In this document: positions 1 to 64,000 of the stretch, one piece after another
Layout of the letters: every line of letters begins with the position of its first letter
How positions within the stretch are numbered: position 1 is the first letter of the stretch
Source: Nitrospirota bacterium
Lineage (GTDB): Bacteria > Nitrospirota > Leptospirillia > Leptospirillales > Leptospirillaceae
Assembly (NCBI GenBank): GCA_023481175.1
Contig: JAMCWM010000008.1
Location: 62,001-126,000, forward strand
Length of the DNA: 64,000 nt
Reading direction: 5' to 3'
Translations under genes and position numbers: made by a program
The notes under the pieces: model-generated
What the model was told of the DNA's origin: nothing
The model's database searches: none
What the model saw: the letters and a program-made list of their open reading frames with translations, nothing else

Positions 1-1012
1 CTTGGAATATTACCCTTCCCGATCGATCCAGGATTTTTTCAACCATATGGGGCTTCATCATAACCCCATCGTTCGAAAGGGCCCCGGCGATGGCTGCTGC
101 ATGAATCGGACTGATTCCGACATCTCCGAAACCAGCCGAACAAAAGGCAAACCCATTGAGATCGTCGGGAATGTCTGCATGACTTTGGTCGATCGGGAGA
201 TCAGAGCGAATCGGGTGATTGAATCCGTATCGCGAGGCAGTTTCCCTCAAATCGTTTGGAGAGAGATATCTCAGAGCAATTTTTGCAAAGACCGTGTTGA
301 TGGATCTCCCCAATGCTTCGGCGACAGTGAATTCTAATCGGTCCCGTCTCCTGTCATTGTGCCAGTAAGCAGGACCGATACAATACAGGCAACCGTGGAA
401 ATAGATCCGCGTGTCAGGAGTGATCTTATGTTGTGAAAGGGCGTCCGTTGTGGTGATGATCTTGAACAGGGAGGCTGCAGGATAGGTGGCCCTGAGGATA
501 AGAGATCCGTCGTATTTGCCATATCTTGAGCCCCAAAAAGCAAGAAGCCTTCCATTCTTCGGGTTTTCTGCGACAAAAAAGCCATAGGGAACCCGATGGC
601 CGCGGATATATTTGCCGATCCTTGTCTGAAGTTCCGGGTCTACGGTCCATACAACAGTGTAACCCCCATCCAGATGCGTGACAAAATGCCCCTCTTCGAC
701 TGTCGAAAACTGGGGAACGTAATTGGGGAGGAGTGATGGGATATTGTCCAGAATGCGAATGACGGGAACGCCATTTTTTGTGAGAAAGGACGGATCATCG
801 CTAAGGAAGGATTGGGGAAGAAAAGAGTTGGTGACAAATCGCACCTCTGCCGCTTTTTCGGCAGGACTCTTTCGCGCATTTAAAAGGGAAGCCGCTCCGG
901 AACTGGAAGGACTGGAGACATCGAAAAAGGCTGGAAGCCTGTAAAGGGCTAGCGACAGGAGAAGAAGGACGAAAATACGACTCAGAAGGGCACGTGAAAT
1001 AGGGTCCAGCAT
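1..1012 (-). CDS. Penicillin-binding transpeptidase, 3'-truncated by window edge
   Basis: Reading the minus strand from the ATG at 1012 gives an open frame of 337 codons that runs off the left edge. A hydrophobic N-terminal segment (about residues 8-24) would anchor it in the inner membrane. Then come a TVDPELQ block (about 123-129), typical of the start of PBP transpeptidase domains, the active-site SxxK as SLFK (181-184), and an SxN as SIN in GRSINTVFAKIA. A GFGDVGISPIHAAAI block follows. The KTG motif would lie outside the window. Family knowledge: these D,D-transpeptidases cross-link peptidoglycan in the periplasm. Only about 115 residues precede the domain, so no glycosyltransferase domain is present. 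A GAGG ribosome site lies 5 bases before the ATG and a good promoter is upstream. Exact PBP subclass is unknown. Confidence 0.85.
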   Translation of the reverse strand, partial: MLDPISRALLSRIFVLLLLSLALYRLPAFFDVSSPSSSGAASLLNARKSPAEKAAEVRFVTNSFLPQSFLSDDPSFLTKNGVPVIRILDNIPSLLPNYVPQFSTVEEGHFVTHLDGGYTVVWTVDPELQTRIGKYIRGHRVPYGFFVAENPKNGRLLAFWGSRYGKYDGSLILRATYPAASLFKIITTTDALSQHKITPDTRIYFHGCLYCIGPAYWHNDRRRDRLEFTVAEALGRSINTVFAKIALRYLSPNDLRETASRYGFNHPIRSDLPIDQSHADIPDDLNGFAFCSAGFGDVGISPIHAAAIAGALSNDGVMMKPHMVEKILDRSGRVIFQ

Positions 1013-1057
1013 TCTTCCCTCTGCGACAGATAGATGCCACCTCATACATATGCGATG

Positions 1058-1085
1058 ATTATACGAAAGTAAAAAGGAAATTCAA
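1058..1085 (-). promoter_or_regulatory. Sigma-70 promoter of the PBP gene
   Basis: On the minus strand TTGAAT (1085-1080) and a perfect TATAAT (1063-1058) are separated by 16 bases. Transcription would start near 1050, about 40 bases before the ATG at 1012. It lies between the debranching-enzyme gene and the PBP gene, so the PBP gene has its own promoter. Confidence 0.6.
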
Positions 1086-1144
1086 GCTTTTTAGGGATTT
1101 TCAAGTTTGATCCGGAGGAAATTTTCAGTTCTTTTTTGGAAAAA

Positions 1145-3304
1145 TCATTCTATCTCATTATTATTAATAATCTTTTTCCTTGTGAAAATGTTTTCGATCC
1201 TGAGAGAGCCGAGTGACGGAATTCTTCCTGAGAAGTGATGGATTTCATATTTGGGGGATGTATCGAAATTCATGCCGGCAACGGCTTGAATGGCAAGAAA
1301 GAATGAGGCCACCGACCAAGCCTGGATTCTACAGGAGGTCGGGTAGGAAAAGGGACCTTCAGTGCCGGCACCCTTTTCAAAGCCACAATAAAGCTCAGGA
1401 GGCCTCTCTGAAGGGAGAAAAGACAGGGTATTGAAATAAGCCCCTGCCAGGACGGAGAGTTCTTCGGCCATGTCATACCTTGAAAATCCTGAAAGAATCA
1501 TAGCATTGTCGTGAGGCCATATGGAGCCATTGTGGTAAGAAACCGGGTTGTAGCGGACTTCTCCGGTCCCGAGGGTCCGGACCCCCCATCCGGAAAACAT
1601 GTCTGGCTTGAGGAGTTCTTTGGCTGTTACCCTTGCGTAATTTTCTTCAGCGATTCCTGAAAAGAGAAGATGACCAGCATTGGACGAACGGACTTCACAA
1701 CGATTTCCGGATCCGTCGATGGCGAGGGCGAACATACGGATTTTGTCCGACCAGAAGGACCTGTTGAAGTGCTCCCTGAGGGTCCGGGCTTTTTTCTCGA
1801 ATAGGCTGGCTGAGGGAAGATCTCCGAAAAGTGCGGACAGCTTCGAATAGCCAAGATAGGCCATATAAAGATAGCCTTGGACTTCGGAAAGGGCGATGGG
1901 ATCAGTGGCCATCTCTCCATTGGCATGGAAAACGGAATCCACCGAATCCTTCCAGCCCTTCTGGACCAGTCCTTTCCCGGAGTCTCCCGAATAGACTAGG
2001 AATCCTGAAGAGGGGTCGATCCCCTTTTTCTCGATCCACTCCATAGCACGGCAAAGGGGTTTTCTGAGTCGATAGATGGTTTCGCGATCCCCGGTTCTCT
2101 GAAAGTACTCCCATGAAAGGGCGACAAAGAGGGGCGTTGCATCAACTGACCCATAGTAGCGACCGAAAGGGACCATGGGATCAGATCCGGCCTCTCCGTA
2201 CCGGAACTCGTGAAGAATCTTGCCCTTTTCAGCATCTCTGAAGGAGTTGTCCTTTTTTGCCTGGGTTGCTGCAAGAAAATGGAGGACGGACCGAGTCAGA
2301 GAGGGAAAGGCCCAGAGTGTTGAAAAACCAGTGACCAGCGCATCTCTTCCGAAGGGTGTGGAGAACCAGGGAATCCCGGCATAGGGAAACGGCCCGTGGC
2401 GAGTGGGTGTCAGGAGAATGCGGAGGTCGTTGACCGCATTGTCGGTCCATCGGGCAAGGGGAAGTCCGCTGCTTGAGATCCGGGGCCACATCCCGCGAAA
2501 GATTTCCTGATCCCGCTGATCTTTTTTTAGATAGTGGGAAATTGATCGTGGGGCGATCGGGGCCTCTGTCCGGCCCCTCTTTCTGGCCATGTCCGTCTTC
2601 TCATCACAGACGATGTGAACCCGGATGGTCCTGGCTTGATGTGGCGGCAACGCCAAAAGTCCCGCGAGAGCCTCCTCCCTCCAATCTACATCAAGGTTTC
2701 CGACAATAATCGTGGTTGTCCGTTCCACATGATCGAATCCCATGCAGGAAAGGGTCAGAGTGTTGGATAAATGAGAAAAGGTTTTTTTGACAATGTGCTC
2801 CGGTACAGGATTACGGATTCCTCGAATGTCCATGATGTCGAGAAAATCGGCATGCAGAGTGAGGGAGACCGGAACATGGATGGCGAGTGGCCCATGGTTG
2901 TGGATGGTCAATTCCTCCACCATTCCGTTTGAGAAACAGAAACGTCCCCGATCAATCAACAAAGGCCCATCCACGACAATCGAGGGGTGAGGGGAATCGG
3001 TCATGAAATTCGAGATGGAGGGGCCGAGAAGGCGGTGGTGCCGGTGAAAGGGCGAAGGGGTGTGTCCATCCTGGAATCGTGTCGCCGCAAAAAGGGGAAG
3101 GAGTGGAAACCCATCAATGCGGACAAGGAAGTTCGACAGATATCGCATGCCCTTCCAGTAAAGTCCGTAAAAGGGGACCCGGGAGGCGCCGAAATCCATA
3201 GTGTTGTTCCAGAGACCGAGGAAATCACCGTTTTTCTGGAGATGGTCATTAATGGTCAGGGCGAGTGGCAGGCTTCTTTTTTCTGACTCGTGGGACGATT
3301 TCAC
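1145..3304 (-). CDS. Glycogen debranching enzyme (amylo-alpha-1,6-glucosidase family)
   Basis: This 719-residue cytoplasmic protein has the two-part layout of bacterial amylo-alpha-1,6-glucosidases. The N-terminal beta-rich part (about 1-270) resembles the GDE_N_bis domain. The C-terminal part is an (alpha/alpha)6-type glucosidase domain, with GIPWFSTPFGRDAL and SIWPHDNAMI as characteristic blocks. The expected role is hydrolysis of alpha-1,6 branches in glycogen or related glucans. The GTG start overlaps the bioF stop as GTGA, with a GGGGGAA ribosome site before it, so it is the last gene of the biotin operon and is probably translationally coupled. That partnership is unusual, since no glycogen genes are nearby. 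The family call is firm; the exact glucan substrate is not visible. Confidence 0.85.
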   Translation of the reverse strand: MKSSHESEKRSLPLALTINDHLQKNGDFLGLWNNTMDFGASRVPFYGLYWKGMRYLSNFLVRIDGFPLLPLFAATRFQDGHTPSPFHRHHRLLGPSISNFMTDSPHPSIVVDGPLLIDRGRFCFSNGMVEELTIHNHGPLAIHVPVSLTLHADFLDIMDIRGIRNPVPEHIVKKTFSHLSNTLTLSCMGFDHVERTTTIIVGNLDVDWREEALAGLLALPPHQARTIRVHIVCDEKTDMARKRGRTEAPIAPRSISHYLKKDQRDQEIFRGMWPRISSSGLPLARWTDNAVNDLRILLTPTRHGPFPYAGIPWFSTPFGRDALVTGFSTLWAFPSLTRSVLHFLAATQAKKDNSFRDAEKGKILHEFRYGEAGSDPMVPFGRYYGSVDATPLFVALSWEYFQRTGDRETIYRLRKPLCRAMEWIEKKGIDPSSGFLVYSGDSGKGLVQKGWKDSVDSVFHANGEMATDPIALSEVQGYLYMAYLGYSKLSALFGDLPSASLFEKKARTLREHFNRSFWSDKIRMFALAIDGSGNRCEVRSSNAGHLLFSGIAEENYARVTAKELLKPDMFSGWGVRTLGTGEVRYNPVSYHNGSIWPHDNAMILSGFSRYDMAEELSVLAGAYFNTLSFLPSERPPELYCGFEKGAGTEGPFSYPTSCRIQAWSVASFFLAIQAVAGMNFDTSPKYEIHHFSGRIPSLGSLRIENIFTRKKIINNNEIE

Positions 3305-4434
3305 CGGAATTCCCCCAGTCTTTCGGAAAAGGTGTCCCGAAGGGCCTCCTCGACCCGGGGTGTCCAGGTAAGGTTCACCGAGAGTCTGAGTCTTTCTTCG
3401 CCTTCAGGGACCGTCGGGTGGTGAAGGACCGGAAGGGAAAGTCCGAATTGGGCCAGTTTTGCGGACTCCTGCCTGAGGGTGGAGAGACGGCCGCGAAGGC
3501 TGACGATCGGGGAAGGGGTTGAGACTCCCGTGAGATTTTCCTGCCATTGTCTGGAGAGAGCCTGAAGGCGTCCGGGCAGGGGACTCGAGTCTTCGAGAAT
3601 TTCGAGGCTTCGGCAGGATGCCGCCAGAATGCCCGGTGGAAGGGCGGTTGTGTATACCAGTGGCCTGGCGAGTGAGGCGAGAACTGTCCTTGACTTTTCT
3701 CCCAGAATGGCAAACCCGCCGAGACTTCCGAGAGCCTTGGAAAAAGTCCCGGTCAGGATCATGAAGTCAGGGTCGAAGTCGAGGGAGAAGTATTCCAGGG
3801 CGCCCCGGCCATTTTTTCCCAAGGTCCCTGTCGCGTGAGCATCGTCGATGACGAGAAGCCCCCCCTTGTCACGGATGATTCCATAGAGTTCGGGAATCGG
3901 GGCAAAATCTCCGCTCATGCTGAAAAGGGATTCGGTGACAATCATGGGATGGCTTGCCCCGGTCTTTTGAAGATGCATTTTCACCCATTCCCAGTCCCCG
4001 TGCGGGTAGACATGGACTTGCCTTTTGAGAAGCCGCAGGCCGTCAATGAGAGAGGCATGGTTTTCAGAATCTGAATAGATGGCCCCGGCATGGCTTCCGA
4101 AAACGGAGGCGACCGAAAGATTGGCATGATAGCCGGAAGAAAAGACCAGCCCGCTCCCTCTTCCCTTTGATTTGAAACGCGAGACCGTCCTCTCGAGTTT
4201 CAAGTTGAGCGGATGGTTCCCGGAAAGGTACCGTGAGCCTGTCGCGCCGGTCCCGAACTGCTGGGTGGCCTTCACGGAAGCCTCGATGACTCCGGGATGA
4301 CGGGAAAGTCCCAGGTAGTCGTTGGAGGAGAGGGATAGCAGAGACGAAGGAGGCATTTTTTTGACTTTGCTCTTCTCCTCCAAGGAGGTCAGGAGGGAGG
4401 AGAGGAAGCTGTTCCGGTTGTCCGGGTCGCTCAC
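3301..4434 (-). CDS. bioF: 8-amino-7-oxononanoate synthase
   Basis: A PLP enzyme of the alpha-oxoamine synthase family that condenses pimeloyl-CoA (or pimeloyl-ACP) with L-alanine in biotin synthesis. Visible blocks are SSNDYLGLS near the N-terminus, GTGATGSRYLSGN, the DDAHATG motif, and the PLP-lysine region GTFSKALGSLGG. I start it at the GTG at 4434, which overlaps the bioW stop as GTGA and has AAGGA 8 bases upstream. The TTG at 4440 sits too close to that ribosome site. Length is 377 residues, normal for BioF. Other members of the family, such as glycine C-acetyltransferase, look similar, but the neighbouring bioW and bioB decide the call. Confidence 0.93.
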   Translation of the reverse strand: MSDPDNRNSFLSSLLTSLEEKSKVKKMPPSSLLSLSSNDYLGLSRHPGVIEASVKATQQFGTGATGSRYLSGNHPLNLKLERTVSRFKSKGRGSGLVFSSGYHANLSVASVFGSHAGAIYSDSENHASLIDGLRLLKRQVHVYPHGDWEWVKMHLQKTGASHPMIVTESLFSMSGDFAPIPELYGIIRDKGGLLVIDDAHATGTLGKNGRGALEYFSLDFDPDFMILTGTFSKALGSLGGFAILGEKSRTVLASLARPLVYTTALPPGILAASCRSLEILEDSSPLPGRLQALSRQWQENLTGVSTPSPIVSLRGRLSTLRQESAKLAQFGLSLPVLHHPTVPEGEERLRLSVNLTWTPRVEEALRDTFSERLGEFR

Positions 4435-5288
4435 AGCCAAGGTCCTTCAGGGGAGAATGTCTCGTTGAGCGAGGGAATAGCCGTCAGTCGGGGATGGGTC
4501 CTGAGATGATTGACGGGAGACTGACGATCGAACAAAACGGGGGTTGACCTGAGAAACGTCAGGAGATCGGGAATCCGGGTCTCCGGAGAAATGACATAAA
4601 GGCGCCCACCCCTTCTGAGTCCCTGCTTTTTCATGTGAGGCAGACGAACATAGCCGAACAGGGGGGAGGCGACATAACCGGTCGTATAATCGGGATCATC
4701 GGAGGCACATATTTCCAGAAGGACCGAACCGGAAGAGATCACCTTGCTCGCCAGAACAAGAGCCTCGACAAATCGGTAGTTCGGTTTCCTGAAAAAGCGG
4801 TCGAGCTCTTTCTCAAGGGCCTTCCGGAGGGCCGGCAAACACCCGACATGGGTCGTTCTGATTCCTCCGGTCATTCCGTGTTGAAGAATTGTTCCCGTGG
4901 ATGTGGAGATGACGGCCCCGTTCCGGGGGGGAGTCCCCATGATTTCATTCTGGAAGATCGCAAGAACAGGCTCGACCTTTCCGGCGGGAAGAAGTGGGTC
5001 GAGAAGCGCGGAAAGCATGGTCCCGGTCTCTTCGGTGGAGTCGCTGTTCAAGGTTTGGACGGCCAGGAGGGGTCTCCTGAGAATATCCTTTTCGGAGACG
5101 GGATCGATGGTGACGATCTGCTGCAGGGGCCGATCCCTCTCCTCACGCAAAAGAGGAAGAAAGCGTTTCGAAAAGGAGGCCATCACCTGTTCGACGTCCC
5201 GGAGCGGAACAAGATCTTCCGCTCCGGAAAGATGATTCCCTTCCTGGTGAATCCGCATCCTGATGCTCACATAGTGGTTTTCAGCCAA
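4431..5288 (-). CDS. bioW: 6-carboxyhexanoate-CoA ligase (pimeloyl-CoA synthetase)
   Basis: BioW activates free pimelate to pimeloyl-CoA using ATP, supplying BioF. The 285-residue protein has the family's N-terminal block YVSIRMR followed by HLSGAEDLVP, and the C-terminal block ALVLASKV with DDPDYTTGYV. The start is a TTG at 5288 that overlaps the bioB stop by 8 bases; no strong ribosome site is seen, so coupling to bioB is likely, and an internal GTG a few codons later is possible. Its presence implies the pimelate-dependent route rather than BioC/BioH. No bioA or bioD is in the window. Confidence 0.9.
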   Translation of the reverse strand: MAENHYVSIRMRIHQEGNHLSGAEDLVPLRDVEQVMASFSKRFLPLLREERDRPLQQIVTIDPVSEKDILRRPLLAVQTLNSDSTEETGTMLSALLDPLLPAGKVEPVLAIFQNEIMGTPPRNGAVISTSTGTILQHGMTGGIRTTHVGCLPALRKALEKELDRFFRKPNYRFVEALVLASKVISSGSVLLEICASDDPDYTTGYVASPLFGYVRLPHMKKQGLRRGGRLYVISPETRIPDLLTFLRSTPVLFDRQSPVNHLRTHPRLTAIPSLNETFSPEGPWL

Positions 5289-6318
5289 GATCTGTCGCCA
5301 CAGGGGTAAGGGGATGGGGCGGGACGAGCTCGAATCCCTGTTCGTGGATCATCCGGATATCCAGATCGGGGGAACGGCCTGAACGGGTCAGATAATTTCC
5401 GATCATGACCCCATCCGCCCCGTGTGAAAAAATCTCGGGATGGCGATCTTTGAGGGCCGGCATTCTTCCCCCGCAGATCCGTACCTCCTTTGTCGGAAAG
5501 AAAAGCCTGGCCACCGAAATGACACGAAGGGCCTCTTCCGTATCGATTCCGGCTTCGCGATCAAAAAGAGGGGTCCCGGCGATCGGGACCAGAAAATTGA
5601 TAGGGATCGAGTCCACGTCGAGATCCCGAAGAAGAGAAAAGAGGGAGACCCTGTCATCAACGGATTCTCCCACCCCAAAGATTCCTCCCGAGCAGACGGA
5701 CATGCCGGCATCCTTGGCTTTGACGACAGTTTCAATCCGGTCATCGTAAGAATGGGTCGACACGATTTTGGGAAAATGGTTCCGTGAAGTTTCGAGATTG
5801 TGATGGAGTCTGTTGAGCCCCGAATCCTTGAGGAGGTCGATGGTATTTTGGGAGACGGATCCCAGGGTTGCGCAGGACCAGAGGCCCAGCTCATCGCGCA
5901 TCCGCCCCAAGGCTTTTTGGACGACACGGAGTTCGAGAGGATTTTCGAGGCTGCGTCCGCTGGTTCCGATACAAAAGCGGCGAGTCCCGTTGTCCCGGGC
6001 CTTCCTTGCCGACTCGACGATGGAATCGGAGGCCATGAGTTCATATGTCGGGGCGATGGTCCGGAAATGGGTGGACTGGGCACAAAAATGACAATCTTCG
6101 GAACATCCTCCTGACTTGGCGTTCATGACGGTACAGGGGTCGATCCGGTGACCCCTGTGTTTTTCCCTGACCTCGTCAGCCCCTTTCCGGATCAGAGGGG
6201 CAAAGCTTTCCGGCAAGGAAAAAAGCCACCGGGCGTCATCCGTCGAGAGATTCTTTCCTGCCAGGGCCGTCTCGGTGCAAGCCGATATCCGGGAGATGAT
6301 CTCATCGTCCATTGGCAT
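5281..6318 (-). CDS. bioB: Biotin synthase (radical SAM)
   Basis: BioB inserts sulfur into dethiobiotin. The radical-SAM cluster motif CxxxCxxC is seen as CSEDCHFC at about residue 72, within MNAKSGGCSEDC. Later family blocks are CSGGIFGVGES, PINFLVPIAGTPL and VRICGGRMPAL. Length is 345 residues, normal. The start at 6318 has AAAGGAA about 5 bases upstream; the ATG at 6312 is a less well-spaced alternative. It is the first gene of the minus-strand operon bioB-bioW-bioF-debranching enzyme, all overlapping. No clear BirA-type operator was found upstream. Confidence 0.95.
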   Translation of the reverse strand: MPMDDEIISRISACTETALAGKNLSTDDARWLFSLPESFAPLIRKGADEVREKHRGHRIDPCTVMNAKSGGCSEDCHFCAQSTHFRTIAPTYELMASDSIVESARKARDNGTRRFCIGTSGRSLENPLELRVVQKALGRMRDELGLWSCATLGSVSQNTIDLLKDSGLNRLHHNLETSRNHFPKIVSTHSYDDRIETVVKAKDAGMSVCSGGIFGVGESVDDRVSLFSLLRDLDVDSIPINFLVPIAGTPLFDREAGIDTEEALRVISVARLFFPTKEVRICGGRMPALKDRHPEIFSHGADGVMIGNYLTRSGRSPDLDIRMIHEQGFELVPPHPLTPVATDLG

Positions 6319-6637
6319 AGGATTTCCTTTGTTTTGAAAGGGGAGTCGAAGGGTTCAGGGTGAATGGGACGGACACATCGAAGTCGACTCACCTTCATTT
6401 TGCAAGTCGGTAAGGGAGAGAGGTCTCCTTACACTCTTCCTTCTTCATCAAATCTAGCGCAATTTTTTGAGAATTGCCAACAGAGGATCGGGAAGATATT
6501 GGAAATAAAAGACAAAGGACTTTCTCCAAAGGTCGGAATCCTTGGTTTTCTTGACACCGTAGGGGGGGCGGATTACTATTTTCTTTAGGATGTTAGCTCA
6601 TGCGTCATTCCAAATCGAGCCAGCGAGGAGCCCCGCC
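6319..6637. other. Divergent intergenic region, bioB and clpC
   Basis: This 319-base stretch separates two divergent operons. It holds the clpC promoter at 6551-6579 and must hold the bioB promoter, for which I see no convincing -35/-10 pair. The open frames crossing it start without ribosome sites and resemble no family, so I treat it as non-coding. Confidence 0.6.
6551..6579 (+). promoter_or_regulatory. Sigma-70 promoter of clpC with G7 tract in the spacer
   Basis: TTGACA (6551-6556) and TACTAT (6574-6579) are separated by exactly 17 bases, giving a start near 6586, about 50 bases before the clpC ATG. The spacer contains a run of seven G (6562-6568). No CtsR or CIRCE operator is visible here. 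Confidence 0.7.
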
Positions 6638-9079
6638 ATGATGGACAAATTCACAGAAAAGGGTCGGAAAGTCATTATAATGGCCCGCGAGGAGGCCGAA
6701 AAGCATCAGAATGATTATCTGGGGACGGAACACATCGTTCTGGCCCTGGTGTCTGATCCTGACGGTGTACCCGTGGCAGTCCTCAAAAGAATGGGTTTGA
6801 CTCCGGATCAGGTGCGCATGGAGATCGAACGAAATCTCCTCAATGGAACGGCAACCTTGACCTTTGGGGAACTTCCCCTGACACCCCGTGTCAAGAGAGT
6901 CATCGAATATGCAGTGGATGAGGCCCGACTTTTGGGGCATACCCACATCGGTTCCGAACATCTCCTTCTCGGCGTCCTCCGCGAGGAGGACGGCATCGGA
7001 GGAAAGATTCTTCGCGCCCTGGGATCAAACCTTCTTGCCGCTCGGCAGCTGACCGCAAGTCTTCTCAAAAAATCGGGAACCGGATCGGCCCGGGAGAAGG
7101 AGCGGAAGAGCAACACGCCTGCCTTGGACGAATTTGGCCGTGACTTGACCCAGATGGCGACCGATGGAGGGTTGGATCCCGTGATCGGCAGACACGACGA
7201 GATCGAGCGTGTTCTTCAGATTCTCGGACGTCGAACAAAAAACAATCCTGTTCTGATCGGCGAGTCCGGCGTCGGGAAAACAGCCATTGTCGAAGGCTTG
7301 GCACAGAAGATCGTCAACGGTGAAGTTCCCGACAACCTGCTCAACAAGCGGGTCGTTGCGCTTGATCTGGGTTCACTGGTGGCAGGAACCAAATACCGTG
7401 GGCAGTTTGAAGAGCGCCTCAAGGTTGTGATGAAAGAAGTTGTTACGGCGGGAAATATCATCGTTTTCATCGACGAGCTCCATACGCTTGTCGGAGCCGG
7501 AGCCGCCGAAGGATCGATCGACGCCTCGAACATGCTCAAACCAGCGCTGTCGCGAGGCGAAATCCAGTGCATCGGGGCGACCACGCTTGATGAATACAGA
7601 AAATACATAGAAAAGGACGGGGCTCTCAAGCGGCGCTTCCAGCCGATCTACGTCAATGAACCCCCGGTTGAAGAGGCTGAACGCATTATCCTGGGTCTCC
7701 GGGACAGATACGAGGAGCATCACGGTGTCGTGATCACGGATGCCGCTGTCCATGATGCCGTGGTCTTGTCCGAACGCTATGTGACCGACCGGTTCCTTCC
7801 CGATAAGGCGATCGATATCATCGATGAGGCCGGTTCCCGGGCAAAACTCAAGAGTTTTTCGCTTCCGCCCGAGATAAAGGAGCTTGACCAGCATCTGAAG
7901 CGCTCTCTCAAGGGCAAGGAACAGGCGATCAAACAACAGAACTTCGAGGAAGCGGTCAGGCTCCGGACCCAGGAGGACATTCTCCGAAAACAGATTGACG
8001 AGGAGAAGCTCAAGTGGAAGGCGGAGCAGGAAAAGAACAGGCCTGTCATCGGAGGCGAGGAGGTTTCGATGATTGTCTCCAAGATGACCGGCATTCCGCT
8101 CTACCGCATCGAGGAGGGAGAGAGCGAGCGACTTCTGAAACTTGAGGATGAGCTGCACCGGAGAGTGGTGGGGCAGGACGAAGCCATCTCGGCGGTTGCG
8201 CGGGCAATCCGCCGCTCCAGGGCCGGCATCAAGGGAGAAAAACGGCCGATTGGTTCCTTCATATTTCTCGGCCCAACGGGAGTCGGAAAGACGGAGCTTG
8301 CGCGAACCTTGGCCGAGTCCCTTTTCGGGAACGAAGACGCCCTGATCCGTGTCGACATGTCGGAGTATATGGAGAGATTCAATGTCTCCCGCCTGACGGG
8401 CGCGCCTCCCGGGTATGTCGGTTATGAAGAGGGCGGACAGCTCACGGAAAAAGTTCGCCGCCGCCCCTACTCGGTCATTCTCTTTGATGAAATCGAAAAA
8501 GCCCATCCGGACATGTTCAATGTTCTCCTTCAGGTCCTTGATGACGGATTCATCACCGACAGTCTCGGGCGGAAGATCGACTTCAAGAACACCGTCCTCA
8601 TCATGACCTCGAATCTTGGGGCGCGGGCGATTGAAAAAGAGGGATCTCTCGGCTTCCAGCGTGGGGCGGGGGAGGTCCGCGAGACCTTCATCAAGAACAC
8701 GATCCAGGACGACCTCAAGAGGACGTTCAATCCCGAGTTCCTGAACAGAATCGACGAAATCGTGGTTTTCCACCCGCTTGACGAAAAGCAGCTTGAATCT
8801 ATCATCGACATTCGGATTGCGGAGCTCAACAAGAGGCTTGAACCGAAAGGGATTGTTCTCGAGATCGACCCCGAGGTCAAAAAATGGCTTGTGAAGGAAG
8901 GGTATCAGCCAAACTATGGGGCCAGGCCGATGCGTCGAGCCATTCAGCGGCATATTGAAGACCGTCTCTCCGAAAAGGTGATCGCCGGATCGCTCCATGC
9001 AGACAAGAAGGTGCGGGTGGTTTTGCGGGAGGGGCAGCCGGTCTTCATCGAGGAAGACTCCATGGCGGCTGTTATCTAG
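6638..9079 (+). CDS. clpC: ATP-dependent Clp protease ATP-binding subunit ClpC
   Basis: A 813-residue AAA+ unfoldase that feeds substrates to ClpP. In order: Clp N-domain repeats (about 1-150), first AAA module with Walker A GESGVGKT (about 208-215) and Walker B FIDELH, a UVR segment ([14 protein letters not shown], about 430-460) within the middle domain, and the second AAA module with GPTGVGKT (about 545-552), followed by the D2-small domain. The UVR motif and N-domain separate ClpC from ClpB. I chose the ATG at 6638 because AGGAG sits 7 bases upstream and [11 protein letters not shown] begins the N-domain; an upstream frame extension lacks a ribosome site. tsaD follows 13 bases downstream, so they are probably cotranscribed. 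Confidence 0.95.
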
Positions 9080-9092
9080 GCCCCCGGGACCG

Positions 9093-10097
9093 ATGATTCT
9101 CGCGATCGAAAGCTCCTGTGACGATACTTCTGTGGCCCTGGTCGATATGACCGGGGCCCTTTTTTTTCACCGTTCCCTCTCCCAGAACGATCTTCACGCT
9201 CCCTATGGGGGTGTGGTCCCCGAACTGGCTTCCCGGACGCATTCGGAGAGACTTCCTTTCCTGGTCGAAACCGCCTTTTCCGAAACCGGCCTTACACTTG
9301 GCCAGGTCTCTGCCGCCGCACTGACCGTTGGGCCGGGACTATCCGGAGGACTTCTGGCGGCAATCGCCTATCTGAAGGGGCTTTGCTGGGCCAAAAACAT
9401 TCCCATGATCCCGGTCCATCACATACGTGCTCATCTGAGGGTCGCCATGGACGCGTCCATGGCCATTCCCCGGGAATCCCTGGGCCTGGTCGTTTCGGGG
9501 GGGCATACACATCTCTACCGGATCCGGGAGTGGCCTGACCTTGATCTGGTGGGACAGACAACCGATGATGCGGCCGGAGAAGCCTTCGACAAGGGGGCAA
9601 AGATTCTTGGTCTCCCCTACCCCGGGGGACCGGAGATAGAAAAGCAGGCCCGCTTATGGGATGGCCCCTTGCTGAAATTTGTCCGGGGAATCCATACGAA
9701 AAATCCCTTCGACTATAGCTTCAGCGGACTGAAAACAGCCTTTGTTGGGCATGTCCGGGAGGAGGGGAACGATCCTGCAAGGATCCCCCAGCATGCAGCG
9801 TCCTATCAGGCGGCCATCGTCGCCCATCTTCTCGATCGCATCGGAAAGGCCCTGGTCACCTTTCGTCCCCCGGCCCTGCTCGTTGGCGGGGGCGTTGCGG
9901 CCAACGAACACTTTCGGTCGGGACTTGAAATTCTCTGCAGGGAAGGAGGGATCCCGCTTCACATTGCCCCCCGACCCCTTTGCGGAGATAACGCAGTTAT
10001 GGTAGCTTTGACGGGTTTGGAATTGTTCCGGTCGGGTTGCGGGGTGATGTCCCCCTATGAGGAAATCCGTCCAAGGCCAAGGTGGGATGAGGATTAA
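9093..10097 (+). CDS. tsaD: tRNA N6-adenosine threonylcarbamoyltransferase
   Basis: TsaD transfers the threonylcarbamoyl group to A37 of ANN-decoding tRNAs together with TsaB and TsaE. The 334-residue protein starts MILAIESSCDDTS, the family's N-terminal signature of the ASKHA fold. The metal-binding HxxxH is seen as HIRAH (about 110-114). SGGHTHLY and GGGVAANEHF are further ASKHA blocks. The ATG at 9093 is chosen because the family begins at this residue; a longer frame reading into clpC has no support. Neither tsaB nor tsaE is in the window. Confidence 0.95.
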   Translation: MILAIESSCDDTSVALVDMTGALFFHRSLSQNDLHAPYGGVVPELASRTHSERLPFLVETAFSETGLTLGQVSAAALTVGPGLSGGLLAAIAYLKGLCWAKNIPMIPVHHIRAHLRVAMDASMAIPRESLGLVVSGGHTHLYRIREWPDLDLVGQTTDDAAGEAFDKGAKILGLPYPGGPEIEKQARLWDGPLLKFVRGIHTKNPFDYSFSGLKTAFVGHVREEGNDPARIPQHAASYQAAIVAHLLDRIGKALVTFRPPALLVGGGVAANEHFRSGLEILCREGGIPLHIAPRPLCGDNAVMVALTGLELFRSGCGVMSPYEEIRPRPRWDED

Positions 10098-10108
10098 GCG
10101 GAGTCTTT

Positions 10109-11878
10109 GTGTTTGAAAATCGTTTGTCCGGACTGATCGTACGGGCCGTTCAAAGGGCGGGGACCGACGAAGGATGGTCAGAAGAGATTCTGAAGCCGGT
10201 GCTGGACCGTGGAATTCGCCTGGAGTGGCCCAAGAAGGAGGAGTTCGGCGATCTTTCGACGCCCTTGGCCATGGGACTCTCGAAAAGTCTTGGAAAGCCT
10301 CCCCGGACCATTGCGGAAATCATTGTCCGTGCCATAAAGGACGATCCCCAGTCGGAGGCCTTCCTGTCCAGGATCGACATTGCGGGTCCCGGCTATATCA
10401 ACCTGACTCTGTCTTTTGCCTTCCTGGTCCAGTTTCTGGAAGAAACCATTCTGTCTGAAGATCTTACGGAAAAGGTGTCCCGTCCCCGGAAGATCAATGT
10501 CGAATTTGTCAGCGCCAATCCCACAGGCCCCCTGCATGTGGGACACGGGCGAGGGGCAGCCTTCGGAGATTCGCTCGCCCGGATTCTCCGCGAGGCAGGA
10601 CATCATGTCTCGACAGAGTACTACATCAATGATGCCGGCAACCAGATGAATATGCTGGGAAAGTCGGTTTACCTGGCCTTCCGGAAGCTGGAAGGGGCCT
10701 TCATTTCCGAGGAGAAATCCCGACTCCTGGGAGAGGGGGAGGGATATCGGGGGGACTACATCCCGGAGATTGCCCAGAAAATCAGGGAAGAGCCGGCTCT
10801 CCTTGACCCGGAGGTCCGCTCCGAAGCCTTGTCCGGACGTTTTTCTGACCGGGTCCAGGCCGCCTTTACCCATATCGCCCAAACTGAGATCATGGCCGAG
10901 ATCCGGGAGGATCTCGCACGGTTCGGCGTCTCCTTCGACCGCTATTTTTCCGAAAAGACCCTTCATTCCCCCCAGGGGAATCACCTTCCCAGGATCGCTC
11001 ACTGGATCGATCTTCTGGAGCGGGAGTCCGGAGGGATGGTCTACGAGTCCGAGGGAGCCGTTTGGTTTAGGACAACGACCATGGGTGATGACAAGGACAG
11101 GGTGCTGAGGAAATCGGACGGTTCCTATACCTACTTTGCCGCCGACATCGCCTATCATGCCGACAAGATCGAACGGGGATTCGATACCCTTGTGGATGTC
11201 TGGGGAGCTGACCACCATGGCTATCAGGCCCGCATGCAGGCGGTGGTCAGGACGCTTTCCGAACGGGCAGGGCGACCGGTGGAGCTGAAAGTCTGCCTGA
11301 TTCAGCTGGTCTCCCTCATGCGGGAAGGAAAGAGTGTCAGCATGTCCACGAGGGCCGGAGAATATGTGACGCTCGGTGAGGTCCTCGACGAAGTCGGGGT
11401 CGATGCCACCCGGTTCTCCTATCTCACGCGAAGCCACGAATCCTCGCTCGATTTTGACTTGGCCAAGGCCAAAGAACGCTCCATGGACAATCCCGTCTTC
11501 TATGTCCAGTATGCTCATGCCAGAGTCAAGAGTCTTCTGGCCCAGGCTGCCCTCAGGAATGTTCACCATGAACGCTTTTCCGTGGAAGATTTCTCCTTCT
11601 TGACGGAACCGGAAGAGCGTTCTCTGATCAGGCTTCTCGCACAATTTTCGGGTGTTTTGCTCCGGTGTGCAGACTCCTTCGAAGTGCATCCCCTGACGGA
11701 CTACCTGACGACCTTGGCCGGGGCTTACCATCATTATTACTTCCATCACCGGATTCTATCCTCGGAAGAGAGTGACCGGCCTGTCATGATTGCCCGTATC
11801 GGCCTGTCCATCGCCGTGTCAAGGATCCTGAGAAAGGGCTTGTCCCTTCTGGGTGTCTCGGCTCCGGATTCGATGTGA
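10109..11878 (+). CDS. argS: Arginyl-tRNA synthetase
   Basis: Class I synthetase of 589 residues that charges tRNA-Arg. The N-terminal additional domain (about 1-120) is followed by the catalytic domain with ANPTGPLHVGHGRG, the HIGH-like motif near residue 142, and EYYINDAGNQM. The KMSKS-loop position reads SVSMSTRAG, the usual degenerate form in ArgRS. The C-terminal DALR anticodon-binding domain ends the protein. The start is a GTG at 10109, 11 bases after tsaD. The stop overlaps the tgt start (GTGA). Confidence 0.95.
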   Translation: MFENRLSGLIVRAVQRAGTDEGWSEEILKPVLDRGIRLEWPKKEEFGDLSTPLAMGLSKSLGKPPRTIAEIIVRAIKDDPQSEAFLSRIDIAGPGYINLTLSFAFLVQFLEETILSEDLTEKVSRPRKINVEFVSANPTGPLHVGHGRGAAFGDSLARILREAGHHVSTEYYINDAGNQMNMLGKSVYLAFRKLEGAFISEEKSRLLGEGEGYRGDYIPEIAQKIREEPALLDPEVRSEALSGRFSDRVQAAFTHIAQTEIMAEIREDLARFGVSFDRYFSEKTLHSPQGNHLPRIAHWIDLLERESGGMVYESEGAVWFRTTTMGDDKDRVLRKSDGSYTYFAADIAYHADKIERGFDTLVDVWGADHHGYQARMQAVVRTLSERAGRPVELKVCLIQLVSLMREGKSVSMSTRAGEYVTLGEVLDEVGVDATRFSYLTRSHESSLDFDLAKAKERSMDNPVFYVQYAHARVKSLLAQAALRNVHHERFSVEDFSFLTEPEERSLIRLLAQFSGVLLRCADSFEVHPLTDYLTTLAGAYHHYYFHHRILSSEESDRPVMIARIGLSIAVSRILRKGLSLLGVSAPDSM

Positions 11879-13026
11879 CCCTGCCGCAATTTTTCAGGGT
11901 CCGCCATCGGGACACCGCCTCGGGAGCGCGGACAGGGGTTCTCCGAACCTCCCACGGTGTTGTTGAAACCCCGGCCTTCATGCCGGTCGGAACGCGCGGA
12001 ACGGTCAAGGGAATGACACCGGAGTCTCTGGCGGAATGCGGAGTGGAGATTCTGCTGGTCAATGCCTTTCATCTCTGGCTCCGCCCGGGGACGGAGTCTG
12101 TCCGGCGAGCCGGGGGAATCGGCCGGATGATGGGGATCGACATTCCGACCCTTTCCGACAGTGGCGGCTACCAGGTTTTGAGCCTTCTGCACCGGCGGAA
12201 GGTCTCGGAGGAGGGGGTCTCTTTCCTCTCTCCTTACGACGGAGCCAAGGTCTTCCTTTCGCCGGAACTTGCTGTTTCGATATCGTCCGATCTTGGTGTC
12301 GATATCCGGATGGTTCTGGACGACCTTGCAGGTGCGAATGATCCGGCGAGCCGCATCGCGGAAGCGATGGAGCGGACCCACCGATGGGCCCGCCGCTCTC
12401 TGGATGTCTGGGATCCTCTTGAATCCCCCGCACTTTTTGGTATCGTCCAGGGAGGCGTCGATCCGGCTTTGCGCGAGCAGAGCGCGGAAGGTCTTGTGCG
12501 TCTCAGGGGAGGGAACGGCCAGGAGTTTTCGGGCTTCGGAATCGGAGGGCTCGGGGTCGGGGAGAGCTTCGAGGAGCGGAACCGGGTTCTTTCCCGGACC
12601 CTTCCGATTCTCCCGGAGGATCGTCCCCGTTACCTCATGGGTGTGGGCTATCCCGGAGATATCGTCGAAGCCGTTCGCCACGGCGTCGATCTTTTCGATT
12701 GCGTGCTCCCGACGCGAAACGCCCGAAACGGGATGTACTTTACCTGGGACGGCCCGATCTCGATCCGCAATTCCCGTCATCGGGAGGATGAGAGCCCGAT
12801 TGACGCCACATGCCCCTGTCCGACCTGTCGACGGCATTCCAGGGCCTATCTCCATCACCTCGTGAAGAATTCCGAGTTGACGGGGGCGGTCCTGGGAACA
12901 ATCCACAATGTGTTTTTCTACATGAACCTCATGCGAGAGATCCGTTGCCGCATTACGGAGGGCCGCCTGACCGGGTGGGACTCTCCCTGCTTCAAACCTC
13001 GGGAAACAGAAGGAGCCGACAAATGA
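11875..13026 (+). CDS. tgt: Queuine tRNA-ribosyltransferase
   Basis: Tgt exchanges guanine-34 of GUN tRNAs for the queuosine precursor preQ1. The 383-residue protein has DSGGYQVLSL (substrate pocket), FGIVQGG, the catalytic-Asp region DCVLPTRNARNG, and a C-terminal zinc site with CPCPTC and HHL. The GTG start overlaps argS by 4 bases; the stop overlaps yajC as ATGA. The tgt-yajC-secDF order is a widespread bacterial arrangement and supports the call. Confidence 0.95.
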   Translation: MTLPQFFRVRHRDTASGARTGVLRTSHGVVETPAFMPVGTRGTVKGMTPESLAECGVEILLVNAFHLWLRPGTESVRRAGGIGRMMGIDIPTLSDSGGYQVLSLLHRRKVSEEGVSFLSPYDGAKVFLSPELAVSISSDLGVDIRMVLDDLAGANDPASRIAEAMERTHRWARRSLDVWDPLESPALFGIVQGGVDPALREQSAEGLVRLRGGNGQEFSGFGIGGLGVGESFEERNRVLSRTLPILPEDRPRYLMGVGYPGDIVEAVRHGVDLFDCVLPTRNARNGMYFTWDGPISIRNSRHREDESPIDATCPCPTCRRHSRAYLHHLVKNSELTGAVLGTIHNVFFYMNLMREIRCRITEGRLTGWDSPCFKPRETEGADK

Positions 13027-13310
13027 ATGCCCCCGCCACTGCCGGATCATCGGCGCAGACCGTCATGCAGCTGGTCCCGATCCTCCTTATCATCCTCCTG
13101 TTTTATGCCCTCGTTATCTTTCCACAGAAGAAACGCCAGAAAAAAATGGCAGACTTTCTGGCCTCGCTCAAGGTGGGGGACAGAGTCGTGACGGGAGGCG
13201 GACTGGTCGGAACGGTGGCATCGATCCGGGATCGCCAGGTGGAGCTTGAAATCGCTCCCGGCGTTACGGTGACCGTGATGAAACAGGCGATCCTGACCCT
13301 TGAATCCTGA
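13023..13310 (+). CDS. yajC: Preprotein translocase subunit YajC
   Basis: A 95-residue inner-membrane protein associated with SecDF. One transmembrane helix (about 15-36, LVPILLIILLFYALVIFP) is followed by the family block PQKKRQKKMADFLASLKVGDRVVTGGG and a short beta domain (IAPGVTVTV). The ATG at 13023 overlaps the tgt stop (ATGA). It lies directly before secD, the usual position. Confidence 0.95.
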   Translation: MNAPATAGSSAQTVMQLVPILLIILLFYALVIFPQKKRQKKMADFLASLKVGDRVVTGGGLVGTVASIRDRQVELEIAPGVTVTVMKQAILTLES

Positions 13311-13354
13311 ACGAATGCCGTTCGTGACCTTGCTGAACCAGGAGATGAGACTGC

Positions 13355-14923
13355 ATGCATAAAAGGACTGTCCGGGGCCGAATTTTTCTGCTGGCCCTTT
13401 TTACCGTTCTCTCTATTGTCTGGCTTCTTCCTTCCCTCCCCTTCTGGGGGACACTTCCGGCCTCACTCCGGAATGATCTCCCCGGCGGGACGATTTCCCT
13501 GGGGCTCGATCTCCGGGGCGGGATGTCCCTGACTCTTCAGGTGATGGAGGACAAGGCCGTTTCGGGAACTCTCGACGAGATCGCCTCTGCTCTGTCTGAA
13601 AAGGGAGTCAAGCCGGTGATCTCCGGCACCACCATCTCCGTTCCAGTCACGAATCCTGCGACAAAGAAAAACATTCTTGACTGGGTCAACTCTCGGGCGC
13701 CGTATTTGCAAAAGGTTTCGGACGATTCCACCGGACTTGCCTTCGGGCTTCCGAAGAGCGAGGTCATGAGGATCAAAAAGCACGCCATGACCCAGGCGAT
13801 GGAAGTCATCCGCAACAGGATCGACCAGTTCGGGGTGGCCGAACCGGTCATCGAGCAGCAGGGCAAGGATCGCATCCTGATCCAGCTTCCTGGCGTGACC
13901 GATCCGGAGCGGGCGATGGCACTCATCGGCCGAACCGCCCGGCTCGAATTCAAGCTGGCCGACGATTCGGCCGATCCGGCCCAGTTCCAAAACGGCAAGA
14001 CCCCTCTTCCCTCCGGGGAGGAAATCCTTTATGGGAGCCCTTCCGGCAGGAATGGCGGCCGGATTCCCTATCTGCTGAAATCGCGCCCCCTGATGAGCGG
14101 GGACATGATCAGCGATGCGCGGGTCTCCTTCGGCCAGTTCAACGAACCCTATGTCTCGCTCACCTTCAATAGCTCCGGATCAAAGCTCTTCGACCAGATC
14201 ACGAAGAATCACGTCAAGCAGAGACTGGCGATCGTCCTCGACAAGACCGTCTATTCCGCTCCGGTCATCCAGGAAGAGATATCCGGGGGACAGGCGCAGA
14301 TAACGGGAAGCTTTTCCATGAAAGAGGCCAAGGACCTGGCGATCGTTTTGCGTTCCGGGGCCCTTCCGGCTCCCGTTCGCATCCTTCAGAATGTGACTGT
14401 GGGCCCCTCCCTGGGCAAGGATTCGATCCGGGCCGGCCTCCACGCGACGATGATCGCCCTCGTTCTGGTCCTCCTCTTCATGGCCATTTACTACCGATTT
14501 TCAGGAGTGGTGGCAGACTTTGCTCTGATGCTCAACATGCTGTTCCTGATGGGAGCCATGGCCGCCCTCCACGCCACGCTGACACTGCCGGGCATCGCCG
14601 GAATCATTCTGACCGTGGGGATGGGGGTCGACTCCAATGTCCTGATTTTTGAACGGATCCGCGAGGAAATTCGGTCCGGACGACCGGTGCGTTCCTCGAT
14701 CGACGCCGGCTACGACAAGGCCTTCCTGACCATCGTGGACTCCCATGTCACCACTCTGATCACGGCCGTCATTCTGTTCATGTTCGGGACGGGACCGATC
14801 AAGGGATTTGCCGTGACCCTGACCGTGGGGATCGCCATCAATCTCTTTACCTCCCTTGCGGGAACACGCATCGTATTCGACCTTCTCGCAAGACGTTCGA
14901 AACTCGAACGTCTATCAATATGA
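13355..14923 (+). CDS. secD: Protein translocase subunit SecD
   Basis: SecD works with SecF in proton-driven release of proteins at the periplasmic side of SecYEG. The 522-residue protein has an N-terminal membrane helix (about 7-25), DLRGGMSLTL at the start of the periplasmic P1 domain, and a C-terminal block of five further helices containing GVDSNVLIFERIREE, an RND-type conserved segment. Its length is typical of the shorter SecD form. AGGAG lies about 10 bases before the ATG. Confidence 0.95.
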   Translation: MHKRTVRGRIFLLALFTVLSIVWLLPSLPFWGTLPASLRNDLPGGTISLGLDLRGGMSLTLQVMEDKAVSGTLDEIASALSEKGVKPVISGTTISVPVTNPATKKNILDWVNSRAPYLQKVSDDSTGLAFGLPKSEVMRIKKHAMTQAMEVIRNRIDQFGVAEPVIEQQGKDRILIQLPGVTDPERAMALIGRTARLEFKLADDSADPAQFQNGKTPLPSGEEILYGSPSGRNGGRIPYLLKSRPLMSGDMISDARVSFGQFNEPYVSLTFNSSGSKLFDQITKNHVKQRLAIVLDKTVYSAPVIQEEISGGQAQITGSFSMKEAKDLAIVLRSGALPAPVRILQNVTVGPSLGKDSIRAGLHATMIALVLVLLFMAIYYRFSGVVADFALMLNMLFLMGAMAALHATLTLPGIAGIILTVGMGVDSNVLIFERIREEIRSGRPVRSSIDAGYDKAFLTIVDSHVTTLITAVILFMFGTGPIKGFAVTLTVGIAINLFTSLAGTRIVFDLLARRSKLERLSI

Positions 14924-14950
14924 ACGCATTCCTAATCCGGGGACGCCGCG

Positions 14951-15898
14951 ATGTTTGAATTGATCCGCAATCCTTCCATCGATTTCATGGGGAAGAAAAA
15001 GATTTCCCTGGCCATTTCCTCCATTCTCGTTGTTGTGGGCCTTCTGGCCCTCCTCCAGATCATCCGGGGAAAGGCCAATCTCGGGATCGATTTCACGGGG
15101 GGAACGGCCCTCATGGTTCATTTCGACCATCCCGAGTCACTGGCAAATGTTCGCCAGATCCTTTCGAAAAACGGATTTGCCGGAGCCCAGATCCAGAATG
15201 TCAACAACACCTCCGACCTTTTCATCCGGGTAAAGGTGCGGCAGGAACAGACCCGTTCGGTCACCGAAGCCCTTCTCGGTCTCCTGCGCCAGAGCTTTCC
15301 TGGAAATCCCATGACAATCCGCCAGTCCATCGAAATCGGACCGACCATCGGGAGTGAACTTGCGGGGAAGGCTCTTGTGGCCATTCTTTTCTCCCTGGTC
15401 GGCTTCATTCTCTATATCGCCGTCCGCTTCGAGTTCCGGTTCGGGCTGGCCGCCGCGATCTCGACCTTTCACAATGTTGTCGCAGTCCTGGGGATCCTTT
15501 ACCTCCTGGGCACGGAGATCAACCTCCTGATCGTCACGAGCCTTTTGACTCTGGCCGGCTATTCGCTGACGGATACGGTAGTCGTTTTCGACAGGATCCG
15601 GGAGCAGATGCGTCGCTCGGTCCGCCAGACCCCCGAGCAGCTGATCAACTCGGGGATCAATCAGGTTCTCAGCAGGACGGTTGTGGTATCATTAACTGTG
15701 GAGTTGGTCCTGCTCGCCCTGCTGATCGGAGGGGGGCCCGTGATTCACGCTTTTTCGCTGGCCCTTTTCATCGGAGTCATGATCGGGACCTATTCCTCCA
15801 TCTTTGTGGCGAGTCCCCTGCTTCTCGTTCTTCCGGGAAAACGGCAGGGGCTGGGATTTCCTTCGAGGAAAACGGCTCCGGAGAACAACAGGGTCTAG
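14951..15898 (+). CDS. secF: Protein translocase subunit SecF
   Basis: Partner of SecD. The 315-residue protein has an N-terminal helix (about 18-38), the block GIDFTGGTALMV opening the periplasmic domain, and five C-terminal helices with DTVVVFDRIREQ and ISRTVVVSLTVE-like conserved segments (here LSRTVVVSLTVE). It starts 27 bases after secD. A C-terminal tail of about 20 residues is charged and not conserved. Confidence 0.95.
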   Translation: MFELIRNPSIDFMGKKKISLAISSILVVVGLLALLQIIRGKANLGIDFTGGTALMVHFDHPESLANVRQILSKNGFAGAQIQNVNNTSDLFIRVKVRQEQTRSVTEALLGLLRQSFPGNPMTIRQSIEIGPTIGSELAGKALVAILFSLVGFILYIAVRFEFRFGLAAAISTFHNVVAVLGILYLLGTEINLLIVTSLLTLAGYSLTDTVVVFDRIREQMRRSVRQTPEQLINSGINQVLSRTVVVSLTVELVLLALLIGGGPVIHAFSLALFIGVMIGTYSSIFVASPLLLVLPGKRQGLGFPSRKTAPENNRV

Positions 15899-15932
15899 GA
15901 CTCTTCTCCGGATTTTGGAAAGGATCAGTCTG

Positions 15933-16043
15933 GTGCACGGTGGAATCGACATTTCCGAAGTATTGGGAAGCATTGGTCTCTTTGTCCTGCCGCCGGTGAC
16001 AGTGATCATCATCCTTTATCTCAAAAAGAAGAATGTCATCTGA
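15933..16043 (+). CDS. Candidate 36-residue single-span membrane protein
   Basis: From the GTG at 15933 a 36-residue frame reads MHGGIDISEVLG, then a 20-residue hydrophobic helix, and ends YLKKKNVI, a positively charged tail that predicts an N-out, C-in single-pass topology. AGGA lies 8 bases upstream of the GTG. It sits between secF and recJ on the same strand. No family is recognised. A longer reading of the same frame starts inside secF without a ribosome site and is less likely. Small size keeps confidence low. Confidence 0.4.
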   Translation: MHGGIDISEVLGSIGLFVLPPVTVIIILYLKKKNVI

Positions 16044-16123
16044 GGATCCCCTTGCCGGGGTCCTGAGCCGGACCCGGATTCTCCTCATCCGGCAGGCGGA
16101 TTTCTCATCGAAGGTGTCTGACC

Positions 16124-17785
16124 ATGGATCAAGACGTCGCCGGTCGTGAAAAGCAGGTGTGGGATGTGGCCGACATGCCGGATGAGGAAGTCTATGCTCA
16201 GGCCAGGATCTGGGGGCTCGATCCGGTCTGGGTGCGCGTCCTTTTCCGGCGAGGGATAGATCCCCAGTCCTTCGTCAACGACATCCAGGCTCCCCGTCCT
16301 CCGGGGGACGATTCTCTCGGAGAGATGGGCCCTTCGAGAGCCTGGATCCATGATCTGCTGGCGAGCCGGGAGCCGGTCCTGATCTATGCCGACCTCGATG
16401 TTGACGGCCTTTCGTCGGCGGCGATCCTCTCCCGGTTTCTGACCCACCGCGGCCATCCCCACTCCGTACTCCTGACAAACCGGGAGGATGGCCGTTCCGT
16501 TCGCCCCTCCCGGATCTTCCCCTATCAGGAACAGGGAATACGCAGGATCATCGTTGCGGACATGGGAGCCTCAAGCGCCCATGTTCTCAGGATGCTTCTC
16601 TCTTCCGGAATGTCCTGCCTCGTTGTGGACCATCATCTGATCCCGGAGGGATGGCCACGGGCCGCCGTGCCCCTCGTCCACCCCTCCGGCCGGTCGGCCC
16701 TGACTTCGGCGGGGTCCGCCTATGCCCTGATCCGGCCCTACCTGGCCCCCGACGAAGAACCCCAGATGGCCTTTCTGGCAGGGTTGTCCGTCCTGGGAGA
16801 CCGTGCCCCCCTTCTGCGGGAGAACCGGTATTTCATTCGTGTCCTGGTCTCCGAGGAGGCCCTGTCCTCCTTTCCCGGCATCCGGCTTCTCCTCCGAAGG
16901 AAGCTTAGGCGCTCCCCGATCGTCAGCGACTATTCCTTCGGGGTCATCCCCTTCCTGAACGCCCCTGGCCGGATGGGCGACCCGAAGCCTGCCTTCGACC
17001 TTCTGATGGCCTCTTCGGCGGAATCTTCCGAAAAAACCGTCCTTCTTCTGATGGAGATGAACCGGAAAAGGCAGGAGATGGAGTGGCTTCTCTACGATGA
17101 AATTCGAAGAAGGGGGCCTTCCGGATGGTTCCTTTTCGACAAGGACTGGTTTCCGGGTGTCCTGGGACGGGTGGCGCACAGGATATCCGAAGACTGGAAC
17201 AGGTCGGTTTTCGTCGGAACGATGACGACATCCCTGACCGTGCGGGGGTCGATCCGGTGCCGTAACAACGATCGGCTCCCGGAGATCCTGAAGGCCCTTG
17301 AAGGCCTTCCGATCCATGGGGGAGGACACCCGATGGCCGGTGGACTCGAATTTCCGCTGAGCCTGCTCCCCGAGGTTTCTGTGAGGCTCAATCGTGTGCT
17401 GAATCAGGCAACCTTCGCGGAAGGCATGGAGAAGGAGTCCGATCCTTCAGAGGGGCCCCTGAAAATCGATGCTTTTTTGCCGGCGTACTTTCGAAATCCT
17501 GTTTTCTGGGAAGGGTACAGCAAGCTTTTTCCCTTTGGCGAGGGGTTTTCCTCGCCCCTTTTCGGAGTCCGCCGGGCGAGAATAGAACGTCTTGAGGATG
17601 GGTTCGGACGCATGCAGGTCTGCACCTACCGATGGAGACATGGAAGCGGTCGCGCCTTTTTCCGGGACGTGGGAGATCCTCCCCGTCCCGGTCAGGAATG
17701 CGATATGGTTGTCACTCCCGAAATTCGGGGCAAGGGGGATTATCTTGAGCGCCTCTTCGTTGTTGTCCAACACCGACCAACCTGA
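16124..17785 (+). CDS. recJ: Single-stranded-DNA-specific exonuclease RecJ (DHH family)
   Basis: A 553-residue DHH-family phosphoesterase. Motif I reads DLDVDG in LIYADLDVDGLSSA (about 87-96; the usual form is DYDVDG), the DHH motif is VVDHHLI (about 168-172), and the DHHA1 motif is GGGHPMAGG (about 397-405). Family role is 5'-3' degradation of single-stranded DNA in recombination and repair. The motif II region reads VADMG, and the DHHA1 entry GSIRC replaces the common GSGRS, so this copy is somewhat divergent. Its 3' end overlaps the next gene by about 40 bases. Confidence 0.85.
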   Translation: MDQDVAGREKQVWDVADMPDEEVYAQARIWGLDPVWVRVLFRRGIDPQSFVNDIQAPRPPGDDSLGEMGPSRAWIHDLLASREPVLIYADLDVDGLSSAAILSRFLTHRGHPHSVLLTNREDGRSVRPSRIFPYQEQGIRRIIVADMGASSAHVLRMLLSSGMSCLVVDHHLIPEGWPRAAVPLVHPSGRSALTSAGSAYALIRPYLAPDEEPQMAFLAGLSVLGDRAPLLRENRYFIRVLVSEEALSSFPGIRLLLRRKLRRSPIVSDYSFGVIPFLNAPGRMGDPKPAFDLLMASSAESSEKTVLLLMEMNRKRQEMEWLLYDEIRRRGPSGWFLFDKDWFPGVLGRVAHRISEDWNRSVFVGTMTTSLTVRGSIRCRNNDRLPEILKALEGLPIHGGGHPMAGGLEFPLSLLPEVSVRLNRVLNQATFAEGMEKESDPSEGPLKIDAFLPAYFRNPVFWEGYSKLFPFGEGFSSPLFGVRRARIERLEDGFGRMQVCTYRWRHGSGRAFFRDVGDPPRPGQECDMVVTPEIRGKGDYLERLFVVVQHRPT

Positions 17786-20012
17786 GGGGAGCTCCGAACC
17801 TTCGGAGCACCTCCATGCCCTTCCGGCCGGAGAGGTGACGATCGAAAAACTGCTCGAGACCGTCTCCCGGTACAACCCGAGTCCCGAAGGCCTCGATCTC
17901 ATCCGCAAGGCCTATCTCATGGCTCTCAAATCCCATGAGGGGCAAAGGCGCCAATCGGGGGATTCCTACATTCACCATCCCTTGAGCGTCGCGTTGATCC
18001 TGGCCGAGATGCGTGTGGACACCTATTGTCTCGTCACGGCCCTTCTCCATGACACGCTCGAGGACACATCCCTGTCGCCGGATCAGATCGAATCCGCCTT
18101 CGGAAAAAAGGTGCTGCACCTGATCGACGGGGTCACAAAAATAGGAAAATTTCATTTCAAGAAATCCCGGGCCGAAAAGCAGGCGGAAAACTTCCGTAAG
18201 ATGCTGCTTTCGATGTCGGAGGATATCCGCGTCCTCCTGGTCAAACTGGCCGACCGTCTTCACAACATGCGGACGATACAGTGGCTCGATTCCGCCAAGC
18301 AGAAAAATATCGCCCAGGAAACCCTCGACATCTACGCCCCTCTGGCCAACCGTCTGGGGATCGGATGGATCAAGCTCGAGCTGGAGGACCTCTCCTTTTC
18401 GGTCCTCGATCCGGAAACGTATGCCGATCTTCGGACGAGGGTGGCTCGCAAGCGGAAGGAGCGCACCAACTACATCGACCAGATCATCCGGGCTGTGTCG
18501 GGGGTGCTGGCGGAAAACGGCATTCCCGCCCGCGTGGAAGGGCGCTACAAGCATATCTACAGCATTTACCGGAAGATGACCTCCCAGGAAATTCCCTTCG
18601 ACGAGATCTATGATCTGATGGGGATCCGGGTGATCACCGATACCAAGCTTCACTGCTACGGCGTCCTGGGGCTCCTGCATGGAATCTACAAGCCCATGTC
18701 GGGGCGGATCAAGGACTTTATCGCCGTTCCGAAGTCCAATATGTACCAGTCCCTTCATACGACGGTCATCGCACCGGAGGGAGTCCTGGTGGAGTTTCAG
18801 ATCCGGACGGAGGAGATGCATCGGGTGGCCGAGGAGGGGGTCGCCGCCCACTGGAACTACAAGGAGAATGCGGACGGGGCTCCCGCCCTTTCCGACCTCA
18901 AGGTCGTGACATGGCTCAGGCAGCTCGTGGAGTGGCAGAAGGAACTCTCCGACAACCAGGAGTTCATGAACTCTGTCAAGCTGAATCTCTTTCCCGACGA
19001 GGTCTATGTCTTCACTCCGGCCGGGGATGTCCGGGAGATGATCAAGGGAGCGACGGCCATCGATTTTGCCTACGGCATTCATACCGAGGTCGGGAACCAC
19101 ACCGTGGGGGCCCGGATCAATGGGAGATGGGTTCCGATCAAGACCGTTCTCGAAAGCGGGGACGTCGTCGAAATCATCACGAACCCCTCCCAGACGCCCA
19201 GCAAGGACTGGCTTCGCTTTGTGGCGACTCCCAAGGCTCGCGCCAGGATCAGGCACTGGATCAAGGAAGAGGAAATGCGCCAGAGCGCGGACATCGGCCT
19301 CCGTTCCCTCGAGGCCGAGGCCCAGAAGCTTCACCGGCGCTGGTCGGAATTTCTCAAACCCCCCTATCTCGAGACCTTCCTTTCCTTCTCCGACCTGCCG
19401 GATCCGACTCCGGAGGATGTCTATTCCCGGATCGGGTTTGGACGACTCTCCGCATCGACGGTTCTCCGGAAGCTTCTTCCGGGCCAGGGGGGGGATCTTC
19501 TTCCCCTGGCGCCCCCCGTACCCCTAAAGGAACAGGTGCCCATCGTCGTCCGCGGAGGAGGGAAGGATCTTCTCATCGGCCTTGCGGGATGCTGCAGCCC
19601 CGTTCCCGGAGAGGAGATCGTGGGGTATGTCACCCGGGGTCGGGGAATCATCGTCCACACCGCCGACTGTCCCAACCTTGTCCACCTGTCGCTTGAGCAG
19701 GACCGGCTTGTGCCGGCCATTTGGGACTCCTCGAAGGATGCGATCTTCGATGTCCATCTCCGGATCTCGATGGAAGACAAGCCGGGAATGCTGGCCGCCG
19801 TCTCCTCGGTCATTTCCGAGCGCGGAGCCAACATTACCCATGCCGAGGTGAAGCAGGCCAAACACCGGATGGGGGTTCTCGATTTTGCCGTGACCGTGGG
19901 AAATCTCGCCCATCTTCAGGAAATCATGACCCGCGTCCAGCACGTCAAGGGTGTTGTCCGGGTCCAGCGGATCAAGACAGCTTCGGATCCCGTCAACACG
20001 CACCCCAACTAA
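17745..20012 (+). CDS. Bifunctional (p)ppGpp synthetase/hydrolase, RelA/SpoT family
   Basis: Controls the stringent response by making and degrading (p)ppGpp. Domains in order: HD hydrolase with HHPLSVALI and LLHDTLEDT (about 65-110, catalytic HD kept), synthetase with GRYKHIYSIYRKM, DLMGIRVIT and GRIKDFIAVPK (about 265-335), TGS (about 420-480, VYVFTPAGDV), a zinc-finger/helical region, and ACT (about 670-745, DKPGMLAAVSSVI). RxKD in the synthetase loop plus the intact HD mark a bifunctional enzyme. I start at the TTG at 17745, with GGGGGA 5-6 bases upstream, giving 755 residues and a 41-base overlap with recJ. An ATG at 17592 would overlap recJ by 194 bases and is unlikely. Confidence 0.9.
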   Translation: MSASSLLSNTDQPEGSSEPSEHLHALPAGEVTIEKLLETVSRYNPSPEGLDLIRKAYLMALKSHEGQRRQSGDSYIHHPLSVALILAEMRVDTYCLVTALLHDTLEDTSLSPDQIESAFGKKVLHLIDGVTKIGKFHFKKSRAEKQAENFRKMLLSMSEDIRVLLVKLADRLHNMRTIQWLDSAKQKNIAQETLDIYAPLANRLGIGWIKLELEDLSFSVLDPETYADLRTRVARKRKERTNYIDQIIRAVSGVLAENGIPARVEGRYKHIYSIYRKMTSQEIPFDEIYDLMGIRVITDTKLHCYGVLGLLHGIYKPMSGRIKDFIAVPKSNMYQSLHTTVIAPEGVLVEFQIRTEEMHRVAEEGVAAHWNYKENADGAPALSDLKVVTWLRQLVEWQKELSDNQEFMNSVKLNLFPDEVYVFTPAGDVREMIKGATAIDFAYGIHTEVGNHTVGARINGRWVPIKTVLESGDVVEIITNPSQTPSKDWLRFVATPKARARIRHWIKEEEMRQSADIGLRSLEAEAQKLHRRWSEFLKPPYLETFLSFSDLPDPTPEDVYSRIGFGRLSASTVLRKLLPGQGGDLLPLAPPVPLKEQVPIVVRGGGKDLLIGLAGCCSPVPGEEIVGYVTRGRGIIVHTADCPNLVHLSLEQDRLVPAIWDSSKDAIFDVHLRISMEDKPGMLAAVSSVISERGANITHAEVKQAKHRMGVLDFAVTVGNLAHLQEIMTRVQHVKGVVRVQRIKTASDPVNTHPN

Positions 20013-20030
20013 CAGGAAATCGGAGGATCC

Positions 20031-20939
20031 ATGGAGTCATCCGGGCGGGACCGCCTTCTTGCCGAACATATCCGGGCACGGCCACACCTGAAGGACATTT
20101 TTCAGTTCTACGAAAAAATCGAGGAGATATGGAACACATCACGTCCGGACGACCTGCTGGCTCTGGTCGATCTTCGGGATGCCTCTCTCCGGGACAGGCT
20201 CTCCCGCGGGATTCCCCTGATCGACCGGCCATCCTTTGCCCGGATCTCCCTGCCCCAGACCGGACAGCAGTTCCGGAAGCTCATGACCGTCATGAAGCAG
20301 GGCGGGGGAGAGCGGGAGCAGTATGCCTCCCGGATTTCGGCCTACATGCGAAACAGCCGCAAGGAGGAGGGGGAGGTGATTGCGGACCTTCTGGCGCGCG
20401 AGGACGGCCATTTCGATGCCGTCTCCGAGACGATGGATGTGCCGCGCCCACTTCTCGTCTATCTTCTGAAAATGTCCCTTCGCATCTCCTTCGAGCGTCT
20501 TCATGAAACCCTGATCGCTTTTTTGCGGAGCCTGGAATGGGGATACACTCATTGTCCGGTCTGCGGCGCGCCCCCGGTGATCGGCCAGGCGGTTTCGAAC
20601 GACAGGAGGCGCTATTACTGTTTCTTCTGCTCCTTTCACTGGGAATCCCCTCTGATGGCCGGATGCCCGTCCTGCGGGGAGACCGATCCCGAACTGTTCA
20701 ATCTCCTCTACAAGCATCCGAACGAACACCAGGGGATCCTGGCTTGCGAAGCCTGCCGGACCTATCTCAAGATGGTGGACCAGAGAGCCGGTCCGGACCT
20801 CCTCAATCCCGACATCCAGGAGGTCCTTGGCCTTCATCTTGACATGGCGGCCGGAGAGCTGGGTCTCAGGCCCCTGGGGCAGCCCATGGCCCAGGCCGAG
20901 ATCATCCGGCGGCCTGGCATCGACGACTATCGTCCGTAA
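20031..20939 (+). CDS. fdhE: Formate dehydrogenase accessory protein FdhE
   Basis: The 302-residue protein has an all-helical N-terminal half and a C-terminal pair of zinc-ribbon-like modules with CPVC (about 176), CFFC, CPSC and CEAC. The stretch HPNEHQGILACEACRTYLK is a strong FdhE signature. Family role: binding to and helping mature formate dehydrogenase catalytic subunits in the cytoplasm. GGAGG sits just before the ATG. No formate dehydrogenase gene is in the window, so it is detached from its client operon here. Confidence 0.85.
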   Translation: MESSGRDRLLAEHIRARPHLKDIFQFYEKIEEIWNTSRPDDLLALVDLRDASLRDRLSRGIPLIDRPSFARISLPQTGQQFRKLMTVMKQGGGEREQYASRISAYMRNSRKEEGEVIADLLAREDGHFDAVSETMDVPRPLLVYLLKMSLRISFERLHETLIAFLRSLEWGYTHCPVCGAPPVIGQAVSNDRRRYYCFFCSFHWESPLMAGCPSCGETDPELFNLLYKHPNEHQGILACEACRTYLKMVDQRAGPDLLNPDIQEVLGLHLDMAAGELGLRPLGQPMAQAEIIRRPGIDDYRP

Positions 20940-20982
20940 GTCAGGACGCTATTTTTTCAAAGCCATCCGGGAAAGGACCCAC

Positions 20983-21216
20983 ATGGACGATACGCCAAGC
21001 ATTCCCAACATGATCGTCAACTACTCGATCATCATCGCCGGTCTCGTGATGACTGTTTTCATCATTTCGGCCAGCTTTTACTTCGTTGTTCGACGCGAGA
21101 GAATCCTCAACAAGAGGTTTCCCGTGGAGGAGAAGAAGGTGGATCCTTGGGGATATCCCCTTGAAGACAAAGGAAACGAAAAGAAAAATACAACGCCGGA
21201 CGACAAAAAAGCTTGA
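20983..21216 (+). CDS. Small single-span membrane protein, unknown
   Basis: A 77-residue protein from the ATG at 20983. One hydrophobic helix (about 12-33, YSIIIAGLVMTVFIISASFYF) is followed by VVRRERI, and then a charged, Lys-rich tail. The N-terminus would face the periplasm. No family is recognised. It lies 43 bases after fdhE. Its stop codon TGA (21214-21216) is embedded in the TTGACA of the hrcA promoter, so the two features share bases. Confidence 0.65.
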   Translation: MDDTPSIPNMIVNYSIIIAGLVMTVFIISASFYFVVRRERILNKRFPVEEKKVDPWGYPLEDKGNEKKNTTPDDKKA

Positions 21217-21241
21217 CATGTTTTTCGCTTCCTGATATATT
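21213..21241 (+). promoter_or_regulatory. Sigma-70 promoter of the hrcA-grpE-dnaK-dnaJ operon
   Basis: TTGACA (21213-21218), 17 bases, TATATT (21236-21241). The start would fall near 21248, inside the CIRCE element. The -35 box overlaps the stop codon of the upstream small gene. Confidence 0.8.
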
Positions 21242-21242
21242 T

Positions 21243-21269
21243 TTAGCACTCAGTGATTGCGAGTGCTAA
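21243..21269 (+). promoter_or_regulatory. CIRCE operator (HrcA binding site)
   Basis: TTAGCACTC (21243-21251), nine bases, GAGTGCTAA (21261-21269): a perfect match to the CIRCE consensus. It lies between the -10 box and the hrcA start, so HrcA should repress its own operon and release it on heat stress. No second CIRCE was seen in the window. Confidence 0.97.
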
Positions 21270-21281
21270 AATGGAGGAAGC

Positions 21282-22340
21282 GTGTCTGACAGTTCAGGGA
21301 GAAGGGATGTTCTGGATCAGAAAAAATGGCTGGTTCTCTCTGCCACCGTTTCGGGATATATCCGTTCAGCCCTTCCGGTCGGTTCGCAATCCGTAAACCG
21401 GTCATTCGGGTTGCCTTATTCCCCCGCGACCATTCGGAACATCATGAGTGCCCTGGAGGCGATGGGATATCTCACCCATCCCCACACGTCATCCGGCCGC
21501 GTCCCGACGGAAAAGGGGTTCCGGTATTTTGTCGACCATTCGGATTTCGACAAGAAGGAATTCGAAGACTGGTCCGATCTGGCCCGGGGAATCGAACCGC
21601 TCCTTTCCGAATCCTCGCTGACCGATTTCAGCGAGGTTTTGTCGAAGGTGGTCGCCCAGGTGGGACGCACCTCCGGCTACGCGGTGTTCCTGATGGAGAC
21701 CGGAACCCTGGGCGATGTCCGCGTCGTGGGGGTCGAGGCCGTCCCGCTTTCCGGACGCCAGGCGCTCCTGGTCGTCATCCTGGAGACGGGCCACCTCCTG
21801 AAACGGACCTTCGTCTACCCGGAGGGGATCGGGTGGCTCGAATTCCGCAAGATCGTCGGCAAGCTGAACAGGGTCGGGCGATTCCGAACACTTTCGGAGA
21901 TCCGGGATGCCCTTCTGTCCGAGATGGACGGAATCTCGAGGGCCTGGGAGGCTATTGTCAGGGAATTCGAACGCCTGGGAGGCGTTCCCGACGTCAAGCT
22001 CTTCGGGGCTTCCCGATTTGCCAAGGATCCGGAATTCTCAAAGGCCGGAGATCTCGAGTCCGTCTTTCACGCCTTCGAGGAACAGGTGGCCCTGTTCGGG
22101 TTTCTTCGCAAACTGGTCGAGGCTCGGGGAATCTCGGTTTCGATCGGCTCGGAAAACGAGCTTCCGGGGCTAGGTGTGTGCACCCTGGTCTCCCTTCCCC
22201 TCATCCGTTCGGGGGCCTGGTACGGGACCATCGGTGTCGTTGGCCCCGTCCGGATGGACTATGGGCAGGTGATCCCCCTGATGTCCCGTCTTTCGGGGCG
22301 TCTCAACCACTGGTTGACGGGGCTTGACGGCGAGGGGTAG
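21282..22340 (+). CDS. hrcA: Heat-inducible transcription repressor HrcA
   Basis: A 352-residue repressor of class I heat-shock genes that binds CIRCE and whose folding depends on GroEL in studied species. The N-terminal winged helix contains the PYSPATIRNIMSALEAMGYL block (about 45-65) and SGRVPTEKGFRYFVD follows. The GTG start at 21282 has GGAGGAAGC immediately upstream. CIRCE precedes it, so autoregulation is expected. First gene of the grpE-dnaK-dnaJ operon. Confidence 0.96.
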   Translation: MSDSSGRRDVLDQKKWLVLSATVSGYIRSALPVGSQSVNRSFGLPYSPATIRNIMSALEAMGYLTHPHTSSGRVPTEKGFRYFVDHSDFDKKEFEDWSDLARGIEPLLSESSLTDFSEVLSKVVAQVGRTSGYAVFLMETGTLGDVRVVGVEAVPLSGRQALLVVILETGHLLKRTFVYPEGIGWLEFRKIVGKLNRVGRFRTLSEIRDALLSEMDGISRAWEAIVREFERLGGVPDVKLFGASRFAKDPEFSKAGDLESVFHAFEEQVALFGFLRKLVEARGISVSIGSENELPGLGVCTLVSLPLIRSGAWYGTIGVVGPVRMDYGQVIPLMSRLSGRLNHWLTGLDGEG

Positions 22341-22408
22341 ACCATGGGTGGAGGAATGAGTGGGGACATGTCAGGGAAAGATCAGGACCGATAGGGAAAG
22401 GATGAGGG

Positions 22409-22981
22409 ATGTCTGAAGAATTTGAATCCGTGGACGATCTTTCGGCAGAGGAAAGGCCGGAAGGGACCGGGTCACGGTCCGAGGCCGAGGTTCTCCCGGA
22501 GGAACCCTCGCAGGAGACCCGGGAGGCCGAGGCATGGAAAGAAAAGTATATCCGTCTTCTGGCGGACTTCGACAATCACAGGAAACGGACGGTTCGCGAC
22601 CTTGAGGAGGCCAGAAAATTCGCCAACGAAGCCCTTCTGAAGGCCTTTCTGCCTGTTCTGGACAATCTTGAACGCGCCCTCCAGCACGGGGAGACGGGGG
22701 GCCTTGGCGCGATTCCCGAATGCAAGTCCCTTGTCGAAGGGGTCCGTTTGACCCACAAGCAGTTTCTCGAACTGCTCGAGAAAAATCATGTGACCCGGGT
22801 TCCGTCCTCGGGGGTCTCCTTCGATCCCGAGATCCACGAGGCCGTCGGGTATACTGAAAGCGAATCCCTCCCGGAAGGCATGGTCGTCGATGTCTACCAG
22901 CAGGGATACCGGATTCACAACAGACTCGTCCGTCCCTCCATGGTGACGGTCTCGAAGGGAAAGTCCCCCGAAAGGGCGTAA
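22409..22981 (+). CDS. grpE: Nucleotide exchange factor GrpE
   Basis: A 190-residue cochaperone that releases ADP from DnaK. An acidic, low-complexity N-terminus (about 1-45) precedes the long dimerising coiled coil with the family segment [16 protein letters not shown], and a C-terminal beta domain with [13 protein letters not shown]. Located between hrcA and dnaK as in many bacteria; AAAGGA lies upstream of the ATG. Confidence 0.95.
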
Positions 22982-22994
22982 ACGGCTGATCAGG

Positions 22995-23017
22995 CGGCAG
23001 GAGGAAGGATTCTGCCG
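22995..23017 (+). other. Hairpin between grpE and dnaK
   Basis: CGGCAG (22995-23000) pairs with CTGCCG (23012-23017) around an 11-base loop. It has no T tract, so it is more likely an mRNA processing or stability element than a terminator. Confidence 0.3.
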
Positions 23018-23054
23018 GAGAACGTATCACTCCATATGTGAAAGGAATTCATCT

Positions 23055-24974
23055 ATGAGCAAGATTATCGGGATCGATCTGGGAACGACGAACTCCGTGG
23101 TGTGCATCATGGAAGGGGGAGAACCGGTGGTGATCCCCAACCAGGAAGGGTCGCGGATCACCCCTTCGGTGGTTGCCTTTACCGACAAGGGAGAAATCCT
23201 CGTGGGGCAGGTGGCGAAGCGCCAGGCGATCACCAATCCGGAGAACACCATCTACTCCGTGAAACGTCTGATCGGCCGGAAGTTCAATTCCGACGAGGTG
23301 GTCCACGCCATGAAACGGCTTCCCTACAAGGTTGTCTCCGGGCCGAACGGTGACGCCTATGTCGAGATCCGGGGCAAACAGTACTCTCCGGCCGAGATTT
23401 CCGCGAAGATCCTCATGAAGCTCAAACAGGCCGCCGAAGACTATCTCGGAGAAAAGGTCACCGATGCCGTCATCACCGTTCCGGCCTACTTCAATGACGC
23501 CCAGCGGCAGGACACCAAAAATGCCGGCGCCATTGCGGGTCTGAACGTCCTCCGGATCATCAACGAGCCGACGGCCGCCTCTCTGGCCTATGGCCTTGAC
23601 AGCAAGAAGGAGGAGAAGATTGCCGTCTACGATCTCGGTGGCGGGACCTTCGACATCTCGATCCTCGAGATCGGAGAGGGGGTCTTCGAGGTCAAGTCGA
23701 CCAACGGGGATACCTACCTCGGGGGAGACGACTTCGACACGGCCCTCATCGACTTCATCGTGGCCTCCTACCTCCAGGAATCCGGGATCGACCTGAAGAA
23801 GGACAAGATGGCCCTCCAGCGCCTGAAGGAGGCCGCGGAAAAGGCCAAGATCGAACTCTCGACCGTCATGGAGACGGAGGTGAACCTTCCCTTCATCACG
23901 GCTGATGCCTCCGGACCCAAGCACCTTGTCATGAAGATCACCCGTTCGAAGCTCGAACAGCTCACCGACGGACTGGTGAGCCATTCCCTCGATCCGGTCA
24001 AGAAGGCCCTTTCCGACGCTGGCCTTTCCGCCTCCAATATCGACGAGGTGGTTCTGGTCGGAGGCCAGACCCGTATGCCCAAGGTTCAGGAGACGGTCCG
24101 GAAATTCTTCGGAAAGGAGCCTCACAAGGGGGTGAATCCCGACGAGGTGGTGGCCATCGGGGCTGCCATCCAGGGCGCGGTCCTGAAGGGAGACGTCAAG
24201 GATGTTCTTCTCCTCGACGTGACGCCCCTTTCCCTGGGGCTCGAGACCCTGGGAGGCGTCTTTACCAAACTGATCGACCGGAATACCACCATTCCCGCCA
24301 AGCGGAGCCAGGTTTTCACCACGGCCGCCGACAACCAGAATTCGGTGACGATCAAGGTCTTCCAGGGGGAGCGGGAAATGGCCGCGGACAACAAGCTCCT
24401 TGGCGAATTCGACCTCGCGGGGATTCCGTCGGCTCCCCGGGGCGTTCCCCAGATCGAGGTGACCTTCGACATCGACTCCAACGGGATCGTCCATGTGAGC
24501 GCCAAGGACAAGGGAACCGGCAAGGAGCAGTCGATCCGGATCACGGCGCAGGGCGGGCTTTCCAAGGAAGAGGTGGATCGCCTGATCCGCGAGGCGGAGG
24601 CCCATGCCGCCGAGGACCACAAGCGCCGGGAGAAGATCGAGACCCGGAACGGTCTCGAAAATATGATCTACGCCATGGAGAAATCCCTGGGAGAGGTTTC
24701 GGAGAAGATCTCCGACGTGGAGCGGGGGCAGTTCCGGGAAGCCATCGAGGCGGCCCGGGGAAAGCTCGCCTCCGAAAGCATCGAAGAACTCAAGGAAGCC
24801 CTCTCGACTCTCGAGAAGGAATCCCACAAGCTTGCCGATATCGTCTACAAGAACACCCAGGCGTCCGGAGCGGCCGGAACCCCCGGCGGGGAGACTCCCG
24901 GGGCGGGCCAGGGGCCCTCAGGCGAAAATGTGGTCGATGCCGAATACGAGGACGTGAAAAAGAATCCGTCCTGA
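23055..24974 (+). CDS. dnaK: Chaperone protein DnaK (Hsp70)
   Basis: A 639-residue Hsp70. The ATPase domain starts [16 protein letters not shown] and contains [14 protein letters not shown] and GGDDFD; the substrate-binding domain starts around [14 protein letters not shown] (about 390), followed by the helical lid and the terminal EYEDVKK-like tail ([13 protein letters not shown]). AAAGGAA is 7 bases before the ATG. Third gene of the CIRCE-controlled operon. Confidence 0.98.
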
Positions 24975-24987
24975 GACAGTTCTTTCG

Positions 24988-25017
24988 GGCGGAAGAAGAG
25001 AGCTCTCTTCTTCCGCC
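24988..25017 (+). terminator. 30-base perfect palindrome between dnaK and dnaJ
   Basis: GGCGGAAGAAGAGAG (24988-25002) is followed without a gap by its exact reverse complement (25003-25017), then TTTCGTGTT. Its position 13 bases after the dnaK stop and 41 before dnaJ suggests a partial terminator or an mRNA stabiliser that lowers dnaJ relative to dnaK. The short T run makes it a weak intrinsic terminator. Confidence 0.6.
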
Positions 25018-25058
25018 TTTCGTGTTAACCGGTTTTGCAAGAGGGGAAGGACGTTCCG

Positions 25059-26171
25059 TTGGCATCGAAGGATTTTTACAGTGTTCTGGGCGTTCCCCGG
25101 AACGCCTCGGCGGATGAGATCAAAAAAGCCTACCGAAAACTCGCCATGCAGTATCATCCGGACCGGAACCCCGGAGACAGGGCGGCCGAGGCCCAGTTCA
25201 AGCTGATCAACGAGGCTTACGAAGTCCTGGGGGATCCCCAGAAGCGCCAGCTCTACGATTCGGGGGGCGGTTCGGGATTCTTCGAGGGATTCGACGGGGG
25301 CTTCGCCCGGGGCGGGGCCAACTTCGGGGATGTCTTCTCCGAGGTGCTGAACGAGTTCTTTGGAGGGGGCTCTTCCGGTGGGCGCCAGCAGGGCGAGCAC
25401 ATCCTCCGCCAGGTCGAACTCTCCTTCGAGGAGGCGGCTCTCGGCAAGGAAATCTCCATCAAGCTCGCCCGCTGGGAGACCTGCTCCCCCTGTTCCGGAA
25501 ATGGCTCGAAGAACGGGAAGTCCGTGACGGTCTGCTCCTCCTGCCGGGGAACGGGCTTCGTCCGGATCCAGCAGGGATTCTTTCATGTCCAGAAAACCTG
25601 CGGCACCTGCGGCGGCGAGGGGCGGGTGATCACCGAGATCTGCCCGAACTGTTCGGGAAAGGGACGCATCTCCGTCGACCGGACCATCACACGCTCCATT
25701 CCGGCGGGAGTCCAGACCGGCATGCGGGTCCGGATCTCCGGAGAGGGCCATGCCGGGGTGGGCGGCGGGCCTCCGGGAGATCTTTATCTTGATGTGGTCG
25801 TTCGGCCCCATAGCGTCTTCGCCCGGGAGGGCGACGACCTGGTCATCGACAAGAACCTGACCCTGACCCAGGCCATCTTCGGGACGACCCTCGAAATTCC
25901 GACGCTCGGGGCGCCCTATGCGATGAAGGTCGACCCCGGGACGCAGCCGGGAACCGTCCGGCGGGTCCGGGGCAAGGGGATCGCCAATCCCCAGAGCCGG
26001 AGCCTGGGGGATCTCGTGATCCGGTTCAATGTGGAAATTCCGACACGGCTCAGCCGGGAGCAGCGGGAAGCCCTCGAACGCTATGCCGAGGTCTCGGGGG
26101 AAGCCCCCGCCGGACAGGCCGGGGGGGGGGACGGCGGCCTCTTTTCCAAGGTCAAGTCGATCTTTGAGTGA
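25059..26171 (+). CDS. dnaJ: Chaperone protein DnaJ (Hsp40, type I)
   Basis: A 370-residue type I Hsp40. J-domain with HPD at residues 33-35, a Gly/Phe-rich linker ([13 protein letters not shown]), four CxxCxGxG zinc repeats ([32 protein letters not shown]) and the C-terminal substrate-binding domains. I use the TTG at 25059 ([11 protein letters not shown]) because the J-domain begins there and AAGGA is suitably placed; an in-frame TTG at 25035 adds eight unconserved residues. A run of ten G (26121-26130) lies near the 3' end of the gene. Confidence 0.95.
26121..26130 (+). repeat. G10 homopolymer inside the 3' end of dnaJ
   Basis: Ten consecutive G encode the Gly-Gly-Gly-Asp segment of the DnaJ C-terminus, about 40 bases before the stop. 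A one-base slip would replace only the last dozen or so residues. Confidence 0.9.
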
Positions 26172-26201
26172 TCGGATCGGCCGCGAACTCCGGGGGAGCC
26201 G

Positions 26202-27002
26202 GTGAGCGGACCCGTCCTTTTCTGGATCACCGATTCCGACCGGGTCGTGACCGCACCCGAAGGGCGACTTCTCGAACCCGGCTCCATCCTCTCCCGCCAT
26301 CTCGCGAAAAGCCTCCGCGCGAAAGAGGGGGATCTCTTCCGTTTCGTGGATCCGGAGAGCCCGGCCCAGATTTTCCAGGGCCGGATTGTGCGCCTCTCTC
26401 CCCTTGCGATCGCCCTTTCCCCGGAATCCGTTCCTGTCGCGGGAGGAGAGGGCAAAGGGAGGCCCTTCGATCTGGCCGTGGGGATTCTCAAGGGGGAGTC
26501 CTTCGAAGACCTGATCGAACCGGTCACATGCCTCGGGGTCCGGCGCCTTGTCCCCCTTTTGGCCGATCGCTCCCAGGCCCGCTGGTCCCGGGAGCAGTTT
26601 GAACGAAAGCGCGTTCGCTTCGAGTCCAAGATCCGGGAGTCGAGCCAGCTGTCCGGCCGCGCCGACAGGATGCGGCTCGATCCGCCCTGTTCCCTCTCGG
26701 AACTCCTTTCGGGCCGGGACGGGGCCTTCGTCCTCTTTTTCGACGAAGATCCCTCCGTCCCGTCTCTTCGGGAGATCCTGGCCGGGGATCGGGAGCCGGC
26801 ATCCTTTCTTGCGGTCACGGGGCCGGAAGGAGGATGGTCGGAGCGGGAACGGGACCTCTTCCGGGATTTCGAAAAATCGAAGAACGGGGCCAGGGCGAGT
26901 CTCGGACGCCGCATCCTTCCGGGCCGGCTGGCCCCCCTTGTGGCGGCGTCCCTGTTCTCGCAAGAGCTTTTGCCGCCACCCAAGACAAGGACTCCCGAAT
27001 GA
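26202..27002 (+). CDS. rsmE: 16S rRNA (uracil-1498-N3)-methyltransferase
   Basis: A 266-residue SPOUT methyltransferase modifying U1498 of 16S rRNA. An N-terminal PUA-like domain (about 1-75) precedes the SPOUT domain with LVPLLADRSQARW, the segment SQLSGRADRMRLDPP, and the SAM-binding knot TGPEGGWSERE then SLGRRILP. The last motif replaces the more common LGxRILRxETA, a small divergence. The gene follows dnaJ by 30 bases, and rsmE after dnaJ (often with prmA) is a known arrangement. The stop overlaps the RDD gene (ATGA). Confidence 0.9.
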   Translation: MSGPVLFWITDSDRVVTAPEGRLLEPGSILSRHLAKSLRAKEGDLFRFVDPESPAQIFQGRIVRLSPLAIALSPESVPVAGGEGKGRPFDLAVGILKGESFEDLIEPVTCLGVRRLVPLLADRSQARWSREQFERKRVRFESKIRESSQLSGRADRMRLDPPCSLSELLSGRDGAFVLFFDEDPSVPSLREILAGDREPASFLAVTGPEGGWSERERDLFRDFEKSKNGARASLGRRILPGRLAPLVAASLFSQELLPPPKTRTPE

Positions 27003-27469
27003 TCGGACGCCGCATCCTGGCCTTCTGGCTCGATCTCTTCCTGGCCATTTTTCTGTCCGAGGGGGGGCTCTCTCTTCTCAGGCGGGAAATCCTCTCCGGC
27101 ACCGATCCCGAAGACCCCTTCGATCCGGTCCGGCAATGGGCGGCCGCCTCCTTTCATCCCGCCGCACTCCTCGCGGGCCTGTTCCTCTACTTCTTCCTTT
27201 TCTGGGCCATCTCCTCCGAAACCCCGGGACAGTCCCTCTTCGGTCTGACCGTCATCCGGGATTCAGGAGACGCCGAGCGGGTCCGGATCGGTCCGGGAGG
27301 GGCCCTTCGACGGACGCTGGTCTTCGGGGGATCCTTCCTGCTCCTGGGTTTGGGTTTTCTGGCCGCCCTGGCCAACGACCGCAGGCTCGCCCTCCACGAC
27401 TGCCTCTCCGGAACCCGCGTGGTCAGGGAGCGATCGAGGCCCGCTCCCAGGCCAGCAGAGCTTCCTTGA
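26999..27469 (+). CDS. RDD family membrane protein
   Basis: A 156-residue membrane protein starting at the ATG that overlaps the rsmE stop. The RDD hallmark is degenerate (MIGRRILAFWLDLFLAIFL), and ETPGQSLFGLTVI matches the family's second block. Three or four helices are visible (about 6-22, 55-75, 101-121). RDD protein roles are mostly unknown; some are linked to ion exchange. The 3' end overlaps the convergent alkyltransferase gene by 47 bases. Confidence 0.75.
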   Translation: MIGRRILAFWLDLFLAIFLSEGGLSLLRREILSGTDPEDPFDPVRQWAAASFHPAALLAGLFLYFFLFWAISSETPGQSLFGLTVIRDSGDAERVRIGPGGALRRTLVFGGSFLLLGLGFLAALANDRRLALHDCLSGTRVVRERSRPAPRPAELP

Positions 27470-27905
27470 CCGCTACGCCCCCCGAATAACCCGTCATTTT
27501 TCCGTCCTTCCCCACCACCCGGTGACAGGGGATCAGAAGAGGCAGAGGGTTCTTTCCCAGCGCTCTCCCGACCGCCCGGGACGATCCCGGCCGCCCGATC
27601 CGTTCCGCCAGCGTTCCGTAGGTCCTCGTTTCGCCGAAGGGGATCCTCCGGGTCTCCTCCAGAACCTGCCTTTCGAAGTCCGTGAGATCGGGGGGAAGCG
27701 GGCCGCAGTAGGCGGCCTCGCCCCGGAACACGCTCTCCACAAGCCGGCCAGGATCTGACGCCCGGGGAGCCTCTTCGGAGGAGAACGTCCGGCGTTCCCC
27801 GGAAGAGAGGCGAATCCGGCATCGGAAAGGCCGGCCGTCCCGGAGGGAGAGCGCGACGACGAAGGCCCCGGGAAAAAGGAGGAGGTCTCGAGGCTCTTCC
27901 GTCAT
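27423..27905 (-). CDS. ogt: Methylated-DNA-[protein]-cysteine S-methyltransferase
   Basis: A 160-residue suicide repair protein that removes alkyl groups from O6-guanine. The active-site block reads PLLIPCHRVVGKDGKMTGYSGG (the Cys in PCHRV), preceded by the helix-turn-helix recognition segment IPFGETRTYGTLAERIG and GSSRAVGRALGKNPLP. The ATG at 27905 overlaps the stop of the upstream permease (ATGA), so it is the last gene of the efflux operon. Why a repair enzyme is coupled to an exporter is not evident. Confidence 0.92.
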   Translation of the reverse strand: MTEEPRDLLLFPGAFVVALSLRDGRPFRCRIRLSSGERRTFSSEEAPRASDPGRLVESVFRGEAAYCGPLPPDLTDFERQVLEETRRIPFGETRTYGTLAERIGRPGSSRAVGRALGKNPLPLLIPCHRVVGKDGKMTGYSGGVAVKEALLAWERASIAP

Positions 27906-29020
27906 CCGATCCTCTTCCGGAAGAAATGGCCGGCCAGAAGGAGCGTTCCCAGGCCGATGGCCGCGAGGGCCCCGTATTCGGGAAGGAGGATCCGGACATC
28001 CGCCCCCTTCAGAAAAACCTCCCGGAGGATGACGAGAAAGTATCGGAGGGGGTTCAGAAGGGTCATGTCCTGGATGAATTGCGGCATGTTTGCGATCGGG
28101 GTCGCAAAACCCGAGAGAATGATGGAGGGGACGAGGAAGAGAAAGGCCCCCAGAAGCCCCTGCTGCTGGGTCGAGACCAGGGAGGAGATCATGAGCCCGA
28201 CCCCCAGTCCCGAGAGGGTGAAGAGGAAGACCCCGAGGTAGAGGGCCGAAAGGGTTCCCCGGAGCGGGACATGGAAGAGGAAGACGGCGACCAGGACGAT
28301 GGCCGTGGACTCGGCGAATCCGATGACGAATCCGGGAATGATCTTTCCCATGATGATGTCGAAGGGCCGCAGGGGAGTGACCAGGAGCTGGTCGAAGGTT
28401 CCGTCCTCTCTCTCCCGGGCCACCGACAGGGCGGTGACCAGAAGGGAGACGACCAATGTCAGAAGGCCCACGATGCCGGGGACGATGAACCACCGGCTCT
28501 TGAGGTTGGGGTTGTACCAGGCCCGGATTCCGATGGGGGCGATCGGCGGGGTCAGGCCGTTCTGGGCCATGAAGTCGGCGCTTGCGTTTTGTACGATGGT
28601 TTGGACGTATCCCATGAGGATCATGGCGGTGTTGCTCTGGCGCCCGTCGAGCAGGGCCTCGACCGTCCCCTGGCGTCCGGCCAGGAGGTCCCGGCTGAAG
28701 GTGCTGCGGATGTGGAGGACCAGGAGCACCTTTCTGTTGTCGATCAGGGAGCGGACCTCCCCTTCCGAGTTCACCGACTCAAGGAGCCTGAAGTTCGGGG
28801 ATCCGGAAAAGCGGGCCAGGAGCTGCCGGGAGTAGAGCCCCGGATCCTCGTTCCAGACGGCATAGGAGATGTGGTTCAAGTCGAAGGTCGCCGCATAGCT
28901 GAAGACGACGAGCTGGACGAGGGGCGGGACGATCAGGACCATGCGGGACTTCTTGTCCCGCAGGAGGGCCAGGAACTCCTTCTGGGCGAGCCTCAGGATG
29001 CGCATCACGAGCTGTTTCAC
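27902..29020 (-). CDS. ABC-2 type transporter permease (YbhR/YbhS-like)
   Basis: A 372-residue permease with an N-terminal helix (about 25-45, MVLIVPPLVQLVVFSYAATFD), a large extracytoplasmic domain (about 50-165) and five C-terminal helices, the ABC-2 exporter layout. The sequence TALSVAREREDGTFDQLLVTPL is the family's characteristic cytoplasmic motif. The GTG at 29020 overlaps the stop of the upstream permease (GTGA), with GAGGA before it. It pairs with that permease to form the membrane part of the efflux pump. Confidence 0.88.
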   Translation of the reverse strand: MKQLVMRILRLAQKEFLALLRDKKSRMVLIVPPLVQLVVFSYAATFDLNHISYAVWNEDPGLYSRQLLARFSGSPNFRLLESVNSEGEVRSLIDNRKVLLVLHIRSTFSRDLLAGRQGTVEALLDGRQSNTAMILMGYVQTIVQNASADFMAQNGLTPPIAPIGIRAWYNPNLKSRWFIVPGIVGLLTLVVSLLVTALSVAREREDGTFDQLLVTPLRPFDIIMGKIIPGFVIGFAESTAIVLVAVFLFHVPLRGTLSALYLGVFLFTLSGLGVGLMISSLVSTQQQGLLGAFLFLVPSIILSGFATPIANMPQFIQDMTLLNPLRYFLVILREVFLKGADVRILLPEYGALAAIGLGTLLLAGHFFRKRIG

Positions 29021-30156
29021 AGGATCCTCTTTCGGCTGATCCTGGCCAGGAGGGCGAACAGGAAGACGGAAAAGAAAAGGAGGGCGGACGCATTGGGAAT
29101 GATCACCCCCGGAATGTCCCCGGCCAGGAAGACGGACTGGAGAATGGTCACGAAGTAGGAGGCCGGAATGATATGGGTGAGGATCCGGATGAAGAGCGGC
29201 ATCGAGTGGATGTCGAAGATGAAGCCCGAAAGGATGAAGGCCGGGAGGAAGGTGAAGACGATGGCGATCTGGCCGGCCACGAACTGGTTTTTGGAGACGG
29301 TCGAGATGACGAGCCCCATTCCCAGGGCCGTCGTGAGAAAGAGGGCCGATGTGAGCAAAAGGACACTCAGGGTTCCCCGAAGTGGAACATCGAAGAGAAA
29401 GTGGCCCATGAGCACCGAAACTCCCATGCCGCTCATCCCCAGGACAAAGTAGGGAATGAACTTGCCAAGCAGGATTTCCCCGATCGTCACCGGGGTCGAG
29501 AAGAGGGACTCGAGGGTCCCCCGCTCCCATTCCCGGGCGATGACCATCGAGGTCAGGAGGGCCCCGATCAGGGTCATGATCACGGCGATCAGCCCCGGAA
29601 CGAGAAAGTCCCGGCTCCGGCTGTCGGGATTGAACCAGATCCGGACGTCGAGGCTGATCGGCTGAAAGGAAAGGGCCCGGCCCCGGGTATTGCGGAAGCC
29701 GATCCAGGTTTCCCAGGTGTTGGTCAGATACCCCTCCACCAGGCGGGCCGTGTTGTCGTCGACGCCGTCCACCACGACATGCACCCCGTGGGTCCGGAAG
29801 GACTCGATCGAGCGGCCGAAGTTTTCCCTGAGCCAGAGGATGCCCTCCACATCCTGCCGCTTGAGGGCCGCGATGGCCGAATGGATGTCGGGGTAGCTTC
29901 TGGGGACAAACCAGGGGGACTGCCTTAGGCCTGCGACAAAGCCTTCGGAGGCGGGTGTCCGGCTTTCCTGCACGACGGCGATCGGCACATGCCGGGCATC
30001 GAGCGAGACCCCGTAGCCGAAGATCAGAAGGAGAAGGACGGGAAGGACGATGGCGATCGCAAGGCTCGAGGGATCCCGGACGATCTGGATCGATTCCTTG
30101 CGGATCATGGCCCGGATCCGGAGGATCCGTTCAAGGGGGGAGGCCTCGGGGGTCAT
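29017..30156 (-). CDS. ABC-2 type transporter permease (YbhS/YbhR-like)
   Basis: A 379-residue paralogue of the next gene with the same layout: helix at about 32-51, extracytoplasmic domain with DVEGILWLRENFGRSIE, then helices from about 185 onward. SMVIAREWERGTLESLFSTPVT is the ABC-2 signature. It overlaps the ATPase gene upstream and the second permease downstream by 4 bases each. Together with the double ATPase, the HlyD-like and the TolC-like proteins it matches the E. coli YbhGFSR type of multidrug exporter. Confidence 0.88.
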   Translation of the reverse strand: MTPEASPLERILRIRAMIRKESIQIVRDPSSLAIAIVLPVLLLLIFGYGVSLDARHVPIAVVQESRTPASEGFVAGLRQSPWFVPRSYPDIHSAIAALKRQDVEGILWLRENFGRSIESFRTHGVHVVVDGVDDNTARLVEGYLTNTWETWIGFRNTRGRALSFQPISLDVRIWFNPDSRSRDFLVPGLIAVIMTLIGALLTSMVIAREWERGTLESLFSTPVTIGEILLGKFIPYFVLGMSGMGVSVLMGHFLFDVPLRGTLSVLLLTSALFLTTALGMGLVISTVSKNQFVAGQIAIVFTFLPAFILSGFIFDIHSMPLFIRILTHIIPASYFVTILQSVFLAGDIPGVIIPNASALLFFSVFLFALLARISRKRIL

Positions 30157-31940
30157 GCCGGGACCAGTGCCGGAGGGACGTTTTCAAGGAGCCGGATGAA
30201 GGCGTCTTCCAGGGTCGGGTCGGGGGTCTCCGGCGTCCGGGCCTGACGCCGGATGTCCGCAGGCCGGCCCAGGGAGAGCAGGCGTCCCTGGGCCATGATG
30301 GCGACCCGGTCGCAATATTCCGCCTCGGTCATGAAATGGGTGGTGACCAGAACCGAAACCCCCCAGAGCGACAGCTGGCTGATCGTCCGCCAGAACTCCC
30401 GCCGGGCGACCGGATCCACTCCGCTCGTCGGCTCGTCCAGAAGAAGAATCGACGGTTCGTGGGCCAGCGAAGCCGCAAGGGCCAGCCTCTGGCGGAATCC
30501 CAGAGGGAGAAGTCCCGCCGATTCGTCCCGGTAGGGAACCAGTTCGAAGAACTCCTCGATTTCCGCGATCCGGTCCTTCTGGCGCTTTCCGCCCATCCCG
30601 TAGGCGCTGGTGAAAAAGGTCAGGTTCTGCCGGACTGTCAACTGGGAATAGAGGGAGAACTTCTGGGACATGTAGCCCAGGCGTCCTCGGATTCTGGCCA
30701 CATCGGAGCCAAGGACATCCTGCCCGTCGATCCTGAGCTCTCCCGAGGTGGGAAGGAGAAGTCCCGACAGCATGCGGAAGGTGGTGGTCTTTCCTGCGCC
30801 GTTGGCTCCCAGAAGACCGAAGATCTCTCCCCGGCGCACAGAGAAGGTCAGATGGTCGACGGCGCAGAAGGATCCGAAATAGCGTGTCAGGTCCCGGATG
30901 ACGATGGACTCCTCCCGGGCGCCGTCGGGGAGACCGGTTTTTTTGTCCTGCCATCCCAGATCCCGGGGGGAAGAAGAGATTTTCCGGATTCCCCCGGGGC
31001 CGCCATGGGCGAGGCGCCGCATGAAGGCATCCTCGAAGCGGGGGGGGACCGGGTCGGTCCGGGGAGAGCCGAGTTCCTCCGGAAGGGGAGGAGGCGACAT
31101 TCCCTCCGCCACGATCCGGACGCCGTCCTCCTCGCCCACGGCGTCCTGGATGCCGGGAACCCTCGCCAGATACGGCTCGAGCTTCCGCGGGGACCAGTCG
31201 GGGACGGCCACATGGAAGACATGGCCCCTGGCCTCCTCGATCAGCTCCTCCGGTTTCCCTTCTCCCAGGACATGTCCGTTGTAGAGGATCACCACCCGGT
31301 CGAAGCGGCTGGCCTCGTCCATGTAGGCGGTGCTGACCAGAAGGGTCGTCCTTTTGTCCCGGACCTGGTGGGTGAGGATCTCCCAGAGTTCCCGCCGGGA
31401 CACGGGATCGACCCCGACCGTCGGCTCGTCCAGAAGGAGAAGGGGAGGCGCATGGACGAGAGAGCAGGCGACCCCCAGCTTCTGCTTCATGCCTCCGGAG
31501 AGCTTCCCGGCCAGGCGGGCCCGAAAGGGTCCAAGGGCGGTCATCGAGAGAAGGGGGGCATAAAGTTCTTCCCTTCGTCCGGGGGGGACGCCGTGAAGGT
31601 CGGCATGGAGGTCGAGGTTTTCCGCCACCGTGAGATCCTCATAGAGGCCGAACTTCTGGGGCATGTAGCCCAGATGGCGCTGGAGGGCCGGGGCCTGGGT
31701 GGACGGGTCGAAGCCCAGGATCGTCGCATCTCCGCTGTCGGAGCCCAGAATGCCGGCGAGAATTCTGAGAAGGGTGGTCTTTCCCGCCCCGTCCGGCCCG
31801 ATGAGTCCGGTGATGGTTCCCGGGGCGACCTCGAAGGAGACATTGTCCAGGGCCCGGATCGTGCCGCGGGGGGAGCGGAAGGTCCGGACGATGTTTTTGA
31901 GGGCGATCGCCGGAACCCGGGGGGGGCTATTCTCCGCCAT
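30153..31940 (-). CDS. ABC transporter with two fused ATPase domains (YbhF-like)
   Basis: A 595-residue protein with two nucleotide-binding domains. The first has Walker A GPDGAGKT (about 48-55), signature LSGGMKQKL and LLLDEPTVGVD. The second has Walker A GANGAGKT, Walker B LLLDEPTSGVD, but LPLGFRQRL in place of the LSGGQ signature, a degeneracy also known in YbhF-type proteins. I start at the ATG at 31940, overlapping the HlyD-like gene by 14 bases; an ATG at 31997 would add 19 unconserved residues. The protein energises the two permeases that follow. Confidence 0.9.
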   Translation of the reverse strand: MAENSPPRVPAIALKNIVRTFRSPRGTIRALDNVSFEVAPGTITGLIGPDGAGKTTLLRILAGILGSDSGDATILGFDPSTQAPALQRHLGYMPQKFGLYEDLTVAENLDLHADLHGVPPGRREELYAPLLSMTALGPFRARLAGKLSGGMKQKLGVACSLVHAPPLLLLDEPTVGVDPVSRRELWEILTHQVRDKRTTLLVSTAYMDEASRFDRVVILYNGHVLGEGKPEELIEEARGHVFHVAVPDWSPRKLEPYLARVPGIQDAVGEEDGVRIVAEGMSPPPLPEELGSPRTDPVPPRFEDAFMRRLAHGGPGGIRKISSSPRDLGWQDKKTGLPDGAREESIVIRDLTRYFGSFCAVDHLTFSVRRGEIFGLLGANGAGKTTTFRMLSGLLLPTSGELRIDGQDVLGSDVARIRGRLGYMSQKFSLYSQLTVRQNLTFFTSAYGMGGKRQKDRIAEIEEFFELVPYRDESAGLLPLGFRQRLALAASLAHEPSILLLDEPTSGVDPVARREFWRTISQLSLWGVSVLVTTHFMTEAEYCDRVAIMAQGRLLSLGRPADIRRQARTPETPDPTLEDAFIRLLENVPPALVPA

Positions 31941-32832
31941 GGATCGTCTCGGCCGGGGAGCCGTCCGGACAGGTGACCGGACGAACAGGCCCGTCATGGA
32001 AGGGGATGGTGACCGTAACCGGCATTCCGAGCCGGAGCTTCAGCGTGGGACAGGAGAGATAGACCCGGGCCCGGTAGACGAGAATGGTCCTCTGGTGAAG
32101 GGTCTGGACCTCCTTCGGGGTGAATTCGGCGGACGGGGAGATGTATCCCACGTAGCCCACGAATTTCTCGCCGGGGAATGAGTCTGAGGCGACGTAGGCG
32201 GCCATCCCCTGGTGGATCCTGCCGAGCTCGGGCTCTTCGATATAGACCCGGGCCCAGAGGGGTCGGCTGCGGGCCAGCGTGTAGACCGGAGACTGGGGAA
32301 AGGCCATGTCTCCCGGCTCGAGGATCCGGTTCTGGACGATCCCGTCGACCGGCGCGTAGACCTTCGTGTCGTCGAGCTGGCGGGTGTCGTAGGCCAGCAG
32401 GGCCTTGTCCCTCTTGACCTGGGCCCGGGCCATGTCGAGTCCAGCCCGGGCGTCGTCCTTCTGCTGGTGGGAGTTGAAGGAGGCCTGCGTCAGCCTTCTG
32501 ACCCGGTTCCAGGTCCGCTCCGCATCGAGCCGCTGGGCTCGGTCGTGTTCGAGCTGGCGATTGTCGGCATCCACCAGGTCCTGGTAGCGGATGGGGTCCA
32601 TGAGGGCCATCAGGGCTCCGGCCTTCACCGCAGCCCCCTCCACATAGAGGAGTTTCATGATGCGGCCGGTGTCGTGGAAGGCCAGCTGGACCTCGCGAAG
32701 ATCGATATTTCCATAGAGGACGAGGGCGGAGGATGGAGGCTTCGTCCGGTGGGAAGTCCAGTACCAGACTCCCCCTCCGGCAAGGGTGAGAAGAATGAGG
32801 AGGATGATCAGACGTTTGGGCTTGGAAGCCAT
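31927..32832 (-). CDS. HlyD-family periplasmic adaptor (YbhG-like)
   Basis: A 301-residue membrane-fusion protein linking the inner-membrane ABC exporter to the outer-membrane channel. An N-terminal helix (about 5-24) anchors it. A split lipoyl domain (NIDLREVQLAFHDTGRI and VYAPVDGIVQNRILEPGD) encloses a helical hairpin (about 75-165), followed by beta-barrel and membrane-proximal segments. I start at the ATG at 32832 because of the ideal AAGGAG 5 bases upstream; the ATG at 32871 overlapping the tolC-like stop is the alternative and adds 13 residues. Confidence 0.9.
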   Translation of the reverse strand: MASKPKRLIILLILLTLAGGGVWYWTSHRTKPPSSALVLYGNIDLREVQLAFHDTGRIMKLLYVEGAAVKAGALMALMDPIRYQDLVDADNRQLEHDRAQRLDAERTWNRVRRLTQASFNSHQQKDDARAGLDMARAQVKRDKALLAYDTRQLDDTKVYAPVDGIVQNRILEPGDMAFPQSPVYTLARSRPLWARVYIEEPELGRIHQGMAAYVASDSFPGEKFVGYVGYISPSAEFTPKEVQTLHQRTILVYRARVYLSCPTLKLRLGMPVTVTIPFHDGPVRPVTCPDGSPAETIHGGE

Positions 32833-32867
32833 GGGTTCTCCTTGAAGCCGCGTCTCGGCGGCATTCG

Positions 32868-34319
32868 TCATGGCCCGGGTGGGACGGCCGTTTCTCCGGG
32901 AGGGGCGAGGGTCCCCCGGGCATACTGGTAGGACACGTAGCTGTTCATCAGAAGATACCGGGCCCGGATGACCGACTCCCGGGCTTGCCGGAGGGAGGTC
33001 TGGGCATCCATGACATCGACCGACTGAACCTGGCCCTCGCGGTAGGCCTCCTCCACCAGCGTTTCGTTCTTGAGGGCATTTTCCTCTTCCGTCAGGGCCT
33101 CCCGAAGCTGCTGCCGGGCATCGGAGATGGCGATGGCGGCCCGTCGAAGGTCTGCGGCCACCTGGAGACGGACCGACTCCCGGGTGTCGAGGGCGGCCAT
33201 GAGGTCCGAGCGGGCTTTGGCGGTCTGGTGGATCATGGCGCCCCCCGCGATGATGGGGATTGTCAGGACCCCGCCGAAGTTGAAGGTCGAATAGGGGCTG
33301 TTGTTCGGGATATAGGTAAAGGGCAGGGCCCCGCGGGGAATTGTGGCAGTGAAGGACTGGACGAGGGCGTTCAAGGTCGGATAGTTCTGGGAGCGGGAAT
33401 TCCTGAGGCCGGCCCGGGCCGCCCGGACGTTGGCCTTGGCCTCCTTCCATTCGGGTCGGCGGGAGAGCGCGACCGGAAGGTCCCGGTCGGGGTCGGGAGC
33501 CAGGATCTCGTTGGGGTCGCGGACGACCTCCTGGGCCACGAGACGGACCCCCTTCCGCATTCCCATGATCTGCGCAAGGTTGACGGAGTCGGTCCGGACC
33601 TGGTCCCGGGAGCGGATCAGGGCGAGGCGGGCCGCCTCGACGTTGACCCGGGCCCTTGTCACGTCAAGGACGATGCCCGAACCGGTTTCATACCGGAGCC
33701 GGGCCCGGGCGAGCTGGAGGCGGGCATCGTCCAGGCTCTTTTCATCCGCCCGGACCTGGTGCTGGTCGGCGAGAAGGGTGAAATAGCCGGATTCGGCATC
33801 CCGGACCGTCTGGGACCAGAGGGTGAGTTTCCGGGCCTCCTCCGCGCGATAGGTCCAGCGGCTCTGGTCGACCTGGGAGCCGGTCTTCCCGAAGTCGAGG
33901 AGATCCTGGGTCAGGGTGAAGGTCAGGAGATTCAGGTCCTCGTATTCGTAGTTTGGAAAAAGGAAGAATCCGAAAAGGCTGTTCCCGTAGATGGTCTGGA
34001 AGCTGGCCACAAGCTGGGGATACTCCGCCGCCCGCGCCTGTCCGACCACCTCCCGGGCGCTTTTGACCCGCGCGGTTTCGGCGCGGAGATCGGGCCGGGC
34101 CGAAAGAGCCCGTGAAACGGCGGTATCGAGAGTTACGGGAACAGTGGCCGGATCTGTGGCCGCCCTGGCCGCCACAGGCAATAGAGCCGGAGAGGCAGAA
34201 AAGAATCCCCAAAAGAAAAGAAAAAGAAAGGCAAGACGAAAGAGGCGAAGAAAGCCGGAAGGAAGAAGAGGCGGCGTATGGGAAAACGGGAGGATCCTCC
34301 CGTGCGGGGCGTGACTCAC
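32868..34319 (-). CDS. TolC-family outer membrane efflux protein
   Basis: A 483-residue outer-membrane channel protein, first gene of the efflux operon. The GTG start at 34319 has GGGAG 5-6 bases upstream and is followed by a signal peptide with a Phe-rich core (about 23-40) ending near AARAA. Two repeats of the OEP domain follow, each with long coiled-coil helices (ARAEYPQLVA, RLRYETGSGIVLDVTRAR, and VEEAYREGQVQSVDVMDAQTSLRQA). An earlier in-frame ATG at 34412 would place a charged 31-residue stretch before the signal peptide and is rejected. Confidence 0.9.
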   Translation of the reverse strand: MSHAPHGRILPFSHTPPLLPSGFLRLFRLAFLFLFFWGFFSASPALLPVAARAATDPATVPVTLDTAVSRALSARPDLRAETARVKSAREVVGQARAAEYPQLVASFQTIYGNSLFGFFLFPNYEYEDLNLLTFTLTQDLLDFGKTGSQVDQSRWTYRAEEARKLTLWSQTVRDAESGYFTLLADQHQVRADEKSLDDARLQLARARLRYETGSGIVLDVTRARVNVEAARLALIRSRDQVRTDSVNLAQIMGMRKGVRLVAQEVVRDPNEILAPDPDRDLPVALSRRPEWKEAKANVRAARAGLRNSRSQNYPTLNALVQSFTATIPRGALPFTYIPNNSPYSTFNFGGVLTIPIIAGGAMIHQTAKARSDLMAALDTRESVRLQVAADLRRAAIAISDARQQLREALTEEENALKNETLVEEAYREGQVQSVDVMDAQTSLRQARESVIRARYLLMNSYVSYQYARGTLAPPGETAVPPGP

Positions 34320-34402
34320 ATTTTTCTCCCTCGATGTCGTACCCGAAGATCCGGCGACCTCGGCAACCTCCTCGGCGACCTTCCTGGTCCTCTTTGTTTC
34401 AA

Positions 34403-34431
34403 ATCGTACCATGGATTCGGAGATCTTTCAA
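34403..34431 (-). promoter_or_regulatory. Promoter of the efflux operon with overlapping palindrome
   Basis: On the minus strand TTGAAA (34431-34426), 17 bases, TACGAT (34408-34403). The -35 box overlaps a palindrome CTTTCA-A-TGAAAG (34425-34437), a possible operator. Transcription would start near 34396, about 80 bases before the GTG of the TolC-like gene. Confidence 0.5.
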
Positions 34432-34600
34432 TGAAAGTTGAAATATTCTTGAACTCATGCCGCGCCCCTTCGAAAAGAAAGTTATTTTTCCTTAGTATTT
34501 TAAGGTTTTATTTATTTTGGAAAGGGATGCCGGACAGAATAATACAAGCAGTCTCTTCAGTGCTTCGAAAGCCACCGACTCATTCAGACACCGGAGAGCC

Positions 34601-34850
34601 ATGATATCGGCCGGACGCCTGTCTCAATCCGAAAACATCGCTCAAGAAGGAGCGGATATCTTCGAGAAACACGCCGGTGCGGCCATCTGCGCCATGCGGA
34701 CCTCAATCCAGGAACCCCCGTCCGTCCCGGAACTGGCCGAGGAGGCCCGCGTTACCCCATGGCATTTCATCCGCATGTTCCGCCGAATGGTGGGGATTCC
34801 TCCAGGAAAGTACCTGGCCGCCCTCCGGATCGAGTCCTCCCATCGAGGGG
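34601..34850 (+). pseudogene. Truncated AraC-family regulator
   Basis: From the ATG at 34601 (GGAG before it) the frame encodes about 80 residues including one helix-turn-helix of AraC type: SVPELAEEARVTPWHFIRMFRRMVGIPPGKYLAALRIES. The second helix-turn-helix is missing. Similarity stops near 34850, where sequence of the neighbouring transposase remnant begins on the other strand; the frame then runs through unrelated sequence to 34897. An insertion or deletion has therefore removed the rest of the gene. Confidence 0.65.
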
Positions 34851-35284
34851 ACGCTCCGACTGGATATTCTCCATCATCGCCCGGTCGCTGTTCTTGACCG
34901 ATTCCCGGCGAAGACCGAAAAGAAGTCCGACCACCTCGTGGGTCGCAATCTTGCACAGCCCGTACACCAGATGGGCCAACAGCTTTGTCACCCGAGGACC
35001 GCGAACAGGCAGGAAGTCCAAGCCTTCCGTCACGATCTTGCACGTCGGGCAGGAGACACGATACCGGTTGAAGCGAATCACTGTCGGGTGTTGCCATAAC
35101 AGAAGATGTTGCACCTCCTGCAGGCAGTGATCATACCCGGGAAGGCCCTCTTTACCGCAAGAGCCGCACTGGAAGGTCGTCTGACCCTGTCGATTGTCAT
35201 AACGACAGATCGTTCCTGCATTTCGATGCCGACGATGCGAAACCCTGGAAAGCCGAGAAGTCTCGTGATAAACTCGTAAGGCAT
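34850..35284 (-). mobile_element. Remnant of an ISL3-like transposase
   Basis: Minus-strand sequence from the ATG at 35284 reads MPYEFITRLLGFPGFRIVG and continues, after an apparent frameshift near 35185, with a zinc-ribbon segment (CGSC ... CPTC) and LFGLRRESVKNSDR, the pattern of the N-terminal part of ISL3-family transposases. The catalytic DDE domain is absent: the coding similarity ends near 34850 where it meets the broken AraC gene. Frameshift plus truncation make it inactive. Terminal repeats could not be identified with confidence. Confidence 0.6.
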
Positions 35285-35334
35285 CCGGTGGGTCCTCCGT
35301 GTTCTCATTTGGCGATGGATACACGGAAAAATAA

Positions 35335-35706
35335 TACATCACCAGATGCTTTTTTCACCCACACTTTCCCGTCAAGAGCCGAAACCTGGAACTGATCCTT
35401 CAGGGTGAAAAGCCCTACGACATCTTCGTGCGATGGAAGCCCCTCGAACTACAGCCCATCGGGTGGCATCCGGATATCAACGACGGGGTGCGCCTCAATA
35501 TCCCTCCTTTCATGATGGCCGGGACGTTGCGCTTCAACAAAAAGCCGCAGGTCAATATTGCCTGGGAAACGGACCGAGGCAAGGATGTGGAGTCGGTTCC
35601 CTGGTTTGGCGTTTTTGACGGGAAACGCATCAATGATCATCACCTGGGTCTTGACGAAAAACGGGTGGCTCGAGAAGAAAAGAGTCGAAAGGAGAATGCG
35701 CGGTGA
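35335..35706 (+). pseudogene. C-terminal fragment of a DNA methyltransferase
   Basis: The open frame from 35335 lacks a plausible start and reads PYDIFVRWKPLELQPIGW, DINDGVRLNI, DRGKD and INDHHLGLDEKRVAR. These are C-terminal motifs I associate with large class I adenine-specific DNA methyltransferases of restriction or phage-defence loci; the catalytic part is missing. The stop TGA overlaps the GTG of the AIPR gene, so the intact ancestor was translationally coupled to it. The exact methyltransferase family is an inference from memory of similar tails. Confidence 0.5.
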
Positions 35707-37403
35707 ATATCAATGCGTCGATTATCGACCAGCGTCTGACGGCCGTTTGCGAAGAAATTCGGGAGCGAGCCAGGGATGAGTTGGGATTGATCGATGAAGA
35801 GAAACTTCGCTCCCTCTCTTTCATCTATCTTTGCGTCAAAACCGTTCTTGACCTTGACACTGATTCCGGTTTCGATTGTCTGACCGAAGGAGGCGGGGAC
35901 TTTGGGGTGGATGCGATGCATCTGTCGGAGGAATACGACGGCGAATTCACTGTCACTCTCTTTCAGGGAAAGTATTCTCGGAACCTTGAGGGAGGGTCCA
36001 ATTTTCCGGAAAACGGGATCAATTCCCTGATCAACGCCATTCGTCATCTTTTTGATCCAGAAGCAGATCTCCAGAATATCAACGATCGTTTGAAGGCCCG
36101 GATCGAAGAGGCGCGAAGTCTGATCCGGGACGGATACATTCCCCAAATCCGTTCACTGCTCTGCAACAATGGTCTTTCGTGGAACCAGGCTGGCCAGGAG
36201 GCGATCGACCGGGCGGGCTTCGGAGATCAGGTCGTCTGGGAGCATGTCAATCATGACCGACTGGTGAGCATCATCCAGGCCAGCCGACCGGTCAGCGACA
36301 CGCTTCAACTCACCGGACAGGCGATCGTCGAGGATATGGATTTCAGCCGGGTTCTGGTCGGACGGATTGCGGTTCAGGAGTTGGCCAATCTGATCGAAAA
36401 ACACGGGGAGAGACTTCTGGAGAGAAATATCAGACGTTATCTCGGTCTTCAAGGAAATCGCGTCAATGAAGCCATTAAGAACACTTTGCAAGGAACCGAG
36501 AGCAGTAATTTCTATTTTTACAACAACGGGATCACACTGACATGCGACAAGTTTTCCTATAATGCCCTTCAAAGCGGTAATTTTCAGGTTCGCATCGACA
36601 ACCTGCAAATCATCAACGGTGGACAGACATGCATGACGATCTATCGGACGTTAAAGACTCCGACTTTATTCGCTCGCACATCCCGAGCCTACGTCCTGTT
36701 CAGACTCTACCAGTTGCCTAGCGACAATGAGGATCTCGTACGCCAGATCACCTATGCCACCAACAGCCAGAATCCGGTCGAACTTCGCGATCTCAAGGCG
36801 AACGACGAACGACAGAAACGACTAGAGACCGATATCGGGCAACTTGGGTATGTCTATCGAAGCAAACGCACCGATTCGGGCGGCAAAAACGATATTACCT
36901 CCGGGGTGGCCGCCGAAGCTCTCCTGGCCGTCTGGCGCCATGCCCCCCATCAGGCAAAATTCTTCACGCGAGAACATTTCGGAAAATTGTACGAAACAAT
37001 CTTTGCCCAGGATCTGAACGGCGCTCAGGTTATTTCGGCGGTACTCCTCTACCGTATTGCGGAAAATCGTCGCAGACGGCCCGGATCAGATGATCCTTTC
37101 TTCGTGCGCTACGGCTCCTGTTTTATTGCCATGCAGATGGGACGGCGTCTTTTGCGGGATCTGGGAGTATCTCTGTCTGGATTGAGTCATCAGAACTTCA
37201 AAGAGGCTGTCCGGCTAATCGAAGAGAATGGATCTGTCTACTATGTGGAATCAGTTCAGGACGTAAAAATTTCCCTCGAATCTCTGTATGGATGTGGAGA
37301 GGACGACATTCTCGATCACATTTCCTTTCAACAGCTTTCGGCAACATTCAGAAGAGGGGATCTGATTCACGCGCTTCTCGCGATGGATCTCTCGCGGGAT
37401 TAA
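35703..37403 (+). CDS. AIPR family protein (abortive phage resistance type)
   Basis: A 566-residue protein. The N-terminal third (about 40-95) has GGGDFGVDAM followed by VTLFQGKYS, the spaced D...QxK pattern of a PD-(D/E)XK-type nuclease fold. The C-terminal part carries the AIPR signatures NIRRYLGLQGNRVNEAIKNTL, FYFYNNGITLTCD and LQIINGGQTCMTIYRTL. AIPR proteins occur in abortive-infection and restriction-linked loci; their biochemical role is not settled. The GTG start has AAGGAG about 10 bases upstream and overlaps the methyltransferase fragment. The gene itself looks intact. The nuclease reading is inference. Confidence 0.8.
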   Translation: MNINASIIDQRLTAVCEEIRERARDELGLIDEEKLRSLSFIYLCVKTVLDLDTDSGFDCLTEGGGDFGVDAMHLSEEYDGEFTVTLFQGKYSRNLEGGSNFPENGINSLINAIRHLFDPEADLQNINDRLKARIEEARSLIRDGYIPQIRSLLCNNGLSWNQAGQEAIDRAGFGDQVVWEHVNHDRLVSIIQASRPVSDTLQLTGQAIVEDMDFSRVLVGRIAVQELANLIEKHGERLLERNIRRYLGLQGNRVNEAIKNTLQGTESSNFYFYNNGITLTCDKFSYNALQSGNFQVRIDNLQIINGGQTCMTIYRTLKTPTLFARTSRAYVLFRLYQLPSDNEDLVRQITYATNSQNPVELRDLKANDERQKRLETDIGQLGYVYRSKRTDSGGKNDITSGVAAEALLAVWRHAPHQAKFFTREHFGKLYETIFAQDLNGAQVISAVLLYRIAENRRRRPGSDDPFFVRYGSCFIAMQMGRRLLRDLGVSLSGLSHQNFKEAVRLIEENGSVYYVESVQDVKISLESLYGCGEDDILDHISFQQLSATFRRGDLIHALLAMDLSRD

Positions 37404-37925
37404 GAGCCCTCTTGGGATCGGTCATGCATGAGGCGTGATCCCCTTCTGCTGGACCCTCAAAGAGTAAGGATGAAGCTATCTGATGATTAATCTAGTTTCT
37501 TGCTTTCTGTCTCGACCCATACGATATTGATTCTCTGCGACGTGCCGAAAGGCGCGTGCCCGCGAAGCGGGCCACGAGGAGCGGGACTCTCCGAAGCCAA
37601 AGACTCCTGCGATCCCGAAAAGACACGACGCCCGAAACGGCTTCGCGCAACGACCGCGAAAGAGGAATTTCCGATCGCGAGGCCGGACCCCTCCCGCTCC
37701 CCGACAGCAAAAGCGCATCGGTGAAGGAGGGTTCGGATACATGCGCCCTGCATGGACACCCGGAAGGGCTTTTCCCCGAGAGAGTCCAAGGTACAGCCGC
37801 TCCCGGGAGGATTTCCCGTCTGTGTTCGTCCCGTCATCTTTTCTTGAGATTCCGTTTTTTCCCCTCTCTCATAATGGGACCCGCCAAAAGTCCAGGCGTC
37901 GATGCTCTGATTCAGGAGGGTGCCC
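37404..37925. other. Non-coding stretch with hairpins before the c-di-GMP gene
   Basis: No convincing gene in this 520-base region. It contains short hairpins: GCC-GAAA-GGC near 37545-37555 and GCCCGC-GAA-GCGGGC near 37558-37572, and repeated short purine-rich words. The promoter of the downstream signalling gene should lie here; a CATAAT box is seen near 37870 without a clear -35. A small RNA is possible but unsupported. Confidence 0.4.
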
Positions 37926-40511
37926 ATGCCCGACCAGCCGCGGGTTTCCGAAATCGTCTCTCTTCCTTCGTTCCTTCCCGTCTCCTCCCGCCTCAAGCTT
38001 CCGGTCCGTCTGGCCCGGGAACTTGTCGTCACAACGGCCTGGGTTTCCGAAAACACCCCCGCGGAAAAGGTCTACCGGATGTTCGGCCAGGATCCCCGTC
38101 TTCCGGGGCTGGCCATCCTCCGGGATCAGAGTCCCGTTGGTCTTGCGAGCCGCACCACCCTGGTCGAACGCTTCTCCTACCGATTTTCCCACGAACTCTT
38201 CGGCAGCAAGCCCATTTCGGCGTTCATGGATTCCCGTCCCGTCATCATCGAGGGAACGAGCGACATCGATGCCATCGGCCGAAAGCTCCAGGGAGACTGG
38301 CTTCCGGAAATGATGGATGACGGATTCCTGGTCGTGGAGGGGGAGCGGTACGTCGGTATCGGGACCTGGCAGCTCCTGATGCGGGCCCTTTCCGAACGGC
38401 GCGAGGAGCTTTTTTCCTTCATGGCCCACCACGATCCCCTGACCGGACTTCCAAACCGCATCCGCTTCCTGGAGGTCCTTGAGGAATCCCTTTCCGCGGG
38501 ACGTTCCGGCGCCCTCTTCTACCTGGACCTGAACCGGTTCAAGGAGGTGAACGACCGCCATGGCCACCAGGAGGGGGACCGCCTCCTGAACCTCTTTTCC
38601 GACAGGCTCCAGGCCTCCTCGCCTCCCGACGGCCTCGTGGCCCGACTCGGGGGGGACGAATTCGGTGTCCTGATCCCGGGGCTTTGCGAGGTCCGGGAGG
38701 CCAGTCTCTGGATTTCCCAGCTCCGGAAGAATCTGGAAGAGCCCTGTCTCGTGGCGGGGTCGCCCTACCGGCTCTCGGCCTCCGTCGGCTATTGTCTCTT
38801 TCCCTTGCCTGGCATGGGGTTGAACGATGTTCTCATGGAGGCCGACAGCCGGATGTACCGGAGCAAGCGGGAGCGGGACGGCCTGGAGTCGGGAGAATGC
38901 CTGCCCGCAGAGCCGTCCGGAGGTCGCGTAAAAACAGGCGCTCCGGCCCTGGCGGTCTTTGACGATACGGGGTCCTGCATCCTCCGGAACGATGCCTGGC
39001 GCCGTCTTGAATCCTCGGGAGGGAGCAGGACTGCCGCCGGGAGGCTTCTCTCCCGTCCGGCCGGCGACAGCCTCGTCCTGACGGTTCCTCCGGAGTCTCC
39101 GGAGGGCCGTCCGCGTTCGTTCCGGATCTGCGCGGTCCCGGAAGAGCGGGCCCCGGCCAGGGAGCCGGTCTCCCCCTCCCGGGATCCGCTGACCGGGATT
39201 CTCGACCGGACCTCCCTCTATCTGGCCGTCTCCCGGCTCATCGTGGAGAGAGGAAGCGAGGAGGCCGGGGGTCTTCTCATGATCGTCCTCGATCTCGACC
39301 GCTTCCAGAGGACGAACGACATCTATGGCCATACCCACGGAGACCGCCTCCTGGCTTCGGTTGCGGCGAGGCTCAAAGGGGCCGTCCGGGAGGGGGACAT
39401 CGTGGCCCGTCTGGGCGGGGACGAATTTGCCGTCGTTTGTCCCGGCCTCCCCGGCCGTGAGGTGGCCGAAGGGGTGGCCGAACAGATCCTTCAGGCCCTG
39501 GCCATGCCCTACCAGGTCGAGGGGCAGGAGTATTTTCTGACGGCAAGCATGGGCGCCACCCTCATGCCCGAGGACGGGGAGAGTTTCGAGACCCTTGTCA
39601 GCAATGCCGACCTTGCCCTGTCGCAGGCCAAGGATGGCGGACGATTCCAGGTGCGCTTCTTCGAGCCGTCCGTCCGGAAGAGGCAGAACGACCGCCATGC
39701 CATGGAACAGCGTCTTTACCGGGCTCTCGAGAATCAGGAATTCCAGGTCTTCTACCAGCCGGTCATCGACATGGAAACAGGGGGGAGCACGGGGGCCGAG
39801 GCCCTGATCCGGTGGTCCGGCGCCGATGGCATGCCGGTCCCCCCCGACCAGTTCATCCCGATCGCGGAAGAGAACGGGCTGATCGTTCCGATCGGGGAAT
39901 GGGTCTTGGAAAGGGTTCTCTCGGACATGGGACGGTTTTGCCTGGAAGGCGGGGAGGAGCTTCGGGTGGCGATCAATCTCTCGGCCCGCCAGCTTGGCCT
40001 GCCGGAGGGCTTCGAACGGCTTCTGGCGATCGTGGAGAAGGCGGGCGGAAGGGCCCGGAACCTGACCTTCGAACTGACAGAAACCGCCATCATGCTGAAC
40101 CCCGTCGACGCCCTCGATATCATGACCGCCCTGCGGGAAAGAGGGGTCCGGATTGCCGTTGATGATTTCGGAACCGGATATTCCTCTCTGGCTCAGCTCC
40201 GCCGATTTCCGGTCGATCTTCTCAAGATCGACCGCGCCTTTGTCCGGAATATCCACCAGGACAGCGACGCTTCTGAAATCGTCCGCCTGATCGTTCTCCT
40301 GTCCAAGGCCCTGGAGATCGAAACATGTGCCGAAGGGGTGGAAACGGAAGAGGAGAGGGGCTTTCTCCAGAGACTTGGCGTCACGAGCTTCCAGGGATTT
40401 CTCGCAAGTCCCGCTCTTCCCTTCGATTCATTTCTCTCCTGGAGAAGCGGGACGTCCGGGCATCCGACCTTCTCCCGCTTTTCCCGTCCGGCCGTTCCCG
40501 GCAAGAAGTGA
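37926..40511 (+). CDS. CBS-GGDEF-GGDEF-EAL cyclic-di-GMP signalling protein
   Basis: An 861-residue cytoplasmic protein. In order: a CBS-pair-like segment (about 35-165), a first GGDEF domain (LGGDEFG about 241-247), a linker, a second GGDEF domain (LGGDEFA about 495-501), and an EAL domain (GAEALIRW about 625, then FELTETAIM, DDFGTGYSSL, CAEGVET, FQGF). The second GGDEF has an inhibitory-site RxxD (REGD) five residues upstream; the first lacks it. All catalytic signatures are kept, so both synthesis and hydrolysis of c-di-GMP are possible. I use the ATG at 37926 (AGGAGG 6 bases upstream); the GTG at 37920 abuts that site. The 3' end overlaps the convergent ATPase by 84 bases. Confidence 0.9.
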   Translation: MPDQPRVSEIVSLPSFLPVSSRLKLPVRLARELVVTTAWVSENTPAEKVYRMFGQDPRLPGLAILRDQSPVGLASRTTLVERFSYRFSHELFGSKPISAFMDSRPVIIEGTSDIDAIGRKLQGDWLPEMMDDGFLVVEGERYVGIGTWQLLMRALSERREELFSFMAHHDPLTGLPNRIRFLEVLEESLSAGRSGALFYLDLNRFKEVNDRHGHQEGDRLLNLFSDRLQASSPPDGLVARLGGDEFGVLIPGLCEVREASLWISQLRKNLEEPCLVAGSPYRLSASVGYCLFPLPGMGLNDVLMEADSRMYRSKRERDGLESGECLPAEPSGGRVKTGAPALAVFDDTGSCILRNDAWRRLESSGGSRTAAGRLLSRPAGDSLVLTVPPESPEGRPRSFRICAVPEERAPAREPVSPSRDPLTGILDRTSLYLAVSRLIVERGSEEAGGLLMIVLDLDRFQRTNDIYGHTHGDRLLASVAARLKGAVREGDIVARLGGDEFAVVCPGLPGREVAEGVAEQILQALAMPYQVEGQEYFLTASMGATLMPEDGESFETLVSNADLALSQAKDGGRFQVRFFEPSVRKRQNDRHAMEQRLYRALENQEFQVFYQPVIDMETGGSTGAEALIRWSGADGMPVPPDQFIPIAEENGLIVPIGEWVLERVLSDMGRFCLEGGEELRVAINLSARQLGLPEGFERLLAIVEKAGGRARNLTFELTETAIMLNPVDALDIMTALRERGVRIAVDDFGTGYSSLAQLRRFPVDLLKIDRAFVRNIHQDSDASEIVRLIVLLSKALEIETCAEGVETEEERGFLQRLGVTSFQGFLASPALPFDSFLSWRSGTSGHPTFSRFSRPAVPGKK

Positions 40512-42809
40512 CTTTAATAGCTCAACACAAAGAGTTGCGGTTCCGACGACTCCCAGAACGGTGAGGAGGACCGGAAGCGGGAGGGGAGCCAGGAGAAGCG
40601 GGGTTCCCGAAAGAAGAGCGGCCGCCAGAATGTCGGCTCCGAGAATCAGGAGAAGGGAGCGGGAGGGAGGGGCGGAGGCGAGGGATCCGGGGTGCCGGAC
40701 GACCAGGACATTCCCGATGCCGGTCAGGACGAGAGTCAGGAAGGAGAGGGTCTGGCATTGCTCCCCGGAAAGATGGAGAACGGTCTGCCCCGCCCGGAAG
40801 AGAGAAAAGGTCAGGAAGAGCCAGAGGGCCGCAAATAGCCCTCCCCGTACCATCGTCCGGGGGACATCGATGGTGTCGGGATGATTCGATATCCCCACCC
40901 GGTCGCTCGCCAGGGCCATGGTGACGAAGTCGTTCGTGAAGATGAGAAGAAGAATCTGTCGGGATCCGATGACGGCCGTATGGAGAAACAGGAGGCCGCC
41001 CGTCAGGAAAAAAGCGATTTCGATGGTTTTCACGATCTTGTTGAGAATATAGCTCTGGAGTCTCCGGGTGACTCTCCTGCCTTCGAGAACGACCTCGACG
41101 AGACCCGAGAGTCCGGGCGAGAGAAGAACCAGCCCGGCCGAGGCCCGGGCGATATCGGTGGACCGGGCCACCGCAATCCCGACCTCCGCCTGGCGGAGGG
41201 CCGGAGCATCGTTGACCCCGTCTCCGGTCATTCCCACGATGCGTCCTTTTTCCTGAAGTTTCCGGACAAGAAAGAGCTTGTCTTCCGGAAGGATCCCCGC
41301 AAAAAGATCGCAATCGTCCTGAAAGTTTTCCGCCTTTTCCATGCAGGGCGACCCCGAAAGGCCCAGGGCCCGGGCAACGGGAATGGCCGCCTCCGTGGTG
41401 TCTCCTGTCGCCAGACGGATCCTTACCCCCAGCTCCCGGAGGCGGTCCAGGGTCTCTCGGCTGTCTCTTCTCAGGGGATCGGAAAAGGACAGGACCCCCA
41501 GAAGAGAAAGGGGACCCTGTTCGGAACCGGATAGGACGGCCACCGGACGCTGTCCTCCGGCTTCGGACGGCGGAAGGGTTTCGGTGAGAAGGCCCATGGA
41601 GGCGAGCAGGGGGGGAGAGCCCTTGACCACCCGGATTCCCGTGGCTCCCCCCTGAAGGATCGCTTCCGTTCGCTTCGTGGACGGGTCGAAGGGTGTGAAG
41701 GAGATCCGGGCGAGGCCGCCTCCGGGGAGAAGGCCCTGCCCGGAACCCTCCCGCAGAATGGCAAGATCCAGCGGATCGAGGGTTGCGGCATCCGAGGCCG
41801 CCATGGCCGCCTCCAGGAGATCTTCCCGGGAATGGCCGGGAGCCGGCCGGACCTCCTGGACTGCCAGGCGATTTTCGGTCAGGGTGCCTGTCTTGTCGCA
41901 GACCAGTTCCTCCATGGCGGCCGCATCCGAAATGGCGGAAAGGCGGGTGACGAGAACGTCCCGCTTGCCCAGAGTTGCGGCGGAGAGCGCATTGGCCAGG
42001 GTGAACATGGGGGGAAGGGCGATCGGAATGGCCGAAATCAGGAGGACGAGAACGAAGGCGGTGATCGCGGACAGCGACAGGCCATTCCGGAGGGAAAGGG
42101 GGATGAGGACGACCGCCAGAAGAAGGTCCATCAGAAGGAGTGCCCGGACGATCTGGAGAACCGTCGTTTCGGCGTGGCTCCGTGTCTTGGCGTCGTGGAC
42201 GAGCTGGACGGTCCGGCCATAGGCGCAGTCCTTTCCCGTCCGCGTCACGAAGCCCGTTCCTTCCCCCCGGCGGACGACCGTTCCGGCAAAGAGGGGATCT
42301 CCCGGACCCTTCGGGACGGGCAGGGATTCGCCGGTCAGGGAGGACTGGTCGAGCAGGGGGGTTCCTGAGCCGAGGAGGAGGTCGGCCGGAACAAAGTCCC
42401 CCTGACGGACATGGACGAGATCCCCCGGAACGATCTCCCGGGCGGGGACGGTCTTCCAGAGACCGTCCCGGCTTACGCGGGCCGTCACCTCCATCTTGTC
42501 CCGGAGAAGGCGGAGGGCGGCCTTTCCCCTTTTTTCCTTCAGAAAGGCCAGAAGGCCGTTCAAGAGGAGAAGGAGGAAGATGATGAGGGCTTCGAGGGGT
42601 CGTCCGGTCGCAAGCTCGAGGAGAAGGGCCGTTCCAAGCATCCAGGGGACGGGACCCCAGAATTTTTTGGCCAGAAGGCGTCCGGGAGAGGGTTCCGGAA
42701 GGGGGACCGAATTGGGTCCCGCCTGTTCGAGCCTTTTCCGGGCATCGGCCTCGGACAGGCCTCCGGCGATCTCTGCCGGAGGGCCGTCGGGCGGGGGAGG
42801 AAGGTCCAT
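40428..42809 (-). CDS. P-type H+-ATPase, plasma-membrane type
   Basis: A 793-residue P-type ATPase. It has an N-terminal cation-ATPase segment (GLSEADARKRLEQAGPNSV), TGES in the actuator domain, PIALPP in helix 4, the phosphorylation site CDKTGTLT (about 301-308), and GDGVNDAPAL (about 527-536). No heavy-metal-binding N-terminal CxxC is present, and the overall pattern matches type IIIA proton pumps. Expected role is proton export at the expense of ATP, useful for pH homeostasis, especially in acid. It lies 10 bases after the XRE-cupin gene, so they form an operon. A magnesium or other cation substrate cannot be excluded. Confidence 0.8.
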   Translation of the reverse strand: MDLPPPPDGPPAEIAGGLSEADARKRLEQAGPNSVPLPEPSPGRLLAKKFWGPVPWMLGTALLLELATGRPLEALIIFLLLLLNGLLAFLKEKRGKAALRLLRDKMEVTARVSRDGLWKTVPAREIVPGDLVHVRQGDFVPADLLLGSGTPLLDQSSLTGESLPVPKGPGDPLFAGTVVRRGEGTGFVTRTGKDCAYGRTVQLVHDAKTRSHAETTVLQIVRALLLMDLLLAVVLIPLSLRNGLSLSAITAFVLVLLISAIPIALPPMFTLANALSAATLGKRDVLVTRLSAISDAAAMEELVCDKTGTLTENRLAVQEVRPAPGHSREDLLEAAMAASDAATLDPLDLAILREGSGQGLLPGGGLARISFTPFDPSTKRTEAILQGGATGIRVVKGSPPLLASMGLLTETLPPSEAGGQRPVAVLSGSEQGPLSLLGVLSFSDPLRRDSRETLDRLRELGVRIRLATGDTTEAAIPVARALGLSGSPCMEKAENFQDDCDLFAGILPEDKLFLVRKLQEKGRIVGMTGDGVNDAPALRQAEVGIAVARSTDIARASAGLVLLSPGLSGLVEVVLEGRRVTRRLQSYILNKIVKTIEIAFFLTGGLLFLHTAVIGSRQILLLIFTNDFVTMALASDRVGISNHPDTIDVPRTMVRGGLFAALWLFLTFSLFRAGQTVLHLSGEQCQTLSFLTLVLTGIGNVLVVRHPGSLASAPPSRSLLLILGADILAAALLSGTPLLLAPLPLPVLLTVLGVVGTATLCVELLKSLLAGNGRTGKAGEGRMPGRPASPGEK

Positions 42810-42819
42810 GGTCCCCCGC

Positions 42820-43362
42820 CTAGAGGGAGACGACGATAAGGATCGTGGCGGGGGTCACGTCCGCATTTTTCCAGTTGTGCGGCTGGTGGGGGTCGAAGTA
42901 GACCGCATCCATGGGGCCGAGGTCGTACTTTTTTCCCGCCTGTTCGAAGACGACGGTCCCGGACACGACGATGCCGAACTCTTCTCCCTTGACCCCGACG
43001 TAGGGCTGCTCTCCCACCTCCCCCCCGGGATCGAGGGTGATGAGGATCGGCTGCATTTTTTTTCCGGAGAGCCCGCGGGCTAAAGGTTCGACGGTGGCAT
43101 GGGAGGTGGTGCTGTAGACCCGTCGTCGGTTCCTGGCCGGCATGAGGAGGGGGTCGCCGTTTTCGGGCTCGTCGAAAAGAGAGGTGACGGGAAGGGACAG
43201 GGCGGCACAGACCTTCTCGAGCGTCGCGATCGAAGGGGAGACAAGTCCCGCCTCGATCTGGGAGAGGGCGCTGGCAGAGATCCCCGCATTTTTTGCCAGC
43301 ATGCGCAGGGAAAGATTCCGTTCGAGTCTCAGTTGGCGAAGACGTTCGCTGACCTGCTTCAT
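42820..43362 (-). CDS. XRE-family regulator with C-terminal cupin domain
   Basis: A 180-residue regulator. The N-terminal helix-turn-helix (about 6-60, RNLSLRMLAKNAGISASALSQIEAG) is of XRE type. The C-terminal half (about 105-180) is a cupin barrel with GEEFGIVVSGTVVF and FDPHQPHNWKN, in which the two cupin motifs and a histidine pair (HQPH) are visible; it may sense a small ligand. Directly upstream of the P-type ATPase, so it likely controls that pump and itself. Confidence 0.88.
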   Translation of the reverse strand: MKQVSERLRQLRLERNLSLRMLAKNAGISASALSQIEAGLVSPSIATLEKVCAALSLPVTSLFDEPENGDPLLMPARNRRRVYSTTSHATVEPLARGLSGKKMQPILITLDPGGEVGEQPYVGVKGEEFGIVVSGTVVFEQAGKKYDLGPMDAVYFDPHQPHNWKNADVTPATILIVVSL

Positions 43363-43448
43363 GGGGGTAGTGTAAGAAAAAGAGAGCTCCGGTTCAAGGA
43401 AATTTCACGAAAGAGAGGGAATAATCTCCCGTCGGCGGACCGGGAGGA

Positions 43449-43477
43449 TTGACAAAAGTTTATATTAAAACTAAAAT
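43449..43477 (+). promoter_or_regulatory. Promoter of the CDGSH gene with inverted repeat in the spacer
   Basis: TTGACA (43449-43454), 17 bases, TAAAAT (43472-43477). The spacer holds AGTTT-ATATTA-AAACT (43457-43472), an inverted repeat that could bind the XRE-cupin regulator encoded divergently next door. Confidence 0.55.
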
Positions 43478-43622
43478 ACTTTCCTGCGACCCGGCCGGGA
43501 AAGACTGTCATTGATCCGAATCCGGAGCGATGCGGGGCTGGGATGCTCCTGTTCTTCGTCTTCCGGTCCGCGGGTGTCGGGCGGACTTCTGTTCACCCAT
43601 CTTTTCTTTCAAGGAGGATTCC

Positions 43623-43808
43623 ATGGACGTCTCCGTCAAGTGCATGAAGAACGGTCCCCTGGAGATCAACGGGGAGATCACGATCACCGACGACCACGGC
43701 AATGTGATCAAGGACGGACAGAGGGTCCATCACCTCTGCCGGTGCGGTCATTCTGCGAAAAAGCCCTTCTGCGACGGATCCCATACCCGGGTCCACTTCA
43801 CCACCTGA
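43623..43808 (+). CDS. CDGSH iron-sulfur domain protein
   Basis: A 61-residue protein with the CDGSH motif CRCGHSAKKPFCDGSH (three Cys and one His) that binds a 2Fe-2S cluster in this family. Likely a small cytoplasmic electron-transfer or redox-sensing protein. AGGAGGA is 4-5 bases before the ATG at 43623. It stands alone between the divergent regulator gene and glyQ, with its own promoter. Confidence 0.9.
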   Translation: MDVSVKCMKNGPLEINGEITITDDHGNVIKDGQRVHHLCRCGHSAKKPFCDGSHTRVHFTT

Positions 43809-43945
43809 TTCCGGCCCCTTCCCGCTTTTTCTCTTGGGCCCTCCGAGCCGCCCGCCGGCTTGGGGGCCCTTCTTGAGTCTTTCTCCATCCTCGGCTAATA
43901 TCGATGCAGACCTCTTGGACCCACTTTTCCAGTCAGGACTTCCGG

Positions 43946-44815
43946 ATGACGACCTTTCAGGATATGATCATGACCCTCAAGGCCTTCTGGGCCGGAGAGG
44001 GATGTCTTCTTCTCGAACCGTACGACATGGAGATGGGAGCCGGGACCTTCCACCCGGCCACCTTTTTCGGAGCTCTGGGACGGGAAGAGACACGCGTGGC
44101 CTATGTCCAGCCCTGCCGTCGTCCCACCGACGGACGCTTCGGGGAGAACCCCAACCGGCTGCAGCACTATTACCAGTTCCAGGTCCTGCTCAAGCCTTCC
44201 CCGGTCCGGTCGCAGTCGCTCTATCTCAAGAGCCTGGAGGCTCTGGGACTCGATCTTTCCTCCCACGACATCCGGTTTGTCCACGACGACTGGGAGTCGC
44301 CCACGCTGGGAGCCTGGGGACTGGGATGGGAGGTCTGGCTCGACGGGATGGAGGTGACCCAGTTCACCTATTTCCAGGAGGTGGCGGGGCTTCCCCTCGA
44401 TCCGGTCAGCGTGGAGATCACCTACGGCCTCGAGCGGCTCGCCATGTATCTTCAGGGAATCTCGAACGTCTATGACCTGCGCTATAACGACCGTGTGACC
44501 TATGGCCGCATTTTCCAGGAGAACGAACGCCAGCAGTCGGTCTTCAACTTCGAGAAGTCGGACCGTGTCGCGATCCGGGAGCAGTTCGACTTCTGGGAGA
44601 AGGAGTCCCTCGCGCTCCTCGAAGACGGCCTCTACCGGCCCGCCTATGAAAGGGTTCTCAAGATGTCCCACTCCTTCAACCTTCTCGATGCCCGCGGGGC
44701 GGTGGGGACGGAAGAGCGCCAGCGTCTGATCGGCCGGGTCCGGGGGTGCGCCAGGAAGGTCGCGGCCCTCTATGTGGGGGCGGAAGACCTGGCCCCGGCC
44801 GGGAGCCGTCCATGA
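43946..44815 (+). CDS. glyQ: Glycyl-tRNA synthetase alpha subunit
   Basis: The catalytic subunit of the alpha2-beta2 GlyRS. Typical blocks are [44 protein letters not shown] and [21 protein letters not shown] start at the ATG at 43946 (MTTFQDMI) where family similarity begins and AGGA lies upstream, giving 289 residues; an in-frame ATG at 43904 would add 14 residues with no ribosome site. The stop overlaps glyS (ATGA). No T-box is seen upstream. Confidence 0.95.
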
Positions 44816-46998
44816 CCCCTTTCGCCTCATCCGATCCAAAGAACAGCGCCCTCCTGGAGGTCGGATGCGAAGAGCTTCCGGCGGCCCTTCTTCCCGGGGT
44901 CGTCGAGAGTCTCCGGCTGCAGGCCGAAGAGGCGGCGGCGGCCTCCGGAATCTCCTTCGAGAGCATCCGGTCCGCCGGGACCCCCTTCCGCCTCATCCTG
45001 AAACTCGACGGCTTGGCGCCCGAGACCGTTCCGCGGGAATCCGTGGTGACGGGCCCTCCCGTCTCGGCCTCGGGAAACTTTCCCTCCGATCCCTCTCCGG
45101 CGGCCCGAGGCTTTGCCCGGACCCACGGGGTGGCCGTCGAGGCTCTCGAGATTGTGGAGATGCCGAAGGGACGCTACCTGGCCGTCCGGAAAAAAGAGGC
45201 CGGGCGGCCAGTCTTCGACCTGCTTCCGGAGCTCTTCCTCCGGATCCTGTCGGGGCTCGTTTTCCCGAAAACGATGCGCTGGGGGGAAGGGGTGGGTCCT
45301 TTTCTTCGCCCGGTCCTCTGGATCCTTGCCCTCTACCGGGACGAGGTGGTGGGGTTCGAGTTTGCGGGACAGGTTTCGGGACGGCTGACCTTTGCCCCCC
45401 GATTTCTGGGCATGGAGCCGGTTCTCGTCCGCAATGTCGCCCAGTACGACCGGGAGATTCGGGACTGGGGGGTGGCGGTCGATCTTGCCGACCGGAGAGA
45501 TCGCATCGAGAACGATCTCGCGCTTACGGTCAAGCTTGAGACAAGTGCGGGAAACTGGCCGGAGGGAGCCTTCATCCTTCCCGATCCCGACCTCCAGACG
45601 GAGGTGGCCTGTCTGGTGGAGGGATACCGGATCATTCCGGCGGCCCTTCCGGAAAAATTCCGCTCCCTTCCGCCGGCCGTGGTCCGGACCGTTCTCAAGG
45701 TTCATCAGAAATTTTTCGTCGTGGTGTCCCCCGACAGGAAAACGGTGCTCCATTTTCTCGGGGTGTCGGGGAACCCGAAAGGAGACCTCGCGGTTGTCCG
45801 GGACGGATATGTCCGGGTCGTCTCGGCCCGTCTCGAGGACGCCGCCTACTATATCGCGAGAGACGGCGCCCGGACGCTCTCGGACCGGGTTCCCGAACTC
45901 GACTCCATCGCCTTCTTTCCGGGAGTCGGCTCCCTGGGAGACAAGGTCCGGGCGACCCGGCGGCTGGTCCTCGAGTTGCTGGGGCTTATGCCCGACGCCC
46001 TCCTGGAAAGCCACGGGTGGTCCCGGCAGGACCTGGCCCTTGTCCTGGACCGGGCGGCCGCCCTTTACAAGGCGGATCTCCTGACCGGACTGGTGAAGGA
46101 GTTCCCCGAGCTTGAAGGGGAGGTGGGAGAGATCTATCTCCTCCGGGAGGAGGAGAAGTCCGGAAAGGCCGATCCCCTTGGCCCGGCGGTGGCCCATGCC
46201 ATCGCCTCCCACTACCAGCCCCGGACCTTCCGGGATCCCTGTCCGGAGGATCTTCCCTCCGTCTTTCTCTCCCTGGCCGACCGGGCGGTTGGCCAGGCGG
46301 GAGCCTTTCTGGGAGGGGCGACCCCCAGCGGCTCGCTCGACCCCTTCGCCCTCCGGCGTTCCGGGCAGGGGATGGTGCGCCTTCTTGTCGAATTTGCCCT
46401 GCCGGTGCCTCTTTCAACCCTTGCGGAGATGGCGGTCATCTCCTGGAACCTCCCGGATTCCCGGAATGTCCGGACCTCTCTCGTCGAATTCTGGGAGGAC
46501 CGTCTTCTCTCGGTCCTGGCCCGGGACGGGGAGCCTCTCTGGGGTCGGGCCGCCCGCCTGGGCGACGAGCCTCCCTTCGTCTCGGCCCGCCGGGCCGAAT
46601 TCCTGCAGGAATTTTTTGCCTCCCCGGACTTCGCTCCCTTCGAGACGGTCAAGACCCGGATCGAGCGGATCCTTCCGGAGGGCTCCGAGGGACCGGTCGA
46701 CCCCTCCCTCCTGGCCGAAGAGGCGGAGAAGGCCCTCTGGGAGCCCTTCGCCGCTCTGGCTCACCTGGCCTTTCCCGGACAGCCGGAACGGGCCGACTTC
46801 GAGGGCGAGGTCCGGCGTCTCGGTCCTCTGCTTCCGCTGGTCGATGCCTTCTTCGATGCCGTTCTCGTGAACGATCCCGATCCCGCCCTCAGGAAAAATC
46901 GTCTGGCCCTTCTCTCCCTGGTTTCCCGGAGACTCTCCGTCCTCGGGCGCCTCGACATTCTCCTGTCGGCGGCCCGGAAGGAGCGGAGCCACGGGTGA
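44812..46998 (+). CDS. glyS: Glycyl-tRNA synthetase beta subunit
   Basis: A 728-residue beta subunit needed for tRNA binding. It starts at the ATG overlapping glyQ and quickly enters the family block [24 protein letters not shown] and [15 protein letters not shown]-like segments (here [18 protein letters not shown]) follow, then HD-like and DALR anticodon-binding regions near the C-terminus. Slightly longer than the E. coli protein. The end overlaps ribD (GTGA). Confidence 0.95.
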
Positions 46999-48164
46999 AC
47001 TCTCCCCCGGACGACCTTCGATGGATGCGCCGGGCGCTATCCCTGGCCTGGCGCGGCCGGGACACGGTCGCCCCCAACCCGATGGTGGGGGCCGTGGTCG
47101 TCCGGGACGGCCATCCCGTGGGGGAAGGCCATCACCAGAAGGCTGGCCTTGACCACGCCGAGGTCGTGGCGCTCCGGGCCGCCGGGGAAAAGGCCCGGGG
47201 AGGCACTCTTTACGTCAACCTCGAACCCTGCTGCCATACCGGCAAGCGGACGCCTCCCTGCACCGAGGTCATCCTGAAGGCCGGGGTGAGGCGGGTGGTC
47301 CTCTCCATGAAGGATCCCAATCCCCGGGTCTTCGGGGAAGGAATCAGAAGGCTCAGGGAAGAAGGGGTGGAGGTCGCGACCGGCCTTCTCTCCGGGGAGG
47401 CCTTCGAGCAGAACCGCGGATTCGCGTCCCTTATCCGCCAGGGCCGGCCCTATGTGACCCTGAAGGGAGCCATGAGCCTCGACGGAAAGATTGCGACCTC
47501 GACCGGGGATTCCCAGTGGATCTCGGGAGCGGAATCTCTCCGGTATGCCCACCGGCTTCGCCATACCCACGACGCGATCGTGGTCGGGATCCGGACGGCC
47601 GAGAAGGACGATCCAAGGCTTACGACCCGGACAGGCCGAAGCCGGGCCCATCAGCCCATTCGTGTCGTTCTCGACTCCTCGGGGCGTCTCTCCCCCGCCT
47701 CTCGCCTCTTTTCCGAACAGGGGGGCGGGCCGGTCTGGGTCGTCGTGGGAACCGGCTGCCCGCAGCGGGCCATCGATGCCCTGGGGAAAAAAGGGGCCCG
47801 GGTCCTCGTTCTCCCCGAGACCCGGCCGGGGGAGATCGATCTGTCCGGTCTCCTGTCGGAGCTGGCTTCGGCCGGGGCCCTGACCGTCCTGGTGGAAGGG
47901 GGCTCGCGGATCAACGCCTCCTTCTTTTCCGAAGGGCTTGTCGACCGGATCCGGGTCGTCCTCGCCCCCCTCGTGATCGGGGGGTCGGATGCGATCGGAT
48001 GGATCGGGGGGCACTCGCCCGAACGTCTTGCCGACGCGCTCCGCATTCCCTCCTTTTCCGTGGTCCGGCGGCTGGGGGCCGATCTGCTTGTGGGGGCCGA
48101 TCTCTGGGGGCCCGAGACGCTCCCGCCTCCTCCGGAGGAAAAAGGGCGCGACAATAACGGATGA
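46995..48164 (+). CDS. ribD: Bifunctional riboflavin deaminase/reductase RibD
   Basis: Catalyses two steps of riboflavin synthesis: deamination of the diaminopyrimidine and reduction of the sugar. The 389-residue protein has the zinc deaminase motif HAEVVALR with PCCHTGKRTPPC (about 50-85), and a C-terminal DHFR-like reductase domain starting at YVTLKGAMSLDGKIA (about 153) and ending with LVGADLW. The GTG start overlaps glyS. ribE follows; ribAB and ribH are not in the window. Confidence 0.95.
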   Translation: MNSPPDDLRWMRRALSLAWRGRDTVAPNPMVGAVVVRDGHPVGEGHHQKAGLDHAEVVALRAAGEKARGGTLYVNLEPCCHTGKRTPPCTEVILKAGVRRVVLSMKDPNPRVFGEGIRRLREEGVEVATGLLSGEAFEQNRGFASLIRQGRPYVTLKGAMSLDGKIATSTGDSQWISGAESLRYAHRLRHTHDAIVVGIRTAEKDDPRLTTRTGRSRAHQPIRVVLDSSGRLSPASRLFSEQGGGPVWVVVGTGCPQRAIDALGKKGARVLVLPETRPGEIDLSGLLSELASAGALTVLVEGGSRINASFFSEGLVDRIRVVLAPLVIGGSDAIGWIGGHSPERLADALRIPSFSVVRRLGADLLVGADLWGPETLPPPPEEKGRDNNG

Positions 48165-48187
48165 CGATCTTTTAAACCGCAAGGGGT

Positions 48188-48826
48188 GTGGAATTGTTTT
48201 CGGGAATCATAGAAGCGACGGGCCGAGTCCTTTCTTCCGTTCCTCCGGAAGGAGGGAGGCTGACCATCATCGGCGTCTCCTTTGCCGAAGAGCTGGTCGC
48301 CGGGGAATCGGTGGCCATCAACGGGGCCTGCATGACCGTTGTCTCCCGGGGCCCGGACCGTTTTTCGGTCGACGTCTCCCTCGAAACGCTCCGGGTCACC
48401 CGGATGGGCGAAATGGGTCCGGGAGAACGGGTCAACCTCGAGCGGGCCATGCGTCTTTCGGACCGTCTCGGCGGCCATCTCGTCCTGGGCCACGTCGACT
48501 GTCTGGGCCGGATCGAAGGACGCCGGACCGAAGGGAACACCGAATTCTTCTCCCTCCAGGTGCCCTCTCCCGATCACCGATATCTGATCCCCAAGGGATC
48601 GATCACCGTCGACGGGATCAGTCTGACCGTGAACGCCTTCGCAGACCGAGCCGATCCCCCGGGAAGCCTGGTGGAGCTGGCGATCATCCCCCACACCCTG
48701 GAGGTGACGACCCTGGGGGAGCGGGAGCCGGGGGACAGCGTCCATCTCGAACTCGATCTGGTCGGGAAATATGTGGACCGCTTCCGGGAGGTCGACGGGG
48801 CCCGGGGGGAGGTCGTCCATGGCTGA
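48188..48826 (+). CDS. ribE: Riboflavin synthase alpha subunit
   Basis: Dismutates two lumazine molecules to riboflavin. The 212-residue protein shows the two-fold lumazine-binding repeat: MELFSGIIEATG and VAINGACMTV in the first, GGHLVLGHVD and ITVDGISLTV in the second. The GTG start at 48188 follows AAGGGG. Its stop lies inside the start of yacG, in an 8-base overlap. Confidence 0.95.
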   Translation: MELFSGIIEATGRVLSSVPPEGGRLTIIGVSFAEELVAGESVAINGACMTVVSRGPDRFSVDVSLETLRVTRMGEMGPGERVNLERAMRLSDRLGGHLVLGHVDCLGRIEGRRTEGNTEFFSLQVPSPDHRYLIPKGSITVDGISLTVNAFADRADPPGSLVELAIIPHTLEVTTLGEREPGDSVHLELDLVGKYVDRFREVDGARGEVVHG

Positions 48827-49046
48827 ACCTTTGCATATACGCCGATGCCCTGTCTGCCGCGCGGAACTCCCCGCGACCCTCCGCTCCGTCTTCTGTTCGG
48901 ATCGCTGCAGAAAAATCGACCTTTCCCGGTGGCTTTCGGAGGAATACCGGATCCACGGGGGGGAAGGGGAGGGCGAGGGAACCCTCGTCCATTCACGGGA
49001 AACGGGGGAGGATGCGCGGGAAGAAGAGGAGGAAGGACGGCCATGA
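48819..49046 (+). CDS. yacG: YacG-type zinc protein (DNA gyrase inhibitor family)
   Basis: A 75-residue protein with the family signature CPVC ... FCSDRC (four zinc-binding Cys) and KIDLSRWLSEEYRI. E. coli YacG binds GyrB and inhibits DNA gyrase; that activity is inferred here. The acidic C-terminal tail is low complexity. Start overlaps ribE; stop overlaps cobI (ATGA), so it sits inside a vitamin operon. Confidence 0.9.
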   Translation: MAEPLHIRRCPVCRAELPATLRSVFCSDRCRKIDLSRWLSEEYRIHGGEGEGEGTLVHSRETGEDAREEEEEGRP

Positions 49047-49816
49047 CGAACGGAAAACCGGGAAGTGCCTCCGAAGAGGAACCGCTCCGGGGAACCCTCT
49101 ACGGGATCGGAGTCGGGCCGGGCGACCCCGAGCTTCTCACCTTGAAGGCCGCCCGGATCCTCGGGGAGGTTCCCGTCATTGCCGTTCCCACTTCCTATTC
49201 CGATGCGGGATCGATGGCCATGGAGGTGATCGCGCCCCTTCTCGAGGAGAGGAAACGGTCCCACCGCTCCCCCGAGATCGTGAGTCTCCTCTTTCCCATG
49301 ACCCGCGACGAAACCGTTCTCCGGGAGGCCCGGATGCGAAACGGAGAACTTCTTCTCGGGGCCCTTTCCCGGGGGGACGTGGCCTTCGTGGCCCTCGGGG
49401 ATATCCTGTTCTATTCGACCTTCGGAAATCTTCTGACCGGGCTCTTTGCCCTCCGCTCTCCCGTGCCGGTGGAGGTGGTTCCGGGGGTGACCTCCTATTC
49501 CGCCGCGGCCGGACGGCTCGTCGAACCCCTCGTCCAGGGCTCGGAGCGGCTGGCGGTCCTTCCGGCCGTCTACGATCCTTCCGAGATCGAAGAGGTCCTC
49601 GAGCGTTTCGAAGTGGTCGTCCTGATGAAGATCAACAAGGTCTTCGCATCGGTCCGGGACATTCTGGAAAGGAAGAACCTTCTCGACCGGTCCGCCTTCG
49701 TCTCGATGGTCGGACGACCCGAGGAGCGGGTCAGCCGGACCCTGGACGAGCTTGCCCCCGGGTCGGTTCCCTACATGTCGCTCCTGGTCGTCAGAAAGAA
49801 TGGATGGTTGAAATGA
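49043..49816 (+). CDS. cobI: Precorrin-2 C20-methyltransferase
   Basis: Methylates the corrin precursor at C20 using SAM. The 257-residue protein starts with LYGIGVGPGDPELLTLKA (SAM-binding loop), then ALGDILFYSTF and VEVVPGVTSYSAAAG, all markers of the CobI/CbiL family. The ATG overlaps yacG; the stop overlaps the next gene (ATGA). Whether the pathway is aerobic (CobI) or anaerobic (CbiL) cannot be decided here. Confidence 0.92.
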   Translation: MTNGKPGSASEEEPLRGTLYGIGVGPGDPELLTLKAARILGEVPVIAVPTSYSDAGSMAMEVIAPLLEERKRSHRSPEIVSLLFPMTRDETVLREARMRNGELLLGALSRGDVAFVALGDILFYSTFGNLLTGLFALRSPVPVEVVPGVTSYSAAAGRLVEPLVQGSERLAVLPAVYDPSEIEEVLERFEVVVLMKINKVFASVRDILERKNLLDRSAFVSMVGRPEERVSRTLDELAPGSVPYMSLLVVRKNGWLK

Positions 49817-50325
49817 TGGCCCTCTCGCCCGCCAACCGGGACCGTGAAGCGGCGATCCGCTATGTCCAGCGCTATTTCCTTCCCAGTTCGGCCCTTCTGG
49901 GGATGGTCGGCATGATCGGAGTCTTTCTTCTTTCGACGGTCGAGTGGCAGCGGCACACCCTGACGGTCATGGCCTTCACCCGGGAGATGACCGTCGGACT
50001 GATGGGGGCCCTCCTCTCCCTTCTCCATGCCCGCTACCAGTACTTTCTCTTCGAGAACTTTCCGGGCCACTACCGGGAGATGCTCGAGAAGGCCGACCGG
50101 TTCGCTCTCGGGCGGCCGTCCGCGGTGCGCCATCCCCGAAGGCCCCTGGTGGTGGGAGGATATGCCGCCGGCATCCTTTTCTACGGGGTGGCCATCTGGC
50201 TTCTCCACGGAGGGGTCTCCTGGATCGGAATCGTCTCCTTCGCCCTCTCGGGCTTCTTCATCACCCGCGTCGTCTTCTGGAAAAGGGTCGTCGACACTGA
50301 AACCGGCGGAAAGGGAGGACTCTGA
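49813..50325 (+). CDS. Unknown multi-span membrane protein between cobI and cobM
   Basis: A 170-residue protein starting at the ATG overlapping cobI. Hydrophobic segments lie at about 27-46, 64-82, 114-133 and 137-156. The cytoplasmic or periplasmic loop has FENFPGHYREMLEKADRFALGRPSA. Its stop overlaps the cobM ATG (TGATG). I recognise no family. Tight coupling to two corrinoid methyltransferase genes suggests a role connected with cobalamin or cobalt, but this is inference from position only. Confidence 0.75.
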   Translation: MMALSPANRDREAAIRYVQRYFLPSSALLGMVGMIGVFLLSTVEWQRHTLTVMAFTREMTVGLMGALLSLLHARYQYFLFENFPGHYREMLEKADRFALGRPSAVRHPRRPLVVGGYAAGILFYGVAIWLLHGGVSWIGIVSFALSGFFITRVVFWKRVVDTETGGKGGL

Positions 50326-51137
50326 TGGCGCAAAATCTCCGAAAGACGGAGCGGGGACGGGTCTATTTCATCGGGGCGGGGCCGGGGGATCCCGACCTCC
50401 TGACCGTAAGAGGGGCCCGGATTCTGGGCGAGGCCGACCGGATCGTCTTTGCCGGGAGCCTCGTTCCGGAGGAGGCCCTTCACGACCTGAATTCCCGGGG
50501 CCTCTGGGTCGACTCTGCGGCCCTGACGCGCGAGCAGATCATCGGTCACCTTCTGGAAGGAGTGGCGAATAACGAAATCGTCGTCCGCCTGGCCTCCGGG
50601 GACCCGTCGATCTTCGGCGCGATGGCCGAGATGACGACCGAACTCGACCTCCGGGGAATCCCCTGGGAGGTGGTGCCCGGCGTCTCCTCGGTCTTTGCGG
50701 CGGCGGCGGCGCTCCGGATGGAGCTCACCCTTCCGGAGGTCAGCCAGACGGTCATCCTGACGCGCACCGCCGGCCGGACCCCCATGCCTGCCGGAGAGGA
50801 GATCGAGGCTCTGGCCGCCCACGGGGCGACCCTGGTCATCTTCCTGTCGATCGACCGGATCGAGGAGCTGGCGGCACAGCTCCTGACCGTCCGGGATCCC
50901 GCAACTCCCGCCGCCGTGGTGGCCCGGGCGAGCTGGGACAACGAAGTCGTCTGCCGGGGAACCCTTGCCACCATCGCCGGAGAGGTCCGGAAGGCGCGCA
51001 TCATGCGGCAGGCCCTTCTGATTCTGGGGGAGGCCCTCGATCCGGAGCGTCGGAAAAAGGCCCGGAGCCGTCTCTATGCGGCCGATTTTACCCACGGCTT
51101 CCGCGAAGGGAACGTTCCGGATCCCCCCCGCTCCTGA
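50325..51137 (+). CDS. cobM: Precorrin-4 C11-methyltransferase
   Basis: A SAM methyltransferase of 270 residues acting at C11 of the corrin ring. VYFIGAGPGDPDLLTVRG is the SAM-binding loop, followed by LASGDPSIFGAMAEM and WEVVPGVSSVFAAAA, the CobM/CbiF pattern. It ends the glyQ-to-cobM overlapping run. A 300-base gap follows before the desaturase. Confidence 0.93.
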   Translation: MAQNLRKTERGRVYFIGAGPGDPDLLTVRGARILGEADRIVFAGSLVPEEALHDLNSRGLWVDSAALTREQIIGHLLEGVANNEIVVRLASGDPSIFGAMAEMTTELDLRGIPWEVVPGVSSVFAAAAALRMELTLPEVSQTVILTRTAGRTPMPAGEEIEALAAHGATLVIFLSIDRIEELAAQLLTVRDPATPAAVVARASWDNEVVCRGTLATIAGEVRKARIMRQALLILGEALDPERRKKARSRLYAADFTHGFREGNVPDPPRS

Positions 51138-51232
51138 GCCGCCGGTTTCGGTTTTTCTCCGGGTCGATCTTCCTCCCGGACCATCAAATCGCCGGTTCCA
51201 TTTCCTTCCGTGATTCATTTCTGATCCTTATT

Positions 51233-51250
51233 TGTTTCTTCATTGAAACA
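51233..51250 (+). promoter_or_regulatory. Inverted repeat, candidate activator site upstream of the sigma-54 promoter
   Basis: TGTTTC-TTCATT-GAAACA: a perfect 6-base inverted repeat with a 6-base spacer, centred about 106 bases before the predicted start at about 51348. That distance is typical of binding sites for sigma-54 activators. Confidence 0.4.
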
Positions 51251-51321
51251 CTTCAGGGCGACTGGCCGGCTCGGAAATTTAAAAGTCGTTGGAATGCAGG
51301 GCCGGGAAGAGGGGAACGTTT

Positions 51322-51337
51322 TGGTACGGTCCTTGCT
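51322..51337 (+). promoter_or_regulatory. Sigma-54 promoter upstream of the desaturase
   Basis: TGGTACG-GTCC-TTGCT matches the -24/-12 consensus with the obligatory GG (51323-51324) and GC (51335-51336) exactly ten bases apart. Only the C of TGGCACG is changed. The start would be near 51348, leaving a leader of about 100 bases. Confidence 0.7.
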
Positions 51338-51446
51338 TAACTAATGAGTTTGCTTTTACGGGAAGGTCTTTCCCCTTCCTATTTTTCCCACGCTGTCCGG
51401 CCCGGCCGGACCTTTGCGGGACGACTCCCGTAGTGAAGGATTTCTT

Positions 51447-52289
51447 GTGCGTCTTCCCCTTGCCACGCTTCGCGATCATGTGACCACCTATAACGAACTG
51501 GCCGACGATGCGAACTGGAACCGCTTCAAAAGTGTTCCCTGGCCCGAGATCCGGCCGGACCTCCTCACCGAAGGCCAGAAACAGGCCGTCATCTTCGTCA
51601 CCCATGTCGAGGATTACACCCCGGGATACTGCGCGGAATATGCGGCGCTCTTTCCCGTCAACGCCTCCTCTCCGGAGGAGGCCATGCACAACCGGGAACT
51701 CTTTCATTTCGTGTCCCGCTGGGGACTGGAGGAAGACCGCCATGCCCAGGCCTTGGCCCTCTACCAGGTCCACGCCGGGATCGAGCCCGACTGGGATCGC
51801 CTGTCGGCGCAGATGATCCTCGAGAGCCAGAAGGAGTTCCTGGTCGGATACAAGGGGCTGCTCCAGGTCTGCACCTATGCTTTTCTCCAGGAAAAGGCCA
51901 CCCAGCTCTATTACCAGAGTCTCGCCAGAAATGTCGACGAACCGGTTCTGGTCAAGCTCCTCCATTTTCTGACCCGGGACGAATCCCGGCATTTCGTCTT
52001 CTTTTCGAACATCATCGGCTCCTACTTCGAGCATTTCGGACTCGATTGCCTCGCCCTCGTGGAGGAGGTGGCGACCCATTACCGCATGCCTCTCCACAAT
52101 ACGATGAGCGATTACCGGAGGAGGGCGATCCGGATGGCCCGGGAGGCTCCCGGCTATGACCGGTTTCTTCCCATCCGGATCCTTTTCCGCTTTCTGGAAC
52201 AACTGGGGGAGCGCCACCCAGAATGGAAAACCGAACTTGAGGCCGGAGTCCTTCGGATGAAGACCCGTCTCCGGATCGACTCTCTCTGA
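51447..52289 (+). CDS. Acyl-ACP desaturase (ferritin-like diiron enzyme)
   Basis: A 280-residue soluble diiron desaturase. Iron ligands are visible as EDYTPGYCAEY, EEDRHAQA (EExRH), QEKATQLYYQ and DESRHFVFF (DExRH) in a helical bundle. The family introduces double bonds into acyl-ACP. I start at the GTG at 51447 because GAAGGA lies 6 bases upstream; a TTG at 51414 lacks a site. A sigma-54 promoter precedes it and a strong hairpin follows, so it is a single-gene unit inserted between two cobalamin gene groups. It may adjust membrane lipids. Confidence 0.87.
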   Translation: MRLPLATLRDHVTTYNELADDANWNRFKSVPWPEIRPDLLTEGQKQAVIFVTHVEDYTPGYCAEYAALFPVNASSPEEAMHNRELFHFVSRWGLEEDRHAQALALYQVHAGIEPDWDRLSAQMILESQKEFLVGYKGLLQVCTYAFLQEKATQLYYQSLARNVDEPVLVKLLHFLTRDESRHFVFFSNIIGSYFEHFGLDCLALVEEVATHYRMPLHNTMSDYRRRAIRMAREAPGYDRFLPIRILFRFLEQLGERHPEWKTELEAGVLRMKTRLRIDSL

Positions 52290-52294
52290 TCCAC

Positions 52295-52321
52295 GGGCCG
52301 GGAATCCTCTTTTCCCGGCCC
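52295..52321 (+). terminator. Terminator hairpin after the desaturase
   Basis: GGGCCGGGAA (52295-52304) pairs perfectly with TTCCCGGCCC (52312-52321) around a 7-base loop, six bases after the stop. The following tract CTTCTTCC is only partly T-rich. Confidence 0.7.
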
Positions 52322-52791
52322 CTTCTTCCGGTTCTCGAACCTTTTTCCTTCTTCACGTCGCCCCTTTCCGACCCGTCCCCCACCTATTCGCCGGAATTGA
52401 CAATTTCCTCCGCAATCCTGCTGAAATGACATTCCCCTCAGGAATCCCTCAAGAAAAGCCGCGTTGACCCGTCCTTAGGTTTTATCGTTTATGCAACAAC
52501 GCTTCATCAAATGATTTTTTAAAATGTTTCTTGTGGAGTCAAAGGGTGGAAAATCTGTGGAGAATGTTGTGGAGGAGTTCCTTTAAGTCTGCAAGAGGAT
52601 GGGGGGGGGGACGTTTTGCCCATAAATTGGCCACTGCCGAAAGAGAAGGATGAGGGGGCCGAAGGGGCCTTCCAAGGAGAGCCGGAAGAGAAAATCGGAG
52701 GATTTTTTCCCTTGAACTGGTCCGGGCGAAACGGGATGATAGAGGCAGGGAGCGATGGGGCTTTTGTCGTAGCTTAAAAGGAAGGAATAGC
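52322..52791. other. Intergenic region before cobQ with a G10 tract
   Basis: 470 bases without a supported gene. The first half is AT-rich around 52480-52540 (TTTTTTAAAATG). A run of ten G lies at 52601-52610. GCCACTG occurs near 52632, but the other conserved parts of a cobalamin riboswitch are missing. The cobQ promoter should be here but is not clear. Confidence 0.45.
52601..52610. repeat. G10 homopolymer upstream of cobQ
   Basis: Ten consecutive G in the non-coding leader about 180 bases before the cobQ start, a potential slippage tract. Confidence 0.9.
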
Positions 52792-54354
52792 GTGCGGGCG
52801 CTTCGCAGGATGGTGCTGGGGACGGGATCCGGAGTCGGCAAATCCCTGACCGTCGCGGGAATCTGCCGGGCGGCTTCCCGGATGGGTCTTCGGGTGAAGC
52901 CCTTCAAGTCCCAGAATATGTCGAACAACTCCTCCTCCCTTCCGGGGGGCGGCGAGATCGCCCGGGCCCAGGCCCTCCAGGCCCGGGCGGCCCGCATCCC
53001 TCCCGAAGCGGCTATGAACCCGATCCTTCTGAAGCCGATGGGGGAGGGGATGAGCCAGGTGATCTTCATGGGGCGTCCCCTCGGGATCGCCTCCATCGCC
53101 GGATACCGGGAACTCAAGAAGGAGCTTTTCCCGAAGGTGGTCGGGATCTTTGAGGAACTGGCGGCGGATTGTGATCTGGTGGTTCTCGAGGGAGCCGGCT
53201 CTCCGGCCGAAATCAACCTTCTGGACGAAGATATCGCCAATACCCGAATGGCCCGGGCCGTCGGGGCCCAGGCGCTTCTCCTGGGAGACATCGAGCAGGG
53301 AGGGGTCTTCGCCTCCCTGTTCGGAACGCTCTCCCTTCTTCCGGAGCCGGAGCGGGAGGTGATCCGGTGGCTGGCCATCAACAAGTTCCGGGGCGATGCC
53401 TCCCTTCTGGACAAGGGTCTCTCCGGGATCACCGCCCTGACCGGAATTCCCTTCCTGGGCGTCATGAACCACCTGGGACCTCTCGCCCTCCCGGACGAGG
53501 ACTCCTTCCGGACCCGACCTCTCCCCGAAGACTCCGAAGGGGGACGGGCCCTGCGGATCGCCGTGGTCTCCTGGCCCCATCTTTCCAACCGGTCCGACAT
53601 CGATCCCTTCCTGGCCGACCGCGGGGTCGACGTGCGCCTCCTTCCCCTCTCCGCCTCTCCCCCCGGTCCGGTCGACGCCATCCTCCTGCCGGGAACCCGG
53701 CGGACCATGGCGGACCTCGCCCGTTTTTACGACTCTCCCCTCTACCCCTGGTTCGTTCGGCACTGTCGGGAGGGAGGCGCCGTCGCGGGCATCTGCGGGG
53801 GATACCAGATGATGGGACGGGAGATTCTCGATCCGTCGAAGGTCGAGTCGGACCGGCCCTGGATGCCGGGGCTCGGCCTTCTTCCCGTGACGGTCCGCTT
53901 CCGCAAGGAGAAGATCGCCCGTCCCGTCGTGGCCCGGATCGAAAGACCTCTCTTCCCGGGCGGGGAGGATCTGGTCGGCGGGGTCCTGGAGGGCTACGAA
54001 ATCCGCCAGGGACGCCAGGAGCTGGCCCTGGCGGCGGAGCCGCTCCTTGGGCTCTGGGATCCCTCCGGGGGGTTCCTCGAGGCGGAAGGGGCCCGGTCCG
54101 GGGACGGCCGTTGCCGTTTCGGCGTCCCCGTCCACGGACTCTTCGAAAACAACGCCCTCCGGAGCGCCTTCTACCGGGCCATAAGGCCCGGAGGCCTTCC
54201 GGAAGGCGATCTTGCCGACCCGGCCTCCCTGCTGGAATCCGAGATCGAGAGGCTGGCGGATGAGGTCGTCGCCTCTCTGGACCTTCCCGCCTTCCTGGGC
54301 CGGGAGGAGGTCCGGGATCCGGATTGCGAGAGTCGCCCCCTCCATGCTCCCTGA
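52792..54354 (+). CDS. cobQ: Cobyric acid synthase
   Basis: Amidates the corrin ring side chains b, d, e and g. The 520-residue protein has the P-loop-like GTGSGVGKS (about 10-18), FKSQNMSNNS, VVLEGAGSPAEINL, and a C-terminal class I glutamine amidotransferase domain with AVAGICGGYQMMG (catalytic Cys about 333) and the His near VPVHGLFENNALR. GTG start with AAGGAAGGA upstream. First gene of cobQ-cobD-cobC. Confidence 0.95.
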   Translation: MRALRRMVLGTGSGVGKSLTVAGICRAASRMGLRVKPFKSQNMSNNSSSLPGGGEIARAQALQARAARIPPEAAMNPILLKPMGEGMSQVIFMGRPLGIASIAGYRELKKELFPKVVGIFEELAADCDLVVLEGAGSPAEINLLDEDIANTRMARAVGAQALLLGDIEQGGVFASLFGTLSLLPEPEREVIRWLAINKFRGDASLLDKGLSGITALTGIPFLGVMNHLGPLALPDEDSFRTRPLPEDSEGGRALRIAVVSWPHLSNRSDIDPFLADRGVDVRLLPLSASPPGPVDAILLPGTRRTMADLARFYDSPLYPWFVRHCREGGAVAGICGGYQMMGREILDPSKVESDRPWMPGLGLLPVTVRFRKEKIARPVVARIERPLFPGGEDLVGGVLEGYEIRQGRQELALAAEPLLGLWDPSGGFLEAEGARSGDGRCRFGVPVHGLFENNALRSAFYRAIRPGGLPEGDLADPASLLESEIERLADEVVASLDLPAFLGREEVRDPDCESRPLHAP

Positions 54355-55348
54355 TCCCCTTCTTCATGCTCCGGTCGCCCTTGTGGCGCTTTTGATCGAC
54401 CTGGCGACCGGAGAACGGATTTTTTTTCTCCATCCCGTTCCTCTCATGGGCCGGCTCACGGTCTCGCTCGAAGGAAAAATCCGGGCCCATGTCTCCTCGC
54501 GGCGCCTGCGTCTCGGGGGGATCCTCCTGCCGCTTCTTGTTTGCGGACTTTTCGGGGTGGGAAGCTGGGCCCTGCTCGTTCTGGCCGAAAAGGCCGGGGG
54601 GCGGCTCCTTCGCCAGGGACTCGAGGTCTTCTGGTCTGTCCAGCTTCTGGCCTCGAGAAGTCTCTACGACCATGTCAGGAAGGTCGGGGAGATGCTTTCG
54701 GCCGGGGATCTCGCGGGGGCCCGGGCCGCCCTTTCCCGGATCGTGGGGCGGGATACCGAAGGTCTCGGGGAGGACGGGATCGCCCGGGGGGCCCTCGAAA
54801 GCCTCTGGGAGAACACCAACGACGCCCTGGTGGCCCCCCTGTTCTATCTTCTTGTGCTCGGCGTTCCCGGACTCATGGTCTACAAGGCGGCCAGCACCCT
54901 GGATTCCATGGTGGGATACAAAAACGAGCGCTACCGGGATCTGGGCTGGGCCAGCGCCCGGATCGACGATCTTTTCGCCTACATCCCGGCACGGATCACC
55001 TTTTTCCTGATGTTTCTCTTTCTCCTTCCCTTTGTTTCCCCCGGACGGGAGGGACAGGGGCGCCTCGCGGGGCCGGATTCCGTCCTCTCCACCGCCCTCC
55101 GCTACCGGAGGGCGCATCCCAGCCCCAACAGCGGCTATCCGATCGCGGCCTTTTCCGCCCTTCGGGGGGTCCGCCTGGGAGGCGGGGCTTTCTATTTCGG
55201 CCGCTGGGTCGAGAAGCCCGTCATCGGTGCCGGTCCCGATCCCGGGCGGGAGGACCTGGAGGCGGGGCTGAATCTTTACCGCATGTTCGTCTTCTCCCTG
55301 GTCATCCTCCTGGCTCTTCTGGTCGCTCTCCCGAGAGTCCTGGGATGA
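54344..55348 (+). CDS. cobD: Adenosylcobinamide-phosphate synthase (CobD/CbiB)
   Basis: A 334-residue membrane enzyme that attaches aminopropanol (phosphate) to cobyric acid. Family blocks are HPVPLMGRL, RGALESLWENTNDALVAPLFY, MVYKAASTLDSMVGYKNERY and HPSPNSGYPIAAFS. Helices lie near 10-25, 65-85, 205-230 and at the C-terminus. The ATG at 54344 overlaps cobQ by 11 bases; the stop overlaps cobC (ATGA). Confidence 0.94.
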   Translation: MLPDPLLHAPVALVALLIDLATGERIFFLHPVPLMGRLTVSLEGKIRAHVSSRRLRLGGILLPLLVCGLFGVGSWALLVLAEKAGGRLLRQGLEVFWSVQLLASRSLYDHVRKVGEMLSAGDLAGARAALSRIVGRDTEGLGEDGIARGALESLWENTNDALVAPLFYLLVLGVPGLMVYKAASTLDSMVGYKNERYRDLGWASARIDDLFAYIPARITFFLMFLFLLPFVSPGREGQGRLAGPDSVLSTALRYRRAHPSPNSGYPIAAFSALRGVRLGGGAFYFGRWVEKPVIGAGPDPGREDLEAGLNLYRMFVFSLVILLALLVALPRVLG

Positions 55349-56460
55349 GGACCCTGCCTTTCGATCCTTCCGGATGGGACCATGGAGGTCCGGCTCCCGG
55401 AGAGCGCGGGAGGCCGATGCTCGACGCGAGCACGACCGTCAATCCCTTTCCCTCGCCCGAACTCCTGTCTCTTCTGGGACGCGAACTCGCTCTTTCCCGG
55501 AGCTATCCCGAGCCCTGGGCCGCGGAGTGCCGGGAGGCGATTTCGGCCCGGCATCTCCTCTCCCCGGACCGGATCGTCGCAGGGCCTGGCGCCACCTTCC
55601 TTCTCTATCATCTATTGGGGACGGCCTCCTTTCGGCGCCTTCTTCTTCCGGAGCCGGTCTTTTCGGAGTACGGACGGGCGGCGGAGGCGGTGGGCCTCCC
55701 GGTCCTGCGGATTCCTCCCGGCCTCGATCTTCGGCTCTCCGGCGGCCTCCCCCTGCGATGGGGGATCGACCTCGACCGGGCGGGCGGGCTGATCCGTCCG
55801 GGAGACCTGCTGGTTCTCGTCAATCCCGTAAATCCGACGGGACAGGAGTTTTCTGCCTCCCGGCTTCTCGATCTTTCCCGCCGGATCGGGGCGGCGGGGG
55901 GGGCCCTCCTGGCGGACGAATCCTTCCAGGACTTTCTCGACAATCGTTCTTCCGTACTCTCCCGGGCCGGGGAGGAGGGACTCATCGTCCTTCGCTCCCT
56001 GACAAAGATTACGGGACTGCCCGGAATACGGGCGGGCTTTTTGGCGGGACCGCCGGAAATCGCAGGTCGCATGCGCGCGGCCCTGGGGCCCTGGAGCGCC
56101 GGGCATCTCGAGCAGGCGGTGATCCGGTGGGCGATGGGAAGGAGAAAGGCCTCCGAATTCGGCTGGAGCGACCGGGTCCGGGACCGGCTTCGTGCGGGAC
56201 TCGAAGCTCTGGGCGTCGCCACCTTGCACGGGGAGGGTCCCATGATCCTGGCGGCCCCGGGGTTCGGGGCCGACGAAGGACGGTCCTTCCGTCTCCGTCT
56301 CGGGGAGAAGGGGGTTCGCATCCGGCTCGCCGAGGGATTCGGTCCGCCGGAGGGAGCCCGTCTCGTTCGCGTCGGCTTCGAGGCCTTCTCCGACGCCGAC
56401 CGCTTTCTCGAGCTCTGGCGGTCGACCTTCTCCGGAGCTTCGGGGAGATTTCCCGCCTAA
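55345..56460 (+). CDS. cobC: L-threonine-O-3-phosphate decarboxylase-like aminotransferase (CobC type)
   Basis: A 371-residue PLP fold-type I protein. LLVLVNPVNPTGQEFS and DESFQDFLD are aminotransferase motifs; the PLP lysine lies in SLTKITGLPGIRAGF. In cobalamin synthesis this family makes the aminopropanol-phosphate linker used by CobD. The position directly after cobD, with a 4-base overlap, supports CobC rather than histidinol-phosphate aminotransferase, to which it is related. N-terminal 25 residues are unconserved, so the exact start could be later. Confidence 0.85.
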   Translation: MRTLPFDPSGWDHGGPAPGERGRPMLDASTTVNPFPSPELLSLLGRELALSRSYPEPWAAECREAISARHLLSPDRIVAGPGATFLLYHLLGTASFRRLLLPEPVFSEYGRAAEAVGLPVLRIPPGLDLRLSGGLPLRWGIDLDRAGGLIRPGDLLVLVNPVNPTGQEFSASRLLDLSRRIGAAGGALLADESFQDFLDNRSSVLSRAGEEGLIVLRSLTKITGLPGIRAGFLAGPPEIAGRMRAALGPWSAGHLEQAVIRWAMGRRKASEFGWSDRVRDRLRAGLEALGVATLHGEGPMILAAPGFGADEGRSFRLRLGEKGVRIRLAEGFGPPEGARLVRVGFEAFSDADRFLELWRSTFSGASGRFPA

Positions 56461-56588
56461 CCTCCGGTTACTCAAAAAAATTAAAAACTCTTGAAAACCG
56501 CTTCCGATTGGATCACTATAAGAAGAATAGCGGCCGATTGTTGTGAAAGCCGTTTTCGTCCATGAACGTTCAGCTTCAGGAGGAGGAC

Positions 56589-56786
56589 ATGGAAGAAGGA
56601 AAGTATCAGAAGCTTCTGACCGTCCGCGAGGTCGCCGAAGTCCTGGGAGTCTCCCAGGTGACGATCCGGACATGGGACCGCATGGGCAAGATCCGGACGA
56701 TCCGGACGCCCGGGAATCACCGTCGTATTCCCGAAGGGGAATTGAATCGCCTTCTCAATCCCTCGGAAGAGGAGGCCACCGTCTGA
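56589..56786 (+). CDS. Small MerR/BldC-like DNA-binding protein
   Basis: A 65-residue protein with a winged helix-turn-helix: LLTVREVAEVLGVSQVTIRTWDRMGKI and TPGNHRRIPEGELNRLL. This excisionase/MerR-like fold without an effector domain resembles BldC-type regulators. I start at the ATG at 56589 (AGGAGG 5-6 bases before); an ATG at 56562 would add nine residues. A terminator follows, so it is monocistronic. Its targets are unknown. Confidence 0.85.
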   Translation: MEEGKYQKLLTVREVAEVLGVSQVTIRTWDRMGKIRTIRTPGNHRRIPEGELNRLLNPSEEEATV

Positions 56787-56866
56787 CGCAAGCCCAAGAT
56801 CGATCCAACGGGTTTCGCTCCTGAAGAGAAAGGGAGAGCCCGGTTTGATTCATTTTGGGCTTTTGA

Positions 56867-56894
56867 GGGGAAGGCGAAGGCCTTCCCCTTTTTT
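56867..56894 (+). terminator. Intrinsic terminator after the BldC-like gene
   Basis: GGGGAAGGC-GAAG-GCCTTCCCC followed by six T: a perfect 9-base stem with a tetraloop and a T tract, a textbook intrinsic terminator. Confidence 0.93.
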
Positions 56895-57659
56895 GTTTCG
56901 GGTATTCACGCTTTTTCATTGTTCCCCAGACAATGCCCGGAGGCATCACGCTCATGGTCGTCGTTTTTGGGATCTTCTGCGGTATGAGACGGCAACATCC
57001 AATTTAAGCTTTTTCCCTCCCCCCATTGCCCGAAGGACTTTCTCCAGGGAGAAAAAGATCGGATCGGTTCCGGATCTTTCCCGTCTTTGGATCTTCTGAT
57101 CAGTGGTTCCTGCCCTTCTCGACAACGCCTTCCGGGGCATTCCGGCCGCCAAGGGCCTCTTTCTCGCGAGGATCGGAATGGCAATCCCGGGATCCGGCGC
57201 GATCTGGTATCTCTCTTTCTCTTCTCCTTTCCGCTCCGCCGGATCCGGAATATCCTCTCGTGGCCGATCATCGACCCAAGAATTCCGGTGAACGAAGGGG
57301 ATTCCTTCCTGCCCGCTCCCCGGCTCTTCACGGAGATCGATTCGCGTCTGAACGGTCAGGCGACGCACACGCTGGATTGACCCGGGGTTTGGGACCCCGG
57401 ATCCTTCGGAACGGGGATCTCGGGGAGGTCCGGAAAAATGCCCACAGCGACCCGTCCCTTTCCCGTGAGACCGGATTTTGCGGCATTCCCCCAGCCGTCA
57501 GGCCGTCAGCGGGCGTTTTGCTTTTTCTTTTGATTTAAGTTATCATGAAAAGAAAGGGATTTTCCGATAATATCCGAGAAAGTCCTTGGGAAATGAGCTT
57601 CCGGTGACAGACCAGGCGTGTTCGCCCTACCGTTGGCCTCTCTGGCCCGAAGGAGGACC
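56895..57659. other. 765-base gene-free region before the sigma-54 activator
   Basis: No supported gene. Overlapping frames on both strands lack ribosome sites and family similarity. Features seen are a hairpin CCGGGGT-TTGGG-ACCCCGG (57382-57400), a tandem repeat GCCGTCAG x2 near 57493-57508, and an AT-rich segment (about 57520-57580) with GATAAT near 57567 that may hold the promoter of the downstream regulator. Confidence 0.45.
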
Positions 57660-59090
57660 ATGAAAACACCCGAGACGGAGTCACGAGAGTTCTTTCAGGT
57701 TCCCCTCCCCAAAAAATCCCTTGTCCTCCTCGAGTCGGGGGTCGTTCCCTCCCTCAGTGTCCTCGAAGCCCTGAAGGATGAATGGGCCATCGTTCCGGTC
57801 CGCTCTCTTGAGAGCCTGAAAAAGTACAGCAGGAAAGAAAAGGTCGACGTCGGTCTCGCCTATTTGCCGGCGGACATGACGGAGAAAAAATACCGGGACC
57901 TCCTCTCCCTGTCCGAGGTCACCTGCCGGTGGATCGCGCTCCTCGAGCCCCGGGGCCTGGGAAATTTCCATGTTCTCCGTCTGATCCAGAATGTCTGCCA
58001 CGACTTCCATCTCCTTCCGGTCGATCCCGATCGACTGAAAGTCGTGATGGGCCATGCCCTGGGCATGGCCCGGATCCCTCTCCTGTCCGATCAGGCCGTC
58101 CCGGAGGAGTCCGTTCCCTTGTCCGATCTCGTCGGAAGGAGTCCGGCCATGCAGGAGGTGGTCCGACGGATCCGGAAGGTCGCCTCCGTCGATGCCTCCG
58201 TCCTGATCACGGGAGAGAGCGGAACGGGAAAGGAGCTGGTGGCCCGGGCCATCCATGAGCAATCCGGCCGGAGACGGGGACCATTCATCGCCATAAATTG
58301 TGGCGCGATCCCCTACAACCTTATCCAGTCCGAACTCTTCGGTTACGAAAAGGGGGCCTTCACCGGGGCGGCGTCCCGCAAGATCGGCCATATCGAATCG
58401 GCCCACACCGGGACGATCATGCTCGACGAGATCGGGGATATGCCTCTCGAACTCCAGGTCAACCTCCTGCGGGTCCTGGAAACGGGAAAGATCCTGCGGG
58501 TGGGGAGCTCTCTCGAAATTCCCGTCGATGTCCGGATCATCGCCGCCACGCACAAAGACCTCGAAAAGGCCTGCCGGGAGGGACGTTTCCGTGAAGATCT
58601 CTTTTATCGGCTGAATGTCCTGAAGATCCCCCTCCCCCCCCTCCGGAGCCGCGAAGGGGACATCATCGCCCTGGCCCAGCATTTTTTCAGGAAATTCTCG
58701 ACGGAACGGGTGGGCAACCTGAAGGGATTCACCCCCGCCGCCCTGCGCGAAATGCTGCGGTATCCCTGGCCCGGAAACGTGCGGGAATTGATCAACAAGG
58801 TCCAGAGCGCCGTGCTCATGAGCGACGGTCCCTTTATCCGGCCGGAAGACCTGGGTCTTGACGCGGAGGAAGGGTCCTCCCGGAGTCATGGGGAAACCTT
58901 GCGGGAGATCAAGAACCGCGTGGAACGCGAAATCATCCTTGCCACGCTCCACAGGAACAACAACAACGTGAATCTTTCTTCCCGCCATCTCGGCGTCACG
59001 CGGACCACTCTGTACGCCCTTCTCAAAAAGTACGGCCTCGGCGCCGACGGCAGGGTCTCCGCGGAGGGTGAGGAGACGGACGTCCGATGA
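57660..59090 (+). CDS. Sigma-54-dependent activator, VpsR-like
   Basis: A 476-residue NtrC-class protein. The N-terminal 150 residues resemble the receiver-like domain of VpsR, but where a phospho-acceptor Asp would be expected the strand reads VGLAYLPAD, so phosphorylation seems unlikely. The AAA+ domain has Walker A GESGTGKE (about 184-191), the sigma-54 contact loop GAFTGA (about 230-235), and Walker [10 protein letters not shown] Fis-type helix-turn-helix ends the protein (about 430-465). AGGAGG precedes the ATG. With GAFTGA intact it should activate sigma-54 promoters such as the one at 51322. Confidence 0.9.
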
Positions 59091-59842
59091 GTCGGGCGGA
59101 CGCGAAAATGGATTGTTTTTTCTGACCCCCCCCCCGGGATCCCGAAAGCTTTACTCTGATGTTTTTCCTGAAATGATCCCCGATTCCGAGCCCGGATCTT
59201 TCCTGATCTTCCTTCCATCGGCCATTCGTCCGCCAGTCTGTGGCGCCTCCTCTGTCCAGTTTCCCTGAAGTCCCGCGATGGCGGGAAAATATCATCAAGA
59301 TGTGTTGTTGATTGAAAGATTTTAAACTCTTGTCCTGTCGATGTTCCGCCAGCGATTTCCGTCGGACTGTCCAAATTCCGAGACAATTAAATGGCGTCGA
59401 CGGGGAGAGAAGACGGCCCCCGGTGGACCTCTCCTCGGGAGTCCACGAAATTCCTTTGTCCGGAAATCGGGAAAGGGTCCTCGGACCCCCGCCTGGAGAA
59501 TTTTTAATTCTCGATGACTGGCAAGGACTTGTATGGCATGAGCGGATGCGGGATCTTCCTTCCCCCGGACCGGACTTGGGGCCTGGTTCGATTCTTGACT
59601 TTTATCTTGCTGTGATCAAATGATGTTTTTTTCTTAGAACAGATCTTGCATAAACATTATTGAATGTCTGGAGAGATCTTTCCCCAGAAGTGACAGGTGA
59701 GGGCATTCACTGTCGGATTGAGGCCTTGTCGGGCGAAAAGTCTTTGTTGGGTTTCAGGTTCCTTTTCCCCTTGTTGATCCTTGTCGGCCTTGTCGGCCTC
59801 ATCGAAAAGAGCGTCAGTTCCGATAACGATCGGAGGTCCGGA
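59091..59842. other. Gene-free region with a C10 tract
   Basis: 750 bases with no supported gene. Contains ten C at 59126-59135, an AT-rich segment near 59300-59340, TTGACT near 59595, and AG-N10-GC near 59638 (AGAACAGATCTTGC), which resembles a sigma-54 promoter but lacks the essential GG. Confidence 0.45.
59126..59135. repeat. C10 homopolymer after the sigma-54 activator gene
   Basis: Ten consecutive C, 35 bases after the stop of the activator gene; followed by GGG. Third ten-base G/C homopolymer in the window. Confidence 0.9.
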
Positions 59843-60028
59843 ATGGAAAAACAATCGAAAAATCGGGGCGTGGTCTTGCTTCGGAAAGACGGGGTCGTCC
59901 AGAACTTCCTTCCCCTGGACGGATCCCTTCTCAAGCTCCTCGAGAAGAGATCCGGATCCGGAAAATCCTCCTCGCGATCGGCGAAATTTGTGTCCGGTTT
60001 CCGGAGGCTCCTGGGTTTTGGGGGCTGA
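59843..60028 (+). CDS. Small basic hypothetical protein
   Basis: A possible 61-residue protein from the ATG at 59843 with GGAGG 6 bases upstream. It has a hydrophobic-basic pattern (RGVVLLRKDGVVQNFLPLDGSLLKLLEKR) and a Ser/Lys/Arg-rich tail. No family recognised. It precedes the paralogue/CBS cluster on the same strand. Coding status rests only on the ribosome site and frame. Confidence 0.35.
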   Translation: MEKQSKNRGVVLLRKDGVVQNFLPLDGSLLKLLEKRSGSGKSSSRSAKFVSGFRRLLGFGG

Positions 60029-60200
60029 GGGAACTCCGGAAAAGATTTCGCAGGAGCCCCGTCCCACAGGTCGGGGAGAGACCTTTGAAGAGGAGGCCCA
60101 TTTCGGGGGCCATGAATCCGGAGTGCGCCCGTTAAGAGAAGATTCCTTCGTCAATGGGCAAAAACAGCCCTGTTTCAGACCATTGCCAGGGAGGGTCGTG

Positions 60201-60944
60201 ATGAACAGTCAAGGAGCGCCGGAGACTCTATTTCAGGGACCTTGCCCCGAAACGTCGGGGGAGGGAGCTTTTTTCCCCCCCTTTCGGATTCCTGTGAAAG
60301 CTGGAAAAGAGGGAGGCGGAGATCCAAAAACGCGCCCCCGGGGAAGAGACGGCCGTGAGACTGGAATCTCCCGCGTTCCCTCGGTGTGGAACAGCCTTCT
60401 TCAGGCCGAAGCGGAGGGTTCCCTTGTCCTGCATCCCTCCCGCCATACCGTCCTGGTCTTCAACCGGCTCCATGGGCCGGAATTTTGGAAGGGGATCCGG
60501 GCCTTCGCCATCCATTCCGAGGTCTTCGAATATGCGGCCCTCTGGGCGATGCAGACGCCGGTGGCCGGAAAAGACTACGACATCGAAAAATTCCTCATCT
60601 CCCTGTCTCCTTCGATGCCACTTGTGGAGGGGAAATGGAAGGACGATCTGGAGCTTCTCCGGTATTCGATCGAGATATCCAACGAATTGATGACTCTTTT
60701 CGGAATCGATTCCAATAGTGTCTGGCGAAGGCTGACGGCCCGTCCCGCCTCCCGGATTTCCGGGGAGTGGGACATCTTGCACGGAGGAATGCTCCTCGAT
60801 CTCGTGCTGGAGCGTGTCCGTGAAAAATTGGAACAGGGATTCTCACCGGAAGGAGCCCCCCGCCAAATGAGGGAGGACTCCTGTCTCCCTCGCGGGATTG
60901 AAAGAGAGGAAAAGGATGGAAGTCCGGAATATCATGACGAGTGA
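60201..60944 (+). CDS. Unknown protein, paralogue A of the CBS-linked pair
   Basis: A 247-residue protein from the ATG at 60201 (GGAGG 7 bases upstream). The first 55 residues are low-complexity. From about 61 to 210 it matches paralogue B (61519-62268): SVW, a conserved HP...TVLV...R block, FA....VFE.AALWA, FL..LSP, EI...L...FGID, and LLD.VLERVR. Mostly helical, no membrane segment, no known family recognised. The 3' end overlaps the CBS gene by 29 bases, which suggests coupled expression. Confidence 0.75.
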   Translation: MNSQGAPETLFQGPCPETSGEGAFFPPFRIPVKAGKEGGGDPKTRPRGRDGRETGISRVPSVWNSLLQAEAEGSLVLHPSRHTVLVFNRLHGPEFWKGIRAFAIHSEVFEYAALWAMQTPVAGKDYDIEKFLISLSPSMPLVEGKWKDDLELLRYSIEISNELMTLFGIDSNSVWRRLTARPASRISGEWDILHGGMLLDLVLERVREKLEQGFSPEGAPRQMREDSCLPRGIEREEKDGSPEYHDE

Positions 60945-61386
60945 CGTCAAGACCTGTACGCCCGATTCAACCCTGGCCTCCGTGGCCAACGTGATGTGGT
61001 CGGAGAATGTCGGCAGCGTGCCTGTGGTGGATTCCGGGGGGAAACCCGTGGGGATCGTGACCGACCGTGACATCGCCATGTCCTCCTTCCTGAACCACAG
61101 ATCCCTCTGGGAGCTCCAGGTCCAGGAGGTCGTGCACGGCCAGACGCTTTGGACCTGCCGTCCGGAGGATCCGGTCGAGACGGCGATCGAAATCATGAAG
61201 GCACACGAAATCCGGCGGCTTCCCGTGGTCGACAAGGCGGGCCACCTGGTCGGGCTGCTTTCTCTGGGAGACCTGGCGTCGGCCGCCGAACCCGGGGCGG
61301 GACGCATGAAACCTCCGCTCCCCCTCAATTCTCTGGACCCGGTCTTCAAGGCCGTTTTTTCCCACCATGCGATGGCAACGGGCTGA
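60916..61386 (+). CDS. CBS-pair domain protein
   Basis: A 156-residue protein made of two CBS motifs: VRNIMTSDVKTCTPDSTLASVANVMW with VGIVTDRDIAM (about 3-55), and VQEVVHGQTLWTCRPEDPVETAIEIM with VGLLSLGDLA (about 68-125). CBS pairs bind adenine nucleotides or SAM and act as sensors. The ATG at 60916 has GAGG 6 bases upstream; a TTG at 60898 is less likely. Placed between two paralogous unknown genes, it may sense cell energy for them. Confidence 0.9.
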   Translation: MEVRNIMTSDVKTCTPDSTLASVANVMWSENVGSVPVVDSGGKPVGIVTDRDIAMSSFLNHRSLWELQVQEVVHGQTLWTCRPEDPVETAIEIMKAHEIRRLPVVDKAGHLVGLLSLGDLASAAEPGAGRMKPPLPLNSLDPVFKAVFSHHAMATG

Positions 61387-61409
61387 TCCTCTCCGCTCCA
61401 TAGACGACC

Positions 61410-61436
61410 AGCCCGGCCCCCTCTCTGGCCGGGGCT
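61410..61436 (+). terminator. GC-rich hairpin after the CBS gene
   Basis: AGCCCGGCC (61410-61418) pairs with GGCCGGGGCT (61427-61436) with one bulged base. A second C-rich/G-rich pair follows (about 61435-61460). No T run, so termination may be factor-dependent or the structure may process the mRNA. Confidence 0.4.
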
Positions 61437-61518
61437 CCTCCTCCTTGCAAAGGGGGAGGGGGGCCCCGAAAAGGAGAGGGTATTATGGAAAATCCAATCT
61501 CCACGGAAGGAGATCCCG

Positions 61519-62268
61519 ATGACGGTTCATCTGACTGGATATGACGCTCTCGCCCTGGCCTATTATGCGGACCACAACGTTGATGTTCTCGTCAACACGA
61601 AATTCTTTGTCGACAAGGACGGAAAGAGGATTCCTGTGGACCCCTTCCAGACCCTCGAAATGGTCGAGAAGTGGGGTCTGCCGATGGAAAATCTTGTCTG
61701 CGAAGCCATGTCCGTCTGGGACTACATGCAATGCGTCGGGACCGCGGACGGCCCTCTGGCCATCCACCCCTGCCAGAGGACGGTGCTCGTTCTGACGCGG
61801 GATTTCGGGGATTTCCTCTCGGGGGGGATCTGCGGCTTTGCGGTCGAGCGGTCCGTCTTCGAAAAAGCGGCTCTGTGGGCCAAGCATGCTCCCCTGACCG
61901 AGCCCGAGAACGACCTTTATGTCTTTTTGGGGAGGCTTTCGCCCCGTTTGTCCCTCGGGGTCGGGGCGTGGCAGAACGACGGGGACCTCCGAAGACATGC
62001 CCGGGAGATTGCGACCGCCCTGATCGCGATCTTCGGGGTCGATCCGGAGTCTGCGAGAGAGATTCTCCAGGCGAGGAATGTCGTGGGCTACGAGCGAGAG
62101 TTCACGTCGTACGGGGGGGATCTTCTGGATATCGTGCTGGAGCGGATCCGGAAGACCCCCTCCCGGTTCCTCAGGGGCGGGACCTTCCCGCATGAAGGAG
62201 CGGCGTCGCCTGCGGCATCCGCTCCGGGCGGATCCCCGCTGACCCATGCCGGCCGGGAGTCGGGGTAA
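61519..62268 (+). CDS. Unknown protein, paralogue B of the CBS-linked pair
   Basis: A 249-residue protein from the ATG at 61519 with AAGGAG 7 bases upstream. The N-terminal 60 residues (MTVHLTGYDALALAYYADHNVDVLV) are unlike paralogue A; residues about 65-220 align with it, sharing SVW, IHP..RTVLV, FE.AALWA, LSP, FGVD and LLDIVLER. The C-terminal tail is Ala/Gly/Pro-rich. No family known to me. Cytoplasmic by composition. Hsp20 follows 130 bases downstream. Confidence 0.8.
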   Translation: MTVHLTGYDALALAYYADHNVDVLVNTKFFVDKDGKRIPVDPFQTLEMVEKWGLPMENLVCEAMSVWDYMQCVGTADGPLAIHPCQRTVLVLTRDFGDFLSGGICGFAVERSVFEKAALWAKHAPLTEPENDLYVFLGRLSPRLSLGVGAWQNDGDLRRHAREIATALIAIFGVDPESAREILQARNVVGYEREFTSYGGDLLDIVLERIRKTPSRFLRGGTFPHEGAASPAASAPGGSPLTHAGRESG

Positions 62269-62399
62269 AGCTCTTTGGCAGGATTCGGGCACGGATCCCC
62301 TCCGGGGCGGGGCCGGAAGGAGAAAAAGAGGCGCGACAACCGACCGGAGATCCCGTCCGGAGCCGTTGTCGCAGGAAGAACTTTGTGAGGAGGTCGGTC

Positions 62400-62858
62400 A
62401 TGAGCAGTCTGTTGAGGTGGGATCCTGTCCGGGAGTTCGAGGAGTTCGGTCGCCGCATGGCGCCCTGGTTCGGACGTCGCGGAAAAGAGACGATGAGGGA
62501 AGGAGAGGGAGCGGTCACGATCTTCGACTGGTCTCCCTCGGTGGATGTGGCCGAGGAGGAAAAGGACTATCTCGTCACGGCGGAGCTTCCGGAGGTGAAA
62601 AAGGAGGACATGAAGGTGACGGTGGAGAACGGGGTTCTGACGATCTCCGGGGAGCGAAAGAAGGAGAGGGAGGAGAAGGAGGGAGTCCGATATCACCGGA
62701 TCGAACGGTGCTATGGATCCTTTCTCAGAAGTTTCACCCTGCCGGAGGATGCCGATCCCGCCAGTGTCAAGGCGACCATGAAGGAAGGGGTCCTGAAGGT
62801 CCGTATCGGCAAACGCCCCGGAACCCCTCCGAAGGCCGTCCCGATCGGGACGGAGTAG
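62400..62858 (+). CDS. Small heat-shock protein Hsp20
   Basis: A 152-residue alpha-crystallin-type holdase chaperone. The domain runs from VDVAEEEKDYLVTAELPEVKKEDMKV (about 45) through NGVLTISGER to MKEGVLKVRIGKR (about 140). GAGGAGG is 6 bases before the ATG at 62400. No HrcA or ROSE-type element was recognised; a poor sigma-54-like sequence is at 62276. Member of the stress-like cluster. Confidence 0.93.
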   Translation: MSSLLRWDPVREFEEFGRRMAPWFGRRGKETMREGEGAVTIFDWSPSVDVAEEEKDYLVTAELPEVKKEDMKVTVENGVLTISGERKKEREEKEGVRYHRIERCYGSFLRSFTLPEDADPASVKATMKEGVLKVRIGKRPGTPPKAVPIGTE

Positions 62859-62925
62859 CAGGGGGACATGCTCCCTGCCCGGAATTGTCTGAAGGATTCC
62901 CTGGACCGGAAAGTTCAAGTCGGGT

Positions 62926-63627
62926 ATGCTCGTAGAGGGATCGGAAAAAAAGGAGCAAGAGACGCTGAACGGCATGATCTTTTCTGACCGCATCGAGGCC
63001 GCCCACAGGCTTGTCCGGGTCCTTGCGAAATTCAGGGGACGCCGTCCCCTGATTGCGGCCATTCCCCGGGGGGCCGTTCCCATGGGGGAAATTCTGGCCC
63101 GCGAACTGGACGGGGATCTGGATGTGGTGCTGGTCCGGAAGCTCCGGGCTCCCTATAACCCCGAGTTCGCCATCGGGTCCGTGGCGGAGTCCGGATGGAC
63201 CTATGTGGCGCCCTATGCGGAGGAGGCCGGGGGGACCGCCGACTATATCGACCGGGAAAAGACCTTCCAGCTCGGTGTGATCCGGAAGCGGCGGGTCCGG
63301 TATACCCCCCTCCGGCCTCCCATCGACCCGGCGGGACGGATCGTGATCGTCGTGGACGACGGTCTGGCGACGGGGGCGACCATGATTTCCGCGCTTCATT
63401 CCCTGCGCTCGCAAAAGCCGGCACGGCTTGTCTGTGCGGTTCCGGTCGCTTCTTCGGAGACGGTGGAGAAGGTCCGGCCCTATGCCGACGAGGTGGTCTG
63501 TCTTGAAACTCCGGAGTTCTTTCATGCGGTGGGAGAGTTCTATTCGAACTTTCCCCAGGTGTCGGACGAGGAGGTCGAGGCCATTCTCACGCGTGCGGCG
63601 GGAGGTGCAGCAAAAACCAGTCCGTAG
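62926..63627 (+). CDS. Phosphoribosyltransferase family protein
   Basis: A 233-residue type I phosphoribosyltransferase-like protein. The PRPP-binding loop reads VVDDGLATGATMISA (about 144-158). PRGAVPMGEILARE and VLVRKLRAPYNPEFAIGSV are typical of the subgroup often fused to, or next to, an alpha/beta hydrolase. Here the hydrolase lies on the opposite strand and overlaps it by about 40 bases. The start could be the later ATG at 62974; neither has a strong ribosome site. Substrate unknown. Confidence 0.8.
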   Translation: MLVEGSEKKEQETLNGMIFSDRIEAAHRLVRVLAKFRGRRPLIAAIPRGAVPMGEILARELDGDLDVVLVRKLRAPYNPEFAIGSVAESGWTYVAPYAEEAGGTADYIDREKTFQLGVIRKRRVRYTPLRPPIDPAGRIVIVVDDGLATGATMISALHSLRSQKPARLVCAVPVASSETVEKVRPYADEVVCLETPEFFHAVGEFYSNFPQVSDEEVEAILTRAAGGAAKTSP

Positions 63628-64000
63628 CGAGTCTGCCGACCTCTTCCAGGGTGCCCGGTTCCTCGAAGAGATGCGTGGCGCCCGGAACGATGACCATCTT
63701 TTTCGCGCATCGAAGCGGACCGAAGGCCTCCCGGTTCAGGGCGATCACCTCCCGGTCGAGTTCCCCCACCAGAAACAGGGTTGGCGCCATGACCCCGGCC
63801 AGGGCCCGGAGGCTGGCCATGTCGGGGCGTCCTCCCCGCGAGACCACGGCGAAGACATCGGGTCCGAGAAGGGAGGCGGCTTCAAGGGCCGCCGCAGAAC
63901 CGGTGCTGGCTCCAAAAAGGCCCAGCGGCAAAGACTCCGTCTCCTCGTTCGTCTTCACCCATGCCCCCGCGGCCATCAGCCTCTCCGTCAGAAGGCGGAT
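63587..64000 (-). CDS. Alpha/beta hydrolase (dienelactone-hydrolase like), 5'-truncated by window edge
   Basis: The frame is open to the right edge. Visible are the nucleophile elbow GASTGSAAALEAA (GxSxG), an acid residue in LFLVGELDREV, and the catalytic His in PGATHLFEEPG, the layout of DLH-type hydrolases. The N-terminal part is outside the window. Convergent with the phosphoribosyltransferase gene, overlapping it by 41 bases; both families often occur together. Confidence 0.8.
   Translation of the reverse strand: MRLLTERLMAAGAWVKTNEETESLPLGLFGASTGSAAALEAASLLGPDVFAVVSRGGRPDMASLRALAGVMAPTLFLVGELDREVIALNREAFGPLRCAKKMVIVPGATHLFEEPGTLEEVGRLATDWFLLHLPPHA

Follow-up and report, generated by a model that had tools for sequence, protein, structure and literature searches.

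The closest described gene mixture is found in the DosR dormancy regulon of Mycobacterium tuberculosis, whose members include HspX, an Hsp20 protein, and Rv2626c, a CBS protein. A third member, Rv0571c, is a putative phosphoribosyltransferase (PMC5309233). The locus described here contains a similar mix of Hsp20, CBS and phosphoribosyltransferase genes, but the DosR regulon has no known homologue of the two paralogues (P1 and P2) found here, and control of the present cluster points to sigma-54 activators instead of DosR. By analogy, the likeness is one of gene content and not of operon homology. Among the CBS-domain proteins (PF00571), the middle gene of the locus is unremarkable: it encodes a CBS pair carrying both motifs of the nucleotide type. 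Neither sequence nor profile comparison identifies P1 and P2 themselves as CBS proteins. The upstream regulator exhibits PF20161, PF00158 and the GAFTGA motif like the VpsR/NtrC-type enhancer-binding proteins, but its putative targets differ and belong to a new orphan family. The CBS, Hsp20, phosphoribosyltransferase and activator proteins are ordinary members of known families; what is new is the orphan family, its coupling to the CBS/Hsp20 mix, and the presence of sigma-54-type activators upstream of family units. Bacteria of the Leptospirillum group rank among the main oxidisers of iron where ores are bioleached and mines drain acid. A lineage-restricted family with several paralogues to a genome, a confident structural model that finds no match, and repeated links to CBS, Hsp20 and activators of the sigma-54 type would be a concrete entry point to their stress management, supplying a defined set of genes with testable partners.

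Organisation of the locus

The window, meaning the whole stretch of 64,000 nucleotides analysed, is part of contig 6 of assembly G000 (2.32 Mb, 89% complete, 6% contaminated). The genes of the cluster and their surroundings are listed in Table 1. An earlier note on this DNA had described two paralogous ORFs (60201–60944 and 61519–62268) bracketing a CBS-pair protein, with Hsp20 and a phosphoribosyltransferase downstream, and this arrangement holds: both ORFs are present, two PF00571 stretches identify the gene between them, and Pfam matches identify the two genes that follow. The 29-base overlap between P1 and the CBS gene is likewise correct, as the P1 stop codon ends at 60944 and the CBS gene begins with the ATG at 60916. 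The identity given for Hsp20 stood, though its proposed start at GTG 62385 did not; translation probably begins at ATG 62400, which is preceded by GAGGAGG. The left edge drawn at 59843 is the start of a conserved 61-aa ORF that had been left undescribed, and the upstream enhancer-binding activator and the promoter pattern were also absent from that description.

Table 1. Predicted features of the cluster and adjoining region (positions within the window)
Feature	Coordinates	Strand	Evidence or remark
Sigma-54 type enhancer-binding transcription activator	57618..59090	+	Pfam PF20161, PF00158, PF25601, PF02954
Degraded -24/-12 (sigma-54-like) promoter position TAGAACAGATCTTGCA	59635..59650	+	matrix score 7.9
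Conserved 61-aa basic protein, heads cluster	59843..60028	+	Shine-Dalgarno GGAGG
Paralogue 1 (P1), orphan-family core from ~residue 58	60201..60944	+	
CBS-pair protein	60916..61386	+	PF00571 x2, E 9.5e-30
Paralogue 2 (P2), orphan-family member at full length	61519..62268	+	
Hsp20 small heat-shock protein	62400..62858	+	PF00011 E 6.9e-25
Phosphoribosyltransferase-domain protein	62926..63627	+	PF00156 E 1.1e-20
Hydrolase-like gene	from 63587	opposing orientation	after phosphoribosyltransferase

The 61-aa protein did not provide a match in a Pfam search. It is the first gene of the cluster, in a conserved position, in G000, G003, G007, G009 and G013 (five genomes), and its identity to the window's copy is 59% in G013 and G007 and 39–41% in G009 and G003. 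The CBS-pair gene scores 103.1 bits against PF00571 (cut-off 24) and its product matches CBS structures in the PDB. The motifs GIVTDRD and GLLSLGD are intact and the TxxD/SxxD ligand motifs are conserved in the linked subfamily; judged from these motifs, nucleotide binding by the CBS protein is plausible. Between the CBS gene and P2, a GC-rich inverted repeat (61410–61436) was seen by eye that the terminator scan did not call. A third paralogue of G000 is encoded on a separate contig, downstream of a PAS-GGDEF-EAL protein.

An orphan protein family

BLASTP analysis of P1 against P2 showed 39% identity over 157 aa (101 bits, E 1e-30), including the motifs that the earlier note had quoted for the shared core. 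That note could not assign the core to a family, and neither could Pfam, NCBIfam, PHROGs, PADLOC or the PDB sequences, none of which gave a match. Curated HMMs searched against 24 members of the family provided only scattered single-member hits with E-values of 0.02 or worse, and a literature search returned nothing on the P1/P2 family or the operon. The HMM search and structure prediction that had been put forward as checks were both carried out, and the core matched no known domain or solved fold.

The AlphaFold2 model of P2 has a pLDDT of 84.8 and a pTM of 0.76, and in the AlphaFold model of P1 the core (approximately residues 62–211) is confident except for a loop near residues 181–190. 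Foldseek comparison of the two models with the PDB gave no match below E 0.001, and the P2 model gave none in BFVD. The predicted fold therefore appears to be without counterpart among solved structures at the sensitivity used. CorA soluble domains top both Foldseek PDB lists (probability ~0.1, E 0.04–0.1); an identity of P1/P2 as such a domain was rejected on this weak match and on an hhalign value of 0.2% against CorA sequences. Homology to the CBS protein was rejected as well (no Pfam match, hhalign 0.2% against the CBS subfamily), as was an internal duplication, the halves of the proteins not being repeats.

A profile built from 24 members gave 25 matches in 10 of the 21 genomes of the bacterial family (the Leptospirillum group) and no match among 275 other Nitrospirota genomes. 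About 24 members are distinct, with an identical member in G012 and G017 counted once. A pattern scan with a narrower alignment, covering 84,980 species at limited sensitivity, gave only Nitrospirae/Leptospirillum records and no homologue outside the phylum. The relatives in named records are Nitrospirae MAGs and a Leptospirillum sp., which places the lineage in the Leptospirillum group. As far as searched, the family is restricted to the Leptospirillum group. Viral contigs, phages and plasmids yielded no family homologues, and an origin from a mobile element, phage or plasmid was rejected for that reason. The member shared by G012 and G017 lies with a FAD/NAD oxidoreductase gene on a 2.7 kb stretch (L062 2570–5289 and L066 1–2720) that is 99.8% identical between these MAGs of two genera, a result of recent transfer or mis-binning.

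Against relatives at a dS of ~1, dN/dS is ~0.31 for P2 and ~0.36 for P1, so both paralogues evolve as proteins; across seven family gene pairs the ratio ranges from 0.12 to 0.36, indicating purifying selection. Seven residues are invariant in the family (W67, G97, L140, P142, L168, G200 and D204, P2 numbering). The conserved positions are mostly hydrophobic or structural, and the alignment contains no invariant catalytic-looking cluster among them, from which we infer that the family would fit a binding or scaffold protein better than an enzyme. A point against this non-enzymatic reading is the conservation of D204 and E163, which may reflect an enzymatic or ligand-binding role. Most relatives have ~60 N-terminal residues that P1 lacks. 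The first ~57 residues of P1 itself show no conservation and are predicted to be disordered, and residues 1–60 are disordered in its model. The N-terminal module of the family is absent from the CBS-adjacent member of G000, G013, G016 and G017 and present in that of G003 and G009. A frame-shifted relic of the module in P1 was considered and rejected, with no significant match in any frame.

Clades and gene neighbourhoods

In the tree of labelled rows, the CBS-adjacent (P1) and Hsp20-adjacent (P2) members are split by a branch with support of 100/99. A third clade is found in G014, G016 and G018, and lies near an Era-like GTPase gene in the first two. Judged from the tree, the clades are old and well supported. 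The order 61-aa gene, P1, CBS, P2, Hsp20 is exhibited by G000, G003, G009 and G013, and its second half by G002 on a short contig; linkage of the phosphoribosyltransferase to the cluster is limited to G000, G013 and G002. A neighbourhood survey, also proposed by the earlier note, found the family accompanied by CBS in seven of the ten genomes that encode it (one copy decayed) and by Hsp20 in seven (one a remnant). This recurrence with CBS and Hsp20 genes supports, by context, the idea of a stress-linked module.

The P1 and CBS genes overlap or stand at most 30 bases apart wherever an intact copy of each lies on a single contig, which is the case in five genomes (G000, G003, G009, G013 and G016). 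Of these, G016 is from another genus; beyond its P1-CBS pair and a remnant of Hsp20, it shares no gene with the neighbourhood in the window. In G017, the CBS gene next to a family member is interrupted by internal stops. Hsp20 adjoins a P2-type member without CBS at a second site in G009 (contig 65) and a P1-type member in G012 (contig 23), so that Hsp20 is repeatedly a neighbour, of different members and in either order, despite there being only one to four Hsp20 genes per genome; G000 holds three, of which one is in the cluster. Because the flanks are also syntenic within the window's genus, repeats of the linkage there are not independent, and the argument for linkage leans mainly on G016 and on the Hsp20 pairings at other sites. 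In about half of the family units, among them the entire third clade, no CBS or Hsp20 gene is adjacent. Across the species compared, the genes for P1 and CBS are coupled and the P2 gene is usually followed by Hsp20; by these gene positions P2 tracks Hsp20 better than CBS. The suggestion that the CBS protein controls both paralogues is weakened by the many members without CBS and by the P2-type member that stands beside Hsp20, without CBS, on G009 contig 65.

Regulation

The activator is composed of a VpsR-like N-terminal domain, an AAA+ domain with GAFTGA and a Fis-type HTH, and its start is probably the ATG at 57660. An orthologue with 78–79% identity immediately precedes the cluster in G013; in G007 it precedes the 61-aa gene, after which the contig ends. 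A relative with 56–57% identity precedes a family gene on G009 contig 45, and a more distant activator precedes a tandem family pair in G012, so that family units with an activator ahead of them occur in G000, G013, G009 and G012.

Scored with a sigma-54 matrix drawn up after the published consensus (threshold 12 bits), -24/-12 sites of at least 12 bits are present in 4 of 18 upstream regions (13.9, 15.1, 12.9 and 16.1 bits). The simulated mean is 0.11 such regions, none of 1000 simulations was as high, and the antisense strand gave 0. A further site, TGGCATGGTTCTTGTA, precedes the 61-aa gene of G007 (13.0 bits). The G013 site aligned to the window position, TGGCATTAATTTTGTA, scores 9.3, and the aligned position in the window itself is weak at 7.9 bits. 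RpoN is present in 17 of the 21 genomes of the bacterial family; it was not found in the 89% complete G000 assembly with the two domains searched. In G016 a 13-bit site comes after an activator and no family gene follows, which indicates that this activator has other targets. From these patterns, predicted sigma-54 control has good support in part of the family; for the window's copy it is only suggested, owing to the 7.9-bit site and to RpoN not being found in an incomplete assembly. The survey's best site (16.1 bits) stands in G012 (L064 4253–8628) between an activator and two tandem members that are without CBS or Hsp20.

Proposed function and alternatives

The reading that we tentatively favour, at somewhat less than an even chance, is that P1 and P2 are lineage-specific, non-enzymatic adaptor or binding proteins within a stress operon. 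A VpsR/NtrC-type activator would switch on family units through sigma-54 under stress, and the CBS protein would bind an adenine nucleotide and sense the nucleotide state. It would form a complex with the co-translated P1, for which the absent N-terminal module would be dispensable, and P2 would work on the Hsp20 side, for example as a client-binding or localising partner. We infer the steps from gene neighbourhood to binding, and P1 is the likely partner of CBS. This reading draws on the lineage restriction, the 100/99 clade split, the P1-CBS pair kept in G016 and its tight spacing, the recurrent Hsp20 adjacency, the upstream activators, the -24/-12 enrichment, and the lack of an invariant catalytic-looking cluster. 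Against it are the units without CBS or Hsp20, the within-genus synteny, the weak window site, RpoN not found in G000, the G016 activator that precedes no family gene, and the sigma-54 matrix resting on a consensus. The strongest rival, which we hold nearly as likely, is that the operon only co-regulates independent stress-induced proteins, grouped since they are called for under the same conditions, and that the CBS protein binds neither paralogue. Many members have neither CBS nor Hsp20 beside them, G012 encodes no CBS gene of the linked subfamily alongside its four or five members, and the promoter and activator link exists without CBS on G009 contig 45 and G012 contig 8. Co-regulation does not, however, readily account for a tight P1-CBS pair that persists in more than one genus, and in G016 where no other flank is shared, and the products of overlapping genes are often partners in a complex.

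A bolder form of the adaptor reading, in which a fold family born in the Leptospirillum lineage supplies P1 as an effector gated by a nucleotide-sensing CBS partner, making with Hsp20 and sigma-54 control an energy-stress switch private to these acidophiles, appears unlikely. Still less probable is a known fold diverged past recognition, such as a degenerate CBS-like or a roadblock/profilin-like ligand-binding domain. Residues 2–50 of P2 are modelled as beta-alpha-beta-beta-alpha, the secondary-structure order of a CBS domain, and the MglB roadblock, like the CorA soluble domains, is high in the sub-threshold fold list, but even the best fold matches have probabilities of at most 0.35, E-values of at least 0.04 and poor superposition, and neither the 0.2% profile comparisons nor the non-repeating halves point to such an origin. 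The least probable alternative, to which we give very little credence, is that these are tandem-multiplying, fast-evolving genes of genomic conflict (toxin-antitoxin or anti-phage). The several close copies in G003, G009 and G012, the patchy presence in 10 of 21 genomes and the fairly fast protein change (dN/dS 0.12–0.36) would be expected of such genes, but the clades are old and well supported, no phage or plasmid homologue was found, integrases and transposases are not regular neighbours, and the PADLOC match is limited to one member at E 0.026.

Other genes near family members

In G003 (L053 2142–2639) and G009 (L056 2174–2497), the 61-aa gene and an additional family member are separated by the gene for a heavy-metal-associated (HMA) domain protein. 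In the window's genus, a gene for a sigma-70-family factor (regions 1.2, 2, 3 and 4; L053 6763–7722) lies on the downstream side of the cluster; its window-side equivalent is at ~66946–67878, past the window end. In G012 (L063 2880–8599), an RtcB ligase, listed with the DosR-like gene mix, and a dienelactone-hydrolase-like gene are found near a family member and Hsp20.
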